Below are positions 1 to 64,000 of a stretch of DNA of 64,000 nucleotides, piece by piece; position 1 is the first letter of the stretch; each line of letters begins with the position of its first letter. This DNA comes from Neisseriaceae bacterium TC5R-5 (GTDB lineage: Bacteria > Pseudomonadota > Gammaproteobacteria > Burkholderiales > Chromobacteriaceae). Below the pieces are notes generated by a model that ran no database searches, was not told the DNA's origin, and worked only from the letters and a program-made list of their open reading frames with translations. A program made the position numbers and the translations under genes. Where the stretch lies: positions 1-64,000 of the forward strand of contig JACCFC020000011.1 in NCBI GenBank assembly GCA_020830965.2. The letters are read 5' to 3'.

Positions 1-38
1 GCCTTAACCAAGCACTTACACTTATCGGTTATTCAGTT

Positions 39-50
39 TGTTAAAGAGCG
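39..50 (-). promoter_or_regulatory. boxA-like antitermination element of an rRNA leader
   Basis: Read on the minus strand this is CGCTCTTTAACA, close to the boxA core (TGCTCTTTAACA) that recruits the NusB/NusE antitermination complex in rRNA leaders and spacers. It lies about 55 nt downstream of the promoter at 105-133. The sequence from 1 to 38 continues as typical rrn leader or spacer sequence. The 16S gene itself is not in the window, so the assignment is an inference. Confidence 0.65.
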
Positions 51-104
51 TTTCAGCTAGTTCCCAGAACCCTTCCTGCTGGCCTGTCTCTGCTGAGGTG
101 GCGA

Positions 105-133
105 ACTATACCCACACCAATGAATTACGTCAA
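105..133 (-). promoter_or_regulatory. Strong sigma70 promoter, probably rRNA operon P1
   Basis: On the minus strand TTGACG (128-133) and TATAGT (105-110) are separated by exactly 17 nt. The bases after the -10 are GC-rich, as in growth-rate-controlled stable RNA promoters. It points to the left edge, away from gapA, and the boxA-like element at 39-50 lies downstream. I infer an rrn leader whose 16S gene lies outside the window. Confidence 0.75.
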
Positions 134-154
134 CAGGTATTTGCAAGAAAATCA

Positions 155-192
155 AAAGCCCCACCAAAGATCACCGGATCTAGTGGGGCTTT
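155..192 (-). terminator. Rho-independent terminator of gapA
   Basis: A perfect 10-bp inverted repeat (155-164 and 183-192), followed on the minus strand by a T-rich stretch. It lies directly downstream of the gapA stop codon and upstream of the rrn-type promoter. Confidence 0.85.
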
Positions 193-201
193 AGCCACAC
201 T

Positions 202-1215
202 CTAGTGTGCGGCTTGCCAGGCTATAGCGGTGTCCAGCATACGATTAGAGAAGCCCCACTCATTATCGTACCAAGATAAAACCTTAACTTCCCTTCCTCC
301 AATGACACGAGTAAGAGTGGCATCAAAGATACTGGAAGCGGGGTTATGCAGAAAATCGCAAGACACTAAGGGCAAAGTATTAACTGCCAAGACTCCTTTT
401 AGCGGCCCATTCGCAGCCGCTGTGATCAGGGCATTCACTTCGTCCTTACTGGTATCTCGACTAGCGGTGAAGGTCAGATCAACGAGAGAAACATTACTGA
501 CTGGCACGCGTACTGCGAAACCATCCAGCTTGCCTTTAAGTGATGGGATAACCAAGCCTACTGCTGCGGCAGCACCAGTTTTGGTCGGAATCATAGATAG
601 CGCAGCGGAACGGGCACGGCGCATATCGCTATGATCTGTGTCCAGCAGCACTTGATCATTGGTATAGGCATGGATAGTTGTCATCAATCCTCTTTCTATA
701 CCAATGGTGTCGATTAGTGGCTGCAAGACAGGTGCCAAACAATTGGTTGTACAGGAAGCATTAGATACGATCGTCATCGCACTGGTGAGCTGTTGATGAT
801 TAACCCCATAGACCACTGTGGCATCGACACCTTCACCTCCTGGAGCAGAGATCAAGACTTTCTTGGCGCCTGCCTGCAAGTGTGCGCCGGCTTTTTCACG
901 TGAGGTAAATAATCCGGTGCATTCCATCACTACATCGACACCCAACGCTTGCCATGGCAGTTCAAGTGGATTGCGAATGGAGAGTAATTTGATTTTTTTA
1001 CCATTAACGATCAGATGCTCTTCATCTCTATCTACACTGCCGGCAAATGGCCCGTGTATGCTGTCATAACGGGTCAGATGTTCATTGAGCTCTGCTTTGG
1101 CAAGGTCGTTAATCGCCACAATCTCTATATCTTTGTCTGCATAGCGCTCTTGCCAAGCCCGTACCACTAGGCGGCCAATACGACCGTAACCATTAATAGC
1201 AACACGTAAAGCCAT
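202..1215 (-). CDS. gapA: Type I glyceraldehyde-3-phosphate dehydrogenase
   Basis: Converts glyceraldehyde 3-phosphate to 1,3-bisphosphoglycerate with NAD+ in cytosolic glycolysis. The 337 residues match the usual length. The N-terminal Rossmann fold starts with INGYGRIGR at 7-15. The catalytic cysteine lies in the [12 protein letters not shown] motif (Cys155) and the base is His182 in [10 protein letters not shown]. The ATG at 1215 follows a clear GGAGG 8 nt upstream. It has its own terminator (155-192) and is probably monocistronic. The upstream gene on the same strand ends at 1329, leaving 113 bp in which I could not fix a promoter. Confidence 0.98.
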
Positions 1216-1328
1216 GACCTATCCTCCAAGTAAATAACGCAAAGTAATCTTGTAGCATTGTGCGCTAGCACTTTCCGCCCATTCTGAGTTGTAATCAAGC
1301 GACTACATCAAAATTTATATCGCTAAGC

Positions 1329-2219
1329 TTAGCGACGCCAACTGATCAACACGACTGCCGTTACGATCACTAGCATGGCCAATACTTCGTATAGCCCAAT
1401 ATGCTCGTTAACAAATAATACGCCCAACAGTACCGCTATCACCGGGTTAACATAGGCATAGCTTGTCGCAGCGGCAGCAGAGACTGTTTTTAATAAATAC
1501 AGATAAGCGCTGTAAGCCATTACCGAGCCGAACACAACTAGATACAGAAAAGCTAGCCATGCCGATAGGCTCGGGAGCACCTGCAAGCGCTCCCCACTCA
1601 AAAAACTGGCTGGCAATAAAAACAGGCCACCAAAAATCATCATCCAGGCGCTGCTCATTAGCCCTGTTGGTTGAGTAAGAAACCGGCTTGAAGCTGACCC
1701 CAATGCCCAGCCAGCCGATGCTAATAGCAGCAGAGTTGCACCATGTGGATTTGCCTGCAAGTTAGCACCAAGATTGAGCAGCAGTATGCCAATAACACCC
1801 AAAATAGTACCTAACCATTCTCGTCTGCGTACCACTTGCCCAAACACGCGCGAGAATAAGACGGTAAACAGAGGTACCGTAGCGACAACCAGTGCCGCAA
1901 CGCCAGAGGAAACTTCTTTTTGTGCCACTGTGACTAGGCCATTACCAATCGCAGGCATTAATAAGCCCAAATAGGCAGATCCCTTTAATTGCATCAACGT
2001 AGGCATGGGAACTTTACGCACCAACAACAGCAATAGCAGCAGACCACCGGCCATCACAAAACGCAAACCACTCATCAGTAAGGGTGGCCAGGACTCTACA
2101 CCTATACGGATGGCAAGATAGGTGGAGCCCCAGATCAGGTAAATGGCGCAGAAAGCCGCTAATGTGAGCGGACTTAAACGTGAAAACAGCATAATAAGTT
2201 TTATCATCGTGGCACACAC
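1329..2219 (-). CDS. EamA/DMT-family exporter, YedA-like
   Basis: A drug/metabolite transporter superfamily protein with about ten hydrophobic helices in two EamA repeats. The first repeat begins with IYLIWGSTYLAIRIGVESWP near residue 22 and the second around residue 155. From memory it resembles E. coli YedA along its whole length, including the VVATVPLF and TSYAYVNPVIAVLLG segments. The substrate is unknown; relatives export amino acids or other small metabolites from the inner membrane. The start is uncertain, because ATG codons also occur at residues 5 and 10, just before the first helix. Confidence 0.9.
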   Translation of the reverse strand: MCATMIKLIMLFSRLSPLTLAAFCAIYLIWGSTYLAIRIGVESWPPLLMSGLRFVMAGGLLLLLLLVRKVPMPTLMQLKGSAYLGLLMPAIGNGLVTVAQKEVSSGVAALVVATVPLFTVLFSRVFGQVVRRREWLGTILGVIGILLLNLGANLQANPHGATLLLLASAGWALGSASSRFLTQPTGLMSSAWMMIFGGLFLLPASFLSGERLQVLPSLSAWLAFLYLVVFGSVMAYSAYLYLLKTVSAAAATSYAYVNPVIAVLLGVLFVNEHIGLYEVLAMLVIVTAVVLISWRR

Positions 2220-2256
2220 TTCTCTGCCACGGAGCGGTTAATAAGAGCCGTCTAGC

Positions 2257-2865
2257 TTACTCTCGCCCGTCTTCTTCATCTACCATACTCTGACGAATAG
2301 CAGCAAAAAACTGGTACACCCCCTGTACCGCCGCCGGTATCTCCGCCAGGTATTGCTGGCGTTGTTGTTCATTAATCTCCACTACCTCACCTTGCAACTC
2401 CGGATTTTCCTGTCGCTCAAATGCCAGCCGGAGGATAGGCTCAAGCAAAGGGGCATGCTCGGCGGAGTCAAACAGCAAGTCCCAGTCCTCAGGCATCAAC
2501 TCCATTGCCATCGCAAACCCCTCGGCCCAGTCATTTGCCCGAATGAGGCCTTGTGCGTCAGCTTCTAGCCAAGGCATAAACTCACCGCCTTTGTGCAAAC
2601 TAGCTGCAATATCCAGCCAGTGACCTGTTAATAAGCGCACAAATTGCTCCAGGGTTTTCTCCGATGCGAAGGCTCGGTCATCATCGAAAGCATTACCCAA
2701 GATAATAGGTAAACATTCAACTGGTTTGACTATCTCCGGACCGCAAAGCAAACCAGCAAAAAAACCATCTACTTGCTCCAAGTTCATACATTGCTGCGTA
2801 TGTAGACGTTGAAGAGTTGTAGCTAATCGCTGGTAATCACCATCACTCAGTGCTTGCTGCTTCAT
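2257..2865 (-). CDS. UPF0149 (YecA/YgfB-like) family protein
   Basis: About 202 residues of the UPF0149 family: a helical domain with the typical start LSDGDYQRLATTLQRLH and the phrase GFFAGLLCGPE. YecA proteins often carry a C-terminal SEC-C zinc motif; none is visible here, and the C-terminus is acidic. The start at 2865 is preferred over one at 2937 because GAAAGG sits just upstream and the 24 extra residues look non-conserved. Molecular function is unknown. It is on the same strand as the exporter at 1329 with a 37-bp gap, so they may be co-transcribed, and it is divergent from cysS. Confidence 0.85.
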   Translation of the reverse strand: MKQQALSDGDYQRLATTLQRLHTQQCMNLEQVDGFFAGLLCGPEIVKPVECLPIILGNAFDDDRAFASEKTLEQFVRLLTGHWLDIAASLHKGGEFMPWLEADAQGLIRANDWAEGFAMAMELMPEDWDLLFDSAEHAPLLEPILRLAFERQENPELQGEVVEINEQQRQQYLAEIPAAVQGVYQFFAAIRQSMVDEEDGRE

Positions 2866-2989
2866 GCTTAAGGGCCTTTCAAAAGAATAATTTGAGCGAC
2901 TGATAGATAGACCGCTGTAGGAGTACATAGGGCTCAAGCAGCTCTGCTACAATCCACTTTCTTTGACCGACTAATATGGGCCCTATCTC

Positions 2990-4369
2990 ATGCTGACGCT
3001 ATATAACACGCTAAGCCGCCAAAAAGAAGTATTTAAACCGATTGCTCCGGGCAAGGTGAGTATGTATGTATGCGGCATGACAGTCTATGACCTGTGCCAT
3101 ATTGGTCATGCGCGTATGCTGACCGCCTTTGATGTGATTTATCGCTGGCTTAAGACGTCGGGTTATGAGGTAACTTATGTGCGCAACATTACTGACATTG
3201 AAGACAAGATCATCCAGCGGGCAGCAAAACGCGGTGTCCTCCCACAAGAACTGGTGGAAGAAACGATTGCTGACATGCATCAGGATGCTGCGGCCCTGGG
3301 TTTGCTACCACCCAGTTTTGAACCGCGTGCTACGCAACATGTAGCCGGTATGTTGACACTGATCGAACAACTTATCAGTAAGGGCAAAGCCTATGCAGCA
3401 GCTAATGGCGATGTTTATTATGCCGTGCGCGAGTTTGCTAATTACGGCAAGCTATCGGGACGCACACTAGACAAATTGCGTGCAGGTGAACGTGTAGAAG
3501 TCGACCCTCATAAGCGCGATCCTCTGGATTTTGTACTATGGAAAGCCGCTAAACCGGGCGAACCACAATGGGAAAGTCCATGGGGGCCTGGACGACCGGG
3601 CTGGCATATCGAATGCTCGGTAATGAGTTGCTATCACTTGGGGGAACACTTTGACATTCACGGCGGCGGAGAAGACTTACAGTTCCCTCATCACGAAAAT
3701 GAAATTGCACAGTCCGAAGGCGCACATGATCATCAGTATGTAAACTACTGGCTGCATAACGGGTTCATTAATGTTGATGGTGAAAAAATGTCTAAGTCAT
3801 TAGGTAATTTTTTTACGATCCGCGATGTGTTGCAGCATTTCGATGGTGAAGTCATTCGCTTTTTTATTGTACGCAGTCACTATCGCAGCCCGGTCAACTA
3901 CACGGATAGTATCCTGCAGGATGCCAAACATGGCCTGACTCGCTTATACACCGCTTTACGCGGCATAGTCTTGCCTGCTGCTACGCTTATCGACTGGCAA
4001 CAGCCGCACGCAGCAAGGTTTAAAGCGGCGATGGATGATGATTTCAACAGTTCGGAAGCAGTGGCGGTGTTGTTTGAGCTAGCTGGCGAGATCAATAAAA
4101 GCAAAGACCCGTTACAAGCACGTTTGCTGAAAGACCTAGCCAATGTCCTCGGCTTGCTAGAACGCGATCCAGAAGATTTCCTGCAAAATAGTTCAGGTAG
4201 CGGCAACACAGCGCTCTCAGCCGATGAAGTGGAAGCCCTCATCCAAGCGCGCAAAGATGCCCGCGCCAGTAAACACTGGGCTGAGTCCGATCGTATCCGT
4301 GACGAATTGATTGCAAAAGGTATTGTGCTGGAAGATAGCCCCCAAGGCACCACTTGGCGTCGAGCCTGA
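2990..4369 (+). CDS. cysS: Cysteinyl-tRNA synthetase
   Basis: A class I aminoacyl-tRNA synthetase that charges tRNA-Cys in the cytosol. The 459 residues are the normal length. Visible motifs are the HIGH signature at 37-40, the KMSKS loop in [10 protein letters not shown], and zinc-site residues starting with Cys28 and continuing in WHIECSVMS and the [10 protein letters not shown] region. The C-terminal anticodon-binding helices contain [19 protein letters not shown]. The start is the ATG at 2990; a TACAAT hexamer at 2948-2953 could be its -10. It is divergent from the UPF0149 gene. Confidence 0.98.
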
Positions 4370-4396
4370 TTAATCACAAGCAATGTTTTAGCGCAC

Positions 4397-4425
4397 TTGT
4401 CAAGTGATACTAAAGCGCGGATAAT
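4397..4425 (+). promoter_or_regulatory. Sigma70 promoter of rpmE
   Basis: TTGTCA at 4397-4402 and GATAAT at 4420-4425 with a 17-nt spacer, about 60 bp before the rpmE start. It lies just after the cysS stop codon. Confidence 0.75.
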
Positions 4426-4484
4426 GCGCCACTTCACAAGTGGTACAGGCAAAATCCCTGTGCCCGGTTTAACAAGGAAAAATC

Positions 4485-4700
4485 ATGAAAACCGATATTC
4501 ACCCGAATTACCATGAACTGAGCGTTACCTGCTCTTGCGGTAATCAGTTTAAAACGCAATCCACTATGACAAAAGACGCATTCAGCATTGAAGTGTGCTC
4601 TAACTGTCATCCCTTCTATACTGGCAAGCAAAAAATTGTTGATACTGCCGGTCGCGTTGACAAGTTCAACCAGAAGTTTGGTGGTTTCTTCAAGCGTTAA
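4485..4700 (+). CDS. rpmE: 50S ribosomal protein L31, zinc-binding form
   Basis: A 71-residue protein that bridges the large and small ribosomal subunits. It is the zinc-containing (C+) form: Cys16 and Cys18 in TCSCGN and Cys38 and Cys41 in [12 protein letters not shown]. Length and C-terminus (FNQKFGGFF) are typical. An AAGGA box precedes the ATG. It has its own promoter at 4397-4425 and a terminator at 4725-4749. C+ L31 forms are often replaced by a zinc-free paralogue under Zur control in zinc shortage; no paralogue is in this window. Confidence 0.97.
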
Positions 4701-4724
4701 TTTTTTGCACTTGATATCAGTAAT

Positions 4725-4749
4725 AAAAGGCAGCCACGGCTGCCTTTTT
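4725..4749 (+). terminator. Rho-independent terminator after rpmE
   Basis: Inverted repeat AAAAGGCAGCC / GGCTGCCTTTTT with a 2-nt centre, ending in a T run, 25 bp after the rpmE stop. Confidence 0.9.
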
Positions 4750-4797
4750 ACTTAACTACGCTGATAACAGCGCCGACCACCTTACCCAGATTAGCCA

Positions 4798-6447
4798 ATG
4801 CTGACTTACTCGCAACACACACAAACGCTGACAAAGCCAACAGAAAAGCCTTGGGTGTTATTACTGCTCTGCTTTGTTTGGTTGTGGCCTGGTATCATAG
4901 GGCACGATCCGTGGAAACCGGATGAACCTTATGTGCTGGCGGTAGTACAGCAAATGCTGGATACCGGTCATTTACTGCTCCCGAATATCCAGGGTGTAGC
5001 TTATCTGGAACACCCGCCACTGTATTACTGGGTGGCCGCGTTAATGGCACGTTTGTTCTCGCCATGGTTACTGCCTTTACATGATGCAGCACGTCTGGCA
5101 ACCCCGTTGTTTATGTCTTTGGCCTTATTACTGGCAGGCATGAGCGGACGTCATCTGATTGGGCGACGCCATGGCCGTAGTGTGGTCATGGTTCTGATTG
5201 GCTGCATTGGGCTGATACAGACAGGCCATCACCTCACGCCTTCTGTGGCGAGTTTTACCGGCTTTGCCGCAGCATTCTATGCGCTGGTGCTCGCAATACG
5301 CTCTCCCGGCCTGGCTGGCGTAGTGCTGGCAGTCGCCAGCTCGGTGATTTTTCTTAGTTCCAGCTTATTAGAGCTGCTGCTGCTGTGGATCGTCGTATTA
5401 CTGCTACCGATATTTTCAAGCTGGCGCAACAAGTACTACCTTGTCACCATTTTTATTGCCTTGCTGATTGCCATACCGCTGCTAATCATCTGGCCAACGA
5501 TGTTGGCTAAAGCCTACCCGACTGTCTTTCAGCTCTGGTGGCGAGATTATGCGCTAGGCCCGCTAAATGGTTTCAGTGCTTCGCAAGTGCTACCCAACCT
5601 GGTTTACCACTGCATCAATATTGTGTGGTTTAGTTTCCCGGCCTGGCCCTTAGCAGCTTGGAGCTTATACCGCCATCGACACCAACTGGCTCAGCCACGC
5701 TTACAACTGCCTCTGCTGTTTTTTAGCGTATTACTGATTCTGCTCGTGTTGTCCAATCGCCCCAATATGGCGTATGCCATGCCCTTGCTATTGCCTTTGG
5801 CGATATTGTCTGCGGTTGAGCTGGATAGCTTGCGTCGTAATGCGGCAGCGTTTTTAAACTGGTTTGGTTTGATGACCTTCGGTTTGTTTGCTTTGCTGGT
5901 ATGGGCAGGCTGGGCGGCGATGAACTTCGGCTGGCCGGCAAAGCTGGCTGGCCGTGCCCAGTACTTCAGCCCTTATTATCAGCCCTATGTGTCTACCATT
6001 GCTGCAGTGTGTGCCTTACTGGCAACAGCAGTATGGTTGTGGGCAGTGACACGTAAAAACTTGCGTGGCCGTCAGGCCATTACTAATTGGGCGGCAGGTC
6101 TAACGTTACTCTGGGGCTTAGCGATGACTTTATGGCTGCCCTGGTTTGATGCGGCCAAAAGTTATCGGCCCGTTGTACAAAAAATGCTGCGCAACCTACC
6201 AGCTGACGCCAATTGTGTGGCGGTTGCCGATGATCAACTGCTGGCCATGATTAGCTGGCGCTACTATGGGAATATTCAGCTCGTTCCAGTGGCAGCCAAC
6301 ACATCTTCATCCTGCGATTACCAATTACTAGTTAGGCCAGAAAGCCAGGGCATGGCGGAGCCAGGCTGGCAAGTATTGTGGTACGGCTCACGACCACGGG
6401 AACAAAACATGACTTTTGGCTTGCTTCGCCGTAGCTCGGTAAAGTAA
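4798..6447 (+). CDS. GT39/ArnT-like membrane glycosyltransferase
   Basis: A 549-residue GT-C fold glycosyltransferase of the PMT/ArnT type with about 11-12 hydrophobic segments. After the first helix comes the first periplasmic loop with the acidic pair in WKPDEPYVL (about residues 39-47), followed by EHPPLYYWVAA, both hallmarks of the family. Family members transfer a sugar from a polyprenyl phosphate carrier to lipid A, glycan or protein at the periplasmic face. The acceptor here cannot be read from the sequence. The soluble C-terminal part is short. It lies alone between the rpmE terminator and a terminator at 6462, 97 bp after rpmE. Confidence 0.85.
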   Translation: MLTYSQHTQTLTKPTEKPWVLLLLCFVWLWPGIIGHDPWKPDEPYVLAVVQQMLDTGHLLLPNIQGVAYLEHPPLYYWVAALMARLFSPWLLPLHDAARLATPLFMSLALLLAGMSGRHLIGRRHGRSVVMVLIGCIGLIQTGHHLTPSVASFTGFAAAFYALVLAIRSPGLAGVVLAVASSVIFLSSSLLELLLLWIVVLLLPIFSSWRNKYYLVTIFIALLIAIPLLIIWPTMLAKAYPTVFQLWWRDYALGPLNGFSASQVLPNLVYHCINIVWFSFPAWPLAAWSLYRHRHQLAQPRLQLPLLFFSVLLILLVLSNRPNMAYAMPLLLPLAILSAVELDSLRRNAAAFLNWFGLMTFGLFALLVWAGWAAMNFGWPAKLAGRAQYFSPYYQPYVSTIAAVCALLATAVWLWAVTRKNLRGRQAITNWAAGLTLLWGLAMTLWLPWFDAAKSYRPVVQKMLRNLPADANCVAVADDQLLAMISWRYYGNIQLVPVAANTSSSCDYQLLVRPESQGMAEPGWQVLWYGSRPREQNMTFGLLRRSSVK

Positions 6448-6461
6448 GTAGCAGCACACAC

Positions 6462-6498
6462 AAAAGCCCGGCTTGATCATCATCAAGCCGGGCTTTTT
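6462..6498. terminator. Bidirectional terminator between glycosyltransferase and ahcY
   Basis: A long, nearly perfect inverted repeat (AAAAGCCCGGCTTGAT and its complement) flanked by A and T runs on both sides, so it can serve both converging genes. Confidence 0.9.
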
Positions 6499-6519
6499 AA
6501 CAGCTGCCGTTAACCGCTA

Positions 6520-7920
6520 TCAATAGCGATAGTGATTCGGCTTATAAGGGCCGGCCTTGGATACGCTGATATAAGCAGCTTGTTCGTCGGACAACTCGGT
6601 CAACCTGGCACCAATTCTTTCCAGATGTAAACGTGCCACTTTCTCGTCCAGGTGCTTGGGTAACACATAAACCTTCTTGCCATACTGTTGGCCATTGGCA
6701 AAAATTTCTATTTGTGCCAATACCTGATTGGTAAAGGAGTTTGACATCACAAAGCTAGGGTGGCCGGTGGCACAACCCAGATTCACCAAACGGCCTTCTG
6801 CCAGCAGGATAATACGCCGACCATCCGGGAAGATGATGTGGTCAACCTGTGGTTTGATATTGTCCCACTGATACTGGCGCAGGCTGGCGACTTCTATTTC
6901 GCTGTCAAAATGCCCTATATTGCAGACAATCGCGTTATTGCGCATTTTCTTCATGTGCTCATGCGTAATCACGCTGACATTACCGGTGGTCGTTACAAAG
7001 ATATCGGCCTGATCAGCAATCTCATCCATACGGACAACACGGTAACCTTCCATTGCCGCTTGCAAGGCACAGATCGGATCAATTTCGGTGACCCATACAG
7101 TGGCACCCAGCCCACGTAAAGACTGCGCGCACCCTTTGCCCACATCACCGTAACCCAGCACCACCGCCACTTTACCGGCTATCATCACATCGGTAGCACG
7201 CTTGATACCATCTACCAATGACTCACGGCAGCCATAGAGATTATCAAACTTGGACTTCGTCACCGAGTCATTCACATTGAATGCGGGGAAAGGCAATTGA
7301 TCATCTTTTTCCAGTTGATACAGCCGATGCACCCCAGTTGTGGTTTCCTCTGTCACCCCTTGAATATGCTGTAAACGCTTGGAATACCAGTGCGGGTCTT
7401 TATCCAGATAGCGAGCAATTGCGGCGAACAAAGCGCTTTCTTCTTCATTCGTCGGCTTGCTGATAACACTGCGATTACTTTCTGCCTTACTACCCAACAT
7501 CAGTAATAAAGTGGCATCACCGCCATCATCCAGAATCATATTGGCAGGCTCGCCTGCTGGCCACTCAAAAATCTTGTGGCTGAACTCCCAGTACTCGTCC
7601 AGGCTCTCGCCCTTATAAGCAAATACAGGGATATTGGCAGCAGCGATCGCCGCTGCAGCGTGATCCTGCGTAGAGAAGATATTGCAGGAAGCCCAACGCA
7701 CCTCGGCCCCCAGCGCCACCAGTGTTTCGATCAGCACACCAGTCTGAATAGTCATGTGCAAGCTACCGGCAATGCGCGCACCGCGTAAGGGCTGAGTATG
7801 TTTATACTCCTCACGCACCGCCATCAAACCCGGCATTTCGGTTTCGGCAATCGCCAGTTCCTTGCGGCCCCAAGCCGCAAGCTTGATATCAGCTACAGAA
7901 AAATCAGTAAATTCAGCCAT
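6520..7920 (-). CDS. ahcY: S-adenosylhomocysteine hydrolase (adenosylhomocysteinase)
   Basis: Splits S-adenosylhomocysteine, the inhibitory product of methyl transfer, into adenosine and homocysteine. It uses bound NAD+ and closes the activated methyl cycle with metK just upstream. The 466 residues include the roughly 40-residue insertion usual in proteobacterial forms. The NAD-binding motif GYGDVGKG is seen mid-protein, with the substrate segment [14 protein letters not shown] in its family-variant form [14 protein letters not shown]. The start is the ATG at 7920: GAGGA lies 9 nt upstream, and an in-frame TTG at 7929 would be too close to it. The leader contains an SAH riboswitch (7997-8064), so expression should rise with SAH. 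Confidence 0.98.
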
Positions 7921-7996
7921 GATGAACAATCCTCAGTCACATGGCCGGGAGGAAAGCGGCCCACCCGCCCTCCCGTGCCCGGCACGGTCGTTGTCA

Positions 7997-8064
7997 GGTG
8001 AGCGCCGTTATCTTTGAGCAACTGCCCGAGCCTGGGGAAAATCCTCGCAGCGCCCCTCGGGGAG
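7997..8064 (-). ncRNA. S-adenosylhomocysteine (SAH) riboswitch
   Basis: The 194-nt metK-ahcY gap carries, on the minus strand, the three conserved blocks of the SAH riboswitch in order: CGAGGGGCGCTGC (8047-8059), CCCAGGCTCGGGCAG (8022-8036) and AACGGCGCTCACC (7997-8009). Known SAH riboswitches sit in front of ahcY and turn it on when SAH builds up. Between the aptamer and ahcY lie two further inverted repeats (around 7970-7990 and 7945-7975) that may be the expression platform. None has a clear T run, so control of translation or anti-termination cannot be decided by eye. Confidence 0.92.
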
Positions 8065-8114
8065 TTGTAATGCTGGCTAATCAGCTCAGCGGAATAGTGA
8101 AACTCTGTTTAACT

Positions 8115-9284
8115 TTATAGACCAGCGTCAGCACGCAGCGCTTCTACTTTATCGGTACGTTCCCAGCTGAACTCCGGCTCTTCACGGCCAAAGTGACCAT
8201 ACGCAGCGGTTTTAGCATAGATAGGACGCAGCAGATCCAGCATCTGGATAATGCCCTTCGGGCGTAAATCAAAATGCCTCTTTACTAATTCGACAATTTT
8301 TTCGTTAGGGATATTATTGGTACCAAAGGTATCAACGGCAATCGAAGTCGGCTCAGCCACGCCAATCGCGTAGGATATCTGGATCTGACACTGTCTGGCC
8401 AAGCCTGCTGCCACGATGTTCTTAGCAACATAGCGACCAGCATAGGCGGCAGAACGGTCAACCTTGGTCGGGTCCTTGCCAGAGAACGCCCCACCACCAT
8501 GAGGCGCTGCACCGCCATAGGTATCGACAATAATCTTGCGACCGGTCAAACCACAATCGCCCATCGGGCCACCAATTACAAAACGTCCGGTTGGATTCAC
8601 CAGATATTTAGTTTCCGCCGTCAGCATATCCAAAGGCAATACCGGCTTGATGATGTCCTCAATCACGGCTTCGGTCAGGGTTTTATGATCGATATCCGGG
8701 CTGTGCTGGGTAGACAGCACGACGGTATCAATACGCTTAGGTAGGCCGGTGGCGCTATCGTAAACACAAGTGATCTGACTCTTTGCATCCGGCCGCAACC
8801 AAGGTAAACGACCATCTTTACGCAACTCTGACTGCCGCTGAACGAGACGGTGTGCGTAATAGATAGGGAATGGCATCAAAGTGGGCGTTTCATCACAGGC
8901 ATAACCAAACATCAGCCCCTGATCACCAGCTCCCTGATTCAGATCCAGGCCTTCTCCTTCATTCACACCCTGTGCAATATCAACCGACTGCTTGTCATAG
9001 CAGGCCATCACTGCACAACCGTGATAGTCAAAGCCCAACTCAGAACTATCGTAACCAATGCGCTTGATGGTTTCACGCGCGACCTTGATATAGTCAACAT
9101 TGGCATGAGTGGTAATCTCACCGGCCAAGACCACTAGTCCGGTATTGACCAGCGTTTCAGCCGCTACACGCGCATATTTGTCTTCGTGCAAAATGGCATC
9201 CAGAATGGCGTCGGAAATCTGATCCGCCACCTTGTCCGGATGTCCTTCCGACACCGACTCTGAAGTAAACAGGTACTCACTCAT
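8115..9284 (-). CDS. metK: S-adenosylmethionine synthetase
   Basis: Makes S-adenosylmethionine from methionine and ATP in the cytosol. The 389 residues are the usual length. Visible motifs are [17 protein letters not shown] near the N-terminus (ATP and metal site), [15 protein letters not shown] (the methionine-loop hexapeptide region) and [19 protein letters not shown] (the P-loop-like motif). The start is the ATG at 9284; the ribosome site is weak. I looked for a SAM riboswitch in the short 79-bp gap upstream and saw none. Downstream on the same strand come the SAH riboswitch and ahcY. Confidence 0.98.
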
Positions 9285-9363
9285 TTATTTATTCGTTCCC
9301 GAAAAATATCAAACCCGGTTAATGATAAAATAGCCCGCTTTCGAGACCACGACAGCGCTGTTC

Positions 9364-10257
9364 ATGTCCAAGCTAGTCCACTTATTTCTGTTCTGCTTAG
9401 CTCATCTGCCTTTGTCCTGGCTACAAAATCTGGGGGCCATGCTTGGACGTTTGATCTACTGCACTTCCCCACGCTACGCCCTGCGTTTGCGCGAAAATCT
9501 GCAGCAAAGCAAAACCGTGAGAAACTACCAGCTTTTAACACAGCAGGTCAAACAGAGCACGGCGGAAACCGGCAAAGGCACACTGGAATTGGCCATTGCC
9601 TGGTGCCGAACACCAGAGGATATCGCCGCCATGGTCAAGCAATGCCACGGCTGGGAATTGGTGGAACAAGCACGGCAACAAGGCCAGGGCATTATCTTCG
9701 TCACCCCCCACTTGGGGAGCTATGATATTGCTGGCCGTTATATCAGTTCACGGCTGCCATTTCCGTTAACCGCCATGTACCGCCCGCCAAAACTACGCTG
9801 GCTAGAGCCCATCATGCAAAGTGGACGCAGCCGAGATAAAGGCCGGACGGCGCCAGCCAATGCGAGTGGGGTGCGTATCTTGATGAAGGCGCTCAAATCC
9901 GGCGAGGCCACCATTATTTTGCCCGACCAAGTGCCTAGCAATGGTGATGGCGTGTGGGCGCCGTTTTTTGGTCGCCCGGCTTACACCATGACGCTGGTGT
10001 CACGCTTAGCGCAGATGAAGAAAGTCTGCACACTGTTTTTTGTGGGTGAACGCCTGCCGCATGGTCAGGGCTTCATCGTTCATATTGAAGCCGCCAACAA
10101 ACCCTTCTGTGGCGATAAAGAACAAGATGCCGCTTTGCTCAATGCACAGATTGAACAGATGATTCAGCGTTTTCCCAGTCAATATCTGTGGAGCTACAAC
10201 CGCTACAAATGCCCGGCTGGCGTTACTCAGCCAAGCCACACCGAAGGAAGTCCATGA
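9364..10257 (+). CDS. Lysophospholipid (lipid A) acyltransferase, LpxL/HtrB family
   Basis: A 297-residue inner-membrane acyltransferase of the LpxL/LpxM family, which adds secondary acyl chains to lipid A precursors. A hydrophobic N-terminal anchor (about 4-20) is followed by the HX4D catalytic motif HLGSYD (His116, Asp121), then GEATIILPDQVPSNGDG and the substrate-pocket segment APFFGRPA. It overlaps the next gene by ATGA, and that gene is a paralogue of the same family. Which acyl chain or position each one serves cannot be told from the sequence. Confidence 0.9.
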   Translation: MSKLVHLFLFCLAHLPLSWLQNLGAMLGRLIYCTSPRYALRLRENLQQSKTVRNYQLLTQQVKQSTAETGKGTLELAIAWCRTPEDIAAMVKQCHGWELVEQARQQGQGIIFVTPHLGSYDIAGRYISSRLPFPLTAMYRPPKLRWLEPIMQSGRSRDKGRTAPANASGVRILMKALKSGEATIILPDQVPSNGDGVWAPFFGRPAYTMTLVSRLAQMKKVCTLFFVGERLPHGQGFIVHIEAANKPFCGDKEQDAALLNAQIEQMIQRFPSQYLWSYNRYKCPAGVTQPSHTEGSP

Positions 10258-11120
10258 AATTTCTGTTTGCTCTACTCTGGTTAATCCGCCTGCTACCGAT
10301 GTGGGCAATCGGTCTGCTAGCGGCAGGGCTGGGCAATATGGCTTATTATCTGGCTCGTGATCGCCGACGGGTAGGACTGATCAATTTACGTCTGTGCTTT
10401 CCCGAGCTGTCACGACAACGACGCCACCGCATCATCCGCAAAAACTTTCAATATATGATACGTATGGCGCTGGAGTATGGCGTGGTGTGGTGGAGCAAGG
10501 CTGAGCGTATCGACCAGTTAGTCACCATCAAAAACCTGCGCTACGTTAGCGACTTACGCGCACAGGGCCAGGACGTGATTCTGTTTTACCCACACTTCAT
10601 CGGCTTTGAAATGTGCGTGTACGCACTCAATCAATATATCCCGCTGGTCAGCGTCTACTCCCACCAAAAAAATCAACAACTGGATCAACAAATCTACGCC
10701 GGACGCCAGCGCTATAACAATGCTTACATCGTCTCGCGCCAAGAGGGCTTACGCCCCATCATCAAAGCGATGCGTCAGGATAACGTACCGTTTCTCTATC
10801 TGCCCGATCAGGATTTTGGCGTGCGCGACTCCATTTTTGTCGATTTCTTCGGCGTCAAAGCCGCCACTATTACTGGCCTGTCGCGTATCAGCAAACTGGC
10901 GCGAGCCAAGGTCGTGCCAACCATTGCCCGCCGCGTAGGCAACCGTTTTGAGCTAGAGTTCTACCCACCTTGGGAAGACTACCCGACGGAAGATGTGGCG
11001 GCAGATACTCGTCGCATGAATGCCTTTCTGGAAGAGCGCATTCGTGAAGTGCCGGAACAGTACTTTTGGCTACATAAGCGCTTTAAGAGCCGGCCACAGG
11101 GTGAGGCACGGTTTTATTGA
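10254..11120 (+). CDS. Second LpxL/HtrB-family lipid A acyltransferase
   Basis: A 288-residue paralogue of the preceding gene. Its catalytic motif is HFIGFE (His114, Glu119), the HX4E variant, followed by NVPFLYLPDQDFGVRDSIFVD. A hydrophobic anchor spans about residues 3-30. The start at 10254 overlaps the upstream stop codon (ATGA) and is preceded by GAAGGAAG, which argues for translational coupling and against an in-frame ATG at 10188. The pair probably adds two different secondary chains to the same lipid A. Confidence 0.92.
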   Translation: MKFLFALLWLIRLLPMWAIGLLAAGLGNMAYYLARDRRRVGLINLRLCFPELSRQRRHRIIRKNFQYMIRMALEYGVVWWSKAERIDQLVTIKNLRYVSDLRAQGQDVILFYPHFIGFEMCVYALNQYIPLVSVYSHQKNQQLDQQIYAGRQRYNNAYIVSRQEGLRPIIKAMRQDNVPFLYLPDQDFGVRDSIFVDFFGVKAATITGLSRISKLARAKVVPTIARRVGNRFELEFYPPWEDYPTEDVAADTRRMNAFLEERIREVPEQYFWLHKRFKSRPQGEARFY

Positions 11121-11139
11121 GCCCCTCGGCTAAGAGCGA

Positions 11140-11250
11140 GCGCTAAACTACCGGTAGCCTTATTGCTGCTATTGTCTGCGTCGGTATGCCTTGCCGTAGA
11201 GGCTGCATTGTATTTTGGTAGCGGTGGTTTATCAGCCCATTAAGTCGAGG
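11140..11250. repeat. Decayed copy of the ~110-bp intergenic repeat
   Basis: The core TTGTCTGCGTCGG matches the core of the two clear copies (36984-37077 and 58700-58810). Flanking CCTT and GCC blocks, a left CGCTAAA and a right TTTTGGTAGCGG keep the same order, though spacing and bases have drifted. It fills most of the gap between the acyltransferase and the HAD gene. Confidence 0.45.
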
Positions 11251-11258
11251 ATAAAAGC

Positions 11259-11918
11259 ATGCCCCAGCACTACGATGCCGTTCTGTTTGATATGGATGGC
11301 CTGATGATTGATACCGAGCAGATTTCTTGTGAGTCTTGGCGGCGGGCCGGCCAGGAGTTGAATATCCCGGTGGCGGAGGAAATGTTACTAGGCCTAGTGG
11401 GCTTGGCAATGGGGCGTTGTTTGGATTATGCCAGTGATTATCTGGGGGATCGTGAGCAGGCCCGTTTATTGCAGCAGGAGGGGCGACGCCATTACTGGCA
11501 GATGCTGGAGCAAGATGAGATTCCACTAAAAAAGGGAATTGAGGAGGTGCTGGATTGGGTGGTCAGCCAGCCCTTGCCACGGGCGGTGGCGACGTCGACA
11601 CAGCGCCGTTTGGCGGATATCAAACTCAGTCGTAGCGGGCTGGCTCGCTATTTTTCTCATTCCGTTGCCGGTGATGAGGTGGCACGCACCAAGCCTGACC
11701 CGGATATTTATTTGGCGGCGGCAAAGTTGTTGGGGGTAGCACCGCAGCGCTGCATGGTGCTGGAGGATTCGGTGTACGGTTTGCAGGCAGCGCTTGCAGC
11801 AGGGATGCCGGTGATTTTGGTGCCGGATCTGGTGATACCACCGGCGGCGGTAAGCCGCCAGGCGCTGGCAGTCTGCCAGGACTTGCACCAGGCTTTGGTG
11901 GTGCTGCAGCAGCATTAG
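11259..11918 (+). CDS. HAD-superfamily hydrolase, beta-phosphoglucomutase-like
   Basis: A 219-residue HAD subfamily IA protein. The nucleophile motif DMDGLMIDTE holds Asp11 and Asp13. A helical cap follows, then motif II (AVATSTQRR), motif III Lys in RTKPDPDIY and motif IV in VLEDSVYG. Such proteins dephosphorylate sugar phosphates, nucleotides or related metabolites; the substrate cannot be inferred. GAGGATAA precedes the ATG. It converges on the DHH gene with only 2 bp between the stop codons. Confidence 0.9.
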   Translation: MPQHYDAVLFDMDGLMIDTEQISCESWRRAGQELNIPVAEEMLLGLVGLAMGRCLDYASDYLGDREQARLLQQEGRRHYWQMLEQDEIPLKKGIEEVLDWVVSQPLPRAVATSTQRRLADIKLSRSGLARYFSHSVAGDEVARTKPDPDIYLAAAKLLGVAPQRCMVLEDSVYGLQAALAAGMPVILVPDLVIPPAAVSRQALAVCQDLHQALVVLQQH

Positions 11919-11920
11919 GC

Positions 11921-12853
11921 TTAACCATGACCACGAATGCGGGCAATCAGTTCGTCCAGTATGTCTTCGGCCTGGTCGTTACTGACTTGGCAGGTGCCAG
12001 CCGCTTCGTGGCCGCCACCGTTGTATTGCAGCATCAGCGCGCCGATATTGGTACGCGAGCTGCGATTCAGTACGGATTTACCAACAGCAAACACGGTATT
12101 CTGCTTGTTCAGGCCCCATAGAACATGGATGGAGATATTGCAGTCGGGGTAGAGGGCATAAATCATGAAGCGGTTGGTAGGATGGATGATGTCTTGGCGC
12201 AGCAGATTAAGCACGACCAGGTTGCCATAGACTTTGGAGCAGCGCAGGATTTGCTGTTTAGCTTGCTCGTCGTGCTCGCGGTACATGGTCACGCGTTCTT
12301 GCACGTCCGGCAGTTGCAGAATCTGTTCAATGCTGTGGTCACGGCAGTAACCGATTAAGTCCATCATCAGTTGGTAGTTGCTGACGCGGAAGTCTTTAAA
12401 GCGCCCAAGGCCGGTGCGCGCATCCATCAGGTAGTTGAGCAGCGTCCAACCAGTGGGGTTGAGCACTTCGTCGCGGGAGTATTGGGCGGAGTCCGCCTTG
12501 TCTACCGCGTCCATCATGTCCTCGCTGATCTTGGGAAAAGCATGCTTGCCGCCAAAGTGGTTGTAGACCACTCGCGCCGCTGATGGCGCTTTGGCATCAA
12601 TAATGTGATTAGTGTTGTCACCACCATTGCGCAGGGTTTCCGACAGATGGTGATCTATCGCCAGATAAGCCCCTGCTACATAAGGCAGGTTAGTAGTGAT
12701 GTCGTTTTCAGTAATCTCCACCTTGCCGTCCTGCATATCTTTGGGGTGAGCGAATTTGACTTCGTTAATCATGTTCAGCTCATTCAGTAACACGGCACAC
12801 ACCAGGCCATCAAAATCACTGCGGGTTACCAGTCGGTATTGTTTCTGCGTCAT
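11921..12853 (-). CDS. DHH/DHHA1-family phosphoesterase
   Basis: A 310-residue DHH phosphoesterase. The N-terminal metal site has SDFDGL (Asp13, Asp15) and the DHH motif IDHHLSE (67-69). The C-terminal DHHA1 domain ends in GGGHEAAG (about 279-286). The superfamily includes exopolyphosphatases, nanoRNases and cyclic-dinucleotide phosphodiesterases. This one is most like the uncharacterised exopolyphosphatase-related group, and the substrate is open. The start at 12853 is chosen because AAGGAG lies 9 nt upstream; eight extra residues from 12877 are unsupported. Confidence 0.88.
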   Translation of the reverse strand: MTQKQYRLVTRSDFDGLVCAVLLNELNMINEVKFAHPKDMQDGKVEITENDITTNLPYVAGAYLAIDHHLSETLRNGGDNTNHIIDAKAPSAARVVYNHFGGKHAFPKISEDMMDAVDKADSAQYSRDEVLNPTGWTLLNYLMDARTGLGRFKDFRVSNYQLMMDLIGYCRDHSIEQILQLPDVQERVTMYREHDEQAKQQILRCSKVYGNLVVLNLLRQDIIHPTNRFMIYALYPDCNISIHVLWGLNKQNTVFAVGKSVLNRSSRTNIGALMLQYNGGGHEAAGTCQVSNDQAEDILDELIARIRGHG

Positions 12854-13132
12854 GCTCTCATTCTCCTTGCTCGACAAAAACGTGATGTCACAGTGCCCAG
12901 TGCAGAGGGTTCAACCTGTATTGCCGGCACAGGACGCTCGTCTTACTACGCTAATAGCTTAAAGTGTAGGTGCTGCCTGCGATGAGCGCACCCCGTTTAA
13001 TGCCAGCAAAATGGAGGAGTGGGCGGCGATGGCCCGGCGGCCTGAATCCGTGCCTGCCGGGAATAAGCTTGTTATTTATATACAATCCGCTGAGAATGTG
13101 AATATCTTTATAAAAGTGCGGGGTTCATTGCT

Positions 13133-13564
13133 TTGTCATCTCCTACTTTTTGGATCATCTGCGCGATGCTGGCTCTGGTGGCCGAATTTTATTCAGGAAC
13201 TTTCTACTTGCTGGTTGTGTGCATTGCCATGTTGATTGGCGGCCTAGCGGCCTGGATGGGTTTATCCGAAAGCAGTCAGTTGTTGCTGGCGAGTATCGCC
13301 GGGGTGCTGGGTGTGTTTGTCGTGTACAGGTATAAACAACGCCAGCCTAGCCGCGTCGTGGCGCAAAAGCAGGATGATGCGGATTTGGGCAAAACGGTTC
13401 AAATTCTGCAAATCCCTGAGCATGGCCGCGCGCGTATTCATTATCGTGGTACCACCTGGGATGCGGTGCTGCTGGATGACGAGTTAACCGTCGACTCACA
13501 AGCTTATATTGTCGGGCGCGACGGCAATACTTTTAAAATTTCTTCATCACCACCAAAGGAATAA
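13133..13564 (+). CDS. NfeD-like membrane protein
   Basis: A 143-residue protein with two to three hydrophobic segments (about 5-65) and a C-terminal OB-fold domain with the NfeD pattern (GKTVQILQIPEHGRARIHYRGTTWDAV is the conserved core, about 86-112). NfeD proteins partner SPFH/stomatin proteins in the membrane, and the next gene is one, 8 bp downstream. The only start that keeps the first helix is a TTG at 13133, preceded by GGGG; this start is less certain than the gene. Confidence 0.88.
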   Translation: MSSPTFWIICAMLALVAEFYSGTFYLLVVCIAMLIGGLAAWMGLSESSQLLLASIAGVLGVFVVYRYKQRQPSRVVAQKQDDADLGKTVQILQIPEHGRARIHYRGTTWDAVLLDDELTVDSQAYIVGRDGNTFKISSSPPKE

Positions 13565-13572
13565 GTGCCCCT

Positions 13573-14514
13573 ATGGAAATTGCTCTGATTATTTTTATCG
13601 CGGTTCTGATTTTTATTTTTAAGTCTATAACCATCGTGCCACAGCAAAACGCTTATATTGTGGAGCGTTTGGGCCGCTACCATGCCACTTTGCTGCCCGG
13701 CCTCAACATTATTATTCCCTTCGTTGATCGCATCGCTTATCGCCATAGCCTGAAAGAAGTGCCGCTGGATGTGCCCAGCCAAATTTGTATCACACGTGAC
13801 AATACTCAGTTGAAAGTCGATGGCATTCTTTATTTTCAGGTAACCGATGCCAAGCTGGCTTCATATGGCACCAGTAATTACATCATGGCAATTACACAGC
13901 TGTCGCAAACTACGCTACGCTCGGTAATTGGCAAGATGGAGCTGGATAAGAGCTTTGAAGAGCGCGATGAGATCAATCAAACCATCGTCGCCTCGCTGGA
14001 TGAAGCGGCGATCAACTGGGGAGTCAAGGTGCTGCGTTATGAGATTAAGGACCTGGTGCCACCACAGGATATTCTGCATGCGATGCAGGCGCAGATTACC
14101 GCCGAGCGCGAAAAACGCGCTCGTATTGCCCAGTCTGAAGGCGTGAAGATGGAACAGATTAATCTGGCCAACGGCGCACGTGAGGCGGCTATTCAAAAAT
14201 CGCAGGGTGAGATGCAGGCCACCATCAATAATTCCGAAGGGGACAAGCAGGCGGCTATTAATAAGGCGCTAGGTGAGGCCGAGGCAATGCGGCTGGTAGC
14301 GGATGCAACGGCTGACGCGCTCAAACGGGTGGGGGGAGCGATTCAGGCCGACGGTGGTCTGGCAGCGGTTAATCTGAAAGTGGCAGAACAATATGTCGCT
14401 GCATTCGGCAAGTTGGCCAAGGAGGGCAACACCATTCTGCTACCGGCGAATGTCGCGGATGTGAGCTCGCTGGTCGCAACGGCGATGAGTGTCGTCAAAC
14501 AAACACAATCTTAA
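13573..14514 (+). CDS. qmcA: SPFH-domain (stomatin/QmcA-like) membrane protein
   Basis: A 313-residue slipin/stomatin homologue. A single N-terminal membrane helix (about 3-20) is followed by the SPFH domain beginning VPQQNAYIVERLGRY. Next comes a long alanine- and glutamate-rich coiled-coil region (about 170-250) with AEREKRARIAQSEG. It matches the E. coli YbbJ-QmcA arrangement, where the SPFH protein forms oligomeric membrane microdomain scaffolds with its NfeD partner. Exact function is unknown. It follows nfeD by 8 bp. Confidence 0.93.
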   Translation: MEIALIIFIAVLIFIFKSITIVPQQNAYIVERLGRYHATLLPGLNIIIPFVDRIAYRHSLKEVPLDVPSQICITRDNTQLKVDGILYFQVTDAKLASYGTSNYIMAITQLSQTTLRSVIGKMELDKSFEERDEINQTIVASLDEAAINWGVKVLRYEIKDLVPPQDILHAMQAQITAEREKRARIAQSEGVKMEQINLANGAREAAIQKSQGEMQATINNSEGDKQAAINKALGEAEAMRLVADATADALKRVGGAIQADGGLAAVNLKVAEQYVAAFGKLAKEGNTILLPANVADVSSLVATAMSVVKQTQS

Positions 14515-14564
14515 TGTTTTAACCCGGCTTGAATATCGGCCGGGCAGCCCCCATAATCTGCCGC

Positions 14565-15101
14565 ATGAAATTTTTAGCCGACCTTTTTCCTATTCTGTTG
14601 TTCTTTGCCAGTTATTGGCTAACCCGCGATATGTTCATCGCCACCGGCGTAGCCATCGCCGGCACGCTGTTACAAGTGGCAGCGACCTGGTGGCGCCATC
14701 GCAAGGTGCCCATCATGCAGTGGGTAAGCCTGGGGCTGGTTGTGCTGCTCGGCGGTGCCACTATTTTGCTGCACGATAAGCAGTTCATCATGTGGAAACC
14801 CACGGTGTTGTACTGGGTGATGGCGCTTGCCCTCTTGGTCAGCGACTTGATCGGCAAAAATGGTTTGAAGCTGATCATGGGCCAGCAGCTACAGTTGCCA
14901 GCACCGATCTGGCGCAAGCTAACTTGGGCCTGGGTGGTGTTTTTTGGCTTGATGGGAGCGTTGAATCTATTTGTTGCCTATCGCTTCAGCGAAGATGTGT
15001 GGGTTAACTTCAAAATGTTTGGCACCTTAGGGCTGATGCTGGTATTTGTAGTGGCGCAGAGCCTGTTTCTAGCCAAATACGTTGTTGAGGAAAAAAAATA
15101 A
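14565..15101 (+). CDS. yciB: Inner-membrane protein YciB (intracellular septation protein A family)
   Basis: A 178-residue protein with about five to six membrane helices and the family signature [14 protein letters not shown] at the start, with [16 protein letters not shown] and [18 protein letters not shown] further on. In E. coli YciB interacts with cell-elongation and division proteins and affects envelope integrity. The ATG at 14565 fits the family start; a TTG at 14529 adds 12 unsupported residues. Its TAA overlaps the next ATG (TAATG), beginning the yciB-yciI-bolA chain. Confidence 0.94.
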
Positions 15102-15403
15102 TGCTTTACGCCATCATCGGTCAGGATGTGCCGGATTCGCTGGCGCTGCGCTTGTCGGTGCGTCCTGAACATCTACTACGCGTGCAGGCTTTGCAAGACG
15201 CTGGCCGCTTGCTCTTGGCTGGCCCTTTTCCTGCGATTGACAGCGTCGACCCCGGCCCGGCCGGCTTTTCCGGCAGCCTGATTGTCGCTGAGTTTGATTC
15301 GCTGGCTAGCGCCCAGGCTTGGGCGGCGGCCGATCCTTATGTGACCGCTGGCGTATACAGCTCGGTCGAGGTACGACCCTTTCGCAAAGTGTTACCCGCA
15401 TGA
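15101..15403 (+). CDS. yciI: YciI-family protein
   Basis: A 100-residue YciI-like protein with a ferredoxin-like alpha/beta fold. The family's conserved histidine/aspartate pair is represented by RPEHLLRVQ and [19 protein letters not shown]. Members are small putative enzymes of unknown reaction. It overlaps yciB at its start and bolA at its end (ATGA), so all three are translationally coupled. The yciB-yciI-bolA-parvulin order is, as I recall, also found in Neisseria. Confidence 0.92.
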
Positions 15404-15666
15404 GTAACACGACTGAATTATTACAGCAGGCTTTACAAGCGCTCAGTCCGGAGCATCTGGACATCCAGGACGATAGTGCACAACACGCCGGCCATGCCGG
15501 CGCGCGTGATGGTGGCAAGCATTACCACCTGACTATTGTCAGTCATCGTTTTTCCGGGCTTAACCGGGTACAACGCCACCGTTTGGTCTACCAGACGGTA
15601 GGTGATTTAATGCAGCAGCAAATCCACGCGTTGGCAATACACGCACTTACTCCAGAAGAAATCTGA
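15400..15666 (+). CDS. bolA: BolA-family protein
   Basis: An 88-residue BolA/YrbA-like protein with the class II KH-like fold. The conserved [17 protein letters not shown] block carries the invariant histidine, and [17 protein letters not shown] follows. BolA proteins bind monothiol glutaredoxins to handle Fe-S clusters and can act in stress-related morphology. The start at 15400 overlaps the yciI stop (ATGA); an in-frame upstream start at 15319 lies inside yciI and is rejected. Confidence 0.94.
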
Positions 15667-15689
15667 GTTCTCTAAACGGGAAAGGTTAC

Positions 15690-16487
15690 ATGATGAAACG
15701 TTCTTATCTGGCAGCTCTGCTGCTCAGCACAGCCATCAGTCTGCCAGGACTGGCTCTGGCCGAAGCCATTGCCACCGTCAACGGTACAGCCATCGATAAA
15801 AAAGAACTGGATGCCGCCGTCGCCGCCGTCATTCAAAACAGCCAAGGCAAAATGCAGGATAGCCTGGCTTTGCGTGAGCAATTAAAAGGCTCGTTGATTA
15901 ATCGCGAGCTAGTGTTGCAGGAAGCACGTAAGCGCCAGTTGGACAAGCAGCCCGCATTTACGCAAAGACTGGAAGAGCTACGTAACGACATGCTGCGCGA
16001 GGCACTGGCGATTGATGTCATTAAAAAAGACCCGATCAGCGAGGCCGATATCAAGGCTCGCTATGATGAAATCGCCAAACGGATAAGCGGTACCAAGGAA
16101 ATCAATCTGCGCCAGATCACCGTGAAGAGCGAGGCCGATGCGCAAAGCGTGATTGCCGAGCTAAAAAAAGGCGCCAAGTTTGAAAACCTAGTGAAGTCGC
16201 GCTCAGTTGATCCGAATATTGCCCAAAGTGGTGGTAGCATGGGCTGGGGCAATGTGTCGCAAATGGAGCCACCCTTGGCCGCTGCGGTCAAAGACTTGGG
16301 CAAAGGCCAGACCAGTAGCAAACCGTTCCAGTCTCCGCTGGGCTGGCATGTGTTCAAGGTAGAAGATATTCGTGACGCTAAGCTTCCGTCGCTGGATGAG
16401 TTGAAGCCGCAAATTGGCCGTCAATTGCAGGAAGAAGCCATCGCCAAGGCCGTGAGCGATTTGCGCGCCAAAGCCAATATCAAATAA
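15690..16487 (+). CDS. Periplasmic parvulin-type peptidyl-prolyl isomerase (first copy)
   Basis: A 265-residue exported foldase of the PpiC/SurA/PrsA type. A signal peptide (positively charged MMKRS, then a hydrophobic stretch ending near ALAEA, about residue 25) leads into a helical N-terminal chaperone arm. The parvulin domain spans about 140-235 with EINLRQITVKSEADA, GGSMGWGNVSQM and FQSPLGWHVFKVED. It follows bolA by 23 bp and is followed 28 bp later by a paralogue. It probably assists outer-membrane or exported protein folding. Confidence 0.92.
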   Translation: MMKRSYLAALLLSTAISLPGLALAEAIATVNGTAIDKKELDAAVAAVIQNSQGKMQDSLALREQLKGSLINRELVLQEARKRQLDKQPAFTQRLEELRNDMLREALAIDVIKKDPISEADIKARYDEIAKRISGTKEINLRQITVKSEADAQSVIAELKKGAKFENLVKSRSVDPNIAQSGGSMGWGNVSQMEPPLAAAVKDLGKGQTSSKPFQSPLGWHVFKVEDIRDAKLPSLDELKPQIGRQLQEEAIAKAVSDLRAKANIK

Positions 16488-16515
16488 ACCCTAGCCAATA
16501 AAGGAAAACGACATT

Positions 16516-17298
16516 ATGCGTAAACTCATCCTCAGCGGCGCTTTGATGACGGCGTTTGCCGCTAACGCGGTAGTCTCTGCCGCGACGGTTAACGGTCAGG
16601 CAATTTCTGATGCACGTATCAAAGCGATTACCACCCAACTGGAAGCGCAAAGCAAAAAGCCGATTGATGACAAAACGCTCAGTGCCATTAAAGATCAGAT
16701 GATCACGGTCGAAGTTTTACGTCAGGAAGCGCTCAAGAAGGGGCTAGACAAGTCGCCTGAATTTATCGCCGAAATGGCAAATATGCAGGCAACGGCGTTG
16801 GCCAATCGTCTAATCAGCGATTTCCAACAGGCTAATCCGGTGAGCGAAGCCGATCTGAAAGCTGAGTACAATAAGGCGATTGCCGAGATTCCGGAGCGCA
16901 ATGAGTTCCGTGCACGCCATATTCTGGTGAAGACCGAAGCAGAGGCTAACGCCATCCTCAGTTCACTGAAAAAAGGGGCCTCTTTTGACAAGCTGGCCAA
17001 GGAAAAGTCTTTAGATCCCGGCAGCAAGGCGAATGGCGGTGACTTGGGCTGGCAGGAATCCAGTACTTTTGTTGCGCCGTTCTCCGATGCGATGACCAAG
17101 CTATCTAAAGGTGAAGTTACCGCCAAGCCGGTTAAAACCGACTTCGGCTGGCACATCATCAAGCTGGAAGACAAACGTACTGAGCGCCCCATTCCGTCGC
17201 TGGAAGAGGTTAAGCCACAGCTGACCCAACGCCTGCAAGGTGCCAAGATTCAGAAATTTATCGAAAGTCTGAAGGCCAAGGCCGATATCAAGCCGTAA
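16516..17298 (+). CDS. Periplasmic parvulin-type peptidyl-prolyl isomerase (second copy)
   Basis: A 260-residue paralogue of the gene just upstream, with the same plan: signal peptide (cleavage near VVSAA), helical arm, parvulin domain (about 130-230) with FRARHILVKTEAEA, NGGDLGWQ and KTDFGWHIIKLED. The catalytic-site pattern is closer to classical parvulins (the RARHIL histidine is present here, whereas the first copy has NLRQIT). This hints that the first copy may act mainly as a chaperone. AAGGAAAA precedes the ATG. The operon ends at the terminator 17316-17343. Confidence 0.93.
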   Translation: MRKLILSGALMTAFAANAVVSAATVNGQAISDARIKAITTQLEAQSKKPIDDKTLSAIKDQMITVEVLRQEALKKGLDKSPEFIAEMANMQATALANRLISDFQQANPVSEADLKAEYNKAIAEIPERNEFRARHILVKTEAEANAILSSLKKGASFDKLAKEKSLDPGSKANGGDLGWQESSTFVAPFSDAMTKLSKGEVTAKPVKTDFGWHIIKLEDKRTERPIPSLEEVKPQLTQRLQGAKIQKFIESLKAKADIKP

Positions 17299-17315
17299 TA
17301 GCTAATCAGCAAGAT

Positions 17316-17343
17316 AAAGGGCGGAGCTTTCCGTCCTTTTTTA
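17316..17343 (+). terminator. Rho-independent terminator after the parvulin genes
   Basis: Inverted repeat AAAGGGCGGA / TCCGTCCTTTTTT with a 4-5 nt loop and a T run, 18 bp after the second parvulin stop. Confidence 0.85.
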
Positions 17344-17485
17344 TTGCTCTGCAATAAATGCCAACAACTTTGGCAGAACAGCACAACATCAGCCTGGCAA
17401 AACCTCCTACAATGCCAGCGCTGGCAAATGAAACACCCCAGCTCACCATTGTCCCCAAGCCCTATCACAAACGGAGTGCCGTAGC

Positions 17486-18760
17486 GTGTCCAGTTCGATG
17501 TTTTCTCATTCTCATGGTCGCCAATATCAGCACGGCAAAACCCATCCCCGCCTGCTGTTTACTCTTCTGATCCTGGGCTTGCTCTTGGCCGCCTGGTTTA
17601 TCTTCAAGCCCTCTGGCAGTAAGAGTCGGCCAAGCAGAGGGACTCCGCCCACCGCCGTAGGCGTCGCCAGCGTGCAGCAGCAAACGGTACCACTGCAATT
17701 AAGTGCGCTGGGTACCGTGACCTCCACCTACACGGTCACAGTACACAGCCGAGTGGATGGCCAACTGGAAAAACTGCATTTCACGGAAGGACAACTGGTC
17801 AAACAAGGCCAGCTACTGGCCGAACTGGATCCCCGCCCCTACCAAGCCGCGCTCACTCAGGCCCAGGGGCAGTTATTACGCGACCAGGCACTGCTGGAAA
17901 ACGCGCAGCTGGATCTGACACGTTATCAGCAATTACTCAGCCAGAACGCCATCGCCAAACAACAGGTCGACACCCAGCGTGCGCTGGTGCGTCAGTATCA
18001 GGGTACGGTGAAAGTCGATCAGGGCATCGTCGCCAATGCCAAGCTGCAGCTGGACTACAGCCGCATCACCGCCCCGGTCAGCGGCCGGGTTGGCCTGCGC
18101 CAGGTTGATCCGGGCAATATCGTCCACGCCGGCGATGCCAATGGCGTCGTCGTCATTACCCAGACCTCACCGATCAATGTCCTGTTTGCCATTCCGGAAG
18201 TGAGCTTGAGCTCGGTGCTGCAAGCCGTTGCCAAACAACCACAACTCAAAGTCAGCGCCTGGAATAGAGACAGCAGTCAGAAGCTGGCCGAAGGCGAAGT
18301 ACTGGCGCTGGACAATCAGCTTAATACCGCCACCGGCACCATCAATATCAAGGCCAAGTTTGCCAATGAACAGCAACAACTCTTCCCGAATCAGTTCGTT
18401 AATGTGCAGCTGCAATTAGGCGATAGGGAAAATGCCATCATCGTCCCCAGCGTCGCCGTGCAATTGGGCAAGGTCGGTCACTATGTTTACACCGTCAACA
18501 AAGATGAGACGGTGAGTCTGAGCAAGGTCAAAATCGGGCCGGTTTCTGGTGATAGCACCATTATTGAAGAAGGCGTGCGCGTCGGCCAAAAGGTGGTGGT
18601 AGATGGGCTGGACAAGTTGCGCGATGGCGCACAGGTTAAAGTGGTCGATCGGGCGGCACAAGCCAAAGAAGCACTGAACGACAGCGGCAAGCCGGCGCAT
18701 CGCGGCCAGGCCAGCGGTGCCAAATCCTGGGGCAAGCGTCACGCCTCAGCCAGCCGCTAA
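17486..18760 (+). CDS. mdtA: RND efflux periplasmic adaptor subunit, MdtA-like
   Basis: A 424-residue membrane fusion protein linking an inner-membrane RND pump to an outer-membrane channel. An N-terminal hydrophobic anchor (about 25-43) is followed by the lipoyl/barrel-sandwich halves (VHSRVDGQLEKLHFTEGQLV and ITAPVSGRVGLRQVDPGN), an alpha hairpin between them, then beta-barrel and membrane-proximal domains. Start is a GTG at 17486 with ACGGAG upstream; an ATG four codons on is possible. It heads a four-gene operon: adaptor, two RND pumps, outer-membrane factor. No local regulator gene is seen. Confidence 0.94.
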   Translation: MSSSMFSHSHGRQYQHGKTHPRLLFTLLILGLLLAAWFIFKPSGSKSRPSRGTPPTAVGVASVQQQTVPLQLSALGTVTSTYTVTVHSRVDGQLEKLHFTEGQLVKQGQLLAELDPRPYQAALTQAQGQLLRDQALLENAQLDLTRYQQLLSQNAIAKQQVDTQRALVRQYQGTVKVDQGIVANAKLQLDYSRITAPVSGRVGLRQVDPGNIVHAGDANGVVVITQTSPINVLFAIPEVSLSSVLQAVAKQPQLKVSAWNRDSSQKLAEGEVLALDNQLNTATGTINIKAKFANEQQQLFPNQFVNVQLQLGDRENAIIVPSVAVQLGKVGHYVYTVNKDETVSLSKVKIGPVSGDSTIIEEGVRVGQKVVVDGLDKLRDGAQVKVVDRAAQAKEALNDSGKPAHRGQASGAKSWGKRHASASR

Positions 18761-18775
18761 GCGCAAGGACACGGC

Positions 18776-21700
18776 ATGAACCCTTCTCGTCCGTTTATCC
18801 TGCGGCCGGTGGCCACCACTTTACTGATGGTCGCTATTTTGCTGATTGGCCTGGTGGCCTGGCGCCTGCTGCCCATTTCTGCACTGCCCGAAGTGGATTA
18901 CCCCACCATTCAAGTGGTCACCCTCTATCCCGGTGCCGGGCCGGAAGTGATGACCTCCTCGGTCACGGCGCCGCTGGAGCGCCAGTTTGGTCAGATGCCG
19001 GGCCTGGCGCAGATGTCTTCGTCCAGCTCCGGCGGGGCCTCGGTCATTACCTTGCAGTTCAATCTGGACTTGACGCTGGATGTAGCGGAGCAAGAAGTCC
19101 AAGCCGCGATCAATGCCGCCAATAATCTGTTGCCAGCCGACTTACCCAATCCACCGATTTACAATAAGGTCAATCCGGCCGACACCCCTATCCTTACGCT
19201 GGCCATCAGTTCCCCCACTCTGCCACTCACTAAACTGGCTGACTTGGTCGATACCCGCGTTGCACAAAAGCTATCCCAGGTTTCCGGGGTCGGTTTAGTC
19301 AGCATCAGCGGTGGCCAGCGCCCGGCGGTACGTATTCAAAGCAATCCGAAAGCCTTAGCCGCACGCGGGCTAACTTCAGAAGATATCCGCACAGCGGTCA
19401 GCAGTGCCAATGTCAATCAGGCCAAGGGCAGTTTTGATGGCCCACTGCAAGCCTCTAATATCGATGGCAATGATCAATTGCAATCTGCTGCCGAATATCA
19501 GGAGGTGATCATCGCTTATCAGAACGGCGCGCCAGTACGGGTGAAAGATGTCGCCAAAGTGGTGGACTCTGCCGAGAACGTACGCCTAGCCGCCTGGAGT
19601 GGCAGCACACCAGCCATTATCGTGAATGTGCAGCGTCAGCCGGGTGCCAATGTGATTGAAGTCACCGACCGCATCAAAGCGCTGCTGCCGCAATTGCAGG
19701 CGACACTGCCAGGAGCGGTGGATGTCAAGGTGCTGAGCGATCGCACCGTCACCATTCGCAGTTCGGTGCATGATGTCGAGTTTGAACTATTGCTGGCAAT
19801 TGCACTGGTGGTGATGGTGATTTTTGTGTTTCTACGCAATGTGCCCGCCACCCTTATTCCCGCCGTGGCGGTACCGCTATCGCTGGTCGGTACCTTTGCT
19901 GTGCTGTATATGATTGGCTTTTCCATCAATAACCTGACGCTGATGGCGCTCACTATCGCCACCGGCTTTGTGGTGGACGATGCCATCGTGATGATAGAAA
20001 ACATCGCCCGCTACATCGAGGAAGGCGAGCAACCACTGGCCGCAGCCTTAAAAGGCTCCAAGCAAATCGGCTTTACCATTATCTCGCTCACCATCTCGCT
20101 CCTTGCCGTCCTGATTCCACTACTGTTTATGGGCGATGTCGTCGGGCGCTTGTTCCGCGAATTCGCCGTCACCCTGGCAGTGTCCATTCTGATTTCTGCC
20201 TTCATCTCGCTCACCCTTACGCCAATGATGTGCGCTAAGCTGCTCAAGCATATTCCGGAAGAAAAGCAGAGCCGCTTCTATCGCAGCAGCGGGCAGTTTT
20301 TTGACCGAGTCATTGCCCGTTACGGCCGCATGCTCAGTTGGGTACTGGATAGACAGGGCCTGACACTACTGGTGGCGCTGGCAACGGTCGTGCTCACCGT
20401 CGCACTCTACATCATCACCCCGAAGGGCTTTTTCCCCTTACAGGACACCAATGCGATTCAAGGCATCAGTCAGGCCTCGCAATCCATTTCTTTCCCGGCC
20501 ATGGCCAAGCAGCAACAGGCATTGGCCGAGACGCTGCTCAAAGACCCCGCCATCGATAATATCTCCTCTTTTATCGGCGTGGACGGCACCAACGCCACAC
20601 TCAATAGTGGTCGCCTGCTGATTAATCTGAAGCCCAAGGAAGAGCGTGATGATATCCATACAGTGCTGACACGGCTGCAAGCCAAAGCCGATGCCATCCC
20701 CGACTTGTCGCTCTATTTGCAAGCAGTGCAAGACTTAAGCATTGATGCCCGCGTCAGCCGCACTCAGTACCAATTCACGCTGCAAGCGCTCAGTCAGGAA
20801 GAGCTCTCTAATTGGGTACCCAAACTGGTACAGCGCCTGCAACAGGAAAGTGCGCTGGCCGATGTCACCAGCGATTTGCAAGATCGTGGATTGCAAGCTT
20901 ATGTTCACATAAACCGCGATACCGCCTCACGCTTAGGGGTGAGCACGGCGGCCATCACCAATGCCCTCTACAACGCCTTCGGCCAGCGGCTGATTTCCAC
21001 TATCTTCACCCAGACTAATCAGTATCGCGTGGTACTGGAGATGGACCCGGAACTGCAACACGATCTGCAAACACTGAAGAGCGTCTACATCCCCACCGCC
21101 AGCGGCGGCCCCGTACCGCTGGATACCCTGGCAACGATAGAACAGCGCCCGACGTCTCTGGCCATCAATCACTTGGGGCAATTTCCTACCGCTACCCTGT
21201 CTTTTAATCTGAATGGTAAGGCCTCACTAGGCGAAGCCGTCAGCGCGATTCACCAAGCCGAAAGCGAACTGGGCATGCCAAGCAGTATCGAAACCCAGTT
21301 CCAAGGTGCGGCGCTGGCCTTCCAAGCCTCGCTCAGCAGCACACTATGGCTGATTCTGGCCGCCATCATGACGATGTATATCGTGCTGGGTGTACTGTAT
21401 GAGAGCTATATTCACCCGATCACCATTCTCTCTACCCTGCCCTCAGCCGGCATCGGTGCGCTGCTGGCCTTACTGCTTTCCGGCAATGATCTGAGCATTA
21501 TTGCCATCATCGGCATTATTCTGCTGATCGGCATCGTCAAGAAAAATGCCATCATGATGATCGATTTCGCACTGGAGGCGGAGCGCGAACATGGCATGGC
21601 GCCGCGTGAGGCCATTTATCAGGCCTGCTTATTACGCTTCCGGCCGATTTTAATGACCACGATGGCGGCATTGCTGGGAGCGCTACCGCTGATGCTAGGC

Positions 21701-21877
21701 AGCGGCATGGGTTCGGAGCTACGCCAACCACTAGGCATTACCATGGTAGGCGGCCTGCTGGTCAGCCAAGTATTAACGCTGTTTACCACACCGGTGATTT
21801 ATCTGGCTTTTGACCGTCTGGCACGTCGCTTCGACACCAAACCCATGCCAGTAGCCGTGGACGAGGCCGAACAATGA
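18776..21877 (+). CDS. mdtB: RND multidrug efflux transporter, MdtB-like
   Basis: A 1033-residue hydrophobe/amphiphile efflux pump, proton driven, in the inner membrane. The canonical N-terminus [20 protein letters not shown] is the first helix. Two large periplasmic loops and 12 helices follow; the proton-relay region shows [17 protein letters not shown] and the second half [18 protein letters not shown]. It forms, by analogy with E. coli MdtBC, a heterotrimer with the next gene, whose ATG overlaps this stop codon (ATGA). Confidence 0.95.
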
Positions 21878-24800
21878 TTCCGTCCGAGCCCTTTATCCGT
21901 CGCCCGATCGCCACCACGCTGTTAACGCTGGCCATCCTGCTGGCGGGTTTTCTGGCTTTCAAACTACTGCCAGTTGCGCCACTGCCACAGGTGGACTTCC
22001 CCACCATTCAGGTCAGCGCCCGCTTACCTGGTGCCAGCCCGGAAACCATGGCGGCGACCGTCGCCACACCGCTGGAACGAGCGTTGGGACGCATTGCCGG
22101 CATCACCGAAATGACGTCGTCCAGCTCGCTGGGCTCCAGCAATATCACCTTACAGTTTGACCTCAGCCGCGACATTGACGGCGCCGCCCGCGACGTACAG
22201 GCCGCTATCAATGCGGCGCGTGCCCTGCTACCCACCGGCATGCCCTCCAACCCCAACTACCGCAAAGTCAACCCGGCCGACGCGCCTATCATGATTATCG
22301 CGCTCACCTCCGACTCACTGACGCGCGGCCAGATGTATGATGCGGCCGATACCATCCTCGGCCAAAAACTGGCACAAGTGGAAGGCATAGGTAATGTCAT
22401 TATCGGCGGTGGTGCGCAACCGGCGGTACGCGTGGAAGTTAACCCGACCCAGCTCAACCATTACGGTATCGGCATGGAAACGGTACGCTCAACCATTAAC
22501 ACCACCAACTCCAACCGCCCGAAGGGCTTTTTAGAAAACTCGCAGCAACACTGGCAGATTCAGGCCAATGATCAGGCCAATAAGGCTAGTGACTATCTGC
22601 CGCTGATTCTTGCTTATCACAATGGTGCCGCCGTGCGCCTGGCCGATGTGGCCGAAGTGAATGACTCGGTAGTGGATTTACGCAATGCTGGCCTAGTCAA
22701 AGACCAGCCCGCGGTGATGCTGATTCTGTTCCGCCAGCCTGGTGCCAACATTATCGAGACGGTAGACCGCGTCAAAGCCTTGCTGCCAACACTGCAAAAA
22801 ACCATTCCGGCCGCCATCAATATGCGCGTGGTGCTGGATCGCACCCCCACCATTCGCGCCTCCTTGCGTGAAGTAGAACGCTCGCTGTTGATTTCGGTGG
22901 CACTGGTCATCATGGTCGTGTTTCTATTTCTACGTAGCGCGCGCGCCACCGCCATTCCAGCCATTACCGTACCAGTCTCGCTGGTCGGCACCTTTGTGGT
23001 GATGTATCTGGCGGGATTCTCTCTCAACAACCTCAGTCTGATGGCGCTCACCATCGCCACCGGCTTTGTCGTCGACGACACCATTGTGGTGCTGGAAAAT
23101 ATCTCACGACATATCGAAAATGGCATGAAGCCGTTTGCCGCTGCGCTCAAGGGCGCACGTGAAGTCGGGTTTACCGTACTGTCGATGAGCTTGTCACTCA
23201 TCGCCGTATTCATTCCCATCCTGCTGATGGGCGGCATCATCGGCCGACTCTTCCGCGAATTTGCCGTTACCCTATCTGTCGCCATCCTAGTATCGCTAGT
23301 GGTTTCGCTCACCACCACGCCGATGCTGTGCGCGCGCTGGCTCAAATCGAACGAGGAAAAAAAACCGCCAGGCCGTTTCTTTAATGCCAGTGAACGTTTT
23401 TTTAATCGCCTGCTAGCCGGCTATCAGCGTTCGCTGCAATGGGCGCTGCGCCATGGCCCACTCATGATGCTGATACTGGCGGCCACCATTGCGCTGAACA
23501 TTTATCTCTATGCCATCGTGCCTAAAGGCTTCTTCCCGCAGCAGGATACCGGCCGCCTCAGCGGTATGATACGCGCCGACCAAAGCATCTCCTTCCAGGC
23601 AATGCAAGGTAAGCTGCAACGCTTTATCACCATCGTTAATGAAGACAAGGCGGTAGAGCTGGCCCTCGGCTTCACCGGCGGCGGCCAGCGCAATGGTGCC
23701 AATATGTTTGTGGTGCTCAAGCCGCTAGCCGAACGCAAGGAAAGTGCAGAAAAAGTAATCGCCCGCTTGCGCAAAACGCTGTCCAAAGAGCCAGGCGCCA
23801 CTCTATTTTTACAAGCGGTGCAGGATATCCGTATGGGTGGACGCGCCAGTAATGCGCAATATCAGTACACTCTGCAAGGGGATAATTTAAACGAGTTGCG
23901 CGAGTGGACACCGAAAGTTCAGCAGGCGCTGAACAAGCTCCCCATGCTCACTGATGTGAATAGCGACCAGGAGGTACGCGGCCAGCAGACCACGCTGGTG
24001 TTCGATCGCGACCAGATGGCCCGCCTCGGCCTTACACAGGCACAGGTCGATTCGGTGCTTAACGATTCTTTCGGTCAACGCCAGGTCTCCACCATCTACA
24101 ACGCGCTCAATCAATACCGCGTGGTGCTGGAAGTTGCCCCGCGCTACTGGCAAAGTGCCGAAGGGTTGCAAAATATTTATCTGCAAACCCCCAACGGACA
24201 AAGCACCCCACTCTCAGCCGTCGCACATTGGAAAACCACCAATACGGCGCTATCGGTCAATCATCAGGGCCAATTCACCGCCACCACCGTCTCCTTCAAT
24301 CTGCCGCCGGGTGTTTCCCTCTCCACTGCCACCACGGCGATTGACCAGGCGCTGATCGACATCGGTCTGCCCAGCACCGTGCGTGGCAGTTTCCAGGGCA
24401 CCGCTAAAACCTTTCAGGCCTCGCTAGACAGCCAACCCTGGCTGATTCTGGCCGCGCTGATAGCCGTCTACATCGTACTGGGCATGCTCTACGAAAGCGT
24501 CATTCACCCGCTCACCATCCTGTCCACCCTGCCCTCGGCCGGTGTTGGCGCGCTACTGGCGCTGATGGCTGTGGGCAGTGAATTCAGCATTATTGCGCTG
24601 ATAGGCGTGCTGCTACTGATTGGCATCGTCAAGAAAAACGCCATCATGATGATCGATTTCGCCCTCACCGCCGAACGTGAACAACAGCTCAAACCGGAAG
24701 ACGCCATCCTGCAAGCCTGCCTGCTACGCTTCCGCCCCATCATGATGACCACCCTGGCCGCCCTGTTTGGCGCACTGCCGCTAGCACTGGGCCAGGGCGA

Positions 24801-24975
24801 CGGAGCCGAATTGCGTACCCCGCTCGGCATCTCCATTGTCGGCGGCCTCTTGCTGAGTCAACTGCTCACGCTGTATACCACCCCGATTGTCTACCTCTAT
24901 CTGGATCGCTTCCGCCTGTGGTGCCTGCAATGGCGCGCCAAACCGGCACAGCCTAGCGACCAGCAGGAATCCTAG
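21874..24975 (+). CDS. mdtC: RND multidrug efflux transporter, MdtC-like
   Basis: A second 1033-residue RND pump, paralogous to and overlapping the first. It has [20 protein letters not shown] at the start, [17 protein letters not shown] in the relay helix region and [18 protein letters not shown] in the second half. Equal length and ATGA coupling favour fixed stoichiometry in a hetero-oligomer, as in MdtBC. Substrates cannot be deduced; E. coli MdtABC exports bile salts, novobiocin and other compounds. Confidence 0.95.
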
Positions 24976-24977
24976 CC

Positions 24978-26381
24978 ATGCGTCATACTCACCAATTCAA
25001 ACCGCTCAAACATACCACCCTGCTACTGGCCCTACTGCTGGGCGGCTGTGCTGCTGGCCCCAACTATCACAAGCCACCGCTGGATATTCCCGCCAGCTAC
25101 AAAGAACACAGCAGCGACAACAGCCAATGGCAAATCGCCGAGCCGCTGGACGCTAGCCAGCACGGCGCCTGGTGGACGGTGTACCAAGATGCCAGGCTTA
25201 ACCAACTGATGGACACCCTCAACCAGCAAAGCCCCAGCATCGCCCAGGCCGAAGCACAATACCGTCAGGCCCAGGCCCTGCTGAAACAAGCGCAAGCCGG
25301 ACTGTTTCCCAGCCTTAACCTCGGTGCCAGCCAAACTCGTGGCGTCAGCACTCCCGGACAAGGCGTTAACAACAGCTACAACCTCAATGCCAACGCCAGT
25401 TGGGAAGTCGACCTTTGGGGCGCGGTACGGCGCTCGGTAGAAGCCGGCCAAGCCAGTGCCAGCGCCAGCGCAGCACAACTAGCCGCCATCAAACTCAGCA
25501 GTCAGGCACAGCTGGCCACCGCCTATCTGCAACTGGTTATTGCCGAGCAACAACTGCAACAACTACGCAGCAGCGAGCAACTGCTCAACGAAACACTGCA
25601 ACTCACCCGCCAACAACAACAAAGCGGCATCGTCAGCGATGCCAACGTCGCCCAGGCCGAAAGCCAATGGCAAAGCGCCCAGGCTGCCCGTGTCGATAAA
25701 CAACTTAGTCGTGAGCAACTGGAACACGCCATTGCCGCCGCTTTGGGCAGCGCCCCGGCCAGCTTCCAACTCGTGGCCGCCGAGAGCACGCCGCAACTGC
25801 CGCACATCCCCCCCGGCCTACCCTCCACCCTACTGCAACGCCGCCCCGACATCGCCGCCGCCGAACGCAATATGGCCGCGGCCAATGCCCAAATCGGTGT
25901 CGCCAAAGCGGCCTACTTCCCCAGCCTCACCCTCAGCGCCAGCGGTGGCTACCGTGGAGACAGCTTTGCCGACTGGGTCAACCTACCTAACCGCATCTGG
26001 TCACTCGGCCCCGAACTCGCGCTCACCCTGTTTGACGCCGGTCTGCGCCAAGCCAAAACCGAACAAGCCATAGCCAACTACGATGCCAGCGTCGCCGCCT
26101 ATCGCCAAACCGTGCTCGCCGCCTTTCAAGCGGTAGAAGACCAACTCAGCGCACAACAACTGCTACAACAGGAAGCCGGCATGCAAAGCGCGGCACTGGA
26201 CGCCGCACGCCGAGCCGAAACCATCACCCTCAATCAATACCAGGCCGGCACCGTCAGCTATCTCAACGTACTCAGCGCCCAAAACAGCCGCATCGCCGCC
26301 GAAACCAATCTATGGAACGTGAAGAATCGTCAATACAGCAGCAGCGTCGCGCTGATTGCGGCACTGGGTGGGAAATGGTGA
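24978..26381 (+). CDS. Outer-membrane efflux lipoprotein, NodT/OprM family
   Basis: A 467-residue outer-membrane factor. A lipoprotein signal ends with LLLGGC (Cys25), then AAGPNYHKP, the typical start of mature NodT-family proteins. Two repeats of long coiled-coil helices follow, rich in Ala and Gln, with ANASWEVDLWGAVRRSVEAG and TLSASGGYRGD marking the beta-barrel strands. It completes the tripartite pump with the adaptor and MdtB/C proteins; the start is 2 bp after the mdtC stop. Confidence 0.94.
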   Translation: MRHTHQFKPLKHTTLLLALLLGGCAAGPNYHKPPLDIPASYKEHSSDNSQWQIAEPLDASQHGAWWTVYQDARLNQLMDTLNQQSPSIAQAEAQYRQAQALLKQAQAGLFPSLNLGASQTRGVSTPGQGVNNSYNLNANASWEVDLWGAVRRSVEAGQASASASAAQLAAIKLSSQAQLATAYLQLVIAEQQLQQLRSSEQLLNETLQLTRQQQQSGIVSDANVAQAESQWQSAQAARVDKQLSREQLEHAIAAALGSAPASFQLVAAESTPQLPHIPPGLPSTLLQRRPDIAAAERNMAAANAQIGVAKAAYFPSLTLSASGGYRGDSFADWVNLPNRIWSLGPELALTLFDAGLRQAKTEQAIANYDASVAAYRQTVLAAFQAVEDQLSAQQLLQQEAGMQSAALDAARRAETITLNQYQAGTVSYLNVLSAQNSRIAAETNLWNVKNRQYSSSVALIAALGGKW

Positions 26382-26465
26382 AGTGAAACAGCATGGTAGC
26401 CCTGACTTTGCACTACCGACTCAACAGCGGTAACAAGCCAGCGCCGCGCAGTGACTGGTACGATG

Positions 26466-27059
26466 TCAAACCAACATCAGCCACTGCAGCAGGCGCTGCC
26501 CTTGTGGCCAGTCCCTCACACCGGAAGCCACCCCCAAGTGTCCACAAGCCCCGGCATCGACCAAGCGGCAAGCCCATAAGACGGCCATGCGCTCAGATTC
26601 GGCATAGTCACAACTGGGGTCATTACGACTGGCAACCAGCAAAGTCGGCGCGGTGGGTCGACTACGACTGACTTCGCTGAAGCCACTAAACTGCGGTAAG
26701 GGCATGTCGGCAGCTAGTTCGCCACTCGCGCGCGCATAATCCGCGCTGATGGGCAAAGCGGGTGGCGCTACCAGCAATAAGCCTTTTACCCGCCGCTGCT
26801 GCAGCAGCGACAAAGTCTGCCACCACAGCAGCGTGGCATGACAGCCCAGGCTATGCGCGACTAGCAACCATTTCCCCTCCACCTGCTGCACTGTGCGCTC
26901 AATACCGGCAACCCAGGCGCGGCTATCCGGATACAGCCAATCATCCTGCTCTACTCGTAAGGCCAAGGGGTAATTACGCTCCCATAGCGTCTGCCAGTGC
27001 TGCGGCCCGGAACCACCCCAGCCGGGTACGGTAATTAAAGTGATATCGTCTTCTAGCAT
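26466..27059 (-). CDS. RBBP9/YdeN-type serine hydrolase (alpha/beta hydrolase)
   Basis: A 197-residue small alpha/beta hydrolase. The N-terminal motif VPGWGGSGPQHW is characteristic of the RBBP9/YdeN family. The nucleophile elbow is VAHSLGCH (Ser70), the acid lies in ASRNDPSCDY and the histidine in CGHLGVASG. Bacterial members are uncharacterised esterase/peptidase-like enzymes. Its ATG overlaps the stop of the upstream unknown gene (TAATG), tying it to the nuclease operon at 27059-28452. Convergent with the efflux operon. Confidence 0.88.
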   Translation of the reverse strand: MLEDDITLITVPGWGGSGPQHWQTLWERNYPLALRVEQDDWLYPDSRAWVAGIERTVQQVEGKWLLVAHSLGCHATLLWWQTLSLLQQRRVKGLLLVAPPALPISADYARASGELAADMPLPQFSGFSEVSRSRPTAPTLLVASRNDPSCDYAESERMAVLWACRLVDAGACGHLGVASGVRDWPQGQRLLQWLMLV

Positions 27060-27697
27060 TATGACTCTGCGGCTACCTCGAACTCTTGCTGTACTGCGTT
27101 GACTATTTCAAGGAAATGGGGATGTGCTTGTTTCAAACAGGCCAGCGCTTGTGTGACTGGCGTTAAGGCCGCCGGAATATTGTCATCGCGATAACAACTC
27201 GCCAATAACTTAACGTCAAGTTGCCACGGCAAAAACCAGGTTCCTTCCTCATCCTCAAACTGAAAACCAATCTCTTGTATCTGCGTATATTTTTTATTTT
27301 GCCCGATGATAAAATCCTTCCATCTGGTTTTATTTGTTCCCTTTACATCTCCGTACTTTGTCTCAAATCTAAATCCGATTTTCTGTACGCCCACCGCTAA
27401 GGCTGTTGTTAGGCACCAGTGATCTTCCTTAGCCCTATTATTTTCCTTGCCTTCTAGGCTATACCAGGCTAGCCAATCAGCTTCCGTACCCTTTATCCAC
27501 TCCACGGAGGCAAAGTACGTTGCCGCCCTATAAAAATCGTAACGGCCTTGCCACTCCTGCTTATCCACCCACTGCTGGATGAGCTCATCAATCGCCGCAA
27601 AAACTTTTTTCTCTACCTCGCCTTCCAGCAAATTTCTGGCCTCTTCCAGCATCGACAAGTTCTCGATAATCAGTGCGCCTGCTTCGATGCTATTCAT
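27059..27697 (-). CDS. Unknown protein encoded between nuclease and hydrolase
   Basis: A 212-residue soluble protein I do not recognise. The N-terminal 50 residues are acidic and helical (LEEARNLLEGEVEKK). The middle is rich in Trp, Phe and Tyr (WQGRYDFYRAATYFASVEW), and a basic patch follows (GTNKTRWKDFIIGQNKKY). No signal peptide, membrane helix or known catalytic motif is visible. AGGAG lies 9 nt before the ATG. It sits 17 bp after the PD-(D/E)XK nuclease gene and overlaps the hydrolase gene, so it is probably their functional partner; a role in substrate recognition or inhibition of the nuclease is only a guess. Confidence 0.75.
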   Translation of the reverse strand: MNSIEAGALIIENLSMLEEARNLLEGEVEKKVFAAIDELIQQWVDKQEWQGRYDFYRAATYFASVEWIKGTEADWLAWYSLEGKENNRAKEDHWCLTTALAVGVQKIGFRFETKYGDVKGTNKTRWKDFIIGQNKKYTQIQEIGFQFEDEEGTWFLPWQLDVKLLASCYRDDNIPAALTPVTQALACLKQAHPHFLEIVNAVQQEFEVAAES

Positions 27698-27714
27698 GCT
27701 CTCTTGCTCCTGTA

Positions 27715-28452
27715 TTAAAGGCTATCGATATGATCAATAAATTGCAGTAACAGGCTTTTGGCCGGGCCCTCCGCTAATGCCTGTGCCTGCGGTGACAGGA
27801 TTTTGGCTAAGCCACGCCAGGATAGCGCCAATAAAGTTGGCTGTACGCTACGCTGCTCAGCAAAACGTTGTGGCAATTCTCCATAGCGGGTCAGATACAG
27901 GACTGCCACCTGCCGACCAGACGCACGCTCACCGACAATCTTAAGGTAACGATCTAGTTGATTACCGGTTTCTGCCGCATCCACTTTCGCTTCGATAAAC
28001 AGCAGCAGATGCTGACCATTAATTTTGATGTCCACCCGGCTGACTGCTCCTTCGTGGACATAGCTTTGTTCTATCAAAGAGTGATACGAGTCCATCACCG
28101 CGTCCGTTGTAGGCAGGCCTAAGTGCTTCAGCAGTGCTGCCAGCAGATCTCCACCTAGACCATGATCACCATGACAGTCAAGCCACCAGCACAGCGCTTT
28201 GCTATTAACCCCCTCATTGCGCCCCGCCACATTTTTCCAGACATTCATCTCCGCGCCCAGCCTGCGCTGCTGCTGCCGATAGGCGGAAAAATCAGCAAAG
28301 CATTGGAAAAAACTTTGCAACTGGCTAATCTGCTGTCGCCAATCAAGCTGGCAACCGATGCTCGGCGTATACACTTGCGGCCAGCGAGCAAAAAACGACC
28401 GTAGTTGCAGTGCCAGCGGCTTATCACTCTGTTGCAGTCCCTGCTCTGACAT
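27715..28452 (-). CDS. PD-(D/E)XK nuclease family protein
   Basis: A 245-residue protein with the pattern of the PD-(D/E)XK superfamily (PDDEXK_4-like). Asp141 lies in SRVDIKI and the EXK core is FIEAKVDA (Glu154, Lys156), 12 residues later. Gln165 of the NQLDRYL motif matches the downstream glutamine of this group. The N-terminal third is helical. Such nucleases occur in restriction, repair and defence loci. GAGGAG precedes the ATG. It heads a three-gene operon with the unknown protein and the hydrolase. Confidence 0.8.
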   Translation of the reverse strand: MSEQGLQQSDKPLALQLRSFFARWPQVYTPSIGCQLDWRQQISQLQSFFQCFADFSAYRQQQRRLGAEMNVWKNVAGRNEGVNSKALCWWLDCHGDHGLGGDLLAALLKHLGLPTTDAVMDSYHSLIEQSYVHEGAVSRVDIKINGQHLLLFIEAKVDAAETGNQLDRYLKIVGERASGRQVAVLYLTRYGELPQRFAEQRSVQPTLLALSWRGLAKILSPQAQALAEGPAKSLLLQFIDHIDSL

Positions 28453-28523
28453 AAGCTATTTGCTCCTCAATGACAACAGGTCAAGACATTGCCATAAGCC
28501 AGAGACGATGTATAGATTTTTGC

Positions 28524-28570
28524 TTGCTACAGCACCCAGTCGTAATCAACCGTTAACGGCATATGATCGC
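28524..28570 (-). pseudogene. Fragment resembling the 3' end of xth
   Basis: 47 bases match 30891-30937, the end of the intact xth gene, with four mismatches. The last codons read V-D-Y-D-W-V-L-stop in both copies, and the differences within those codons are synonymous. Upstream of this the similarity fades. It is therefore a remnant of a related, diverged allele rather than a recent copy. Confidence 0.7.
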
Positions 28571-28634
28571 CGGGTTTTTCTGGCGGTGGACTCAACACGT
28601 AAGCACCACGATGTAGGTAAAGTCACTATCGGCA

Positions 28635-28760
28635 ATCTATTTCTGCCGACTGCCAGCTCGCTAAACAAACAGCTTGTTTCCAGCACTAGTAAAGTGCTCA
28701 AAAAATCTATCTATCAACGTGATCGAATCGTCACCGATAACGCTCTAAATCATCTTGAAT
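28635..28760 (-). pseudogene. Internally deleted remnant of a DUF1493 gene
   Basis: 28691-28760 aligns with 30111-30179 of the intact DUF1493 gene with about seven differences, and 28635-28685 aligns less well with its 3' end (29934-29983). The roughly 125 bases between these blocks in the intact gene are missing. No open frame survives. Together with the xth fragment next to it, it shows that this stretch was assembled from relatives of genes found at 29928-31670. Confidence 0.7.
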
Positions 28761-28938
28761 GGATTGATTTTTGAGATTGATAACGTTAAATTGCTATCGC
28801 CATTATGTATCATGATATTTTTCGAACAAAATAATAATCCACCGATAATCTTTAAATAGAGAAAATTGAGCGTTCCATTACCACCCCCGGTGTTTGCCCT
28901 CTATTCAGATCTGACTCACACAACAAGGTTACATAGAA

Positions 28939-29316
28939 ATGAAAACATTATTCATCGCTTCGTTAGCGATTTTATCGCTAACTCAAGCATCACCATCCTT
29001 CGCAGATAATATGAATGGGAAAAACCTCTATTTACAGAGATGTGCTATGTGCCACGGAATAGATGTCAAAGGAACAGGGCCATTGGCTAATAAAAGCAAT
29101 CCTCCTACACCTAATCTGACAACGCCTGCTTTCAAAAAACGATTAAATGATTATCCAGGCGTTATTGTGTCATCAATAATACTTCGTCCAAATGGAGACT
29201 TGATTCCAAAAACTTTACGAGAGAATGGTGTACGGTTATCGCCGCACTCTTGGAGCGTTAAGGATTTACGCGATTTAAATCAATACATGAGTGCTGTGAT
29301 TTCAAAAAATCGGTGA
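28939..29316 (+). CDS. Periplasmic monohaem cytochrome c
   Basis: A 125-residue exported class I cytochrome c. A signal peptide (cleavage near SFA, residue 22) is followed by the haem motif CAMCH (Cys35, Cys38, His39). At the place where a Met-Pro axial ligand is expected near the C-terminus the sequence reads RLSPHSWSVKDL, so Met is absent and His103 or an open site is possible. AAGGTTAC precedes the ATG. The gene is richer in A and T than the efflux operon and stands alone between gene debris and a minus-strand gene, which fits accessory DNA. Confidence 0.88.
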   Translation: MKTLFIASLAILSLTQASPSFADNMNGKNLYLQRCAMCHGIDVKGTGPLANKSNPPTPNLTTPAFKKRLNDYPGVIVSSIILRPNGDLIPKTLRENGVRLSPHSWSVKDLRDLNQYMSAVISKNR

Positions 29317-29401
29317 TATTACGATGAGGTGTGGTGAATCGAGAGAAAGCCAAAGCTCAAGCCTTGGCTAAGCTGACGGGAGGGCTACAGAATATAGGCA
29401 A

Positions 29402-29779
29402 TCACTCTAAATGCTGAACAATGCCGTATATTTTCCATTCTTTAATATCTTTATCTCGCTTAAGGTGATAGGCATTTTGATAAACCCATGTTTCCTGGTC
29501 TTCGCGTTGCAGCTTCCATCCAACGACAACTGTCGCAATATTGTCAGATAAATGCGTAATATTGACAATGCGATGACTCAAGATAGCAAAGCCTTGTGAG
29601 CGATACCAATTGAATAGTGATTCTAAAAGTGTTTGTGTTAGCTCTTCTCCGTTTTTCCAGCTGCTAATTTCTTGATCTAAGATGGTCAAATTGGGCGTTG
29701 TGAAAAACGAGGCGAGCTTATCGGCGTTCAACTGGGCTAATTGTTTGGCATAGTCATCTAGGAATTTTTCAATGCTCAT
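29402..29779 (-). CDS. NTF2/SnoaL-like protein
   Basis: A 125-residue protein with the cone-shaped alpha+beta NTF2-like pattern: an N-terminal helix pair (FLDDYAKQLAQLNADKLASFF), then strands ending in WKIYGIVQHLE. The family covers small ligand-binding proteins, isomerases and immunity-like proteins. No catalytic residue can be assigned. GGGAGCACATT lies before the ATG. It is AT-rich and single, with 148 bp of gene-free DNA upstream. Confidence 0.75.
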   Translation of the reverse strand: MSIEKFLDDYAKQLAQLNADKLASFFTTPNLTILDQEISSWKNGEELTQTLLESLFNWYRSQGFAILSHRIVNITHLSDNIATVVVGWKLQREDQETWVYQNAYHLKRDKDIKEWKIYGIVQHLE

Positions 29780-29927
29780 AATGTGCTCCCTTTTCTTGAC
29801 TGGAGATGGAAAAATGCCGCATTGATCTGGTCATTGTCAAGAGATGTCCGTCAGTGAAGGTAAATCTGCAGCGACTTAGGTTTCACGAGTTCAACGAATA
29901 CAAGCAACAATATCGGCACAGTCATTA

Positions 29928-30266
29928 TCAGTGATCTATTGCGGATGACTGCCACTTACCCAAACGAACAGCGTGTTCCAGCATTCCAGCCGTTAAAGGC
30001 TGTCGCTCCAATTTTTTCCTTCTAAAAAGACCGACCATAATCAGCGTAATAATGTCCGAGCCTTCATCTAAAAAATATTTGCTATGGTCAAAATCACCCG
30101 CATCAACAACAAAGTGCTCAAAAAACCTATCCATAAACGTGATCGAATCGTCCCCGGTAACATCTAAATCATCTTGAATCGAAGTTTCAGGAGTGATTGG
30201 TGTCGATTTAAACACACCCGTTTCTTTACGTATGAAAGCTTCTACTTCTATCCAACGATTAGCCAT
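29928..30266 (-). CDS. DUF1493-family protein
   Basis: A 112-residue acidic protein of the DUF1493 type: TPITPETSIQDDLDVTGDDS, then FMDRFFEHFVVDAGDFDHSKYF, in the usual order (Asp-rich loop, helix, V-D...F...YF). The overall pattern recalls a small acyl-carrier-like helical fold, but function is unknown. Its ATG directly follows the stop codon of the 143-codon gene upstream (TAAATG), so the two form a coupled pair. A broken relative lies at 28635 and a distant paralogue at 47814. Confidence 0.75.
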   Translation of the reverse strand: MANRWIEVEAFIRKETGVFKSTPITPETSIQDDLDVTGDDSITFMDRFFEHFVVDAGDFDHSKYFLDEGSDIITLIMVGLFRRKKLERQPLTAGMLEHAVRLGKWQSSAIDH

Positions 30267-30698
30267 TTAAAACACCCTATCTTCTGGTTTGACTATTCGG
30301 TTATAGGTATAAGTTGCATTCCTTGTAATGATATAGACGTCTTTTGCTAGTAGAACGTAACCCAAACCAGGAAGCGCCCTACCAACAAAAACACCAATAT
30401 TTCTTGTAAAGATTATTTTACCTTTTTTAATACTGCCATAAGTCAAAGTAGGCAAAATTTTTACCTTAATTTCATAGGGTAAATACTTTCTAGCAAGCAC
30501 TGAAGCAGGTGATGTTCCAGGTGTTGCGCCCCTAGGTTTTTGCCGGGTGGATAGCATGGGCTGTCCCGCAATAATAGCCCCCAATGCTGCTAAATCTTCT
30601 ATGCCTAACTCTTTGGCAGCCTCATCCAAAAAAATCAGATAAAACAACTCAAGAGGTGTCTGATTCTTGTGAATACCGAAATTATATTGATTGCTCAT
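30267..30698 (-). CDS. Unknown protein paired with DUF1493
   Basis: A 143-residue protein with a charged N-terminal half and a C-terminal half that contains a glycine-rich hydrophobic segment (about 108-128, FVGRALPGLGYVLLAKDVYII), possibly membrane-associated, and ends in YNRIVKPEDRVF. I recall similar C-termini next to DUF1493 genes in enterobacteria but cannot name a family or function. The coupled order, unknown protein then small acidic DUF1493 protein, would suit a toxin and its neutraliser or an effector and its partner; this is conjecture. Confidence 0.65.
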   Translation of the reverse strand: MSNQYNFGIHKNQTPLELFYLIFLDEAAKELGIEDLAALGAIIAGQPMLSTRQKPRGATPGTSPASVLARKYLPYEIKVKILPTLTYGSIKKGKIIFTRNIGVFVGRALPGLGYVLLAKDVYIITRNATYTYNRIVKPEDRVF

Positions 30699-30893
30699 GA
30701 CAATTTATCCAACTCTGTTAAATCGAAGCAGTCTGGACCCCCCCAAAAAAACATATCAATTAGATAAAAATTAACTGTTTTTATAAGCCAATAGCATCGC
30801 ACCAGTTTGACTTGCAGTCAAAAGAGCAGATTACATGCAGACATAAGCTACGCGCAGCACAGCCACTACGCACGACATACCCATTAGCTATTG

Positions 30894-31670
30894 CTACAGT
30901 ACCCAATCGTAATCAACCGTTAACGGCGCATGATCGCTAAACTTTTCCTGCTTATAAATGGCAGCACTCTGTGCCTTTGCCATCAGTGTCGGCGTCACGA
31001 TGTGGTAGTCGATACGCCAGCCCACATCCTTAGCATAAGCCTGGCCACGATTGCTCCACCAGGTATACCCCGGCTGTTCTGGATACAGCTGCCGCCACAC
31101 ATCACACCAGCCCACTTCTTGCAGCAATTGGCTCATCCAGGCGCGTTCTTCCGGCAGAAAGCCCGAGTTTTTCAGATTGCCCTTCCAGTTTTTCAGGTCG
31201 ATTTCCTGATGCGCGATATTCCAGTCACCGCAAATCACAATATCGCGCCCAGCCTGACGCAGTTGTTGCAGGTGTGGCATGAAAACATCAAGAAAATCAA
31301 ACTTCACTTGCTGCCGCTCCTCGCTGCTGGAGCCAGAAGGCAGGTAGAGCGAAATCACGCTGAGCGAACCAAAGTCGAGCTGCAAGAAACGGCCTTCGGC
31401 ATCAATCCAGTCCACACCTAGGCCAATCTGCACCGCGTCTGGTTGGCGGCGGGTATACACTCCCACGCCGCTATAGCCCTTTTTTTCGGCGTAATGGAAA
31501 TAGCCGGTCAAGCCATCCGGGTTTTGCATATGTGCCGACAAATCAGCCTGCTGCGCCTTGAGTTCCTGCACACAGACAAAATCGGCATCGGTGGTGGCCA
31601 GCCAGTCAAAAAAGCCTTTTTTATCGGCAGAACGGATGCCATTGAGGTTGGCAGATACGATTCGAAGCAA
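30894..31670 (-). CDS. xth: Exodeoxyribonuclease III (AP endonuclease)
   Basis: About 258 residues of the exonuclease III/APE family, which cleaves DNA at abasic sites and trims 3' ends in base excision repair. LRIVSANLNGIRSADKKGFFDW opens the fold; catalytic motifs are CVQELKAQ, SLYLPSGS, ICGDWNIAHQEIDLKN and FSDHAPLTVDYDW. The family starts at the LRIVSANLNG segment. The only suitable codon is a TTG at 31670 with GGAG 6 nt upstream. A longer reading from ATG at 31715 adds 15 residues without homology. Divergent from pyrE. Confidence 0.94.
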   Translation of the reverse strand: MLRIVSANLNGIRSADKKGFFDWLATTDADFVCVQELKAQQADLSAHMQNPDGLTGYFHYAEKKGYSGVGVYTRRQPDAVQIGLGVDWIDAEGRFLQLDFGSLSVISLYLPSGSSSEERQQVKFDFLDVFMPHLQQLRQAGRDIVICGDWNIAHQEIDLKNWKGNLKNSGFLPEERAWMSQLLQEVGWCDVWRQLYPEQPGYTWWSNRGQAYAKDVGWRIDYHIVTPTLMAKAQSAAIYKQEKFSDHAPLTVDYDWVL

Positions 31671-31745
31671 GGGTGTCTCCCATGGTATGCTTGCCGGCAA
31701 TTTTTCGCCGTGCAATGGTGTCGATGATTTTTAAAGAGGTCTGTA

Positions 31746-32396
31746 ATGAGCGATTTTCGTCAGGATTTTATTCGTTTTGCACTCGATAAGCAGGTATTAA
31801 AGTTTGGCGAGTTCACCACCAAGGCAGGTCGTTTGTCGCCTTATTTTTTTAATGCTGGCTTGTTTAATGATGGCCTGTCTACTTTACAGCTGTCACGTTT
31901 CTACGCGCAGTCTATTCTTAGCAGCCAGCTCAGCTTTGATATGCTGTTTGGCCCGGCCTATAAAGGGATTATTCTGGCCGCCGGCTGCGCTATGGCACTG
32001 GCCGAGCTGGGGCGTAATGTGCCATTTGCCTACAATCGCAAAGAGGTAAAAGATCACGGCGAGGGCGGTAGCTTAGTGGGTGCGCCGCTACAGGGCAAAG
32101 TCTTGATTATTGATGATGTCATTTCGGCAGGCACCTCGGTGCGTGAGTCGGTGCAACTGATTCGGGCGGCTGGAGCCCAGCCCGCTGGTGTCGCCATTGC
32201 ATTGGATAGAATGGAACGCGGCAGCGGTGAGCTATCGGCGGTACAAGAAGTCGCACAGCAATATGGGCTGCCAGTAGTAGCCATTGCCAGCTTGCAGGAT
32301 GTGCTGGGCTTTTTGGAGCATAGCCCGGAACTCGCCACTTATTTATCGGCAGTACGCGCCTACCGCGCCCAATACGGTGTTGACGCTGGCGCCTGA
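31746..32396 (+). CDS. pyrE: Orotate phosphoribosyltransferase
   Basis: Joins orotate to PRPP to give orotidine monophosphate, the fifth step of pyrimidine synthesis. The 216 residues show the conserved FGPAYKGI segment, [13 protein letters not shown] (flexible catalytic loop) and the PRPP motif [20 protein letters not shown] precedes the ATG. Its stop codon is 1 bp from that of the convergent gene at 32398. Confidence 0.97.
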
Positions 32397-32397
32397 T

Positions 32398-32727
32398 TTA
32401 CTGGCCAGACTCTTTACGCCGCCATGCCTCGTTCAAGGCCTGCACGGCAGCCTGGGCAGCCTGCTGCGCTTGCTGTTGTGCCGCCTGGGCGGTGCTCAAC
32501 TCACCATTGGCTCGTTCGAGTATCTGCTGAGCATCGGCAAGACGCTGCTGGGCCTGAGCTTTGGCTTCCTGCGCTTTGCTCACGCGTGCATCAGCATCTT
32601 GCTGTTGACCGCCTATTTGCTGGTAATACATTTGCGCCGCCAGTAACTGCTCGTCTGCGGTTTGTGCCAGCACCCAAGCTGGCAGCATGGTCAGTATGAG
32701 CGCCGCTCTGATCATGGATAATGTCAT
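32398..32727 (-). CDS. Small exported Ala/Gln-rich coiled-coil protein
   Basis: A 109-residue protein with a signal peptide (cleavage near VLAQ, about residue 20). It is followed by an almost continuous alpha-helical coiled coil rich in Ala, Gln and Glu (about 40-100). Low complexity makes family assignment unsafe; many neisserial relatives have such small periplasmic helical proteins of unknown role. AAAGGAAAG lies 4 nt before the ATG at 32727, which is why longer starts are rejected. Confidence 0.75.
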   Translation of the reverse strand: MTLSMIRAALILTMLPAWVLAQTADEQLLAAQMYYQQIGGQQQDADARVSKAQEAKAQAQQRLADAQQILERANGELSTAQAAQQQAQQAAQAAVQALNEAWRRKESGQ

Positions 32728-32820
32728 CAATCTTTCCTTTCTGAGCATAAAACCATTCTGCGGCAGCAGCTTAACCGCTCTGCACACAACAAGGCAAACG
32801 ACGTATCAAAAGAGAAAAGC

Positions 32821-32848
32821 AAAAACCCCATTCATATTGAATGGGGTT
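32821..32848 (-). terminator. Rho-independent terminator of the tRNA-Lys genes
   Basis: A perfect 11-bp stem (32824-32834 with 32838-32848) and 3-nt loop, followed on the minus strand by five T residues. It lies 59 bp downstream of the second tRNA. Confidence 0.92.
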
Positions 32849-32906
32849 GATGATCAGTCTTTAACAAACTAAATGCTGTTAACCGACTGATAAATATGTG
32901 TTTGAG

Positions 32907-32982
32907 TGGTAGGTCGTGCGGGATTCGAACCTGCGACCAACGGATTAAAAGTCCGCTGCTCTACCAGCTGAGCTAACGACCC
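32907..32982 (-). tRNA. tRNA-Lys(UUU), downstream copy
   Basis: A 76-nt cloverleaf on the minus strand starting GGGTCGTTAGCTCAG and ending with an encoded CCA. The anticodon TTT is at 32947-32949, the T loop reads TTCGAAT, and the acceptor stem GGGTCGT pairs with ACGACCT (G-T wobble). The gene sequence is identical to the copy at 33020. Confidence 0.98.
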
Positions 32983-33019
32983 TTACTCAAGTCTCTTGTG
33001 TGTTTCCATCACTGGAAAC

Positions 33020-33095
33020 TGGTAGGTCGTGCGGGATTCGAACCTGCGACCAACGGATTAAAAGTCCGCTGCTCTACCAGCTGAGCTAACGACCC
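33020..33095 (-). tRNA. tRNA-Lys(UUU), upstream copy
   Basis: A 76-nt cloverleaf identical to the copy 37 bp downstream, with anticodon TTT at 33060-33062 and encoded CCA. The shared promoter is at 33113-33141 and the shared terminator at 32821-32848, so both are cut from one precursor. Confidence 0.98.
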
Positions 33096-33112
33096 CCAAG
33101 AGAGAGTGCGCC

Positions 33113-33141
33113 ACTATAATGAAACCCTTTTCGGTCGTCAA
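33113..33141 (-). promoter_or_regulatory. Strong sigma70 promoter of the tRNA-Lys operon
   Basis: On the minus strand TTGACG (33136-33141), 17-nt spacer, TATAGT (33113-33118), with a GC-rich discriminator. The hexamers and spacing are the same as in the presumed rRNA promoter at 105-133. Confidence 0.9.
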
Positions 33142-33388
33142 CGTTTTTTTGCATTAAACTTCGGATAAGTACCGACCATGGCAAAAAACCGGCTTAACTG
33201 GCTGCTATGGGCCTCTTGCCCTCCTGTCTTAGTAACAAGCAATACGGTGAGCGCTCTTGAAACTTGTACAAAAAAGCCCATCTCTTTTCTCTACAACAAG
33301 AACAAAACTTTATAAAACGGATGCATTAGGCATTCAATACTAGACCCTTTAACGACTAAGCTTTTAACTGAAAGATTTTTTGCTCAAT
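33142..33388. other. Intergenic region upstream of fxsA
   Basis: 247 bases without a secure gene. A 45-codon open frame at 33178-33315 has a hydrophobic start but no good ribosome site and no recognisable similarity. No terminator or clear promoter for fxsA could be fixed. Confidence 0.5.
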
Positions 33389-33844
33389 ATGCGCACTTTT
33401 TTAATCTTGCTGATTCTGTATCCATTCGCCGAAGTCGCTGCGTTGGTCGCACTAGCGGATCGCTTTAGCGGCATGGCGGTTTTTCTGTTTGTCGTCGGCT
33501 CTTCTTTGCTTGGGCTGTGGATGCTGCGCAATCAGAAACTCGGCGCCCTATTTGCCATCAGTAGCATGATGCGACAAGGCGAACGGGTGTCGCTCTATTC
33601 CTTGTTATGGCCATTACGCTATATGCTGGCTGGGGTGTTATTGCTGATTCCAGGTGTGATTAGCGACTTATTGGCGGTGTTGCTGCTATTGCCCTTCAAA
33701 GGGCCCAGCATTCAGGTGAATACCCAGCACAACCGCCCGACTAACGCTGAGACCAAGCAGGATGACACCATTATCGATGGCGAATACTCAAGAGTGCCGG
33801 AGCCGCTAATCAAACACCAGCACGATGACAAACCACCTCAGTGA
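33389..33844 (+). CDS. fxsA: FxsA-family inner-membrane protein
   Basis: A 151-residue membrane protein with three to four helices. FLILLILYPFAEVAALVALA opens the family domain, and LLLIPGVISDLLAVLLLLP is the third-helix signature with the conserved Pro-Gly and Asp. A hydrophilic C-terminal tail follows (about 110-151). E. coli FxsA prevents exclusion of phage T7 by F-plasmid PifA when overproduced; its normal function is unknown. The ATG at 33389 is preferred to an in-frame TTG at 33380. It overlaps the convergent yggU by 7 bp. Confidence 0.9.
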   Translation: MRTFLILLILYPFAEVAALVALADRFSGMAVFLFVVGSSLLGLWMLRNQKLGALFAISSMMRQGERVSLYSLLWPLRYMLAGVLLLIPGVISDLLAVLLLLPFKGPSIQVNTQHNRPTNAETKQDDTIIDGEYSRVPEPLIKHQHDDKPPQ

Positions 33845-34134
33845 AGCTGCAGCAAGGCCAGCACATCGGCAGCGGTCAAGCCCGACTCAATCAAGATGAC
33901 TTTATGGCGGCTCTTGTCCCCGGACAGTAACAGCACGTCCCGTTTGGCTACCTTGAACAGCCCGGATAAATAGGCTAACAACACTGCATTCGCCTTGCCA
34001 TCCACCGGCGGAGCCGCTAGCCTGATTTTGAGGCTGTCCCCATGCTCGCCGGCCAGTTCAGTTTTTTTAGCACCCGGTTGGATATGTAACGTCAACTTAA
34101 CGGTAGTACCGTTGCACACCAGCCAGGGTTTCAT
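33838..34134 (-). CDS. yggU: DUF167/YggU-family protein
   Basis: A 98-residue protein of the YggU family with the signature [12 protein letters not shown] and [21 protein letters not shown], followed by [13 protein letters not shown]. Small alpha/beta fold of unknown function, widely conserved. ACGGAG precedes the ATG at 34134, which fixes the start; the longer frame to 34230 crosses into the dps leader. Confidence 0.93.
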
Positions 34135-34213
34135 GATCTTTCTCCGTAAAAGGGGGGGTAGTGTAATCCAAAATACCGTTACCTCTCCCCCACCCAACCA
34201 TAAGGATATCAAC

Positions 34214-34678
34214 ATGGATATTGGCATCAATGAACAAGATCGTCAGGAGATTGCGCTGGGTTTATCCCGCCTGCTGGCTGATTCTTATACCTTGTACCTA
34301 AAAACGCATAATTTCCACTGGAACGTCACCGGGCCGATGTTTAACACTTTGCACCTGATGTTTGAAACACAGTACAACGAGTTGTCGTTGGCTGTAGATG
34401 CCATTGCCGAGCGTATTCGCGCGCTGGGTCATTACGCACCAGGTAGTTATGCCGACTACGCCAGACTGACCGCTATCCCGGAAGCCGTAGGCGTGCCCAA
34501 GGCCGACGAGATGATTCGTCAATTAGTGGAAGGGCACGAAACGCTGTGCCGGACGGCGCGCAGTATTTTCGACATAGTGGGACATGCTGCCGACGAACCC
34601 AGCGCCGACTTGCTCACTCAACGTCTGCAAGTGCATGAAAAGACAGCCTGGATGCTACGCAGCCTGTTGGAAAAATAG
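34214..34678 (+). CDS. dps: Dps-family ferritin-like DNA-protection protein
   Basis: A 154-residue four-helix ferritin-like protein. The inter-subunit ferroxidase ligands are in [13 protein letters not shown] (His32, His35) and [15 protein letters not shown] (Asp62, Glu66). It has no long lysine-rich N-terminal tail, so it may store iron and detoxify peroxide without strong DNA binding. TAAGGAT precedes the ATG at 34214; an in-frame start at 33995 lies within yggU. Own terminator at 34694-34722. Confidence 0.95.
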
Positions 34679-34693
34679 GCACGGTCAGCTAAC

Positions 34694-34722
34694 AAAACGC
34701 CGCAGAATTAATGCGGCGTTTT
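34694..34722 (+). terminator. Rho-independent terminator after dps
   Basis: A perfect 11-bp repeat AAAACGCCGCA / TGCGGCGTTTT with a 7-nt loop, 16 bp after the dps stop codon. Confidence 0.88.
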
Positions 34723-34773
34723 GGCTATTGGCCATGCTAGAATCTGGCCACATTCGGGCAACTAGATATCCTC

Positions 34774-35610
34774 ATGGCATCCCTCCTGCTTCCGCATACA
34801 CAGACCAGCATCCAGCGGCCACGGCTGGCCTTGATGTTATTCATCTCCTCATGCGCGCATCTGCTCCTGCTTAGTATCGGCCTACAGTTTATCCAGGCAG
34901 AAGCTGACCGGCCTACCGATCAGCTCATTACCATCAAGATCGCCAAGCCAACCCTAAACACACCACTCGATACCAAACGGCTAAGTCCGGCCAATAGTGA
35001 GGGAGGCGGCAATAGCTCTCACCCGCAACAACTAGCCAGCTACCAGGAAACACTCTTAGCCTTGCCGCTACCCGCTAACGACAACGCTAGCAGCACCTTA
35101 GATACCCATGATCAGACCTTCATCACCCGTCTCGGGCCAAGCGCACAGCCAAGCCTGTCTAGCGTCCACGCGGCAGAATGGCAACAGCAAACTGGCAAGC
35201 AAGCTGAGCCAATAGGAGATAGCGCACTCAAAAATCAACGGGAAGAAAGCGGTCAGCGGCAGGAACCGCTAGGTGAGCGCAGCCGCCAATATAGCTGGGC
35301 ACAGTATCAGCACGATTGGCGCCTCAAAGTGGAACGCATTGGCAATTTGAACTACCCAGCCGCCGCTCGCCAGCGCAAGCTGTACGGCAACGTAGAACTG
35401 GCGGTTTTAGTGGCCGCCGATGGCAAGGTGCTTAAAGTACACATCAGCCGCAGCTCAGGGCATCCGGAACTGGATCAAGCGGCCCAATATATTGTTACAC
35501 TGGCGGCACCTTTTGATCCATTTCCTGCCACTCTGATCACACAGTTTCGTTCACACTGGATAAAGCAAAGTTTTGTCTTTACGCGCGAGAATCAGCTTAG
35601 TAGTCACTGA
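34774..35610 (+). CDS. TonB-family energy-transducing protein
   Basis: A 278-residue TonB-like protein: a short cytoplasmic N-terminus, one membrane helix (about 19-40, LALMLFISSCAHLLLLSIGL), a long low-complexity periplasmic linker poor in the usual Pro-Lys repeats, and a C-terminal TonB domain (about 185-270). The domain has NYPAAARQRKLYGNVELAVLVAADGKV and SSGHPELDQAA. TonB proteins couple the proton gradient to outer-membrane transport through ExbBD. No exbBD or receptor is nearby, so this may be an accessory TonB. The following small gene starts 23 bp later. Confidence 0.9.
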   Translation: MASLLLPHTQTSIQRPRLALMLFISSCAHLLLLSIGLQFIQAEADRPTDQLITIKIAKPTLNTPLDTKRLSPANSEGGGNSSHPQQLASYQETLLALPLPANDNASSTLDTHDQTFITRLGPSAQPSLSSVHAAEWQQQTGKQAEPIGDSALKNQREESGQRQEPLGERSRQYSWAQYQHDWRLKVERIGNLNYPAAARQRKLYGNVELAVLVAADGKVLKVHISRSSGHPELDQAAQYIVTLAAPFDPFPATLITQFRSHWIKQSFVFTRENQLSSH

Positions 35611-35633
35611 GCACCGCACACCAAGGAAATTTG

Positions 35634-36005
35634 ATGCACGAAGTCAATCGCAGCACCGCCATTCTCCGCCCGCAAGCGCCTTTCCTGGCTTGGGTGCAGC
35701 AACTGCCTGGCAACGAGAGCCTGCTGGTAAAACTAGAAGATTTACAGCACGACTGTAATGTACTGCTGATTCCCCCCTGTGATGACCTCAACGATGGCCA
35801 CGCTTTTATCATGCAACACTACCAACAGTTATTTGCGGCCGAGCTGGCTGACTGGTGTGAGGATGAGCAACGGTGGCCTCAACCCTTAACACCGAAGCTA
35901 TTCCAGCAGTGGTTCAACATAGAAATTTACTCGATCGTGACTGATCTGGCAGAAGATACACTGGCACGGGAGACTTTTGTTCCACTGCATTTAGGCCCCA
36001 TCTAG
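35634..36005 (+). CDS. Conserved-looking hypothetical protein
   Basis: A 123-residue acidic soluble protein I do not recognise. The middle contains DDLNDGHAFIMQHYQQLFAAELADW and the end reads LARETFVPLHLGPI. No signal peptide, helix bundle or catalytic motif is evident. CAAGGAAA sits 6 nt before the ATG. It lies between the TonB-like gene and a hotdog thioesterase with short gaps, so it probably belongs to that transcript. Confidence 0.75.
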   Translation: MHEVNRSTAILRPQAPFLAWVQQLPGNESLLVKLEDLQHDCNVLLIPPCDDLNDGHAFIMQHYQQLFAAELADWCEDEQRWPQPLTPKLFQQWFNIEIYSIVTDLAEDTLARETFVPLHLGPI

Positions 36006-36026
36006 CACGCAAAACAAAGGAAAACC

Positions 36027-36440
36027 ATGCCACACATTACCCTAATTAAAGTGAGAGGCTATCATCTGGACGTTTACGGCCATGTGAATAACGCCCGTTA
36101 TCTGGAGTTTCTGGAAGAAGCACGTTGGGGCTTTTTTGAGGAATACGGCGATTTAGACTGGTTCATGCAAACCGGTCTGGCACTGCTTGTGGTCAATATC
36201 AATATCAACTACCGCTACCCCGCCAGTATGGGCGAACAACTGGCTATTCAAACCTCAGTCAAATCCACCAGCCAACGCAGTGCCGTCATCTATCAACGTA
36301 TTCAACTGGCCGGTAGTGAACAACTGGTGGCAGAGGCCGATATCACTTTCGTGGTGTTTGATGCCAAGCAAAACAAATCGGTACCGCTGGAAGGCCGCCT
36401 AAAGGAACTATTGCAAAACATGCTGGCCTCAAACAGCTAA
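36027..36440 (+). CDS. Hotdog-fold acyl-CoA thioesterase (YbgC/4HBT type)
   Basis: A 137-residue 4HBT-like thioesterase. The catalytic segment YHLDVYGHVNNARYLEFLEEAR has the Asp and the HVNNARY signature; the second half has INYRYPASMGEQLAIQTSV. It hydrolyses acyl-CoA or acyl-ACP thioesters; chain preference is unknown. AAAGGAAA precedes the ATG. Confidence 0.92.
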   Translation: MPHITLIKVRGYHLDVYGHVNNARYLEFLEEARWGFFEEYGDLDWFMQTGLALLVVNININYRYPASMGEQLAIQTSVKSTSQRSAVIYQRIQLAGSEQLVAEADITFVVFDAKQNKSVPLEGRLKELLQNMLASNS

Positions 36441-36487
36441 GGGCGACCACCATACAGGATGGCGCCCACTATCAAGGAATGCAGAAA

Positions 36488-36973
36488 ATGAAAAAAAGAT
36501 GGTTCGTCCTTATTGCCGTGGCGGTACTGCTTAGCTCTGGCTATGCCTTGCTTTACCGTGATAATCAAGCACCAAGCATCCACTACACCTCACTAAGCGG
36601 CCAAAGTGCGACTACCGATTCGCTAAAAGGTAAAGTCGTGCTGGTCAATTTCTGGGCAACCAGTTGTAGTGGCTGTATCGCCGAAATGCCGGATCTTAAA
36701 AAACTGCACCAGGAATTTGCCGGTAAAAACTTTGAAACCATCGCGGTAGCCATGAATTATGATCCGCCCAACTACGTCCAAAACTTTGCCGACAAAGAAC
36801 AGCTACCTTTCTTTGTTTCCTTAGACCCGCAGGGCAATATTGCCAAGGCTTTTGGTGATGTCCAGCTGACCCCCACGGCCTTTTTAATCGATAAACAGGG
36901 CAAGATCATCAAGCGCTACGTTGGGGTGATGGATTTCAAAGAAGTACGTCAGTTGATTCAGCAGCAGCTATAA
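36488..36973 (+). CDS. TlpA/ResA-like membrane-anchored thioredoxin
   Basis: A 161-residue periplasmic thiol-disulphide protein. An N-terminal anchor (about 4-22) is followed by a thioredoxin fold with the active site WATSCSGC (Cys60, Cys63), a CSGC variant of CxxC, and the cis-proline region QLTPTAFLID. Such proteins reduce apocytochromes or envelope disulphides. The ATG at 36488 is chosen because AAGG lies 9 nt upstream, whereas the ATG at 36479 overlaps that box. Confidence 0.9.
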   Translation: MKKRWFVLIAVAVLLSSGYALLYRDNQAPSIHYTSLSGQSATTDSLKGKVVLVNFWATSCSGCIAEMPDLKKLHQEFAGKNFETIAVAMNYDPPNYVQNFADKEQLPFFVSLDPQGNIAKAFGDVQLTPTAFLIDKQGKIIKRYVGVMDFKEVRQLIQQQL

Positions 36974-36983
36974 GCCCTTAGCG

Positions 36984-37077
36984 TCGCTAACAAAACCCCT
37001 GATCCCGCGGTGCGCCTCCTTGCCGTACTACTGGTACTGTCTGCGTCGGCGCGCCTCGGCTCAGGGGCTCTTCGAGG
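36984..37077. repeat. ~110-bp intergenic repeat with inverted ends, copy A
   Basis: It starts with GTCGCTAACAAAACCCC and ends with CGAGGTTTTGTCAGCGGC; the two ends are inverted repeats of each other. The inner arms CCCCTGA and TCAGGGG also pair. The core from TTGCCGTACTACTGG to GCGTCGGCGCG is almost unchanged in copy B at 58700-58810. It lies between convergent genes (tlpA-like and moeB). Confidence 0.8.
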
Positions 37078-37082
37078 TTTTG

Positions 37083-37847
37083 TCAGCGGCTCTTACTCAC
37101 AGCACAAACCGGACAAGCGGGGTCGCGTGGCACTTTAACGTGGCGAAAGTCCCCGCTTAAACCATCATATAAGGTCAGGCGCCCCAGCTTGGGTGGCAAA
37201 CCCGTGAGCAGCTTGAGTGCCTCTACCGCCTGCAAGCTACCGATCACACCGACCAGTGGCGACAACACGCCAAACGTCGCGCAAGGCCCATCGCTGACCT
37301 CGCCCTCTTCAGGAAACAGGCAGTGATAACAAGGCGAATCAACATCACGGCTATCCACAAGCAGCAACTGTCCAGCAAAGCGAACTGCTGCGCCCGACAC
37401 CAGCGGCACTCGCTCGCTCACGCACGCACGGTTAATCGCATGTCGGGTCGGAAAGTTATCCGAGCAATCTAGCACCAGATGATGGCTGGCCACCTGTGCG
37501 CGAAGATCCTCGCCACGTAAACGCCGAGGTAAAGCCGACACCGAAATAGTCGGATTCACGCGCAACATATGCCTAGCAGCCGACTCAGCCTTGCCACTCT
37601 GTAAGCTAGCCATATCATGAATAATCTGCCGCTGTAAATTAGACAGCTCGACGATATCATCATCGGCAATGCTGATGTGACCGACTCCGGCACTCGCCAG
37701 ATACAGCGCCACCGGCGAACCTAAACCACCGGCACCAATCACCAACACCCTTGACCGGGCTAAACGCTGCTGCCCGGCCAAGTCTATTTCCGGCAATAAA
37801 ATATGTCGGCTATAGCGCAATAGCGCCTCATCATTCAATTCATCCAT
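37083..37847 (-). CDS. moeB: MoeB/ThiF-type sulphur-carrier adenylyltransferase
   Basis: A 254-residue E1-like enzyme that adenylates the C-terminal glycine of MoaD or ThiS for molybdopterin or thiamine sulphur transfer. The nucleotide loop is VLVIGAGGLGSPVALYLASAG; DDDIVELSNLQRQIIH and DCSDNFPTRHAINRAC are further signatures. Zinc ligands are in CYHCLFP and the CPVCAVS tail. No rhodanese domain is attached. The pathway cannot be told because no MoaD or ThiS gene is near. Start ATG at 37847; a GTG three codons upstream is possible. Confidence 0.93.
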   Translation of the reverse strand: MDELNDEALLRYSRHILLPEIDLAGQQRLARSRVLVIGAGGLGSPVALYLASAGVGHISIADDDIVELSNLQRQIIHDMASLQSGKAESAARHMLRVNPTISVSALPRRLRGEDLRAQVASHHLVLDCSDNFPTRHAINRACVSERVPLVSGAAVRFAGQLLLVDSRDVDSPCYHCLFPEEGEVSDGPCATFGVLSPLVGVIGSLQAVEALKLLTGLPPKLGRLTLYDGLSGDFRHVKVPRDPACPVCAVSKSR

Positions 37848-37932
37848 AACACTCACTATGTCACAGTTACTTCGGCTAAAAAGATAACGCCAGCCTGAGG
37901 CTGGCGTTCACGACTAAAGCCGATAAACCGGA

Positions 37933-39201
37933 TTAGTCCTCGGCACCCTTACGGGCAAATTTAATCCCTAACTGCTTGAGCTTACGGTACAAATGGGTAC
38001 GCTCCAAACCCACTTTCTGCGCAACCCGGCTCATATTGCCGCCTTCCAAATCAATGTGATACTCAAAATAACGGCGCTCTACCTGCTCACGCAACTCGCG
38101 CAGCGGGATATCAAAATCAAATCCCAGCTCTTCCACCGGCTTTTCATGGCGAAACTGCGCTAGAACCTTATTCACCTCAGCAGAATCCACCTCATCCGAC
38201 TCAGAAGTTAATGCCAAGCTTTTGATAATACTGCGCAATTGCTCCAAGTTACCTGGCCAGTCGTACTGTCGCAATGCATTCAACGCAGCCGTTGTTAGGC
38301 GACGTGGGGGCACCTGCTTTGATTCAACTAATTCAGATAATATTTGTTCGGCTATGAAAATAATGTCTTCCGCATGCTGACGCAGAGGTGGAATAGGGAT
38401 AATCACGCTGGATAAGGCAGACAGCAGGCGGCTATCACATTCAGGATCGACCAGCAGTTCCTGCAATGGCCGACTACAAGAACAGACTAAACGCACATTA
38501 AAACGATCCAGCTTTGCCAGTAGGAATAACAAACCCTGCTGAGCACGACGGCCATATTGACCAATTTCGGGTAAGAACAACACCCCATTATTGGCCTTCT
38601 GTAACAACTCTAATGGCGCATCGGCCAATTGCTCTGGCTTGGCAGGCTCCACCCAAGGCGTATTAGTTTGATGGAAAAACCGCGCAACCAATTCGAAACT
38701 GGAACCTGACTCACCAGTTAACAACACCGGTGACTTCAATTTTAATACCCGCTCCAGTTGTCGCTTGAGCTCCTGAATCGGTTCTGCCCGACCAAGCTTG
38801 TCCAGGCTAAGCGAGGTATTGATCTGCATCTCGCCATATTTCAGCGCTCTTTGTACCGTATTCAATAACTTCTGTAACGCAATCGGCTTTTCCAGAAAAT
38901 CAAAAGCGCCAATACGGGTCGCCTCGACTGCCGTATCAATACTGGCGTGACCAGACATCATCACCACCGGCATATTCAACTGCCCCAGCTTGGCCCACTC
39001 TTTCAGTAGTGTCACGCCATCACAATCGGGCATCCAGATATCCAGCAAAACTAGGGCAGGTCGAGCCTGATTACGCAGTTGCCTAGCGACTTCAGCGTTT
39101 TCTGCCAAGGCGATGCTATACCCCTCGTCCTGTAATATCTCGGAGAGCAGTTCACGGATACCCACCTCATCATCAACAATTAAAATATCGCTGCTACGCA
39201 T
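37933..39201 (-). CDS. ntrX: NtrX-type response regulator with degenerate AAA+ domain
   Basis: 422 residues: receiver domain (1-120) with intact acidic pocket Asp10/Asp11, phospho-acceptor Asp54 and Lys105; a central AAA+-like domain (about 140-370); and a C-terminal Fis-type helix-turn-helix (MSRVAQKVGLERTHLYRKLKQLG). In the central domain Walker A reads GESGSSFE (no Lys), Walker B reads VLFLPEIG (Asp replaced by Pro), and no GAFTGA loop is present. It should therefore bind DNA but not drive sigma54 open complex formation. Its ATG overlaps the ntrY stop (TAATG). Confidence 0.93.
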   Translation of the reverse strand: MRSSDILIVDDEVGIRELLSEILQDEGYSIALAENAEVARQLRNQARPALVLLDIWMPDCDGVTLLKEWAKLGQLNMPVVMMSGHASIDTAVEATRIGAFDFLEKPIALQKLLNTVQRALKYGEMQINTSLSLDKLGRAEPIQELKRQLERVLKLKSPVLLTGESGSSFELVARFFHQTNTPWVEPAKPEQLADAPLELLQKANNGVLFLPEIGQYGRRAQQGLLFLLAKLDRFNVRLVCSCSRPLQELLVDPECDSRLLSALSSVIIPIPPLRQHAEDIIFIAEQILSELVESKQVPPRRLTTAALNALRQYDWPGNLEQLRSIIKSLALTSESDEVDSAEVNKVLAQFRHEKPVEELGFDFDIPLRELREQVERRYFEYHIDLEGGNMSRVAQKVGLERTHLYRKLKQLGIKFARKGAED

Positions 39202-41306
39202 TAGGCCTCCAGCAGTGGCAAGGACAGAAGAATACGCGCTCCATGCGGGTCGGCATTTCCTACTGTGACTTGTCCATGGTGTTCTTCCAGTATTTTTTTA
39301 ACCACGGCCAGACCAAGACCAGTTCCTTTGATCTTACTGGTCACATACGGCTCGAATACACGCGGAAGAATATCTTGAGCAAAGCCCGATCCATTATCTT
39401 CAACGCTGACAAGCCCATTTCCTTCTTCTTTACGACTGTAAATTTGAATGAGCGGAGCACCGACATCCAATACTGCATCCTGTGCATTTTGCAATAAATT
39501 ATGTAATACCTGACGCAATAAAGCAGCATCACCCATAATGATTAGCGGTTCATGGGCAAGGCTCATCTTAACAGCCGAATTCGATTCGTAAAGCGTCACC
39601 ACCTCATGAATCACTTGATTAAGATCTAATCTTGTCAACTGAATGCGCGGTGCCCGTGCATAATCACGGAAAGCATCCACCATAGACTTCAGTGCCCCAA
39701 CCTGCTTAATAATGGTATGAGTGGCGCGCTTCAGCATTTCTGCATCCGTTCCGTCCAGCTTATCCGCCAACTTCATCGCTAGGCGCTCCGCAGACAATTG
39801 AATAGGTGTGAGCGGATTGCGAATTTCATGTGCCAGCCGTTTTGCTACCTCGCCCCAGGCCGCATCACGCTGCGCCCGCGCCAATTCAGTAATATCATCA
39901 AACACCACCACATAGCCATCCCCCGAGCCCTCGGGCAAATGGGCACCGCGCACCAGCAGAATACGCTCGCCTTGACCTGTAAGGTAGTTCAGTTGCGCCT
40001 TCCACTCACTTTCTCTATCCGTGGCGGCATGCTCCATCACACACTCCACCAAAGGGGCAACAGCGGAAACCTTAGTCGCCCAATGAGGGAAGTCTTGCCG
40101 TACCAGCTCCGCAAAATCCACGCCCAGAATTCTTGACGCACTGGTATTAGATGCGCGCAGTTGCCAGTCATGACCAAAAGCCATCACCCCAGCAGACAAA
40201 TTGGCTAGGATGCTTTCCAAATAAAGCTTACTGCTCTCCAACTCACTACGACTCTTGTCCGCCAGTAAACGAGTATCCTCTAATTGACGCGTCATGCGGT
40301 TAAACAAGGTGGTTAGCATGCCCAACTCATCGCGACGATATACCGGGTGCCGGCGGGAAAAATCCCCCTGCGCCACCGCACGCGTACCCGCCGCTAACTC
40401 GGATAAAGGCGCCGACAACCGTTCGGACAAAAACAAGGCAAAAGCCAAAGCGGCTGCCAATGCCAATAAGGCCGCCAGTGCCAGGGTCAACATATAAAAC
40501 GTTTTTAACCCATCACGCCCTAGCAATAACTGCCGGTACTCACTGCGCGCCAATTCGATCTGTTCTGCATCCTGCGCAATGCTAGCAGGAGCAGACTGCA
40601 TTACCTGTAACACCCGCGCCTGACTATCCAAGGTTCGATAAAGTAGTAACACATTCAGAAACAAACCCAGGCGGTCATTTTCTATCGATTCCAGCGGCTG
40701 CTGCGGTTTGAGTTTGGCCAGTGTATCCCGTACCAAAGGACGTGGAGCAGCTTTGTTCGGGGGCCCGGTAAATGCCAATAACTCTCCACTGGCAGAATAC
40801 ACAGAGACTTCACTTAGACCCAACTGCTCACGCAAGCGCTCTAGACGAGCCGGCAACATCTCTTCCGGCAGCGACGAGATATCTGCCTGCACCACCTTGC
40901 TCTTACGGCTTAAGTCCTCCAGCACATAATTTAATGCACTACGTCCCAAGCCCAAACCACGATCCAGTGCCAACTCCACCCGGACATCGAACCAGCTTTC
41001 GATACTGCGCGTCAAAAACTGGGCAGACACCGTAAACACCAGAATCCCTGGCACCAGGGCAACAACCGTGAACATCATCACCAGTTTCTGCGTCAGCTTG
41101 GCACCAAATACCCTGTCCTTTACCCGCTGCCGTAAACGTAGCAACTGGCGTAACACGACCGCCAGCAGAGCAACCAGCAGCAGACTATTCAGGCCAAATA
41201 CCCACCAGTAATAGTCGTTAAGCTTGGACGCATTACCCGTAGCCAAAGCCAGTAGATACAGCAGGATGGCGCCAAGCGTCGCTAAGGCAACCGAGGCATA
41301 ACGCAT
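39201..41306 (-). CDS. ntrY: NtrY-type membrane sensor histidine kinase
   Basis: 701 residues: three or more N-terminal membrane helices (about 5-110), an extracytoplasmic segment, another helix (about 270-300), a HAMP domain (LSAPLSELAAGTRAVAQGDFSRRHP), a PAS-like domain, the phosphoacceptor motif LAHEIRNPLTPIQLSAERLA and a catalytic domain with VSVEDNGSGF and GTGLGLAVVKKI. It partners NtrX; in neisserial relatives NtrYX affects respiratory and redox gene expression. The start ATG at 41306 overlaps the stop of the DUF4390 gene (TGATG). Confidence 0.95.
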   Translation of the reverse strand: MRYASVALATLGAILLYLLALATGNASKLNDYYWWVFGLNSLLLVALLAVVLRQLLRLRQRVKDRVFGAKLTQKLVMMFTVVALVPGILVFTVSAQFLTRSIESWFDVRVELALDRGLGLGRSALNYVLEDLSRKSKVVQADISSLPEEMLPARLERLREQLGLSEVSVYSASGELLAFTGPPNKAAPRPLVRDTLAKLKPQQPLESIENDRLGLFLNVLLLYRTLDSQARVLQVMQSAPASIAQDAEQIELARSEYRQLLLGRDGLKTFYMLTLALAALLALAAALAFALFLSERLSAPLSELAAGTRAVAQGDFSRRHPVYRRDELGMLTTLFNRMTRQLEDTRLLADKSRSELESSKLYLESILANLSAGVMAFGHDWQLRASNTSASRILGVDFAELVRQDFPHWATKVSAVAPLVECVMEHAATDRESEWKAQLNYLTGQGERILLVRGAHLPEGSGDGYVVVFDDITELARAQRDAAWGEVAKRLAHEIRNPLTPIQLSAERLAMKLADKLDGTDAEMLKRATHTIIKQVGALKSMVDAFRDYARAPRIQLTRLDLNQVIHEVVTLYESNSAVKMSLAHEPLIIMGDAALLRQVLHNLLQNAQDAVLDVGAPLIQIYSRKEEGNGLVSVEDNGSGFAQDILPRVFEPYVTSKIKGTGLGLAVVKKILEEHHGQVTVGNADPHGARILLSLPLLEA

Positions 41307-41902
41307 CAAGTTCCGTCCTTCATTTCCAACTTGATCCAATCTGACGACAAAGACCAATCATCAGAACCCAAGGCATTCAGCTGGAAGGGTTTAGGCAATT
41401 CACCAATATCTAATATTAATCTGATTTCACCGGCCACGCCGTCAGCCTTGAGCGGGTTCAAGGTCTTGAGTGGCAGCACTTGCCAGCCCTGAATGGCACC
41501 GATGGCAGCCAAGGCTTCGCGCAAACTGGAATAATAGTTAGCTAAGCCGCCGATAGTGACGCGATAGCGACGCGTTAACGACTGATAGGACAACTTAAAG
41601 TCAAGGCGAGCATGCGGCTCGAACCACTCTTTAACATTCAGATAATAAGCAGTGGTGCGCGGCCGGGTAAGCTGGAACTCTAGGCGAAAGGGCAAAGTCA
41701 CCCCCTGCTCCAGCACATCACTCAAAGCTGGGGGTAACTTCACCTGGAAACGTGAGCTCAGCGCCAACTGACCATCGGCCGTCACCTCCGCTTTTGCTCG
41801 CTGGGCAACAATGGTTTCAGCCTGCGCCGCAATCATGGGGCAGGCCATTAGCCATAACAGCAGGCTAATGTTTCTCAAGCAGCGCGTAGTAAAAGCCATC
41901 AT
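41306..41902 (-). CDS. DUF4390-family exported protein
   Basis: A 198-residue protein with a signal peptide (cleavage near AAQAE, about residue 28) and a beta-rich domain containing GVTLPFRLEFQLTRPR and YRVTIGGLANYYSSLREALAAIG. DUF4390 genes stand beside ntrY in many betaproteobacteria, suggesting an input or accessory role for the sensor. The start lies inside the 3' end of rsmB (about 37 bp overlap) and is coupled to ntrY. The exact start codon (ATG at 41902 or 41899) is uncertain. Confidence 0.88.
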   Translation of the reverse strand: MMAFTTRCLRNISLLLWLMACPMIAAQAETIVAQRAKAEVTADGQLALSSRFQVKLPPALSDVLEQGVTLPFRLEFQLTRPRTTAYYLNVKEWFEPHARLDFKLSYQSLTRRYRVTIGGLANYYSSLREALAAIGAIQGWQVLPLKTLNPLKADGVAGEIRLILDIGELPKPFQLNALGSDDWSLSSDWIKLEMKDGT

Positions 41903-43115
41903 GGTGTTCACAGGGCAACAACTGTTCCTGCTCTAGGCAGCTCGCATTGGCATGCGCCGCTAGGAACGCTGTTAATTGCTGTTGGTTTTCTTCAGGAAAA
42001 ATGGAGCACGTAGCGTAAAGCATTTTCCCACCAGAAGCGAGCAATGGCCATAAAGCTCGCATAATCTTAGCTTGTTGTCGTGCCAATTCGGCAAAATCAC
42101 CTGGGCGCCGTAACCATTTGATATCAGGATGCCGACGCACTACCCCACTGGCTGAACAAGGTACGTCTAATAAAATGCGATCAAACTGGCATCCATCCCA
42201 CCACAGCTCCGGCTGTGCCGCATCTGCGCGCAACAACTGCGCCTGCAAACCGATACGCTGCAAATTATCCGCCACTCTTTGCAAACGGGCATGATCAATA
42301 TCCAGCGCAGTGACCTCTACATCGGCTATTTCTAGCAGATGACCGGTTTTGCCGCCTGGCGCAGCACAGGCATCCAACACTCGTTGACCTGGCTGGACAG
42401 CCAAACGTAAAGCGGCTTGCTGCGCCCCCCAGTCCTGCACCGACACGGCCCCATCGGCAAAACCAGGCAACTCTTTCACATTGACCGGCCGCAACAAATG
42501 AATGGCATCAGCAGCAATCCACTCGGCGGCAAGGCCCTGCTGCTGCAAACGCGCCAAGTAACTGGCCGCATCACCCTGCCGACGATTTACCCGCAATACC
42601 ATCGGCGGATGGCCATTATTGGCGGCAAGGACCGTCTGCCAATCATCCGGATAATGGCGCTGCAAGGCCTCTACCCACCAGCGGGGATGATTCCAGAGCG
42701 CTTCCAGATCTTGAGCGGCCGCCTGCTCTAATGACTGTCGCTGACGGATAAAATTACGCAACACCCCATTGACCAAGCCCTTGAACTTACCTTTTGCCAA
42801 GCGACCAGCCAAGGTAACCGCCTCGTTCACAATTGCATACTCAGCAGCCCGAGTGTGTAGCAATTGATAAAAGGCCACGAGTAACACCTTCTCTAACACA
42901 GGCTCAGGCAAAGGCTTGGGCACCAGTTGGCGCAGATAAAAACGCAAACAAGCCAAGTGTCGTAAACTGCCATAACTTAAATCCTGCAACGCCCCCCGCT
43001 CAGCGGCAGAGAGATCCGGCGCTTTAGCGTGAGCCTGTATCAGCGCTTCGGTCAGGGTGGTACCCGTTTCAACTTGGGTCAAAATGTCAGCAGCGAGTTG
43101 CTGAATATGATGCAT
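41865..43115 (-). CDS. rsmB: 16S rRNA (cytosine-967-C5)-methyltransferase
   Basis: 416 residues: NusB-like RNA-binding domain (about 1-140) and a SAM-dependent methyltransferase domain with VLDACAAPGGKTGHLLE (motif I), DRILLDVPCSASGVVRRHPDIKW (motif IV with a catalytic Cys) and MLYATCSIFPEEN (motif VI Cys). Methylates C967 of 16S rRNA. The start at 43115 has GAAAGCAAG upstream; 11 extra residues from 43148 overlap the htpX terminator and are rejected. Confidence 0.96.
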   Translation of the reverse strand: MHHIQQLAADILTQVETGTTLTEALIQAHAKAPDLSAAERGALQDLSYGSLRHLACLRFYLRQLVPKPLPEPVLEKVLLVAFYQLLHTRAAEYAIVNEAVTLAGRLAKGKFKGLVNGVLRNFIRQRQSLEQAAAQDLEALWNHPRWWVEALQRHYPDDWQTVLAANNGHPPMVLRVNRRQGDAASYLARLQQQGLAAEWIAADAIHLLRPVNVKELPGFADGAVSVQDWGAQQAALRLAVQPGQRVLDACAAPGGKTGHLLEIADVEVTALDIDHARLQRVADNLQRIGLQAQLLRADAAQPELWWDGCQFDRILLDVPCSASGVVRRHPDIKWLRRPGDFAELARQQAKIMRALWPLLASGGKMLYATCSIFPEENQQQLTAFLAAHANASCLEQEQLLPCEHHDGFYYALLEKH

Positions 43116-43130
43116 GCACTTGCTTTCAAT

Positions 43131-43160
43131 AAAAAAGGCTAAGACCAATAGGCCTTAGCC
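43131..43160 (-). terminator. Rho-independent terminator of htpX
   Basis: On the minus strand GGCTAAG, 10-nt loop, CTTAGCC, then six T residues. It separates htpX from rsmB, so rsmB-DUF4390-ntrYX must have their own promoter or depend on read-through. Confidence 0.85.
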
Positions 43161-43182
43161 GAAATAAATAGACCATCAACCC

Positions 43183-44040
43183 TCAGTAAACACCACGTGC
43201 CATATCCTGTAATCGTGCAATACGCTCTGCCGTTTGTGGGTGTGTACGGAATAAATTACTGATGCCCCCGCTACCTGATAGCGGATTAATAATCATCATT
43301 TGCGCGGTTTCCGGATGAGCCTCTGCAGTCGGCATACTAATGCCCTGCGCATAGTGTTCAATTTTCTGCAAAGCCGCTGCCAATGCCAGCGGATCACCCG
43401 AGATTTCCGCCCCACCTCGATCAGCCTCAAATTCGCGAGAGCGAGAAATAGCCATCTGAATCAGACCGGCTGCCATCGGCGCCAACAGCGCCACCGCCAA
43501 ACGCGGCAACATTCCCATCGCCTGACCATTACTATCGCGACCACCAAAAAACATCGCAAAGTTCGCCAAGGCCGAAATGGCGCCAGCCATCGTAGCAGAA
43601 ATGGTAGAAATCAGCGTATCGCGATGCTTAACATGGGCCAGTTCATGCGCCATCACACCACGCAGCTCACGATAATCCAGCATGCGCATAATACCGCTGG
43701 TCGCCGCCACGGCAGCGTTTTCTGGATTGCGGCCAGTTGCAAAAGCATTCGGCTGCTCCTCGTGAATCACATAGACCCTGGGCATGGGCAAACCGGCACG
43801 TTGCGCCAGCTCCGCTACCATGCCATAAAACTCCGGCGCACTCTGTGCATCCACCTCCTGCGCGTTATACATGCGCAGCACCATTTTGTCAGAGTTCCAC
43901 CAGGCAAAGACGTTCATGCCACCACCAAACAACAGAGCCAGCAACATGCCACTTCTGCCGCCTATCATGCCGCCTATCGCCGCAAACAAGGCGAGGATAG
44001 CCGCCATCAATATCGTTGTCTTCAACCAGCTATTGCTCAT
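43183..44040 (-). CDS. htpX: Membrane zinc metalloprotease HtpX
   Basis: A 285-residue M48 protease that degrades misfolded inner-membrane proteins. Two N-terminal helices (about 8-48) are followed by the zinc motif HELAH (His132, Glu133, His136) in [11 protein letters not shown], two further hydrophobic stretches (about 150-200) and the third-ligand region [26 protein letters not shown] precedes the ATG. Often under envelope stress control (CpxR); no site could be identified here. Confidence 0.96.
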
Positions 44041-44082
44041 CGTTATCCCTCCATGTTGGTATTCGCTAGCGGGCTGGCAAAC

Positions 44083-45003
44083 TTACTCGCCCAATTTCAC
44101 ACCCACTAACTGAGCGCGCCCAGCCACAAAGTCGCGCGCTGATAAACGCTTGCCGCCCGCAGCCTGCAATACCGGCACGCGCAGCAGACCCTCGCCACAC
44201 CCCACCAGCAAACCATCGGCCTCAGCCGCTACAACTACGCCAGACTCCGCCCTGCCCGACTCCGCACTGGCCAGCCATAATTTAAGCGCATCACCCGCTA
44301 GTAAAGTATATGCACCGGGCACCGGATTATAAGCACGAATCGCCCGCGCAACTTGCTCAGCGGGAAGACTCCAGTCAATCAGAGCCTCCGCCTTGCTTAG
44401 CTTTTGTGCATAGCTCACCCCCTGCTCGGGCTGCGCCTGTGCCGGCAGACCATCCAGACACGCCAGCGTGGCCACTATCGCCTGCGCGCCTTCTGCCGCT
44501 AACTTATCATGCAGCGTCGCCGCCGTTTCATCCACAGCAATCGGCACCGGATAAACCGTCAGCATCGCCCCGGTATCCAGCCCAACATCCATCTGCATAA
44601 TCGTGATACCAGTCTGCTCATCACCAGCCAGCAGCGCCCGCTGTATCGGTGCCGCACCACGCCAGCGCGGCAACAATGATGCATGGATATTCAAACAGCC
44701 GCGCGCCGGGATGTCCAGCACCGCCTGCGGCAGAATCAAGCCATAGGCCGCCACCACCATCAGTTCGCTGTCAACAGCACGCAACATGGCTTGTGCGGCC
44801 TCATCACGCAAGGACAAGGGCTGCTCAACCCGCAAACCATGCTGCAACGCCAACGCCTTCACCGCACTAGGCTTCAGCTTCATCCCTCGCCCAGCAGGCC
44901 GATCGGGCTGCGTCAGCACTAGCGCAATCTCATGCCCGGCAGTGATCAAAGCCTGTAAGGCAGCAGCCGCAAACTCCGGCGTACCGGCAAATATCAATTT
45001 CAT
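44083..45003 (-). CDS. fmt: Methionyl-tRNA formyltransferase
   Basis: 306 residues. The N-terminal formyltransferase domain has [33 protein letters not shown] with the catalytic His, and [17 protein letters not shown]; a C-terminal OB-like domain follows. It formylates Met-tRNAi with 10-formyl-tetrahydrofolate. It lies downstream of def, the usual def-fmt pairing, with a 51-bp gap. Confidence 0.97.
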
Positions 45004-45054
45004 TACTGAATTCCGTATTTAAAGCGACACACGCTCAAGGTATCGCAAGAGCAC

Positions 45055-45558
45055 TTATAGATTTTGTTTTTCACGTTTTTTAAGCTTGCTCTTGATCCGG
45101 CTCTGTTTGAGCTGAGACAGATACTCAACAAACACCTTACCATCAAGATGATCAATTTCATGCTGGATACAGATCGCTAACAAACCATCTGCCTCAAGCT
45201 CGAAAAACTCGCCCTGCCCATCCTGAGCGCGTACCTTGATGAATTCTGCACGCGTGACATTGTCGTAAATACCCGGCACTGACAAGCACCCCTCCTCGTA
45301 AACCGTCTCTCCTTCTTTTTCTAGAATGACCGGATTAATAAACACCCGCCGCTCATTCTTGTGTTCAGACACATCCATCACGATCAGACGGCGATGAAAA
45401 TCGACCTGTGTCGCGGCCAGGCCAATCCCTTTGGCCTGGTACATAGTTTCAAACATATCCTCAATCTGCACCTGCAAAGCCGTATCAAACAGCTCCACCG
45501 GCTTGGCCACAATGTGCAAGCGTGCATCGGGATAATGCAAAATGTTCAACAACGCCAT
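45055..45558 (-). CDS. def: Peptide deformylase
   Basis: A 167-residue metalloprotease that removes the formyl group from nascent proteins. The three motifs are GIGLAATQV (45-53 region), EEGCLSVPG (metal ligand Cys91) and QHEIDHLDG (His133, Glu134, His137). Heads the minus-strand block def-fmt-htpX. Divergent from the LysM gene at 45676. Confidence 0.98.
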
Positions 45559-45675
45559 TGACTTTATTCACTCCGAGTTGTGGTATTAGGGTTTAGCCAC
45601 CGATAATAGATAAACCCTAACGGAATATCGGAAAACAATACTGCTTCCGCCACTATTAATATTGGGACACTTTTC

Positions 45676-46713
45676 ATGCGCAAAACCATTATATCGCTTG
45701 CACTAGGCCTGAGCGTGCTCTTACCTGGCTTTGCTCTGGCTTTAACTGTAAAGACAGATGCCCCCACCCGCTATCAAGTCGTTAAAGGTGACACGCTCTG
45801 GGGCATTGCCGGACGCTACCTGTCTCAACCCTGGCAATGGCCGCAATTGTGGCAGATGAATCGCAATGAGATCAAAAATCCGCACCTGATTTATCCGGGC
45901 GATGTGTTATTGCTTAGTTATATCAATGGCCAGCCACGTCTGACACTGGAAACCGGTCAACAGCGTGAAGTCAGACTGTCACCACAGGTACGTAGCGAAG
46001 AAATAGACCGCTCGATCGCCAGCATACCGTCGACCACGATTGAGCCATTCTTACAGCGTCCGCTCGTCGTGGATATGGCAGAGTTTTTGCGCGCACCCAA
46101 ATTAGTCGCCGGGCCGGAAGATCGTATCGCACTGAGCCCAGGAGACCGCAGCTATGCAACCGGCCTGACAGAAAAAGGCAGTTGGCAGGCTTACCGTCTG
46201 GGTAAACCACTGACCAACCCTGGCAGCAAACAAATACTAGGCTACGAAGCCTCTTACAGCGGTGATCTGATAGTCGACAAACTAGGCGACGACATCCAGA
46301 CGCTGCGGGTTAGATCCGTGGTCAGCGAAATACTGGTGGGTGACCGCCTGATACGCGCCCCCCAACAGCGCTTCGTCAACTACGCCCCCAGAGCACCAGA
46401 ACAAGAAATGAATGGTCAGATTATCTCCATCTACAACGGCGTGGATGGAGCGGCGCAGTTCTCTACCATCGTGCTGAATCTTGGGTACGAACAGGGTGCC
46501 GAAGTCGGCCATGTTCTTGATATCAACCAACAAGCACGGCAAGTCAGCATTAACGATGGCAGTGGTCGCGACAGAACAGTCTCCTTACCAAATCGACGCG
46601 TCGGCAGTGCTTTTATCTACCGGGTATTTGACAAGGTATCCTACGCGCTGGTCCTCAACAGCAGTGGCGCCGTCTATGTCGGCGACCAGCTCAGTCGTCC
46701 CGAAACAGAATGA
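45676..46713 (+). CDS. LysM-domain exported protein
   Basis: A 345-residue protein with a signal peptide (about 1-22) and one LysM peptidoglycan-binding domain right after it (YQVVKGDTLWGIAGRYLSQP to NPHLIYPGDVLLL, about 33-78). The remaining 260 residues are beta-rich without a recognised enzyme domain. Such proteins are fixed upstream of dprA in betaproteobacteria. Probably anchored at the cell wall in the periplasm. Its stop overlaps the dprA start (ATGA). Confidence 0.92.
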   Translation: MRKTIISLALGLSVLLPGFALALTVKTDAPTRYQVVKGDTLWGIAGRYLSQPWQWPQLWQMNRNEIKNPHLIYPGDVLLLSYINGQPRLTLETGQQREVRLSPQVRSEEIDRSIASIPSTTIEPFLQRPLVVDMAEFLRAPKLVAGPEDRIALSPGDRSYATGLTEKGSWQAYRLGKPLTNPGSKQILGYEASYSGDLIVDKLGDDIQTLRVRSVVSEILVGDRLIRAPQQRFVNYAPRAPEQEMNGQIISIYNGVDGAAQFSTIVLNLGYEQGAEVGHVLDINQQARQVSINDGSGRDRTVSLPNRRVGSAFIYRVFDKVSYALVLNSSGAVYVGDQLSRPETE

Positions 46714-47792
46714 GCCACTACTCAGCAGACTGGCTGCTGCTGGCGCTCACCCCCGGCATAGGCCCCGCCGGCTTCCTCAGGCTGATTGAGCACTTTGGCT
46801 CTGCCGAGGCCGCCGTTAGCGCCTCGCTACGCCAAACCGAAGCGCTGATTGGCCAGGCCGCCGCACAAGCACTGCACGAAACCCAAGCAGCTGCCTCCGT
46901 CAGCGCTGCCCTGGCTTGGGTGCAAGCGCCAGATTGTCAACTCATTACCCTACTGGACGACGACTACCCGTCACAACTGGCCGAAGCCAACGCCCCACCA
47001 CCACTGCTGTTTGCCCGAGGCCGTCGCGAACTGCTGCGGCAGCCCATGCTGGCCATCGTCGGTAGCCGCGCAGCCACCCCACAAGGCAAGCAAAATGCGC
47101 ATGACTTTGCTCAACAATTAGCCCAACACGGCTACAGCATTGTCAGCGGCCTGGCCAGCGGCATCGATGCCGCCGCCCATCAGGGTGCGCTCAATAGCGA
47201 TGCCTCCACGGTGGCCATTGTCGGCACCGGTATAGACAGAGTCTACCCGGCCAGCAATCGCCAACTGGCTCACCACATCGCCGAACAAGGCCTGATCTTG
47301 TCCGAGTTTGCACTGGGCCTGGGCCCACTCGCCAGCCACTTCCCACGCCGCAACCGCATCATTGCCGGCCTGAGTCGCGGCTGCCTGGTAGTAGAGGCCA
47401 ATATCGCCTCCGGCTCGCTGATTACCGCACGGCTGGCAATGGAAAACAACCGCGAAGTGATGGCCATCCCCGGCTCTATTCACAACCCGCAATCCCGTGG
47501 CTGTCACCGCCTGATCAAGGAAGGCGCCAAACTGGTGGAAACGGTAGCGGATGTACTGGAAGAGGTAGGCAAACTGGGCAGTTCACTAACAGCAGTGCCA
47601 ACGCCAGCGCCCCCTAATAACAACTCACCACTACTGGAGAGCATGGGCTCAGAACCCATCAGCATCGACCGCCTGGCCACCATCCTTGGGTTGACGGCCG
47701 GGGAGCTTTACGCGATGCTGCTCGAGCTTGAACTCAGCGGTCAGGTCGCCAGCCTGCCGGGTGGGCGCTTCCAGCGCCTGCATCATTGCTAG
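46710..47792 (+). CDS. dprA: DNA-processing protein DprA
   Basis: A 360-residue DprA/Smf protein: N-terminal helical domain, Rossmann-like DNA-binding core with AIVGSRAATPQGKQNA, VSGLASGIDAAAHQGAL and PRRNRIIAGLSRGCLVVEA, and a C-terminal winged-helix remnant (SIDRLATILGLTAGELYAMLLELELSG). It loads RecA on single-stranded DNA taken up in natural transformation. Coupled to the LysM gene. Normally followed by smg; here an unrelated gene intervenes. Confidence 0.96.
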   Translation: MSHYSADWLLLALTPGIGPAGFLRLIEHFGSAEAAVSASLRQTEALIGQAAAQALHETQAAASVSAALAWVQAPDCQLITLLDDDYPSQLAEANAPPPLLFARGRRELLRQPMLAIVGSRAATPQGKQNAHDFAQQLAQHGYSIVSGLASGIDAAAHQGALNSDASTVAIVGTGIDRVYPASNRQLAHHIAEQGLILSEFALGLGPLASHFPRRNRIIAGLSRGCLVVEANIASGSLITARLAMENNREVMAIPGSIHNPQSRGCHRLIKEGAKLVETVADVLEEVGKLGSSLTAVPTPAPPNNNSPLLESMGSEPISIDRLATILGLTAGELYAMLLELELSGQVASLPGGRFQRLHHC

Positions 47793-47813
47793 TACATTTA
47801 ATAGGCTTTGGTG

Positions 47814-48122
47814 ATGACGGACACAATTGAAAAGCAGGTGTTTGAATTAATCGAAGATTACAACGGTTATAACCTGCTAGGCAAAAGATTCAAGCTCACT
47901 CTGGACACCGATCTTTATAAAAATTTTAGAATGCTGCTAGAAGACGCCATAGAACTAAGTGAGCGCTACTTAGAATTATTTAAGATTGACCCCAGAGATT
48001 TTAATATCGTGGACTATTTTCCAAATGAAGGCGGCTTTTTAATTACTAGATTTCTGCTCCCGAAAGAAATTCGCCCGACGGGTAAAAAGCCAATCCCCTT
48101 GACGATACGAATCGTTAGTTGA
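47814..48122 (+). CDS. DUF1493-like protein inserted between dprA and smg
   Basis: A 102-residue acidic protein. KLTLDTDLYKNF, then AIELSERYLELFKIDPRDFNIVDYFPNEGG reproduces the DUF1493 order (acidic loop, helix, V/I-D..DF...YFP.EG). It is only distantly similar to the gene at 29928. It is visibly AT-rich compared with dprA, and the 182 bp after it are AT-rich as well, so I infer insertion of foreign DNA into the conserved dprA-smg junction. No partner gene like the one at 30267 is present. Confidence 0.65.
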   Translation: MTDTIEKQVFELIEDYNGYNLLGKRFKLTLDTDLYKNFRMLLEDAIELSERYLELFKIDPRDFNIVDYFPNEGGFLITRFLLPKEIRPTGKKPIPLTIRIVS

Positions 48123-48304
48123 ATCGGCCAAGACCGGATACTGGTTGTATTAAATGTATTGACGCAGAAAGATAGTCAAGTATAAGTTTTAAACAGCCAG
48201 CAACGAGCAAGCCATTTTTTATCGCAAGACTTTAAAAACAAAAAATACTAATCCTAGTTATATTAGCTTTTTAACCACTTAGCCATTCCCACTGAAAAAT
48301 ACTG

Positions 48305-48757
48305 ATGTTTGACGTACTCGCCTTTTTACTTGAACAATACCGCGCAAGCGATGTGCTGAGCAATCGTGGCCCGCTCAAGCGCCAGCTCATTTCCACCGGA
48401 TTTGAAAATGAAGAAATACAGGATGCCTTCGCTTGGCTGGAAAGCATCTGTGCCAGCAGCAGTCATAATCAGGCCGACTTGGCAGAGGGCATGCGGCTCT
48501 ACGCTGCGGCGGAGCAGAAGCATCTGGCGGTAGAGATTCGGGGGTTTATCCAGTTTCTGGAAGACCATGGGGCCTTATCGCCGCTACAGCGCGAAATAGT
48601 TCTTGATAAACTGATGGCTTTACCCCAAGAAGAAGTAAACATTGATCACACCAAGCTGATAACTCTACTGGTGTTATGGACGCAGCAAGTTGAATTACCG
48701 ATTTTACTAGGCGAAGCGTTATTGGATGCGGTGCATGGTGAGCCCACCTTGCAATAG
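48305..48757 (+). CDS. smg: Smg/DUF494-family protein
   Basis: A 150-residue Smg protein. MFDVLAFLLEQY opens the family domain, and LSPLQREIVLDKLMAL is typical of the C-terminal half. Function unknown; consistently found between dprA and topA. Ends at the terminator 48821-48849. Confidence 0.93.
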   Translation: MFDVLAFLLEQYRASDVLSNRGPLKRQLISTGFENEEIQDAFAWLESICASSSHNQADLAEGMRLYAAAEQKHLAVEIRGFIQFLEDHGALSPLQREIVLDKLMALPQEEVNIDHTKLITLLVLWTQQVELPILLGEALLDAVHGEPTLQ

Positions 48758-48820
48758 TCGTTGGATGCGGCAACAACAATCAGCGTTTTGCCACTCCAAC
48801 ACTGGCCAACAAACATCCGA

Positions 48821-48849
48821 ACAAGAGCGCCAATGCGCTCTTGTTTTTA
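48821..48849 (+). terminator. Rho-independent terminator after smg
   Basis: A perfect 10-bp repeat ACAAGAGCGC / GCGCTCTTGT with a 4-nt loop and a T-rich tail. topA, 131 bp downstream, therefore needs its own promoter. Confidence 0.92.
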
Positions 48850-48979
48850 TTTAACTGAAATTGACGCTATACCGGAAATGGCTTAAAAGCCGCTAACAAC
48901 TCTCAGCAGAGCGTTGATTGGTGACACGATGCCCTTAGCCGATGACTTAACTAACGACTGAATACACTGAAAAGACCAT

Positions 48980-51283
48980 ATGGCTTCCAAGCTCTTAATC
49001 GTTGAATCGCCGTCAAAAGCGAAAACACTCAAAAAATACCTAGGCCCGGACTTTGAAGTACTGGCCTCTTATGGCCATGTCCGTGATTTGATTCCCAAAA
49101 ATGGTGCGGTAGACCCGGAAAAAGGGTTTGCGATGAAGTACCAGCTCGTCGCTCGCAATAGCAAACATGTGGACGCCATTGTCAAAGCCGTCGGTGAAGC
49201 CGACCATATCTATCTGGCAACAGACCCGGACCGCGAAGGTGAGGCGATTTCCTGGCATTTAGTACAAATTCTAAAAAGCAAAAAACTATTGCAGGGCAAA
49301 ACGGCACAGCGAGTGGTGTTTCAAGAAATTACCAAATCTGCCGTGTTAGAGGCCATCGATAACCCACGTGAGATTGCACAGAACCTGGTCGATGCGCAAC
49401 AAACCAGACGAGCGCTCGATTATCTGGTCGGCTTCAATCTTTCACCGCTATTGTGGAAGAAAATCCGTCGTGGCTTGTCAGCAGGGCGAGTACAAAGCCC
49501 AGCCTTGCGCTTGATCTGTGAGCGTGAAAATGAGATTCGCGCCTTCGTCGAGCAGGAGTACTGGTCGATACATCTGGACAGCCACAAGAGCCGCACCAAG
49601 TTTTCCGCCAAGCTCAGCACCCTGGCGGGCACCAAACTCGATCAGTTCGACATTCCTAACGAAGCTGAACAAAATACCGTGCTAGCCAAATTGGCGGGCC
49701 ATCCCGCCGTGGTTGCCAGCATTGAAAAGAAGAAGAAAACGCGCAATCCGGCAGCACCGTTTACCACCTCCACTCTGCAACAGGAAGCGGTGCGCAAGCT
49801 GGGCATGACCACTGACCGCGCCATGCGCACAGCACAGCAACTGTACGAAGGGATTGATATCGGTCAGGGTACAGTCGGTTTGATTACCTATATGCGTACT
49901 GACTCGGTAGCGTTGGCAAACGAAGCCGTAGAGGAGATTCGCGCCTATATCGGTGATAAATTTGATAAAGACTATCTGCCGAAAAACCCGAACACCTACA
50001 AAAATAAATCCAAGAATGCCCAGGAAGCGCATGAAGCAGTACGTCCGACCTCGATTCTACGTAGCCCGGAGATGGTCAAGTCCTTCCTGAGCAGCGATCA
50101 GTTCAAGCTGTACGATATGATCTGGAAGCGTACTCTTGCCTGTCAGATGGCGGCAGCCAAATTCGACACCACCAGTGTTGACATCAACGTTGGGCCGGGC
50201 ATTTTCCGCGCTAGCGGCCAAGTACAGACTTTTGCGGGCTTCCTCGCCGTCTACGAAGAAGATGTTGATGATGCGGAAGATGAAGACAACGCCAAGCTGC
50301 CCTTGCTGGAAGAAGGCGAAAGCCTGCCGATCGACAAACTTTACGGCACACAGCATTACACCCAACCGCCCCCGCGCTTCTCAGAAGCGTCTTTGGTCAA
50401 AGCCTTGGAAGAGTTTGGCATTGGCCGCCCTTCCACTTACGCCAGTATTATTTCCACACTCAAAGACCGTGAGTATGTGATTCTCGACAAAAAGCGCTTT
50501 TTGCCGACCGACACCGGCGATATCGTCAACAAGTTTCTAACCCAGCACTTTGCGCAATACGTTGACTACAACTTCACTGCCAAGCTGGAAGACCAGTTGG
50601 ACGAGGTAGCCAATGGTCAGCGCGAGTGGATACCGGTGATGGACAACTTCTGGAAAGGGTTTTCCAAACAGGTTGCCGAAAAAGAAAGCATTCCACGCGC
50701 AGAAATCACCACGGAAAGCCTGGACGAAGCCTGCCCTAAATGTAGCCAACCGCTATCCATCAAGTTCGGCAAGCGTGGGCGCTTTATTGCCTGCACCGGC
50801 TACCCGGAATGTGATTACACCCGCAATCTGGGCGAAACGGCCGAACAGGCGGCCGAAGAGGCAGAGGCACCGACCATTGTTGAAGGACGTACTTGCCCGG
50901 AATGTAATAGCGAGTTACATATCAAGAAAGGCCGCTATGGTAAATTTATTGGCTGCGGCAATTACCCTAAGTGCAAGCACATCGAACCCTTGGAAAAACC
51001 GCGCGATACCGGCGTGGAATGTCCAAGTTGCAAAGCAGGCCAGTTAATTGAGCGTAAGAGCCGCTACGGTAAGCTATTTTACAGCTGCAATACCTATCCT
51101 AAATGCACTTACGCCACTTGGAACCCGCCACTAGCTGAGCCCTGCCCGAAATGCCAGTGGCCCATACTGACCCTCAAAACCACCAAGCGCCGAGGCACAG
51201 AAAAAGTGTGTCCGCAAAAGGAATGTGGTTATAGTGAGGTGGTAGAGCCGCCAGCCGCCAAGGAAAATCAGCAGGAATCTTGA
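48980..51283 (+). CDS. topA: DNA topoisomerase I
   Basis: A 767-residue type IA topoisomerase that relaxes negative supercoils. The TOPRIM domain begins LLIVESPSKAKTLKKYLG and includes LATDPDREGEAISWHL. The active tyrosine is Tyr304 in GLITYMRTDS. The C-terminal part carries four zinc-ribbon modules (CPKCSQPLS, CPECNSELH, CPSCKAGQL, CPKCQWPIL). Length is short of E. coli TopA (865), with fewer C-terminal repeats. The ATG lies in CATATGGCT. Confidence 0.98.
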   Translation: MASKLLIVESPSKAKTLKKYLGPDFEVLASYGHVRDLIPKNGAVDPEKGFAMKYQLVARNSKHVDAIVKAVGEADHIYLATDPDREGEAISWHLVQILKSKKLLQGKTAQRVVFQEITKSAVLEAIDNPREIAQNLVDAQQTRRALDYLVGFNLSPLLWKKIRRGLSAGRVQSPALRLICERENEIRAFVEQEYWSIHLDSHKSRTKFSAKLSTLAGTKLDQFDIPNEAEQNTVLAKLAGHPAVVASIEKKKKTRNPAAPFTTSTLQQEAVRKLGMTTDRAMRTAQQLYEGIDIGQGTVGLITYMRTDSVALANEAVEEIRAYIGDKFDKDYLPKNPNTYKNKSKNAQEAHEAVRPTSILRSPEMVKSFLSSDQFKLYDMIWKRTLACQMAAAKFDTTSVDINVGPGIFRASGQVQTFAGFLAVYEEDVDDAEDEDNAKLPLLEEGESLPIDKLYGTQHYTQPPPRFSEASLVKALEEFGIGRPSTYASIISTLKDREYVILDKKRFLPTDTGDIVNKFLTQHFAQYVDYNFTAKLEDQLDEVANGQREWIPVMDNFWKGFSKQVAEKESIPRAEITTESLDEACPKCSQPLSIKFGKRGRFIACTGYPECDYTRNLGETAEQAAEEAEAPTIVEGRTCPECNSELHIKKGRYGKFIGCGNYPKCKHIEPLEKPRDTGVECPSCKAGQLIERKSRYGKLFYSCNTYPKCTYATWNPPLAEPCPKCQWPILTLKTTKRRGTEKVCPQKECGYSEVVEPPAAKENQQES

Positions 51284-51366
51284 TCAAGCACCAAGGTTTT
51301 GATAACAGCAGCGGCTACACTGATAACTTGATCGCTAAGCTAATGTAAGCTGAAAGGAAAACCGTT

Positions 51367-52464
51367 ATGCCTATGATGAAAGCCGCTGCCTTTATTGAAC
51401 CTGGCCGAATTGAATTAGTAGAAAAGCCAATCCCCGCCGTCGGCCCCAATGACGCGCTGATTCGTATTACCACCACCACAATCTGCGGCACCGATGTTCA
51501 CATCCTAAAAGGAGAATATCCGGTAGCCAAAGGACTGACCATCGGGCATGAGCCGGTCGGTATCATCGAAAAATTGGGCAGTGCCGTGGTTGGCTATCAG
51601 GAAGGGCAGAGAGTAATCGCTGGTGCGATTTGTCCGAATTTCAACTCCTATGCCGCCATGGATGGCAACCCCTCGCAAGACGGTAGCTATCTGATTCACA
51701 GCGGCCAATGCGGCTGCCATGGCTACAAAGCCACAGCAGGCTGGCGTTTTGGCAATATGATTGATGGCACCCAGGCGGAGTACGTCCTAGTGCCGGATGC
51801 CCAAGCCAATCTGGCCCCTATTCCCGACGGCTTAAGCGACGAACAAGTGCTGATGTGCCCGGATATCATGTCCACCGGCTTCAAAGGCGCAGAAAATGCC
51901 AATATTAAAATCGGTGACACCGTTGTAATCTTTGCACAAGGCCCGATTGGCCTGTGCGCCACCGCAGGTGCTCGCCTGCTCGGTGCCAGCACCATTATTG
52001 CGGTGGACGGTAACGATGAACGCTTGGCCGTGGCCAGAAAAATGGGCGCTGATCTAACACTGAACTTTAGAAACTGCGATGTGGTGGATGAAGTGATGAA
52101 AATCACCAAAGGTCGTGGCGTAGACTCATCCATTGAAGCCCTGGGCACTCAGCAGACTTTCACCTCTGCGCTACGCGTGCTGAAACCAGGTGGCACCCTA
52201 TCTAGCCTAGGCGTTTACTCCAGCGATTTAACGATCCCGCTTTCCGCTTTTGCCGCTGGGCTGGGCGACCACAAAATCAATACCGCCCTATGCCCTGGAG
52301 GCAAGGAACGCATGCGGCGCCTGATGAGTATCATCGAATCGGAACGTATAGACTTGGGCCCCTTGGTTACCCACCACTACAAGCTGGATGATATCAGCGC
52401 AGCCTATGACTTATTTGCCAACCAACGCGATGGCGTACTCAAGATTGCCATCAAGCCACACTAA
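51367..52464 (+). CDS. Zinc-dependent alcohol dehydrogenase (TbADH-like MDR)
   Basis: A 365-residue medium-chain dehydrogenase. Catalytic zinc ligands are Cys40 (TICGTDVH), His61-Glu62 (GHEPVG) and Asp166 (CPDIMSTG), the Cys-His-Asp set of the Thermoanaerobacter secondary alcohol dehydrogenase group. The four-cysteine structural zinc lobe is missing. The Rossmann motif is FAQGPIGLCATAGARLLG. It probably oxidises secondary or short primary alcohols with NAD(P). AAAGGA precedes the ATG. Monocistronic; a GC-rich hairpin at 52479-52502 follows. Confidence 0.92.
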   Translation: MPMMKAAAFIEPGRIELVEKPIPAVGPNDALIRITTTTICGTDVHILKGEYPVAKGLTIGHEPVGIIEKLGSAVVGYQEGQRVIAGAICPNFNSYAAMDGNPSQDGSYLIHSGQCGCHGYKATAGWRFGNMIDGTQAEYVLVPDAQANLAPIPDGLSDEQVLMCPDIMSTGFKGAENANIKIGDTVVIFAQGPIGLCATAGARLLGASTIIAVDGNDERLAVARKMGADLTLNFRNCDVVDEVMKITKGRGVDSSIEALGTQQTFTSALRVLKPGGTLSSLGVYSSDLTIPLSAFAAGLGDHKINTALCPGGKERMRRLMSIIESERIDLGPLVTHHYKLDDISAAYDLFANQRDGVLKIAIKPH

Positions 52465-52684
52465 GTAGCGACAAGCAGGCGAGGCAGGCTGGTCGCCTCG
52501 CCGGTGCTATATTTGGCTACACCACTTCACGGTTTCTTTAGTGTTCTTGCAACGACAGCTCACCTGATAGCTTTTTCTGAACAGCATGTCACGCCGCGCA
52601 TGAGCAGCAACCCAAAGGATGAATACTGCCATCGAGAGTATCTAGTCATGCCATCTATTCGCTTATTAGTAGCACTGCATCAGC

Positions 52685-53509
52685 TCAGCCCGGCTGCCAA
52701 TCATGGTAGGGCCCGTGTATTTTGCTATACATAGCAGCCAGTCTGCCGCTGCTGCGCAGCTTATTGATCGCTCGTGTCAACATAGCATCTACAACATCAC
52801 CACGCGGCCCTTTGGCGATGATGAAAACATCATCGTAATCGCCAAAATGCTCCCTGTGGATATTAGTCAACGCCAACTTTTTCAATGTCAGATCCGTTTC
52901 CTCCTGCGCCCACAGAAAACCGTCGATACGTCCTCGTGCCAGCATTTTCAATGCCAGATCAACATTCTGTTCCTGCTGCACTGGGAAAGGCCAGAAGTTG
53001 GTTATTCCAACAATCACCAAACGCGGTCCGCCCGGCTTGCCAGAGCGCAACACCATCTCCCGAGTCAACGGCTTACTGGTGTTGCTATATAACACATGTG
53101 CCACCTTACCAAATGCCGTGGCACTAAAACGGTACGGCAGGCTCTCAGGCTTAACTTCGGCGTTTCGCAATGCCGGCAAATTAAGATCAGCTACCCCAGA
53201 AATAATGCCATTAACCGCTCGTTGCATTGGAAATGCCCGAATACTGATATGCACCTGCGGACTCACTTCAATGATTGCCTGCAACAAATCAATAAACGGC
53301 CCCCGACTTTCTGACTCAATCAATCCCGGCAGCAGGCCAACGTGAGCAATCAATTCGTGACGGCCAGGCGGCAGGGAGGCAATAGACTTAAACGATGCAA
53401 GAGGCGTTATTGAGTGGGCTTCTGCACAGATTAGCTTGGTAGACAATACTGCGCCCAAGATCAGTACGGCCAGCCATAGTCTGCAATGTGTACACTTAAT
53501 CTCACACAC
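52685..53509 (-). CDS. Orphan periplasmic solute-binding-like protein
   Basis: A 274-residue exported protein with a signal peptide (about 10-30, LWLAVLILGAVLSTKLICAEA). The body resembles family 3 solute-binding or transporter-like periplasmic proteins: IDLLQAIIEVSPQVHISIRAFPMQRAVNGIISGVADLNLPALRN, then a C-terminal lobe with GRIDGFLWAQEE and AINKLRSSGRLAAMYSKIHG. No permease or ATPase gene is nearby, so it could be a sensor or stand-alone binding protein. Start is GTG at 53509 with GGAGG 6 nt upstream. Confidence 0.82.
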   Translation of the reverse strand: MCEIKCTHCRLWLAVLILGAVLSTKLICAEAHSITPLASFKSIASLPPGRHELIAHVGLLPGLIESESRGPFIDLLQAIIEVSPQVHISIRAFPMQRAVNGIISGVADLNLPALRNAEVKPESLPYRFSATAFGKVAHVLYSNTSKPLTREMVLRSGKPGGPRLVIVGITNFWPFPVQQEQNVDLALKMLARGRIDGFLWAQEETDLTLKKLALTNIHREHFGDYDDVFIIAKGPRGDVVDAMLTRAINKLRSSGRLAAMYSKIHGPYHDWQPG

Positions 53510-53712
53510 TCCGTACCTCCACCAAAATGGCCGACTGCTTTGTGAACTACTAAGAAAAGTTAGCGAATCATCAGCGGCAAGCCATCACAATGCCGCAACA
53601 GAGGTTTTTGCAAAATCAAGTCATCAAGCCTGCCGAATCTGCAAGCCATGCATCCTGTTATAGCCGATTGCACCCATGCATGCTTCATTCAAATAAAACA
53701 GAACATTCACCA

Positions 53713-54552
53713 CTAAAACGCCATCGCCTCGCCCATACGCACAGAACGCGCCGGCTGCCAGACAGGATTAAACGCTGGCGCATCCGCCGGCAGTAACAGC
53801 ACCACGGTTGAACCCAGCAAAAAGCGGCCCATTTCCTCCCCTTGCTGCAAACGGATTTGCTGCTGACGATAATCCCAGCGTTGCACACTCTCATGACGCG
53901 GAGGATTCACCACCCCATGCCAAACCGTCGCCATACTGCCAACAATCGTGGCCCCGACCAACACCATCACAAACGGCCCATGTACCGAATCGAACACACA
54001 CACCACCCGCTCATTGCGGGCAAACAAACCATCCACCCCACGCGCTGTCGCTGGATTAACTGAATACAACTCACCCGGCACATAGCTCATCTCCAGCAAC
54101 TGTCCCTCACAAGGCATATGGATACGATGGTAATCACGCGGACTCAAATAAATCGTCGCAAACTGACCGCCATCAAACTGACGCGCCAACTCAACATCTC
54201 CCGCCAGCAAAGCCTGACTGGAATACGACTTACCCTTGGCCTGAAAAATCTGCCCACGCGTAATCTGGCCGAATTGGCTGATCGCACCGTCCACCGGACA
54301 CACTAGCGGAGCCGCCGCTAATGGCCGCACCTCAGGACGTAATGCCCGCGTGAAAAAATCATTAAAACTATGATACGCCAGCGGGCTACTCTGCACCGCC
54401 TCCGACATATCCACTTGATAACGCGCGATGAAACGACGAATCAGCCATTGCGTCAGCCCACGTGCCCGTAAGCTGGCAATCAAACCAAATAAGCGCGTCA
54501 ATTCCCGCTTGGGTAACACATGCTGTAACAGCACGAACAAACGCTCAGACAC
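53713..54552 (-). CDS. psd: Phosphatidylserine decarboxylase proenzyme
   Basis: A 279-residue inner-membrane enzyme that makes phosphatidylethanolamine. It self-cleaves at the LGST motif in FLLGSTVVLLLPAD near the C-terminus to form a pyruvoyl prosthetic group. DYHRIHMPCEG and NERVVCVFDSVHGPF are further signatures. The start is a GTG at 54552 with AGAGGG upstream. Divergent from leuA over a 200-bp gap. Confidence 0.96.
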   Translation of the reverse strand: MSERLFVLLQHVLPKRELTRLFGLIASLRARGLTQWLIRRFIARYQVDMSEAVQSSPLAYHSFNDFFTRALRPEVRPLAAAPLVCPVDGAISQFGQITRGQIFQAKGKSYSSQALLAGDVELARQFDGGQFATIYLSPRDYHRIHMPCEGQLLEMSYVPGELYSVNPATARGVDGLFARNERVVCVFDSVHGPFVMVLVGATIVGSMATVWHGVVNPPRHESVQRWDYRQQQIRLQQGEEMGRFLLGSTVVLLLPADAPAFNPVWQPARSVRMGEAMAF

Positions 54553-54633
54553 GGGTAGCCCTCTGACGGATTGAAAAACGCTGATTATAGCCTATCTACG
54601 CGAAGCTTCCTGCTCACTCCAACACACAAAAAC

Positions 54634-54666
54634 AGACAAAATGTCTAACAATTGCGATTGGACATT
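54634..54666. promoter_or_regulatory. Palindromic operator candidate upstream of leuA
   Basis: AATGTCTAA (54640-54648) and TTGGACATT (54658-54666) form a 27-bp inverted repeat with one mismatch. A smaller perfect palindrome AGACA-AAA-TGTCT (54634-54646) overlaps its left arm. A possible promoter, TTGCGA (54652-54657), 16 nt, TAAATA (54674-54679), lies across it, so a bound protein would block RNA polymerase. The region is shared with divergent psd. Confidence 0.5.
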
Positions 54667-54751
54667 GCATTTTTAAATAAATTGCTATTTTTATTTGACT
54701 AAACGTCGGAAAAAACATAGGATTAATGTGAATTTATTGCAGGAGCACATG

Positions 54752-56554
54752 ATGCAATTAGACATTGAACGCCTGATCTCAGATTTTGGCGGGCCAAGCA
54801 AACTGGTTACTGATCTCAATAATCTGTTCAGCGACGAACCAGTCAGCCGGGCAGCTGTTTATAAATGGCGCGAACGCGGCACCTTACCCTTGGCCCAACT
54901 TAATAAGCTGGCCGGTCTGGCCGCCAGTCAAGGCAGAAACTTTAATTTTAACGACTATCTGATCAACAACAGTGATAAGGAAACAGCCATGTCAGCAGCA
55001 GGTAACAACCGCAATATGGGTGACCGCCTTTATATTTTTGATACCACCTTGCGCGATGGTGAACAATCACCTGGCGCCGCCATGAGCAAGGAAGAAAAAA
55101 TCCGTATCGCCCGCCAGTTGGAGCGCCTGGGTGTAGATGTGATTGAAGCCGGCTTTGCCGCCGCCAGCCCCGGTGACGCCGATGCCATTCACGCTATTGC
55201 TGAAGTGATCAAAGAATCCACCGTCTGTAGTCTGGCGCGCGCTAATGAACGAGATGTACGCGCTGCTGGCGAAGCCATTCGCCCCGCGGCACATGGCCGC
55301 ATCCATACCTTCATCGCGACTAGCCCTATTCACATGGAAAAGAAGCTGCGCATGACGCCTGATGAAGTGGTCGCCGCCGCGGTAAACGCCATCAAGATCG
55401 CACGTGAATATACCGATGACGTCGAATTTTCAGCCGAGGACGCCTTGCGTTCCGACATCAATTTTCTGGCCAGAATCTTTGGCGAAGCTATTAAAGCGGG
55501 TGCCAGCACACTGAATGTTCCCGACACGGTTGGCTATGCGGTACCCCAAGTCACTGAAGCCTTCTTTCGCGAACTCATTGCCAAAACCCCTGGTGGAGAT
55601 AGCGTAATCTGGTCGGCCCACTGCCACGACGATTTAGGCATGGCGGTCGCCAATAGCTTGGCAGCAGTACTCGGCGGGGCACGCCAGGTGGAATGCACTA
55701 TCAATGGTCTAGGCGAACGGGCGGGCAATGCCAGCTTGGAAGAAATTGTGATGGCAGTTAAAACCCGTAAGGATATTTTTAAACTGGACTCCCGCGTTGA
55801 TCCGACACAGATTGTGCCAGCCTCCAAGCTGGTTTCTACTATCACTGGCTACCCGGTACAACCTAACAAAGCCATTGTTGGTGCCAACGCGTTTGCACAC
55901 GAGTCGGGTATTCATCAGGATGGTGTGCTCAAACATAGGGAAACCTACGAAATCATGTCAGCTGAATCAGTAGGCTGGAGCGCCAATCGCCTCACCTTGG
56001 GCAAACTGTCTGGCCGCAATGCCTTCCGTAGCAAACTGATTGAATTGGGCATCGTACTTGATAGCGAAGAAGCCTTGAACGCCGCGTTCGCCCGCTTCAA
56101 AGACCTGGCTGATCGCAAGCGTGAAATTTTTGATGAAGACCTGCATGCCCTGGTATCAGACGAAATAGTCGGCCAGCAGGACGACTACAAATTTGTCTCG
56201 CTGAAAGTGCAGACCGAAACCGGCGAAGCGCCAGTAGCGAATATCGTCTTCATTCATGATGGTGATGAACAACATGCCGAATCCAGTGGTTCCGGCCCAG
56301 TGGACGCCGCCTTCAAAGCGATAGAAAGCGTCACACACAGCCAGGCAGAGCTACAACTGTACTCGGTAAACGCCATTACCAAAGGCACCGAATCCCAGGG
56401 AGAAGTCACCGTACGACTGGCCCGCGATGGCCGCATCGTCAATGGCCAGGGTGCCGATACCGATGTCATCGTCGCCTCGGCCAAAGCCTATCTGTCAGCG
56501 CTAAACAAGCTGCTGAGCCAGCAGCCTAAAGTTCAGGCACAAGGCATGGTTTGA
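54752..56554 (+). CDS. leuA: 2-isopropylmalate synthase with N-terminal HTH-like domain
   Basis: First step of leucine synthesis: acetyl-CoA plus 2-oxoisovalerate gives 2-isopropylmalate. The enzyme part (from about residue 80 of 601) shows [28 protein letters not shown] (metal ligands), NGLGERAGN and the C-terminal LeuA regulatory dimer domain, the site of leucine feedback. In front of it, with no stop codon between, are about 75 residues resembling a small helix-turn-helix ([33 protein letters not shown]). CAGGAG supports the ATG at 54752; AAGGA supports a second start at 54989 giving normal-length LeuA. I recall such domains beside isopropylmalate synthases but cannot verify it. Confidence 0.93.
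54977..54991 (+). promoter_or_regulatory. Internal ribosome site and start for short LeuA
   Basis: AAGGA lies 7 nt before the in-frame ATG at 54989 (M-S-A-A-G). Initiation here would give a 522-residue enzyme without the HTH part, so one gene could make two products. Confidence 0.5.
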
Positions 56555-56740
56555 TCTGTACGGCAGCGCTTGGCCCGTTGTCGGCAAGTTAGCGAATAAA
56601 GCGGGTTTTCCATCCCGTCCCGGTTTATTCGCCACCTACCGCACAGCAGCCAGGCTAGCCACCCCTGCGTTGACCTGAACCCAGCGACAACGCCAGCGGC
56701 TGACCCAGCTCGCTACCCTTTGGCGCACAATGCCAAGCAA
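56555..56740. other. leuA-ruvA intergenic region
   Basis: No gene seen. An imperfect inverted repeat at 56592-56632 (GCGAATAAA and TTTATTCGC arms) could end leuA transcription but lacks a T run. Confidence 0.5.
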
Positions 56741-56768
56741 TAAAAATGCCGACCCACAAGGTCGGCAT
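56741..56768 (-). terminator. Rho-independent terminator of ruvA
   Basis: A perfect 9-bp repeat (56746-56754 with 56760-56768), followed on the minus strand by five T residues, 75 bp after the ruvA stop. Confidence 0.85.
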
Positions 56769-56843
56769 CGTTGTTGGCACTACCAGTCAAAAAGTAAGTA
56801 ACCATCATGCGGCACAAGAACCTAACGAAGCAGGGCCAGCAAA

Positions 56844-57437
56844 TCAGAACTTCATCAAGCCCTTTAAAGCCAGACGCACACCCTCACTCACACTCACTTC
56901 TGCCGGCAAGCTCTTTACCGCTGCCGCTGCTTCTTTATCGTTGTAACCCAGTGCCAGCAAAGCATGGGTAATATCAGCCTTATCATCAGGTATGACTGGC
57001 ATACCCGCTCCGCCCATCACAGCAGCACCACCACTAGACACCAGCTTGCCACGTAGCTCTAACACCAATCGCTCAGCAGTTTTCTTACCGATACCCGGCA
57101 CCGCACACAAGCGCTTCACATCCTCACCCGCTACCGCGACAGCCAACTCATCCGCCGTCATGCCAGACAATAAAGCCAGCGCAATCTTGGCTCCGATCCC
57201 TGTCACTCTGATCAACTGCCGAAAAGTCTGTCGCTCTTCTTTATTGGCAAAGCCAAACAGCAAATGTGCATCTTCACGGATAATCAAATGAGTAAACAAA
57301 GTAGTAGGCTGCCCTAGCGCCGGCAACTGGTAAAACGTGCTCATCGGCACATCCACCTCATAGCCCACCCCGCTGACATCCAGCACCACCTGCGGCGGCA
57401 GTTTTTCTATTAAATTACCGCTTAAGCGTCCAATCAT
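56844..57437 (-). CDS. ruvA: Holliday junction DNA helicase subunit RuvA
   Basis: A 197-residue junction-binding protein: OB fold ([31 protein letters not shown]), paired helix-hairpin-helix motifs ([18 protein letters not shown] and [19 protein letters not shown]) and a C-terminal RuvB-contact domain (about 150-197). It partners RuvB, whose gene lies about 5.6 kb away at 63065, so the usual ruvAB pair is split here. The ATG at 57437 is preferred over the adjacent 57440. Confidence 0.97.
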
Positions 57438-57504
57438 CATCCATCCTGTCTTTTAACAGCAGACATCACTGCGCTTACCATGCCATCACGGCAAGCCACC
57501 TCAC

Positions 57505-57529
57505 TAAAAAAGCCTCACTGTTGTGAGGC
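57505..57529 (-). terminator. Rho-independent terminator of the MBL-fold gene
   Basis: On the minus strand GCCTCAC, 4-nt loop, GTGAGGC, then six T residues, 25 bp after the stop codon. Confidence 0.9.
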
Positions 57530-57554
57530 CACCCATCAAACTGCACACCAGCGC

Positions 57555-58547
57555 TTAGCGATCACTACGAATCGGGCCATACTCAATCGGCACCCAGGCA
57601 TAACTATCGGCATCAGCCCGTACATGCCCCAGACCAGGGAAAGGTAGGTGCGCCCCTCCCACCCACAGCTTGCTGCGTGCCGCATCAGCCAGCACCTTAC
57701 GACGGGTTTCGATTGCCTGCGGCTGGTTAGAGTCGAACTCCAACGCTACTTCGGGATGTGAGAACTGCACCGAATGGCTATGCACCAAATCGCCCCACAA
57801 CAACAGGCTTTGATCTTTGGAAGTAAACAGATAAGAAGAATGCCCCGGAGTATGCCCTGGTGTAGCGATCACTTGCACTCCGGCCAGCAAAGCATCTTCC
57901 TGCTGATAAAACTTCAGCTTGTTAGCTGCCTGATAAGGCGCAACCGCCGCCTGTGCCATTGCAAACAAACCCTGACGGGAGGCATCCACCGTTTTGCTAT
58001 TGGCAGGATTTAGCCAGAAATCAGCTTCGGCTTTACCCACATACACGGTGACATTAGGAAAAGCCATTTTGCCATTCTGTGCAATGCCACAAGCGTGATC
58101 CGGATGCAAATGTGTCAACAACACTGTGTCAATATCTTGCGGCCGATAACCCGCTGCACGGATATTCTCAAGAATATGCCCGGTGCTAGACCCAAAACAC
58201 TGCGCGGTACCGGCATCCACTAACACCAAGTGACTACCGGTATTCACCAGGAAAGCATTGACCGAAGTCTGCACCCCTGGCGTCGTACGCAAGAACATGC
58301 GAGCCAACAGGCTTTGCAAGTCTTTCTCATCCATGCCCTTCAGCAGGCTCGTAGCTAAATCAACATAACCATCGTACAGCGCAGTCACTTCAAAATCGCC
58401 GAGCATCATCCGGTAGTAACCCGGCACCTGGGTTTTCTGTTGTGCCGGAGCCTCGGCCAGAACGGGCGAGGCAGACAAGGCTGCTACACTGCCCAGACAG
58501 GCAGCAACCATTACACAGGACAGTTTTTGGCGTAACGCTATTTTCAT
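57555..58547 (-). CDS. Exported metallo-beta-lactamase-fold hydrolase
   Basis: A 330-residue periplasmic MBL-fold protein. A signal peptide (cleavage near VLAEA, about residue 32) is followed by the zinc motif THLHPDHACG (His146, His148, Asp150, His151), GHTPGHSSY (third His) and LLWGDLVHSH (bridging Asp). It belongs to the group related to lactonases and sulphatase-like MBL hydrolases. The substrate is unknown; beta-lactam or acyl-homoserine-lactone hydrolysis cannot be claimed. A repeat (58700-58810) lies upstream of its promoter region. Confidence 0.9.
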   Translation of the reverse strand: MKIALRQKLSCVMVAACLGSVAALSASPVLAEAPAQQKTQVPGYYRMMLGDFEVTALYDGYVDLATSLLKGMDEKDLQSLLARMFLRTTPGVQTSVNAFLVNTGSHLVLVDAGTAQCFGSSTGHILENIRAAGYRPQDIDTVLLTHLHPDHACGIAQNGKMAFPNVTVYVGKAEADFWLNPANSKTVDASRQGLFAMAQAAVAPYQAANKLKFYQQEDALLAGVQVIATPGHTPGHSSYLFTSKDQSLLLWGDLVHSHSVQFSHPEVALEFDSNQPQAIETRRKVLADAARSKLWVGGAHLPFPGLGHVRADADSYAWVPIEYGPIRSDR

Positions 58548-58699
58548 AACAAACCTCGAAATCAGGGGTGGATAAGCAGATAGAGCTTAAGGAATATTAT
58601 CAAGCAAGGACGACGAAATCATACAACAGCATAAGCGATTTTCTGCAAGAAGTGACAACTGAACGCCTCAGCCTGCAAAGGTTTTTGCCACCTACCTAA

Positions 58700-58810
58700 G
58701 AGCTGCCAACAAAACCGCTGATCCAACCTTGCACCTCCTTGCCGTACTACTGGTGCTGTCTGCGTCGGCGCGCCCCGGCTCCGGTGCTCTTCGAGGCTTT
58801 GTTAGCGGCT
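58700..58810. repeat. ~110-bp intergenic repeat with inverted ends, copy B
   Basis: Aligns base for base without gaps to copy A at 36984-37077 and its flanks, at roughly 80-85% identity by eye. The core with TGCCGTACTACTGG and GTCTGCGTCGGCGCG is nearly identical. Ends GCCAACAAAACC and GGCTTTGTTAGCGGC are inverted repeats. Confidence 0.8.
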
Positions 58811-58814
58811 TAAA

Positions 58815-59082
58815 TGACTAAAAAATCCTTAAGTGCCGTTTTGATACATTTGCAATAATCAAACAAAAAATCATGCCGAAAGAATAAAATTCACTTTACA
58901 AAAACGGCATCACACCATAAAGTCAGACAATAATTTGTTAATTTAGCTGTATTGATTATGAAAAATCAAAATTTTAACAAATTATTATTAATGGAAAGCT
59001 GATTTTTAAATTTAAGTTTTAAATAGTCCGCAGTTGTTTTGTTGTTTATTTTAATAAAATACCAAACTTGTGGAGAATCAAA
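58815..59082 (+). other. AT-rich leader region of the secreted protein gene
   Basis: About 270 AT-rich bases. TGCCGTTTT (58834-58842) and AAAACGGCA (58901-58909) form a long-range inverted repeat. TTGTTA, 16 nt, TATGAA around 58935-58962 is a weak promoter candidate. The long, AT-rich region suggests regulation, but no known RNA element was recognised. Confidence 0.4.
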
Positions 59083-59943
59083 ATGAGCGCTATCCAATTT
59101 ATTCCAAGCCCTACTACCCCCGTACCCAATACTAAAACTGCTGTCGCAATCCGCCATCTGGTTTGCCGGGGTTTAATCGCAGGGGTTTTGTCTATTAGTG
59201 CAGGCAGTTCTTTTGCTGGCATGTATGAATTCAACCAGAGCGATCAAATTCCTACCGAAGTTATCTTTACAAGATCCATGACAGCTATGGGTGCTGTCAT
59301 TGGCCCAAGCATGGGCCCATATCTAGAAAGAAGAGAGCGTTATCCTGGCGGACAGCTCTATCCGGCTAGCTATAAAAACCAGGAAGGCTCAACCTACAAT
59401 GGCCCATCACACGCCCGTAATAGCACCTTATATGGCAACCCCTATGGCAGCACGATGTGGATGAGCTTCAAACTGAAAACCACAAATTTCTTTGGCCCCA
59501 GAATAGGTAATGCGCTGGTGTTAATGCGTAGTTTTATACAGGTGCAGCCAGGGGTACAAGGAGGGGGGTTATATGGTCGCGGCTTGGCCATCTTCCCCGC
59601 AAACCCAGGCAGTCCACAATGGAATGGCGTCAAAGTCGCGCGCTTTGATCAAGTTGTTTCGCCCTCCAACGCCAGTTATGCCGGTCAGAATGTTTTGCAG
59701 GATGGCCAAGAATATACTTTTAATATTCATGCTGGCTATCAGAATATTTCCTATTGGATACAAAATAGTAGTGGCGCCCAAATCGCCAGTGGTCAATGGG
59801 CAGACTCTTCCCCCATCAATCATACCGGCTATGCTTTTGCGATTACCTGTGAGGGCACCCCTAATGGCTCTTGTGAGTTCCCATCTGGCAATAAAACTCT
59901 ATTTGAAGTGCGTTACTCTAATATCTCTATGGGCTGGTTTTAA
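59083..59943 (+). CDS. Unknown secreted protein
   Basis: A 286-residue exported protein I do not recognise. It has an unusually long N-region before the hydrophobic core (LVCRGLIAGVLSISAGSSFA), with cleavage expected near residue 45. The mature 240 residues are rich in Gly, Ser, Asn, Pro and Tyr and look all-beta, with alternation as in lectin- or jelly-roll-like domains (QEYTFNIHAGYQNISYWIQN, then CEGTPNGSCEF, a likely disulphide). GTGGAG precedes the ATG at 59083. Own terminator at 59957-59987. Possibly a surface or extracellular carbohydrate-binding protein; this is inference from composition only. Confidence 0.8.
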   Translation: MSAIQFIPSPTTPVPNTKTAVAIRHLVCRGLIAGVLSISAGSSFAGMYEFNQSDQIPTEVIFTRSMTAMGAVIGPSMGPYLERRERYPGGQLYPASYKNQEGSTYNGPSHARNSTLYGNPYGSTMWMSFKLKTTNFFGPRIGNALVLMRSFIQVQPGVQGGGLYGRGLAIFPANPGSPQWNGVKVARFDQVVSPSNASYAGQNVLQDGQEYTFNIHAGYQNISYWIQNSSGAQIASGQWADSSPINHTGYAFAITCEGTPNGSCEFPSGNKTLFEVRYSNISMGWF

Positions 59944-59956
59944 TTAAACCTTAAAT

Positions 59957-59987
59957 AAAATCCCCGCAGCTTACTGCGGGGATTTTT
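59957..59987 (+). terminator. Rho-independent terminator after the secreted protein gene
   Basis: A 9-bp stem ATCCCCGCA / TGCGGGGAT with a 6-nt loop and a T5 tail, about 15 bp after the stop. Confidence 0.92.
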
Positions 59988-60308
59988 AAATACTGTGATG
60001 TTTCACATGATCTACACACTCGAATACCATAATAGGCTGACCTCAATATACTGGCTCCCATACCAAACCGCCGCTTTGTGCTTTAGCCGCATGTCCATTT
60101 CCCCACTTTTACCCCTCACCGCCGGCCATCCGGATTCAGCACGATCTTTCTGAACAAAGATAAACTCCACTACGCATAATCCTTGCAAACCGTGATGACG
60201 ACCGCTAGCGCGACTATTCCTGCGCCACGATGCCTGGTGGGTTTCCGGGTGGTGAGCAAGGTATGATCTGCCTGTCATCGACCATCACATCAGCAGAAAA
60301 GGCCGTAT
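59988..60308. other. Gap upstream of the LysR gene
   Basis: 321 bases without a supported gene. An 88-codon minus-strand frame (60012-60278) has no ribosome site and odd composition. A T-N11-A-type LysR operator could not be fixed. Confidence 0.5.
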
Positions 60309-61223
60309 ATGGACTCCAAGCAGCTTGAATACTTTGTGCAGGTAGCAGAGTTGGGTAGCTTTACCAAGGCTGCCAATACACTCAATATCGCCCAACCAGC
60401 GCTCAGCCGTAAAATACGGCAACTGGAAGTGGAGTTGCACCAGACTTTATTGTTACGTAATGGCCGTGGCGTAAGTGTGACCGAGGCCGGTAAGGTATTG
60501 CTGGAGCATGGACGCGGGGTGTTACATCAGTTGGAGCGCACCCGTGAGGCAATGGGTCGGGTGCGAGGCACATTGGCTGGCCATGTGGTACTTGGCTTGC
60601 CGCCCAGTTTGTCCCGTATTCTTTCGGTACTGTTGGCCCGTGCTTTTCGCGAAGTTATGCCCCATGCTTCATTAAGTATTTGTGAGGGGCTGTCAGTGGA
60701 TATGCAAGAGTCGCTACGCAATGGTCGCCTTGATCTGGCGCTGCTGTACAACCCGGTACCTTCACCGGATATTGATATCATTCCGCTCTGCGAAGAACCA
60801 CTCTATCTGGTAGAGAGGGTGGTTTCTACACACACTGCGGCGGCGGTGACGCTCAGTGAGCTGGCACAAACACCCTTGGTGATTCCATCGCGGCCTCACG
60901 CTATCCGCATGCTGATTGAGGCGGCGCTGGCGGCACAGGGTTATCACCCGCAGATCGCGTTTGAAATAGATAGTGTTCCGGCCATTTTGGAACTAGTCGC
61001 GGATGGTTTGGGTGGCGCAGTCCTGTCTCGCCTGGCGGTGATGTGTTTCGAACCTTCGCGTGCTTTACAGATGCGTGCTATCGGTATGCCGGCGGTGACG
61101 ACTTATCTGGCTCTGGCCAGTAGCTCGCGGCGGGCGATGACACTGACACAGCGAACCATGCTGGATTTGGTACAGCGACTGGTACAGCAGGCATTTGCTG
61201 TCGAGAGTGTTTTGTCGACCTAA
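60309..61223 (+). CDS. LysR-family transcriptional regulator
   Basis: A 304-residue LTTR. The N-terminal winged HTH is MDSKQLEYFVQVAELGSFTKAANTLNIAQPALSRKIRQLE, the linker helix about 60-90, and the effector domain two Rossmann-like lobes (PPSLSRILSVLLARAF onward). The wording is close to the Nac/CynR branch. LTTRs usually control a divergent gene, but none is found beside it (the nearest upstream gene, 59083, is on the same strand), so the target is unknown. Convergent with the small gene at 61324. Confidence 0.93.
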   Translation: MDSKQLEYFVQVAELGSFTKAANTLNIAQPALSRKIRQLEVELHQTLLLRNGRGVSVTEAGKVLLEHGRGVLHQLERTREAMGRVRGTLAGHVVLGLPPSLSRILSVLLARAFREVMPHASLSICEGLSVDMQESLRNGRLDLALLYNPVPSPDIDIIPLCEEPLYLVERVVSTHTAAAVTLSELAQTPLVIPSRPHAIRMLIEAALAAQGYHPQIAFEIDSVPAILELVADGLGGAVLSRLAVMCFEPSRALQMRAIGMPAVTTYLALASSSRRAMTLTQRTMLDLVQRLVQQAFAVESVLST

Positions 61224-61281
61224 GAGTGGTGCCGATAAAGGCTTGTGAAGGAGTACGGAAGGTAATCGATGGGTGGATTTG

Positions 61282-61315
61282 AAAAATGTGCTGCCGGGCA
61301 CAAGCCGGGCAGCAC
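61282..61315 (-). terminator. Rho-independent terminator of the small peptide gene
   Basis: On the minus strand GTGCTGCCCGGC, 4-nt loop, GCCCGGCAGCAC (one mismatch), then ATTTTT, 9 bp after the stop codon of the 42-codon gene. Confidence 0.8.
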
Positions 61316-61323
61316 GGTAGGAC

Positions 61324-61452
61324 TTATTTACCAGTGCGTGCTTCCATACGTTCACGCATTTCACGGGCATTATTGGCACCGTTGTCGCTAGCCATAACAG
61401 CGCTGGAAAGTAGAACGGCAGCCAGAGTAGCAAGTACAATTTTGTTCAACAT
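61324..61452 (-). CDS. 42-residue secreted peptide
   Basis: A very short gene with full signals. GAAGGA lies 9 nt before the ATG (61452); the peptide has a basic start, a hydrophobic core (IVLATLAAVLLSSAV) and a signal-peptidase site near VMA (after residue 21). That leaves a mature peptide of about 21 residues, SDNGANNAREMRERMEARTG plus Lys: polar, Arg- and Glu-rich and able to form an amphipathic helix. A terminator follows at once (61282-61315), and 350 bp of AT-rich DNA lies upstream. I do not know the family. It resembles other tiny periplasmic proteins rather than a truncated large gene. Confidence 0.75.
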   Translation of the reverse strand: MLNKIVLATLAAVLLSSAVMASDNGANNAREMRERMEARTGK

Positions 61453-61806
61453 GATGTAGTTCCTTCAAAAGAGGTGAAAAAGTAATGGGAGCTGAAACAT
61501 GGGTACATCTCTTATCTCATCAAAAAACGACCTACTTTTTAGCATTGACGTTTCTTTAAAAATAATTAAAAAGCATTGAAATGCAAGCTTTTCCCCAGAT
61601 GCTCAGCTGATGTTTCAAATAGTAAATGTTTGAAATAAAACATGAAATCGAAAAAAATAGCTGATGTTGTTCAGTAAATCAGAACTCGGTCACACGAAGA
61701 ATTTCAAATAAATAAATAGTGCCACTAGAATCAGCTAAACAGCTAGATATGACGTCTACCGCCCAGCAAACAAAGATAAAGGTTTGCCGGGCGAAGTGAT
61801 TAGGCT
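61453..61806. other. AT-rich gap between the peptide gene and chaA
   Basis: 354 bases, no gene seen. It should contain the promoter of the peptide gene, though no clean -35/-10 pair stands out. A 12-bp hairpin at 61761-61794 with one mismatch lies after chaA and may end its transcript, without a T run. Confidence 0.5.
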
Positions 61807-62904
61807 TTAGGGCTTAACAGCAAAGAAGACAAAAGACGCAAAAATCACCAGATGTACAATTCCTTGCAGGATGGTAGTGCGGCCGGTGGCTAGTGACATT
61901 GAGCCTACTAGCAAGGTGAGTCCCAGAAAAATAGTTTCTTTATGCTCCAGGCCCAGAATAAGCGGCTTATCCAGCATCACAAAAATAATAGCGACAGTTG
62001 GGATGGTCAGACCAATGGAGGCTAAAGCGGAGCCCAGGGCTAGATTCAGGCTGGTTTGTACGCGATTGGCGCGAGCAGCTCGCGCTGCGGCGACACCTTC
62101 CGGCAGCAACACCAGTGACGCAATAATAATACCGACCACCGTTGCTGGTGCGCCAGCGCTGGCGACCATGCTTTCTATCGTCGGCGATAATAGCTTGGCC
62201 AGGATAACCACGGCCAGCAGACAAGTGATCAATAGCGCCATACTGCCCCAAGTAACGCGGTTGGATGGCGGAGCGGCGTGGACATCTTCATCATCACTAT
62301 CATCTGCCAAAAAATAATCTCGATGCCTTATAGTTTGAACAAAGACAAAAGCACTATATAACACGACCGAGACAATGCCGGTAAACGCCAGTTGCGTTGA
62401 GGAAAGCAAGGGACCAGGTGCACTGCGACCATAATTCGGCAAAACCATGGCGAGTACCGAAATGGCGATCAGCACGGTGAAGGCCACTTTGGCACCGCTA
62501 AGTTGAAATTGTTGCTCGTGATGACGCAACCCACCCATTAATAGACAAATCCCGACAATGCCATTACAGGCAATCATGATGGCGGAAAAAATAGTGTCTC
62601 GCGCGAGTGACAGTTTGGCATCGCCACTACCCAGCATGATGGAAATAATCAAGGCAACTTCGATCACGGTAACGGCCAAGGCCAGTATCAGCGTGCCGAA
62701 CGGCTCACCCACCTTGTGGGCGACTACCTCGGCATGATGAACGGCAGCAAAAACTGTCGCAGCCAGCACACCGCCGAGCAAGAGGCTAAAGACGGCGTAG
62801 AAGCCAAGCAATGGAGAGATCGCAATGGCTGCCCAGCCAATAAGTGGGGCCGCGATAGTCCAGCGGGGAATAGTGTTGAGTGACAAGGTGGTTTCCTTAT
62901 TCAT
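61807..62904 (-). CDS. chaA: Calcium/proton antiporter, ChaA-like
   Basis: A 365-residue CaCA-family antiporter with 11 hydrophobic helices in two inverted halves. The conserved alpha repeats read ALAVTVIEVALIISIMLGSGDA (about 75-96) and IIASLVLLPEGVAAARAARANR (about 260-281), each with the essential glutamate. An acidic loop in mid-protein (LADDSDDEDVHAAP) matches the acidic loop of E. coli ChaA. It exports Ca2+ (and possibly Na+/K+) in exchange for protons at the inner membrane. Confidence 0.93.
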   Translation of the reverse strand: MNKETTLSLNTIPRWTIAAPLIGWAAIAISPLLGFYAVFSLLLGGVLAATVFAAVHHAEVVAHKVGEPFGTLILALAVTVIEVALIISIMLGSGDAKLSLARDTIFSAIMIACNGIVGICLLMGGLRHHEQQFQLSGAKVAFTVLIAISVLAMVLPNYGRSAPGPLLSSTQLAFTGIVSVVLYSAFVFVQTIRHRDYFLADDSDDEDVHAAPPSNRVTWGSMALLITCLLAVVILAKLLSPTIESMVASAGAPATVVGIIIASLVLLPEGVAAARAARANRVQTSLNLALGSALASIGLTIPTVAIIFVMLDKPLILGLEHKETIFLGLTLLVGSMSLATGRTTILQGIVHLVIFASFVFFAVKP

Positions 62905-63064
62905 TGTTGAGTTAATAGGCTAATACATACAGCATAGTGTAGTTACTGTGCTATTTAGTGTTCGTCGTGCGGAAATGGTTTCCTCTGCGCTTTTCTATGT
63001 ACGGGTCTGCGGTGCGCGGAGCACAGTGGTAACATTGTCGATCTGCTTTTCCTCTCGGACGGAC

Positions 63065-64000
63065 ATGATGATAGAAACCGATAATTTGTTTGGTGCGGCA
63101 CCAGAGGTGCGTCTGGTAACACAACAAAGCCTGTCCAGTCAGGAGGAGGCACTGGAACGGGCACTGCGCCCCAAATTATTGGATGAATACGTCGGTCAGA
63201 AAAAAGCCCGTGAACAGCTGGAAATTTTCATCGAAGCGGCCAAGCGGCGTAGCGAACCGCTGGATCATGTGTTGCTGTTTGGCCCACCTGGCCTCGGCAA
63301 AACCACGCTGGCGCATATTATTGCCCGGGAAATGGGCGTGAACTTACGACAGACTTCCGGGCCAGTGTTGGAACGGGCCGGTGATCTGGCCGCACTGCTG
63401 ACCAATCTGGAGGCCAATGATGTGTTGTTCATCGATGAAATTCACCGCCTTAGCCCAGTGGTAGAGGAAATCCTCTACCCGGCCTTGGAGGATTATCAAA
63501 TCGACATCATGATAGGTGATGGCCCGGCAGCACGTTCGGTCAAAATTGATCTGCCACCGTTCACCCTGGTAGGGGCAACAACTCGTGCCGGCATGCTCAC
63601 CAACCCGCTTCGGGACCGCTTTGGTATTGTTGCACGACTAGAGTTCTACACCGCAGAAGAATTAACACAAATTGTCAGCCGTTCTGCCAGTTTATTGAAG
63701 GTGCCACTGGCCGAGGGCGGAGCGTTTGAGCTAGCCCGGCGCAGCCGTGGCACACCGCGTATTGCCAACCGTCTGTTACGGCGGGTGCGAGATTATGCCG
63801 AAGTAAAAGCCGATGGTGTGGTTAGCCTGGCGGTGGCCGATGCGGCTTTAGCGATGCTGGATGTCGACCCGATGGGCCTGGATCTTATGGATCGTAAGTT
63901 ATTACAGGCCATTTTAGAAAAATTTGCCGGTGGCCCGGTGGGGCTGGACAATGTAGCCGCCGCAATCGGTGAATCTACCGATACCATTGAAGATGTGATC
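63065..64000 (+). CDS. ruvB: Holliday junction DNA helicase RuvB (3'-truncated by window end)
   Basis: The first 312 residues of RuvB, open to the right edge; about 30 residues are missing. AAA+ motor: Walker A GPPGLGKT (73-80), Walker [11 protein letters not shown], sensor VGATTRAG, arginine finger region TNPLRDRFG, then the lid ([16 protein letters not shown]) and the start of the winged helix ([15 protein letters not shown]). Drives branch migration with RuvA (56844). The ATG at 63065 is followed at once by another in frame; GGACGGAC precedes it. Confidence 0.98.

Follow-up and report, generated by a model that had tools for sequence, protein, structure and literature searches.

As listed in Table 1, the window (the whole stretch of 64,000 nucleotides that was analysed, from Neisseriaceae bacterium TC5R-5) contains a leuA gene whose product starts with a helix-turn-helix (HTH) domain. 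From the ATG at 54752 the frame is free of stop codons up to 56554 and runs through the HTH segment and a linker into a full 2-isopropylmalate synthase (LeuA); the mechanically listed open reading frame of this gene begins at a TTG at 54695. The first-pass annotation had described a stop-free frame leading from this ATG through an HTH-like segment of ~75 residues into a complete LeuA, and both the frame and the profile matches confirm this. A profile search of the HTH segment, which the annotation had proposed, gave a match to NF046037 (carph-isopro) of 64.3 bits, above the cut-off of 38, over residues 5-64 (profile positions 1-53 of 54). In Pfam, HTH_17 and P22_Cro matched below threshold, P22_Cro with 12 bits against a gathering cut-off of 30.2. 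The LeuA part scored above threshold with NF002087 (880.7 bits, cut-off 729) and TIGR00973 (681.9 bits, cut-off 598.7), and its allosteric LeuA_dimer domain is complete (135.2 bits, 131 of 131 positions). Proline dehydrogenase and P5C dehydrogenase domains are absent, Pfam showing LeuA domains only. The fusion is real, and the gene is an in-frame fusion of a metabolic enzyme with a DNA-binding domain. Elsewhere in the window, a tandem pair of tRNA-Lys(TTT) genes is located at 32907-33095.

Table 1. Features of the leuA locus, with positions in the window
Feature	Position	Strand	Remarks
O1, upstream dyad ACAGACAAAATGTCTAA	54632..54648		8/10 consensus letters; same dyad near -130 in relatives
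27-bp inverted repeat of the first-pass annotation	54640..54666		right arm of O1 plus the extra half-site
Extra half-site TTGGACA, between O1 and O2	54658..54664	+	found by eye; also in many Chromobacteriaceae promoters
O2, promoter dyad TTTGACTAAACGTCGGA	54694..54710		9/10 consensus letters; left arm contains the -35
Likely promoter: -35 TTGACT, 17-nt spacer, -10 TAGGAT	54695..54723	+	promoter search; spacing in relatives
HTH-LeuA gene	54752..56554	+	600 aa plus stop; open frame, profile matches
Cro-like HTH domain	54752..54949	+	residues 1-66; NF046037, structure model
Variable linker with internal start region	54950..55018	+	alignment of 17 full-length proteins
Internal ATG whose ribosome site is the stronger one in the window	54989..54991	+	Shine-Dalgarno (SD) energy -6.2 kcal/mol
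Internal ATG whose position is conserved in relatives	55016..55018	+	SD energy -3.8 kcal/mol in the window

A structure model of the HTH domain reached a pLDDT of 85.8, and the nearest known folds in Foldseek were the Cro proteins of phages N15 and Xfaso 1, a weak match (E ~1) in which the domain differs by being fused to an enzyme. The full-length model (pLDDT 62.9, linker below 50) was too poor to read the packing geometry of the HTH and the enzyme. As the annotation had suspected, the domain pairing is already known: the domain is named carph-isopro (NF046037) at NCBI, a name that nods to isopropylmalate synthase, so it is already in a database. The name, together with the LeuA and CarA fusions, suggests that the curators saw this domain on carbamoyl-phosphate and isopropylmalate synthases. 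NF046037 only names a domain; this analysis adds the operators and their spacing in pairs, the internal start, and the fusions to ArgA and an aminotransferase described below. Full-text searches of open-licence papers found no report of this leuA regulation.

Of 61 relatives, 39 have the domain, among them every one of the 37 genomes searched from the family of the window, and 38 of the 39 matching genomes have the long frame, the exception (G027) having a frame of 79 aa. A stop codon between the two parts, which would have spoken against the annotation's idea, is absent in 42 of 43 named loci, where the HTH reads through into LeuA; these loci come from Chromobacterium, Vogesella, Aquitalea, Pseudogulbenkiania, Paludibacterium, Crenobacter, Iodobacter, Chitinilyticum, Leeia, Aquaspirillum, Laribacter and Eikenella, among others. 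The exception, from Paludibacterium denitrificans (L069:3001-3210), is frameshifted downstream of the HTH but keeps its internal LeuA start, and a sequencing error is possible. In a tree of 57 of the 58 non-redundant HTH-bearing sequences and 24 HTH-less LeuA sequences, all HTH-bearing rows fell within one group of 61 rows (support 92/81), which also held four HTH-less rows. The tree requires three state changes, a number compatible with one gain followed by losses.

Among the loci read, 97 had an HTH-leuA gene with both parts, and 58 were left after removing near-copies; a locus with a 458-aa frame (L098) was excluded since it had no LeuA motif. The element conserved in their promoters is a 17-bp dyad, TTNGAC-N5-GTCNAA, that was first spotted by reading the promoters. 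At a level of at least 8 of its 10 letters, it is present in all 58 non-redundant promoters (121 sites; 5.4 in shuffled sequences), at a level of at least 9 in 48 (67 sites; 0.5 in shuffled sequences), and in perfect form in 25. Sites with at least 9 letters have a density of 5.35 per kb in the promoters versus 0.037 elsewhere in these loci. Because the pattern was picked after the data were seen, we also counted all 4-base dyads, and in this unguided count GACA-N3-TGTC ranked first, occurring in 26 of 58 promoters compared to 7 for the best shuffled dyad. The promoters usually have a pair of sites, one near -130 (O1) and the other near -58 (O2), and in 53 of the 58 each of the two has at least 8 letters. 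O2 falls below 8 letters in 5 of the 58, and its strength varies among species. The TTTGAC of O2 also serves as the -35, and the right arm of O2 sits in the promoter spacer. A -10-like hexamer peaks at a spacing of 17 (19 of 50 promoters; 0-5 at other spacings), and at a level of at least 4 and spacings of 16-19, it is seen in just 24 of the 50 promoters with TTGAC. Within the window alone, neither the promoter (1 found, 1.3 expected) nor the dyads (29 matches at no more than two mismatches, 20.9 expected) exceed chance, so that the case for operators is a comparative one.

The 27-bp inverted repeat that the first-pass annotation had placed over the -35 is present, and its pattern has its sole exact match in the genome at 54640-54666, but it lies upstream of the TTGACT at 54695 and does not overlap it. 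As an operator this palindrome was rejected, since the unit that is conserved in the relatives is the 17-bp dyad; conserved operators do exist there, as the annotation had anticipated, but with a different dyad as the unit. Of note, the half-site TTGGACA also occurs within the conserved codons of MQLDI (ATG CAA TTG GAC ATT, 54752-54766), where coding and operator sequence possibly overlap. Operators for psd were considered as well and rejected, as a psd match was present in just 17 of the 58 loci, at varied distances (with only 1.5 kb of upstream sequence in some loci, a few psd genes further away may have escaped the search).

When O1 and O2 were assigned with a weight matrix, the distance between them was 41 bp in 1 promoter, 53-54 bp in 3, 61-66 bp in 10, 71-76 bp in 40 and 83-84 bp in 4 of the 58 promoters, and the spacings cluster near whole helical turns. 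The best period over the 17 distinct spacings, which share ancestry and hence are not independent, is 10.55 bp, a fit that is equalled by 0.0002 of random draws. With letter counts instead (53 promoters with both sites at 8 or more letters) this figure is 0.0008, and ties give an off-phase distance of 46 bp in 3 promoters, for which the weight matrix gives 73 bp. A periodic spacing would be expected if the protein bound cooperatively, or looped the DNA, on one helix face. In a study of the lac repressor, which loops DNA between paired operators, repression varied with helical phasing over spacings of 57.5-155.5 bp (PMC1762422); most O1-O2 spacings are 53-86 bp. The lac repressor is a dedicated tetrameric repressor, whereas for LeuA it is the spacing that suggests a loop.

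As controls, we collected 30 loci of the same order, dropped 4 without a LeuA motif, and kept 26 HTH-less LeuA-type loci, among which two are shorter LeuA relatives (L225 and L226) and one has only ~100 bp upstream (L207). Within 400 bp, none of the 26 has a dyad with at least 9 letters, and 6 have one with 8 letters, which is about the chance rate. The same is seen between two congeners, of which one (G103) carries the HTH and the dyads, and the other (G057) neither. Dyads in the promoter of the enzyme's own gene, as for an autogenous enzyme-repressor, were thus found at 58 of 58 HTH-leuA genes, with these 26 loci as comparison. A leucine regulon was rejected. Exact dyads are not enriched genome-wide, numbering 1-5 per genome in 37 genomes of the family and lying below a reversed-pattern control in 34, equal to it in 2 and above it in 1. 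Dyads with one mismatch are not enriched in the genome of the window either (69 versus 201 for the reversed control). Upstream of leuC, no site with at least 8 letters was found in 17 of 17 genomes with HTH-leuA, and one was found in 2 of 8 other genomes compared. Since leuC lacks the dyads and there is no genome-wide enrichment, the sites do not mark a regulon.

All 58 linkers contain an internal Met before the enzyme core. The SD energy at this Met averages -6.7 kcal/mol and is -5 or lower in 52 of 58 genes, compared to an average of -1.9 kcal/mol for 425 in-frame ATGs inside the enzyme, 12% of which are at -5 or lower. In the window, the ribosome site that had been claimed for the LeuA start at 54989 was recovered, with the energy given in Table 1. 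An SD core is also found at the outer start in 93% of the 58 genes. Judged by their ribosome sites in these genes, both starts look used, in agreement with the earlier proposal of a long and a short form from one gene, and the internal Met with its SD sequence suggests a second, HTH-free product. The closest solved LeuA structure, 3rmj, has no HTH part, and some LeuA proteins may have been annotated or crystallised from the internal start alone.

Similar HTH domains are fused to three other, unrelated enzymes, each with a dyad of its own at the promoter. We opened 23 long frames with weak domain matches (L100-L102, L123-L142), and every one is a fusion to a class-V aminotransferase, found in other families of the order, with BhcA as the best NCBIfam match (210-221 bits, under the cut-off of 650). 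The genome of the window has no close aminotransferase of this kind (best E 4.5e-4, 29% identity). An internal Met is present in 23 of 23, with an SD energy of -5 or lower in 21, and all 23 promoters contain TGTCAAA-N5-TTTGACA, with at least 12 of 14 letters, at -34 to -92. N-acetylglutamate synthase (ArgA), first seen as locus L231, carries an HTH in 17 of 81 genomes from one order, and these 17 belong to a single gammaproteobacterial genus (17/18; L257-L273). Of these, 13 promoters were read, the start pattern having missed 4, and all 13 have a TTGC-N7/8-GCAA dyad with at least 7 of 8 letters near the start; a second dyad lies 73-74 or 82-86 bp upstream in 12. ArgA repeats the paired, phased layout seen at HTH-leuA. 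Within 200 bp, the dyad is absent from all 16 HTH-less ArgA genes, and in HTH-ArgA itself no internal Met was seen and the start has no clear ribosome site. In five loci (L296-L300), the HTH is fused to the small subunit of carbamoyl-phosphate synthase (CarA), and all five promoters contain TGGGAA-N5-TTCCCA (11 or 12 of 12 letters) at -69 to -73. In four of them, a second copy lies 39-55 bp upstream (39, 40, 40 and 55), not cleanly phased. Two scanned aminotransferases score 36.0 and 36.8 bits (whole-protein) with carph-isopro, around its cut-off, and ArgA scores 32.9, below it, so that common descent of the HTH domains on LeuA, the aminotransferase, ArgA and CarA appears likely.

The reading that we favour, with a probability of roughly five in six, is that HTH-LeuA is an autorepressing enzyme, of which the long form would bind O1 and O2 and the short form would be enzyme only. 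Comparison of the relatives supplies its basis: the in-frame fusion, the conserved dyads and their dependence on the HTH, the periodic spacing, and the internal ribosome site. Starting at 54752, the long form would bind the two 17-bp dyads of its own promoter. At O2 it would cover the -35 and thereby block RNA polymerase, and O1, on the same helix face, would assist, either because the bound proteins touch and cooperate or because a single LeuA oligomer holds the DNA in a small loop. The start in the linker would yield HTH-free enzyme from the same mRNA, so that the dose of repressor and the dose of enzyme could differ. We infer that the HTH is the binder, that it represses rather than activates, that the DNA is looped, and that both forms are produced. 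Leucine might tune binding via the C-terminal domain, an idea based on the presence of LeuA_dimer. The idea of autoregulation, put forward in the first-pass annotation, receives strong comparative support from conserved dyads that are missing where the HTH is missing, and autorepression of leuA appears strongly supported.

The link between this HTH and the dyads does rest on comparison, and a regulator encoded in trans might bind the dyads, with the HTH of LeuA having an unrelated role, e.g. as a protein-contact module. We consider this improbable, because dyads with 9 or more letters are missing in every HTH-less LeuA-type locus, including the congener of an HTH-bearing species, and because the sites are neither enriched genome-wide nor present in front of leuC in the HTH-leuA genomes. 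In addition, different HTH fusions pair with different dyads, the strongest point in favour of binding by the fused HTH.

A site over the -35 and the promoter spacer is the usual place for repression, and this is the position that O2 occupies with its left and right arms. This disfavours the view that HTH-LeuA activates leuA through O1, with or without repressing it as well, which we regard as quite improbable, although it would suit the position of O1, a good way upstream of the -35, and the species-dependent strength of O2. Least probable of all is that only the short enzyme is made and that the upstream HTH frame is a relic or barely translated. The strong internal ribosome site, the lack of an HTH part in 3rmj, and the frameshift in P. 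denitrificans, which would leave just the short form, could be read in this way. However, the HTH has dN below dS in all 12 pairs with computable dS (a thirteenth pair has pN 0.11 and pS 0.80), the frame is kept across a variable linker in all but one of the 43 named loci, and the outer start mostly retains its SD core.

Few enzymes are known to act also as their own repressors, PutA being the usual example. BirA and NadR carry an HTH on a biosynthetic or salvage enzyme that senses its own product or substrate, and they control other genes of their pathway. They differ from HTH-LeuA, which has another HTH type, another enzyme, and sites at its own promoter only. Trifunctional PutA is described as a metabolic enzyme with an N-terminal DNA-binding domain that represses its own regulon (PMC5293562), i.e. 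the same principle of an enzyme with its own N-terminal DNA-binding domain. PutA is catabolic, uses a ribbon-helix-helix domain and alternates between DNA and the membrane, whereas HTH-LeuA has a Cro-like HTH, is biosynthetic and has an internal start.

A wider reading, to which we give even odds when all its parts are taken jointly, is that these proteins form a class of self-repressing biosynthetic enzymes, in which Cro-like domains of a single broad type would have been joined separately to the front of LeuA, ArgA, CarA and a class-V aminotransferase. Each fusion would have its own operator, of similar dyad geometry and often in two copies about whole helical turns apart. The enzyme oligomer would loop the promoter and read the end product via its existing allosteric site, and in LeuA and the aminotransferase the internal start would split the doses. 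The arrangement is seen on enzymes with which the synthesis of leucine, arginine and carbamoyl phosphate begins, as well as on an aminotransferase, each with its own operator. This suggests that evolution can repeatedly turn a repressor domain of phage type into a means of feedback control over a pathway. The arrangement also predicts the DNA that each domain binds, and the fusions form a natural collection for studying how the sequence of an HTH determines that of its operator. In two further loci (L294 and L295), a carph-isopro domain (63 bits in L295) fronts a protein with a likely membrane helix and a coiled coil, possibly a membrane-tied DNA-binding protein.
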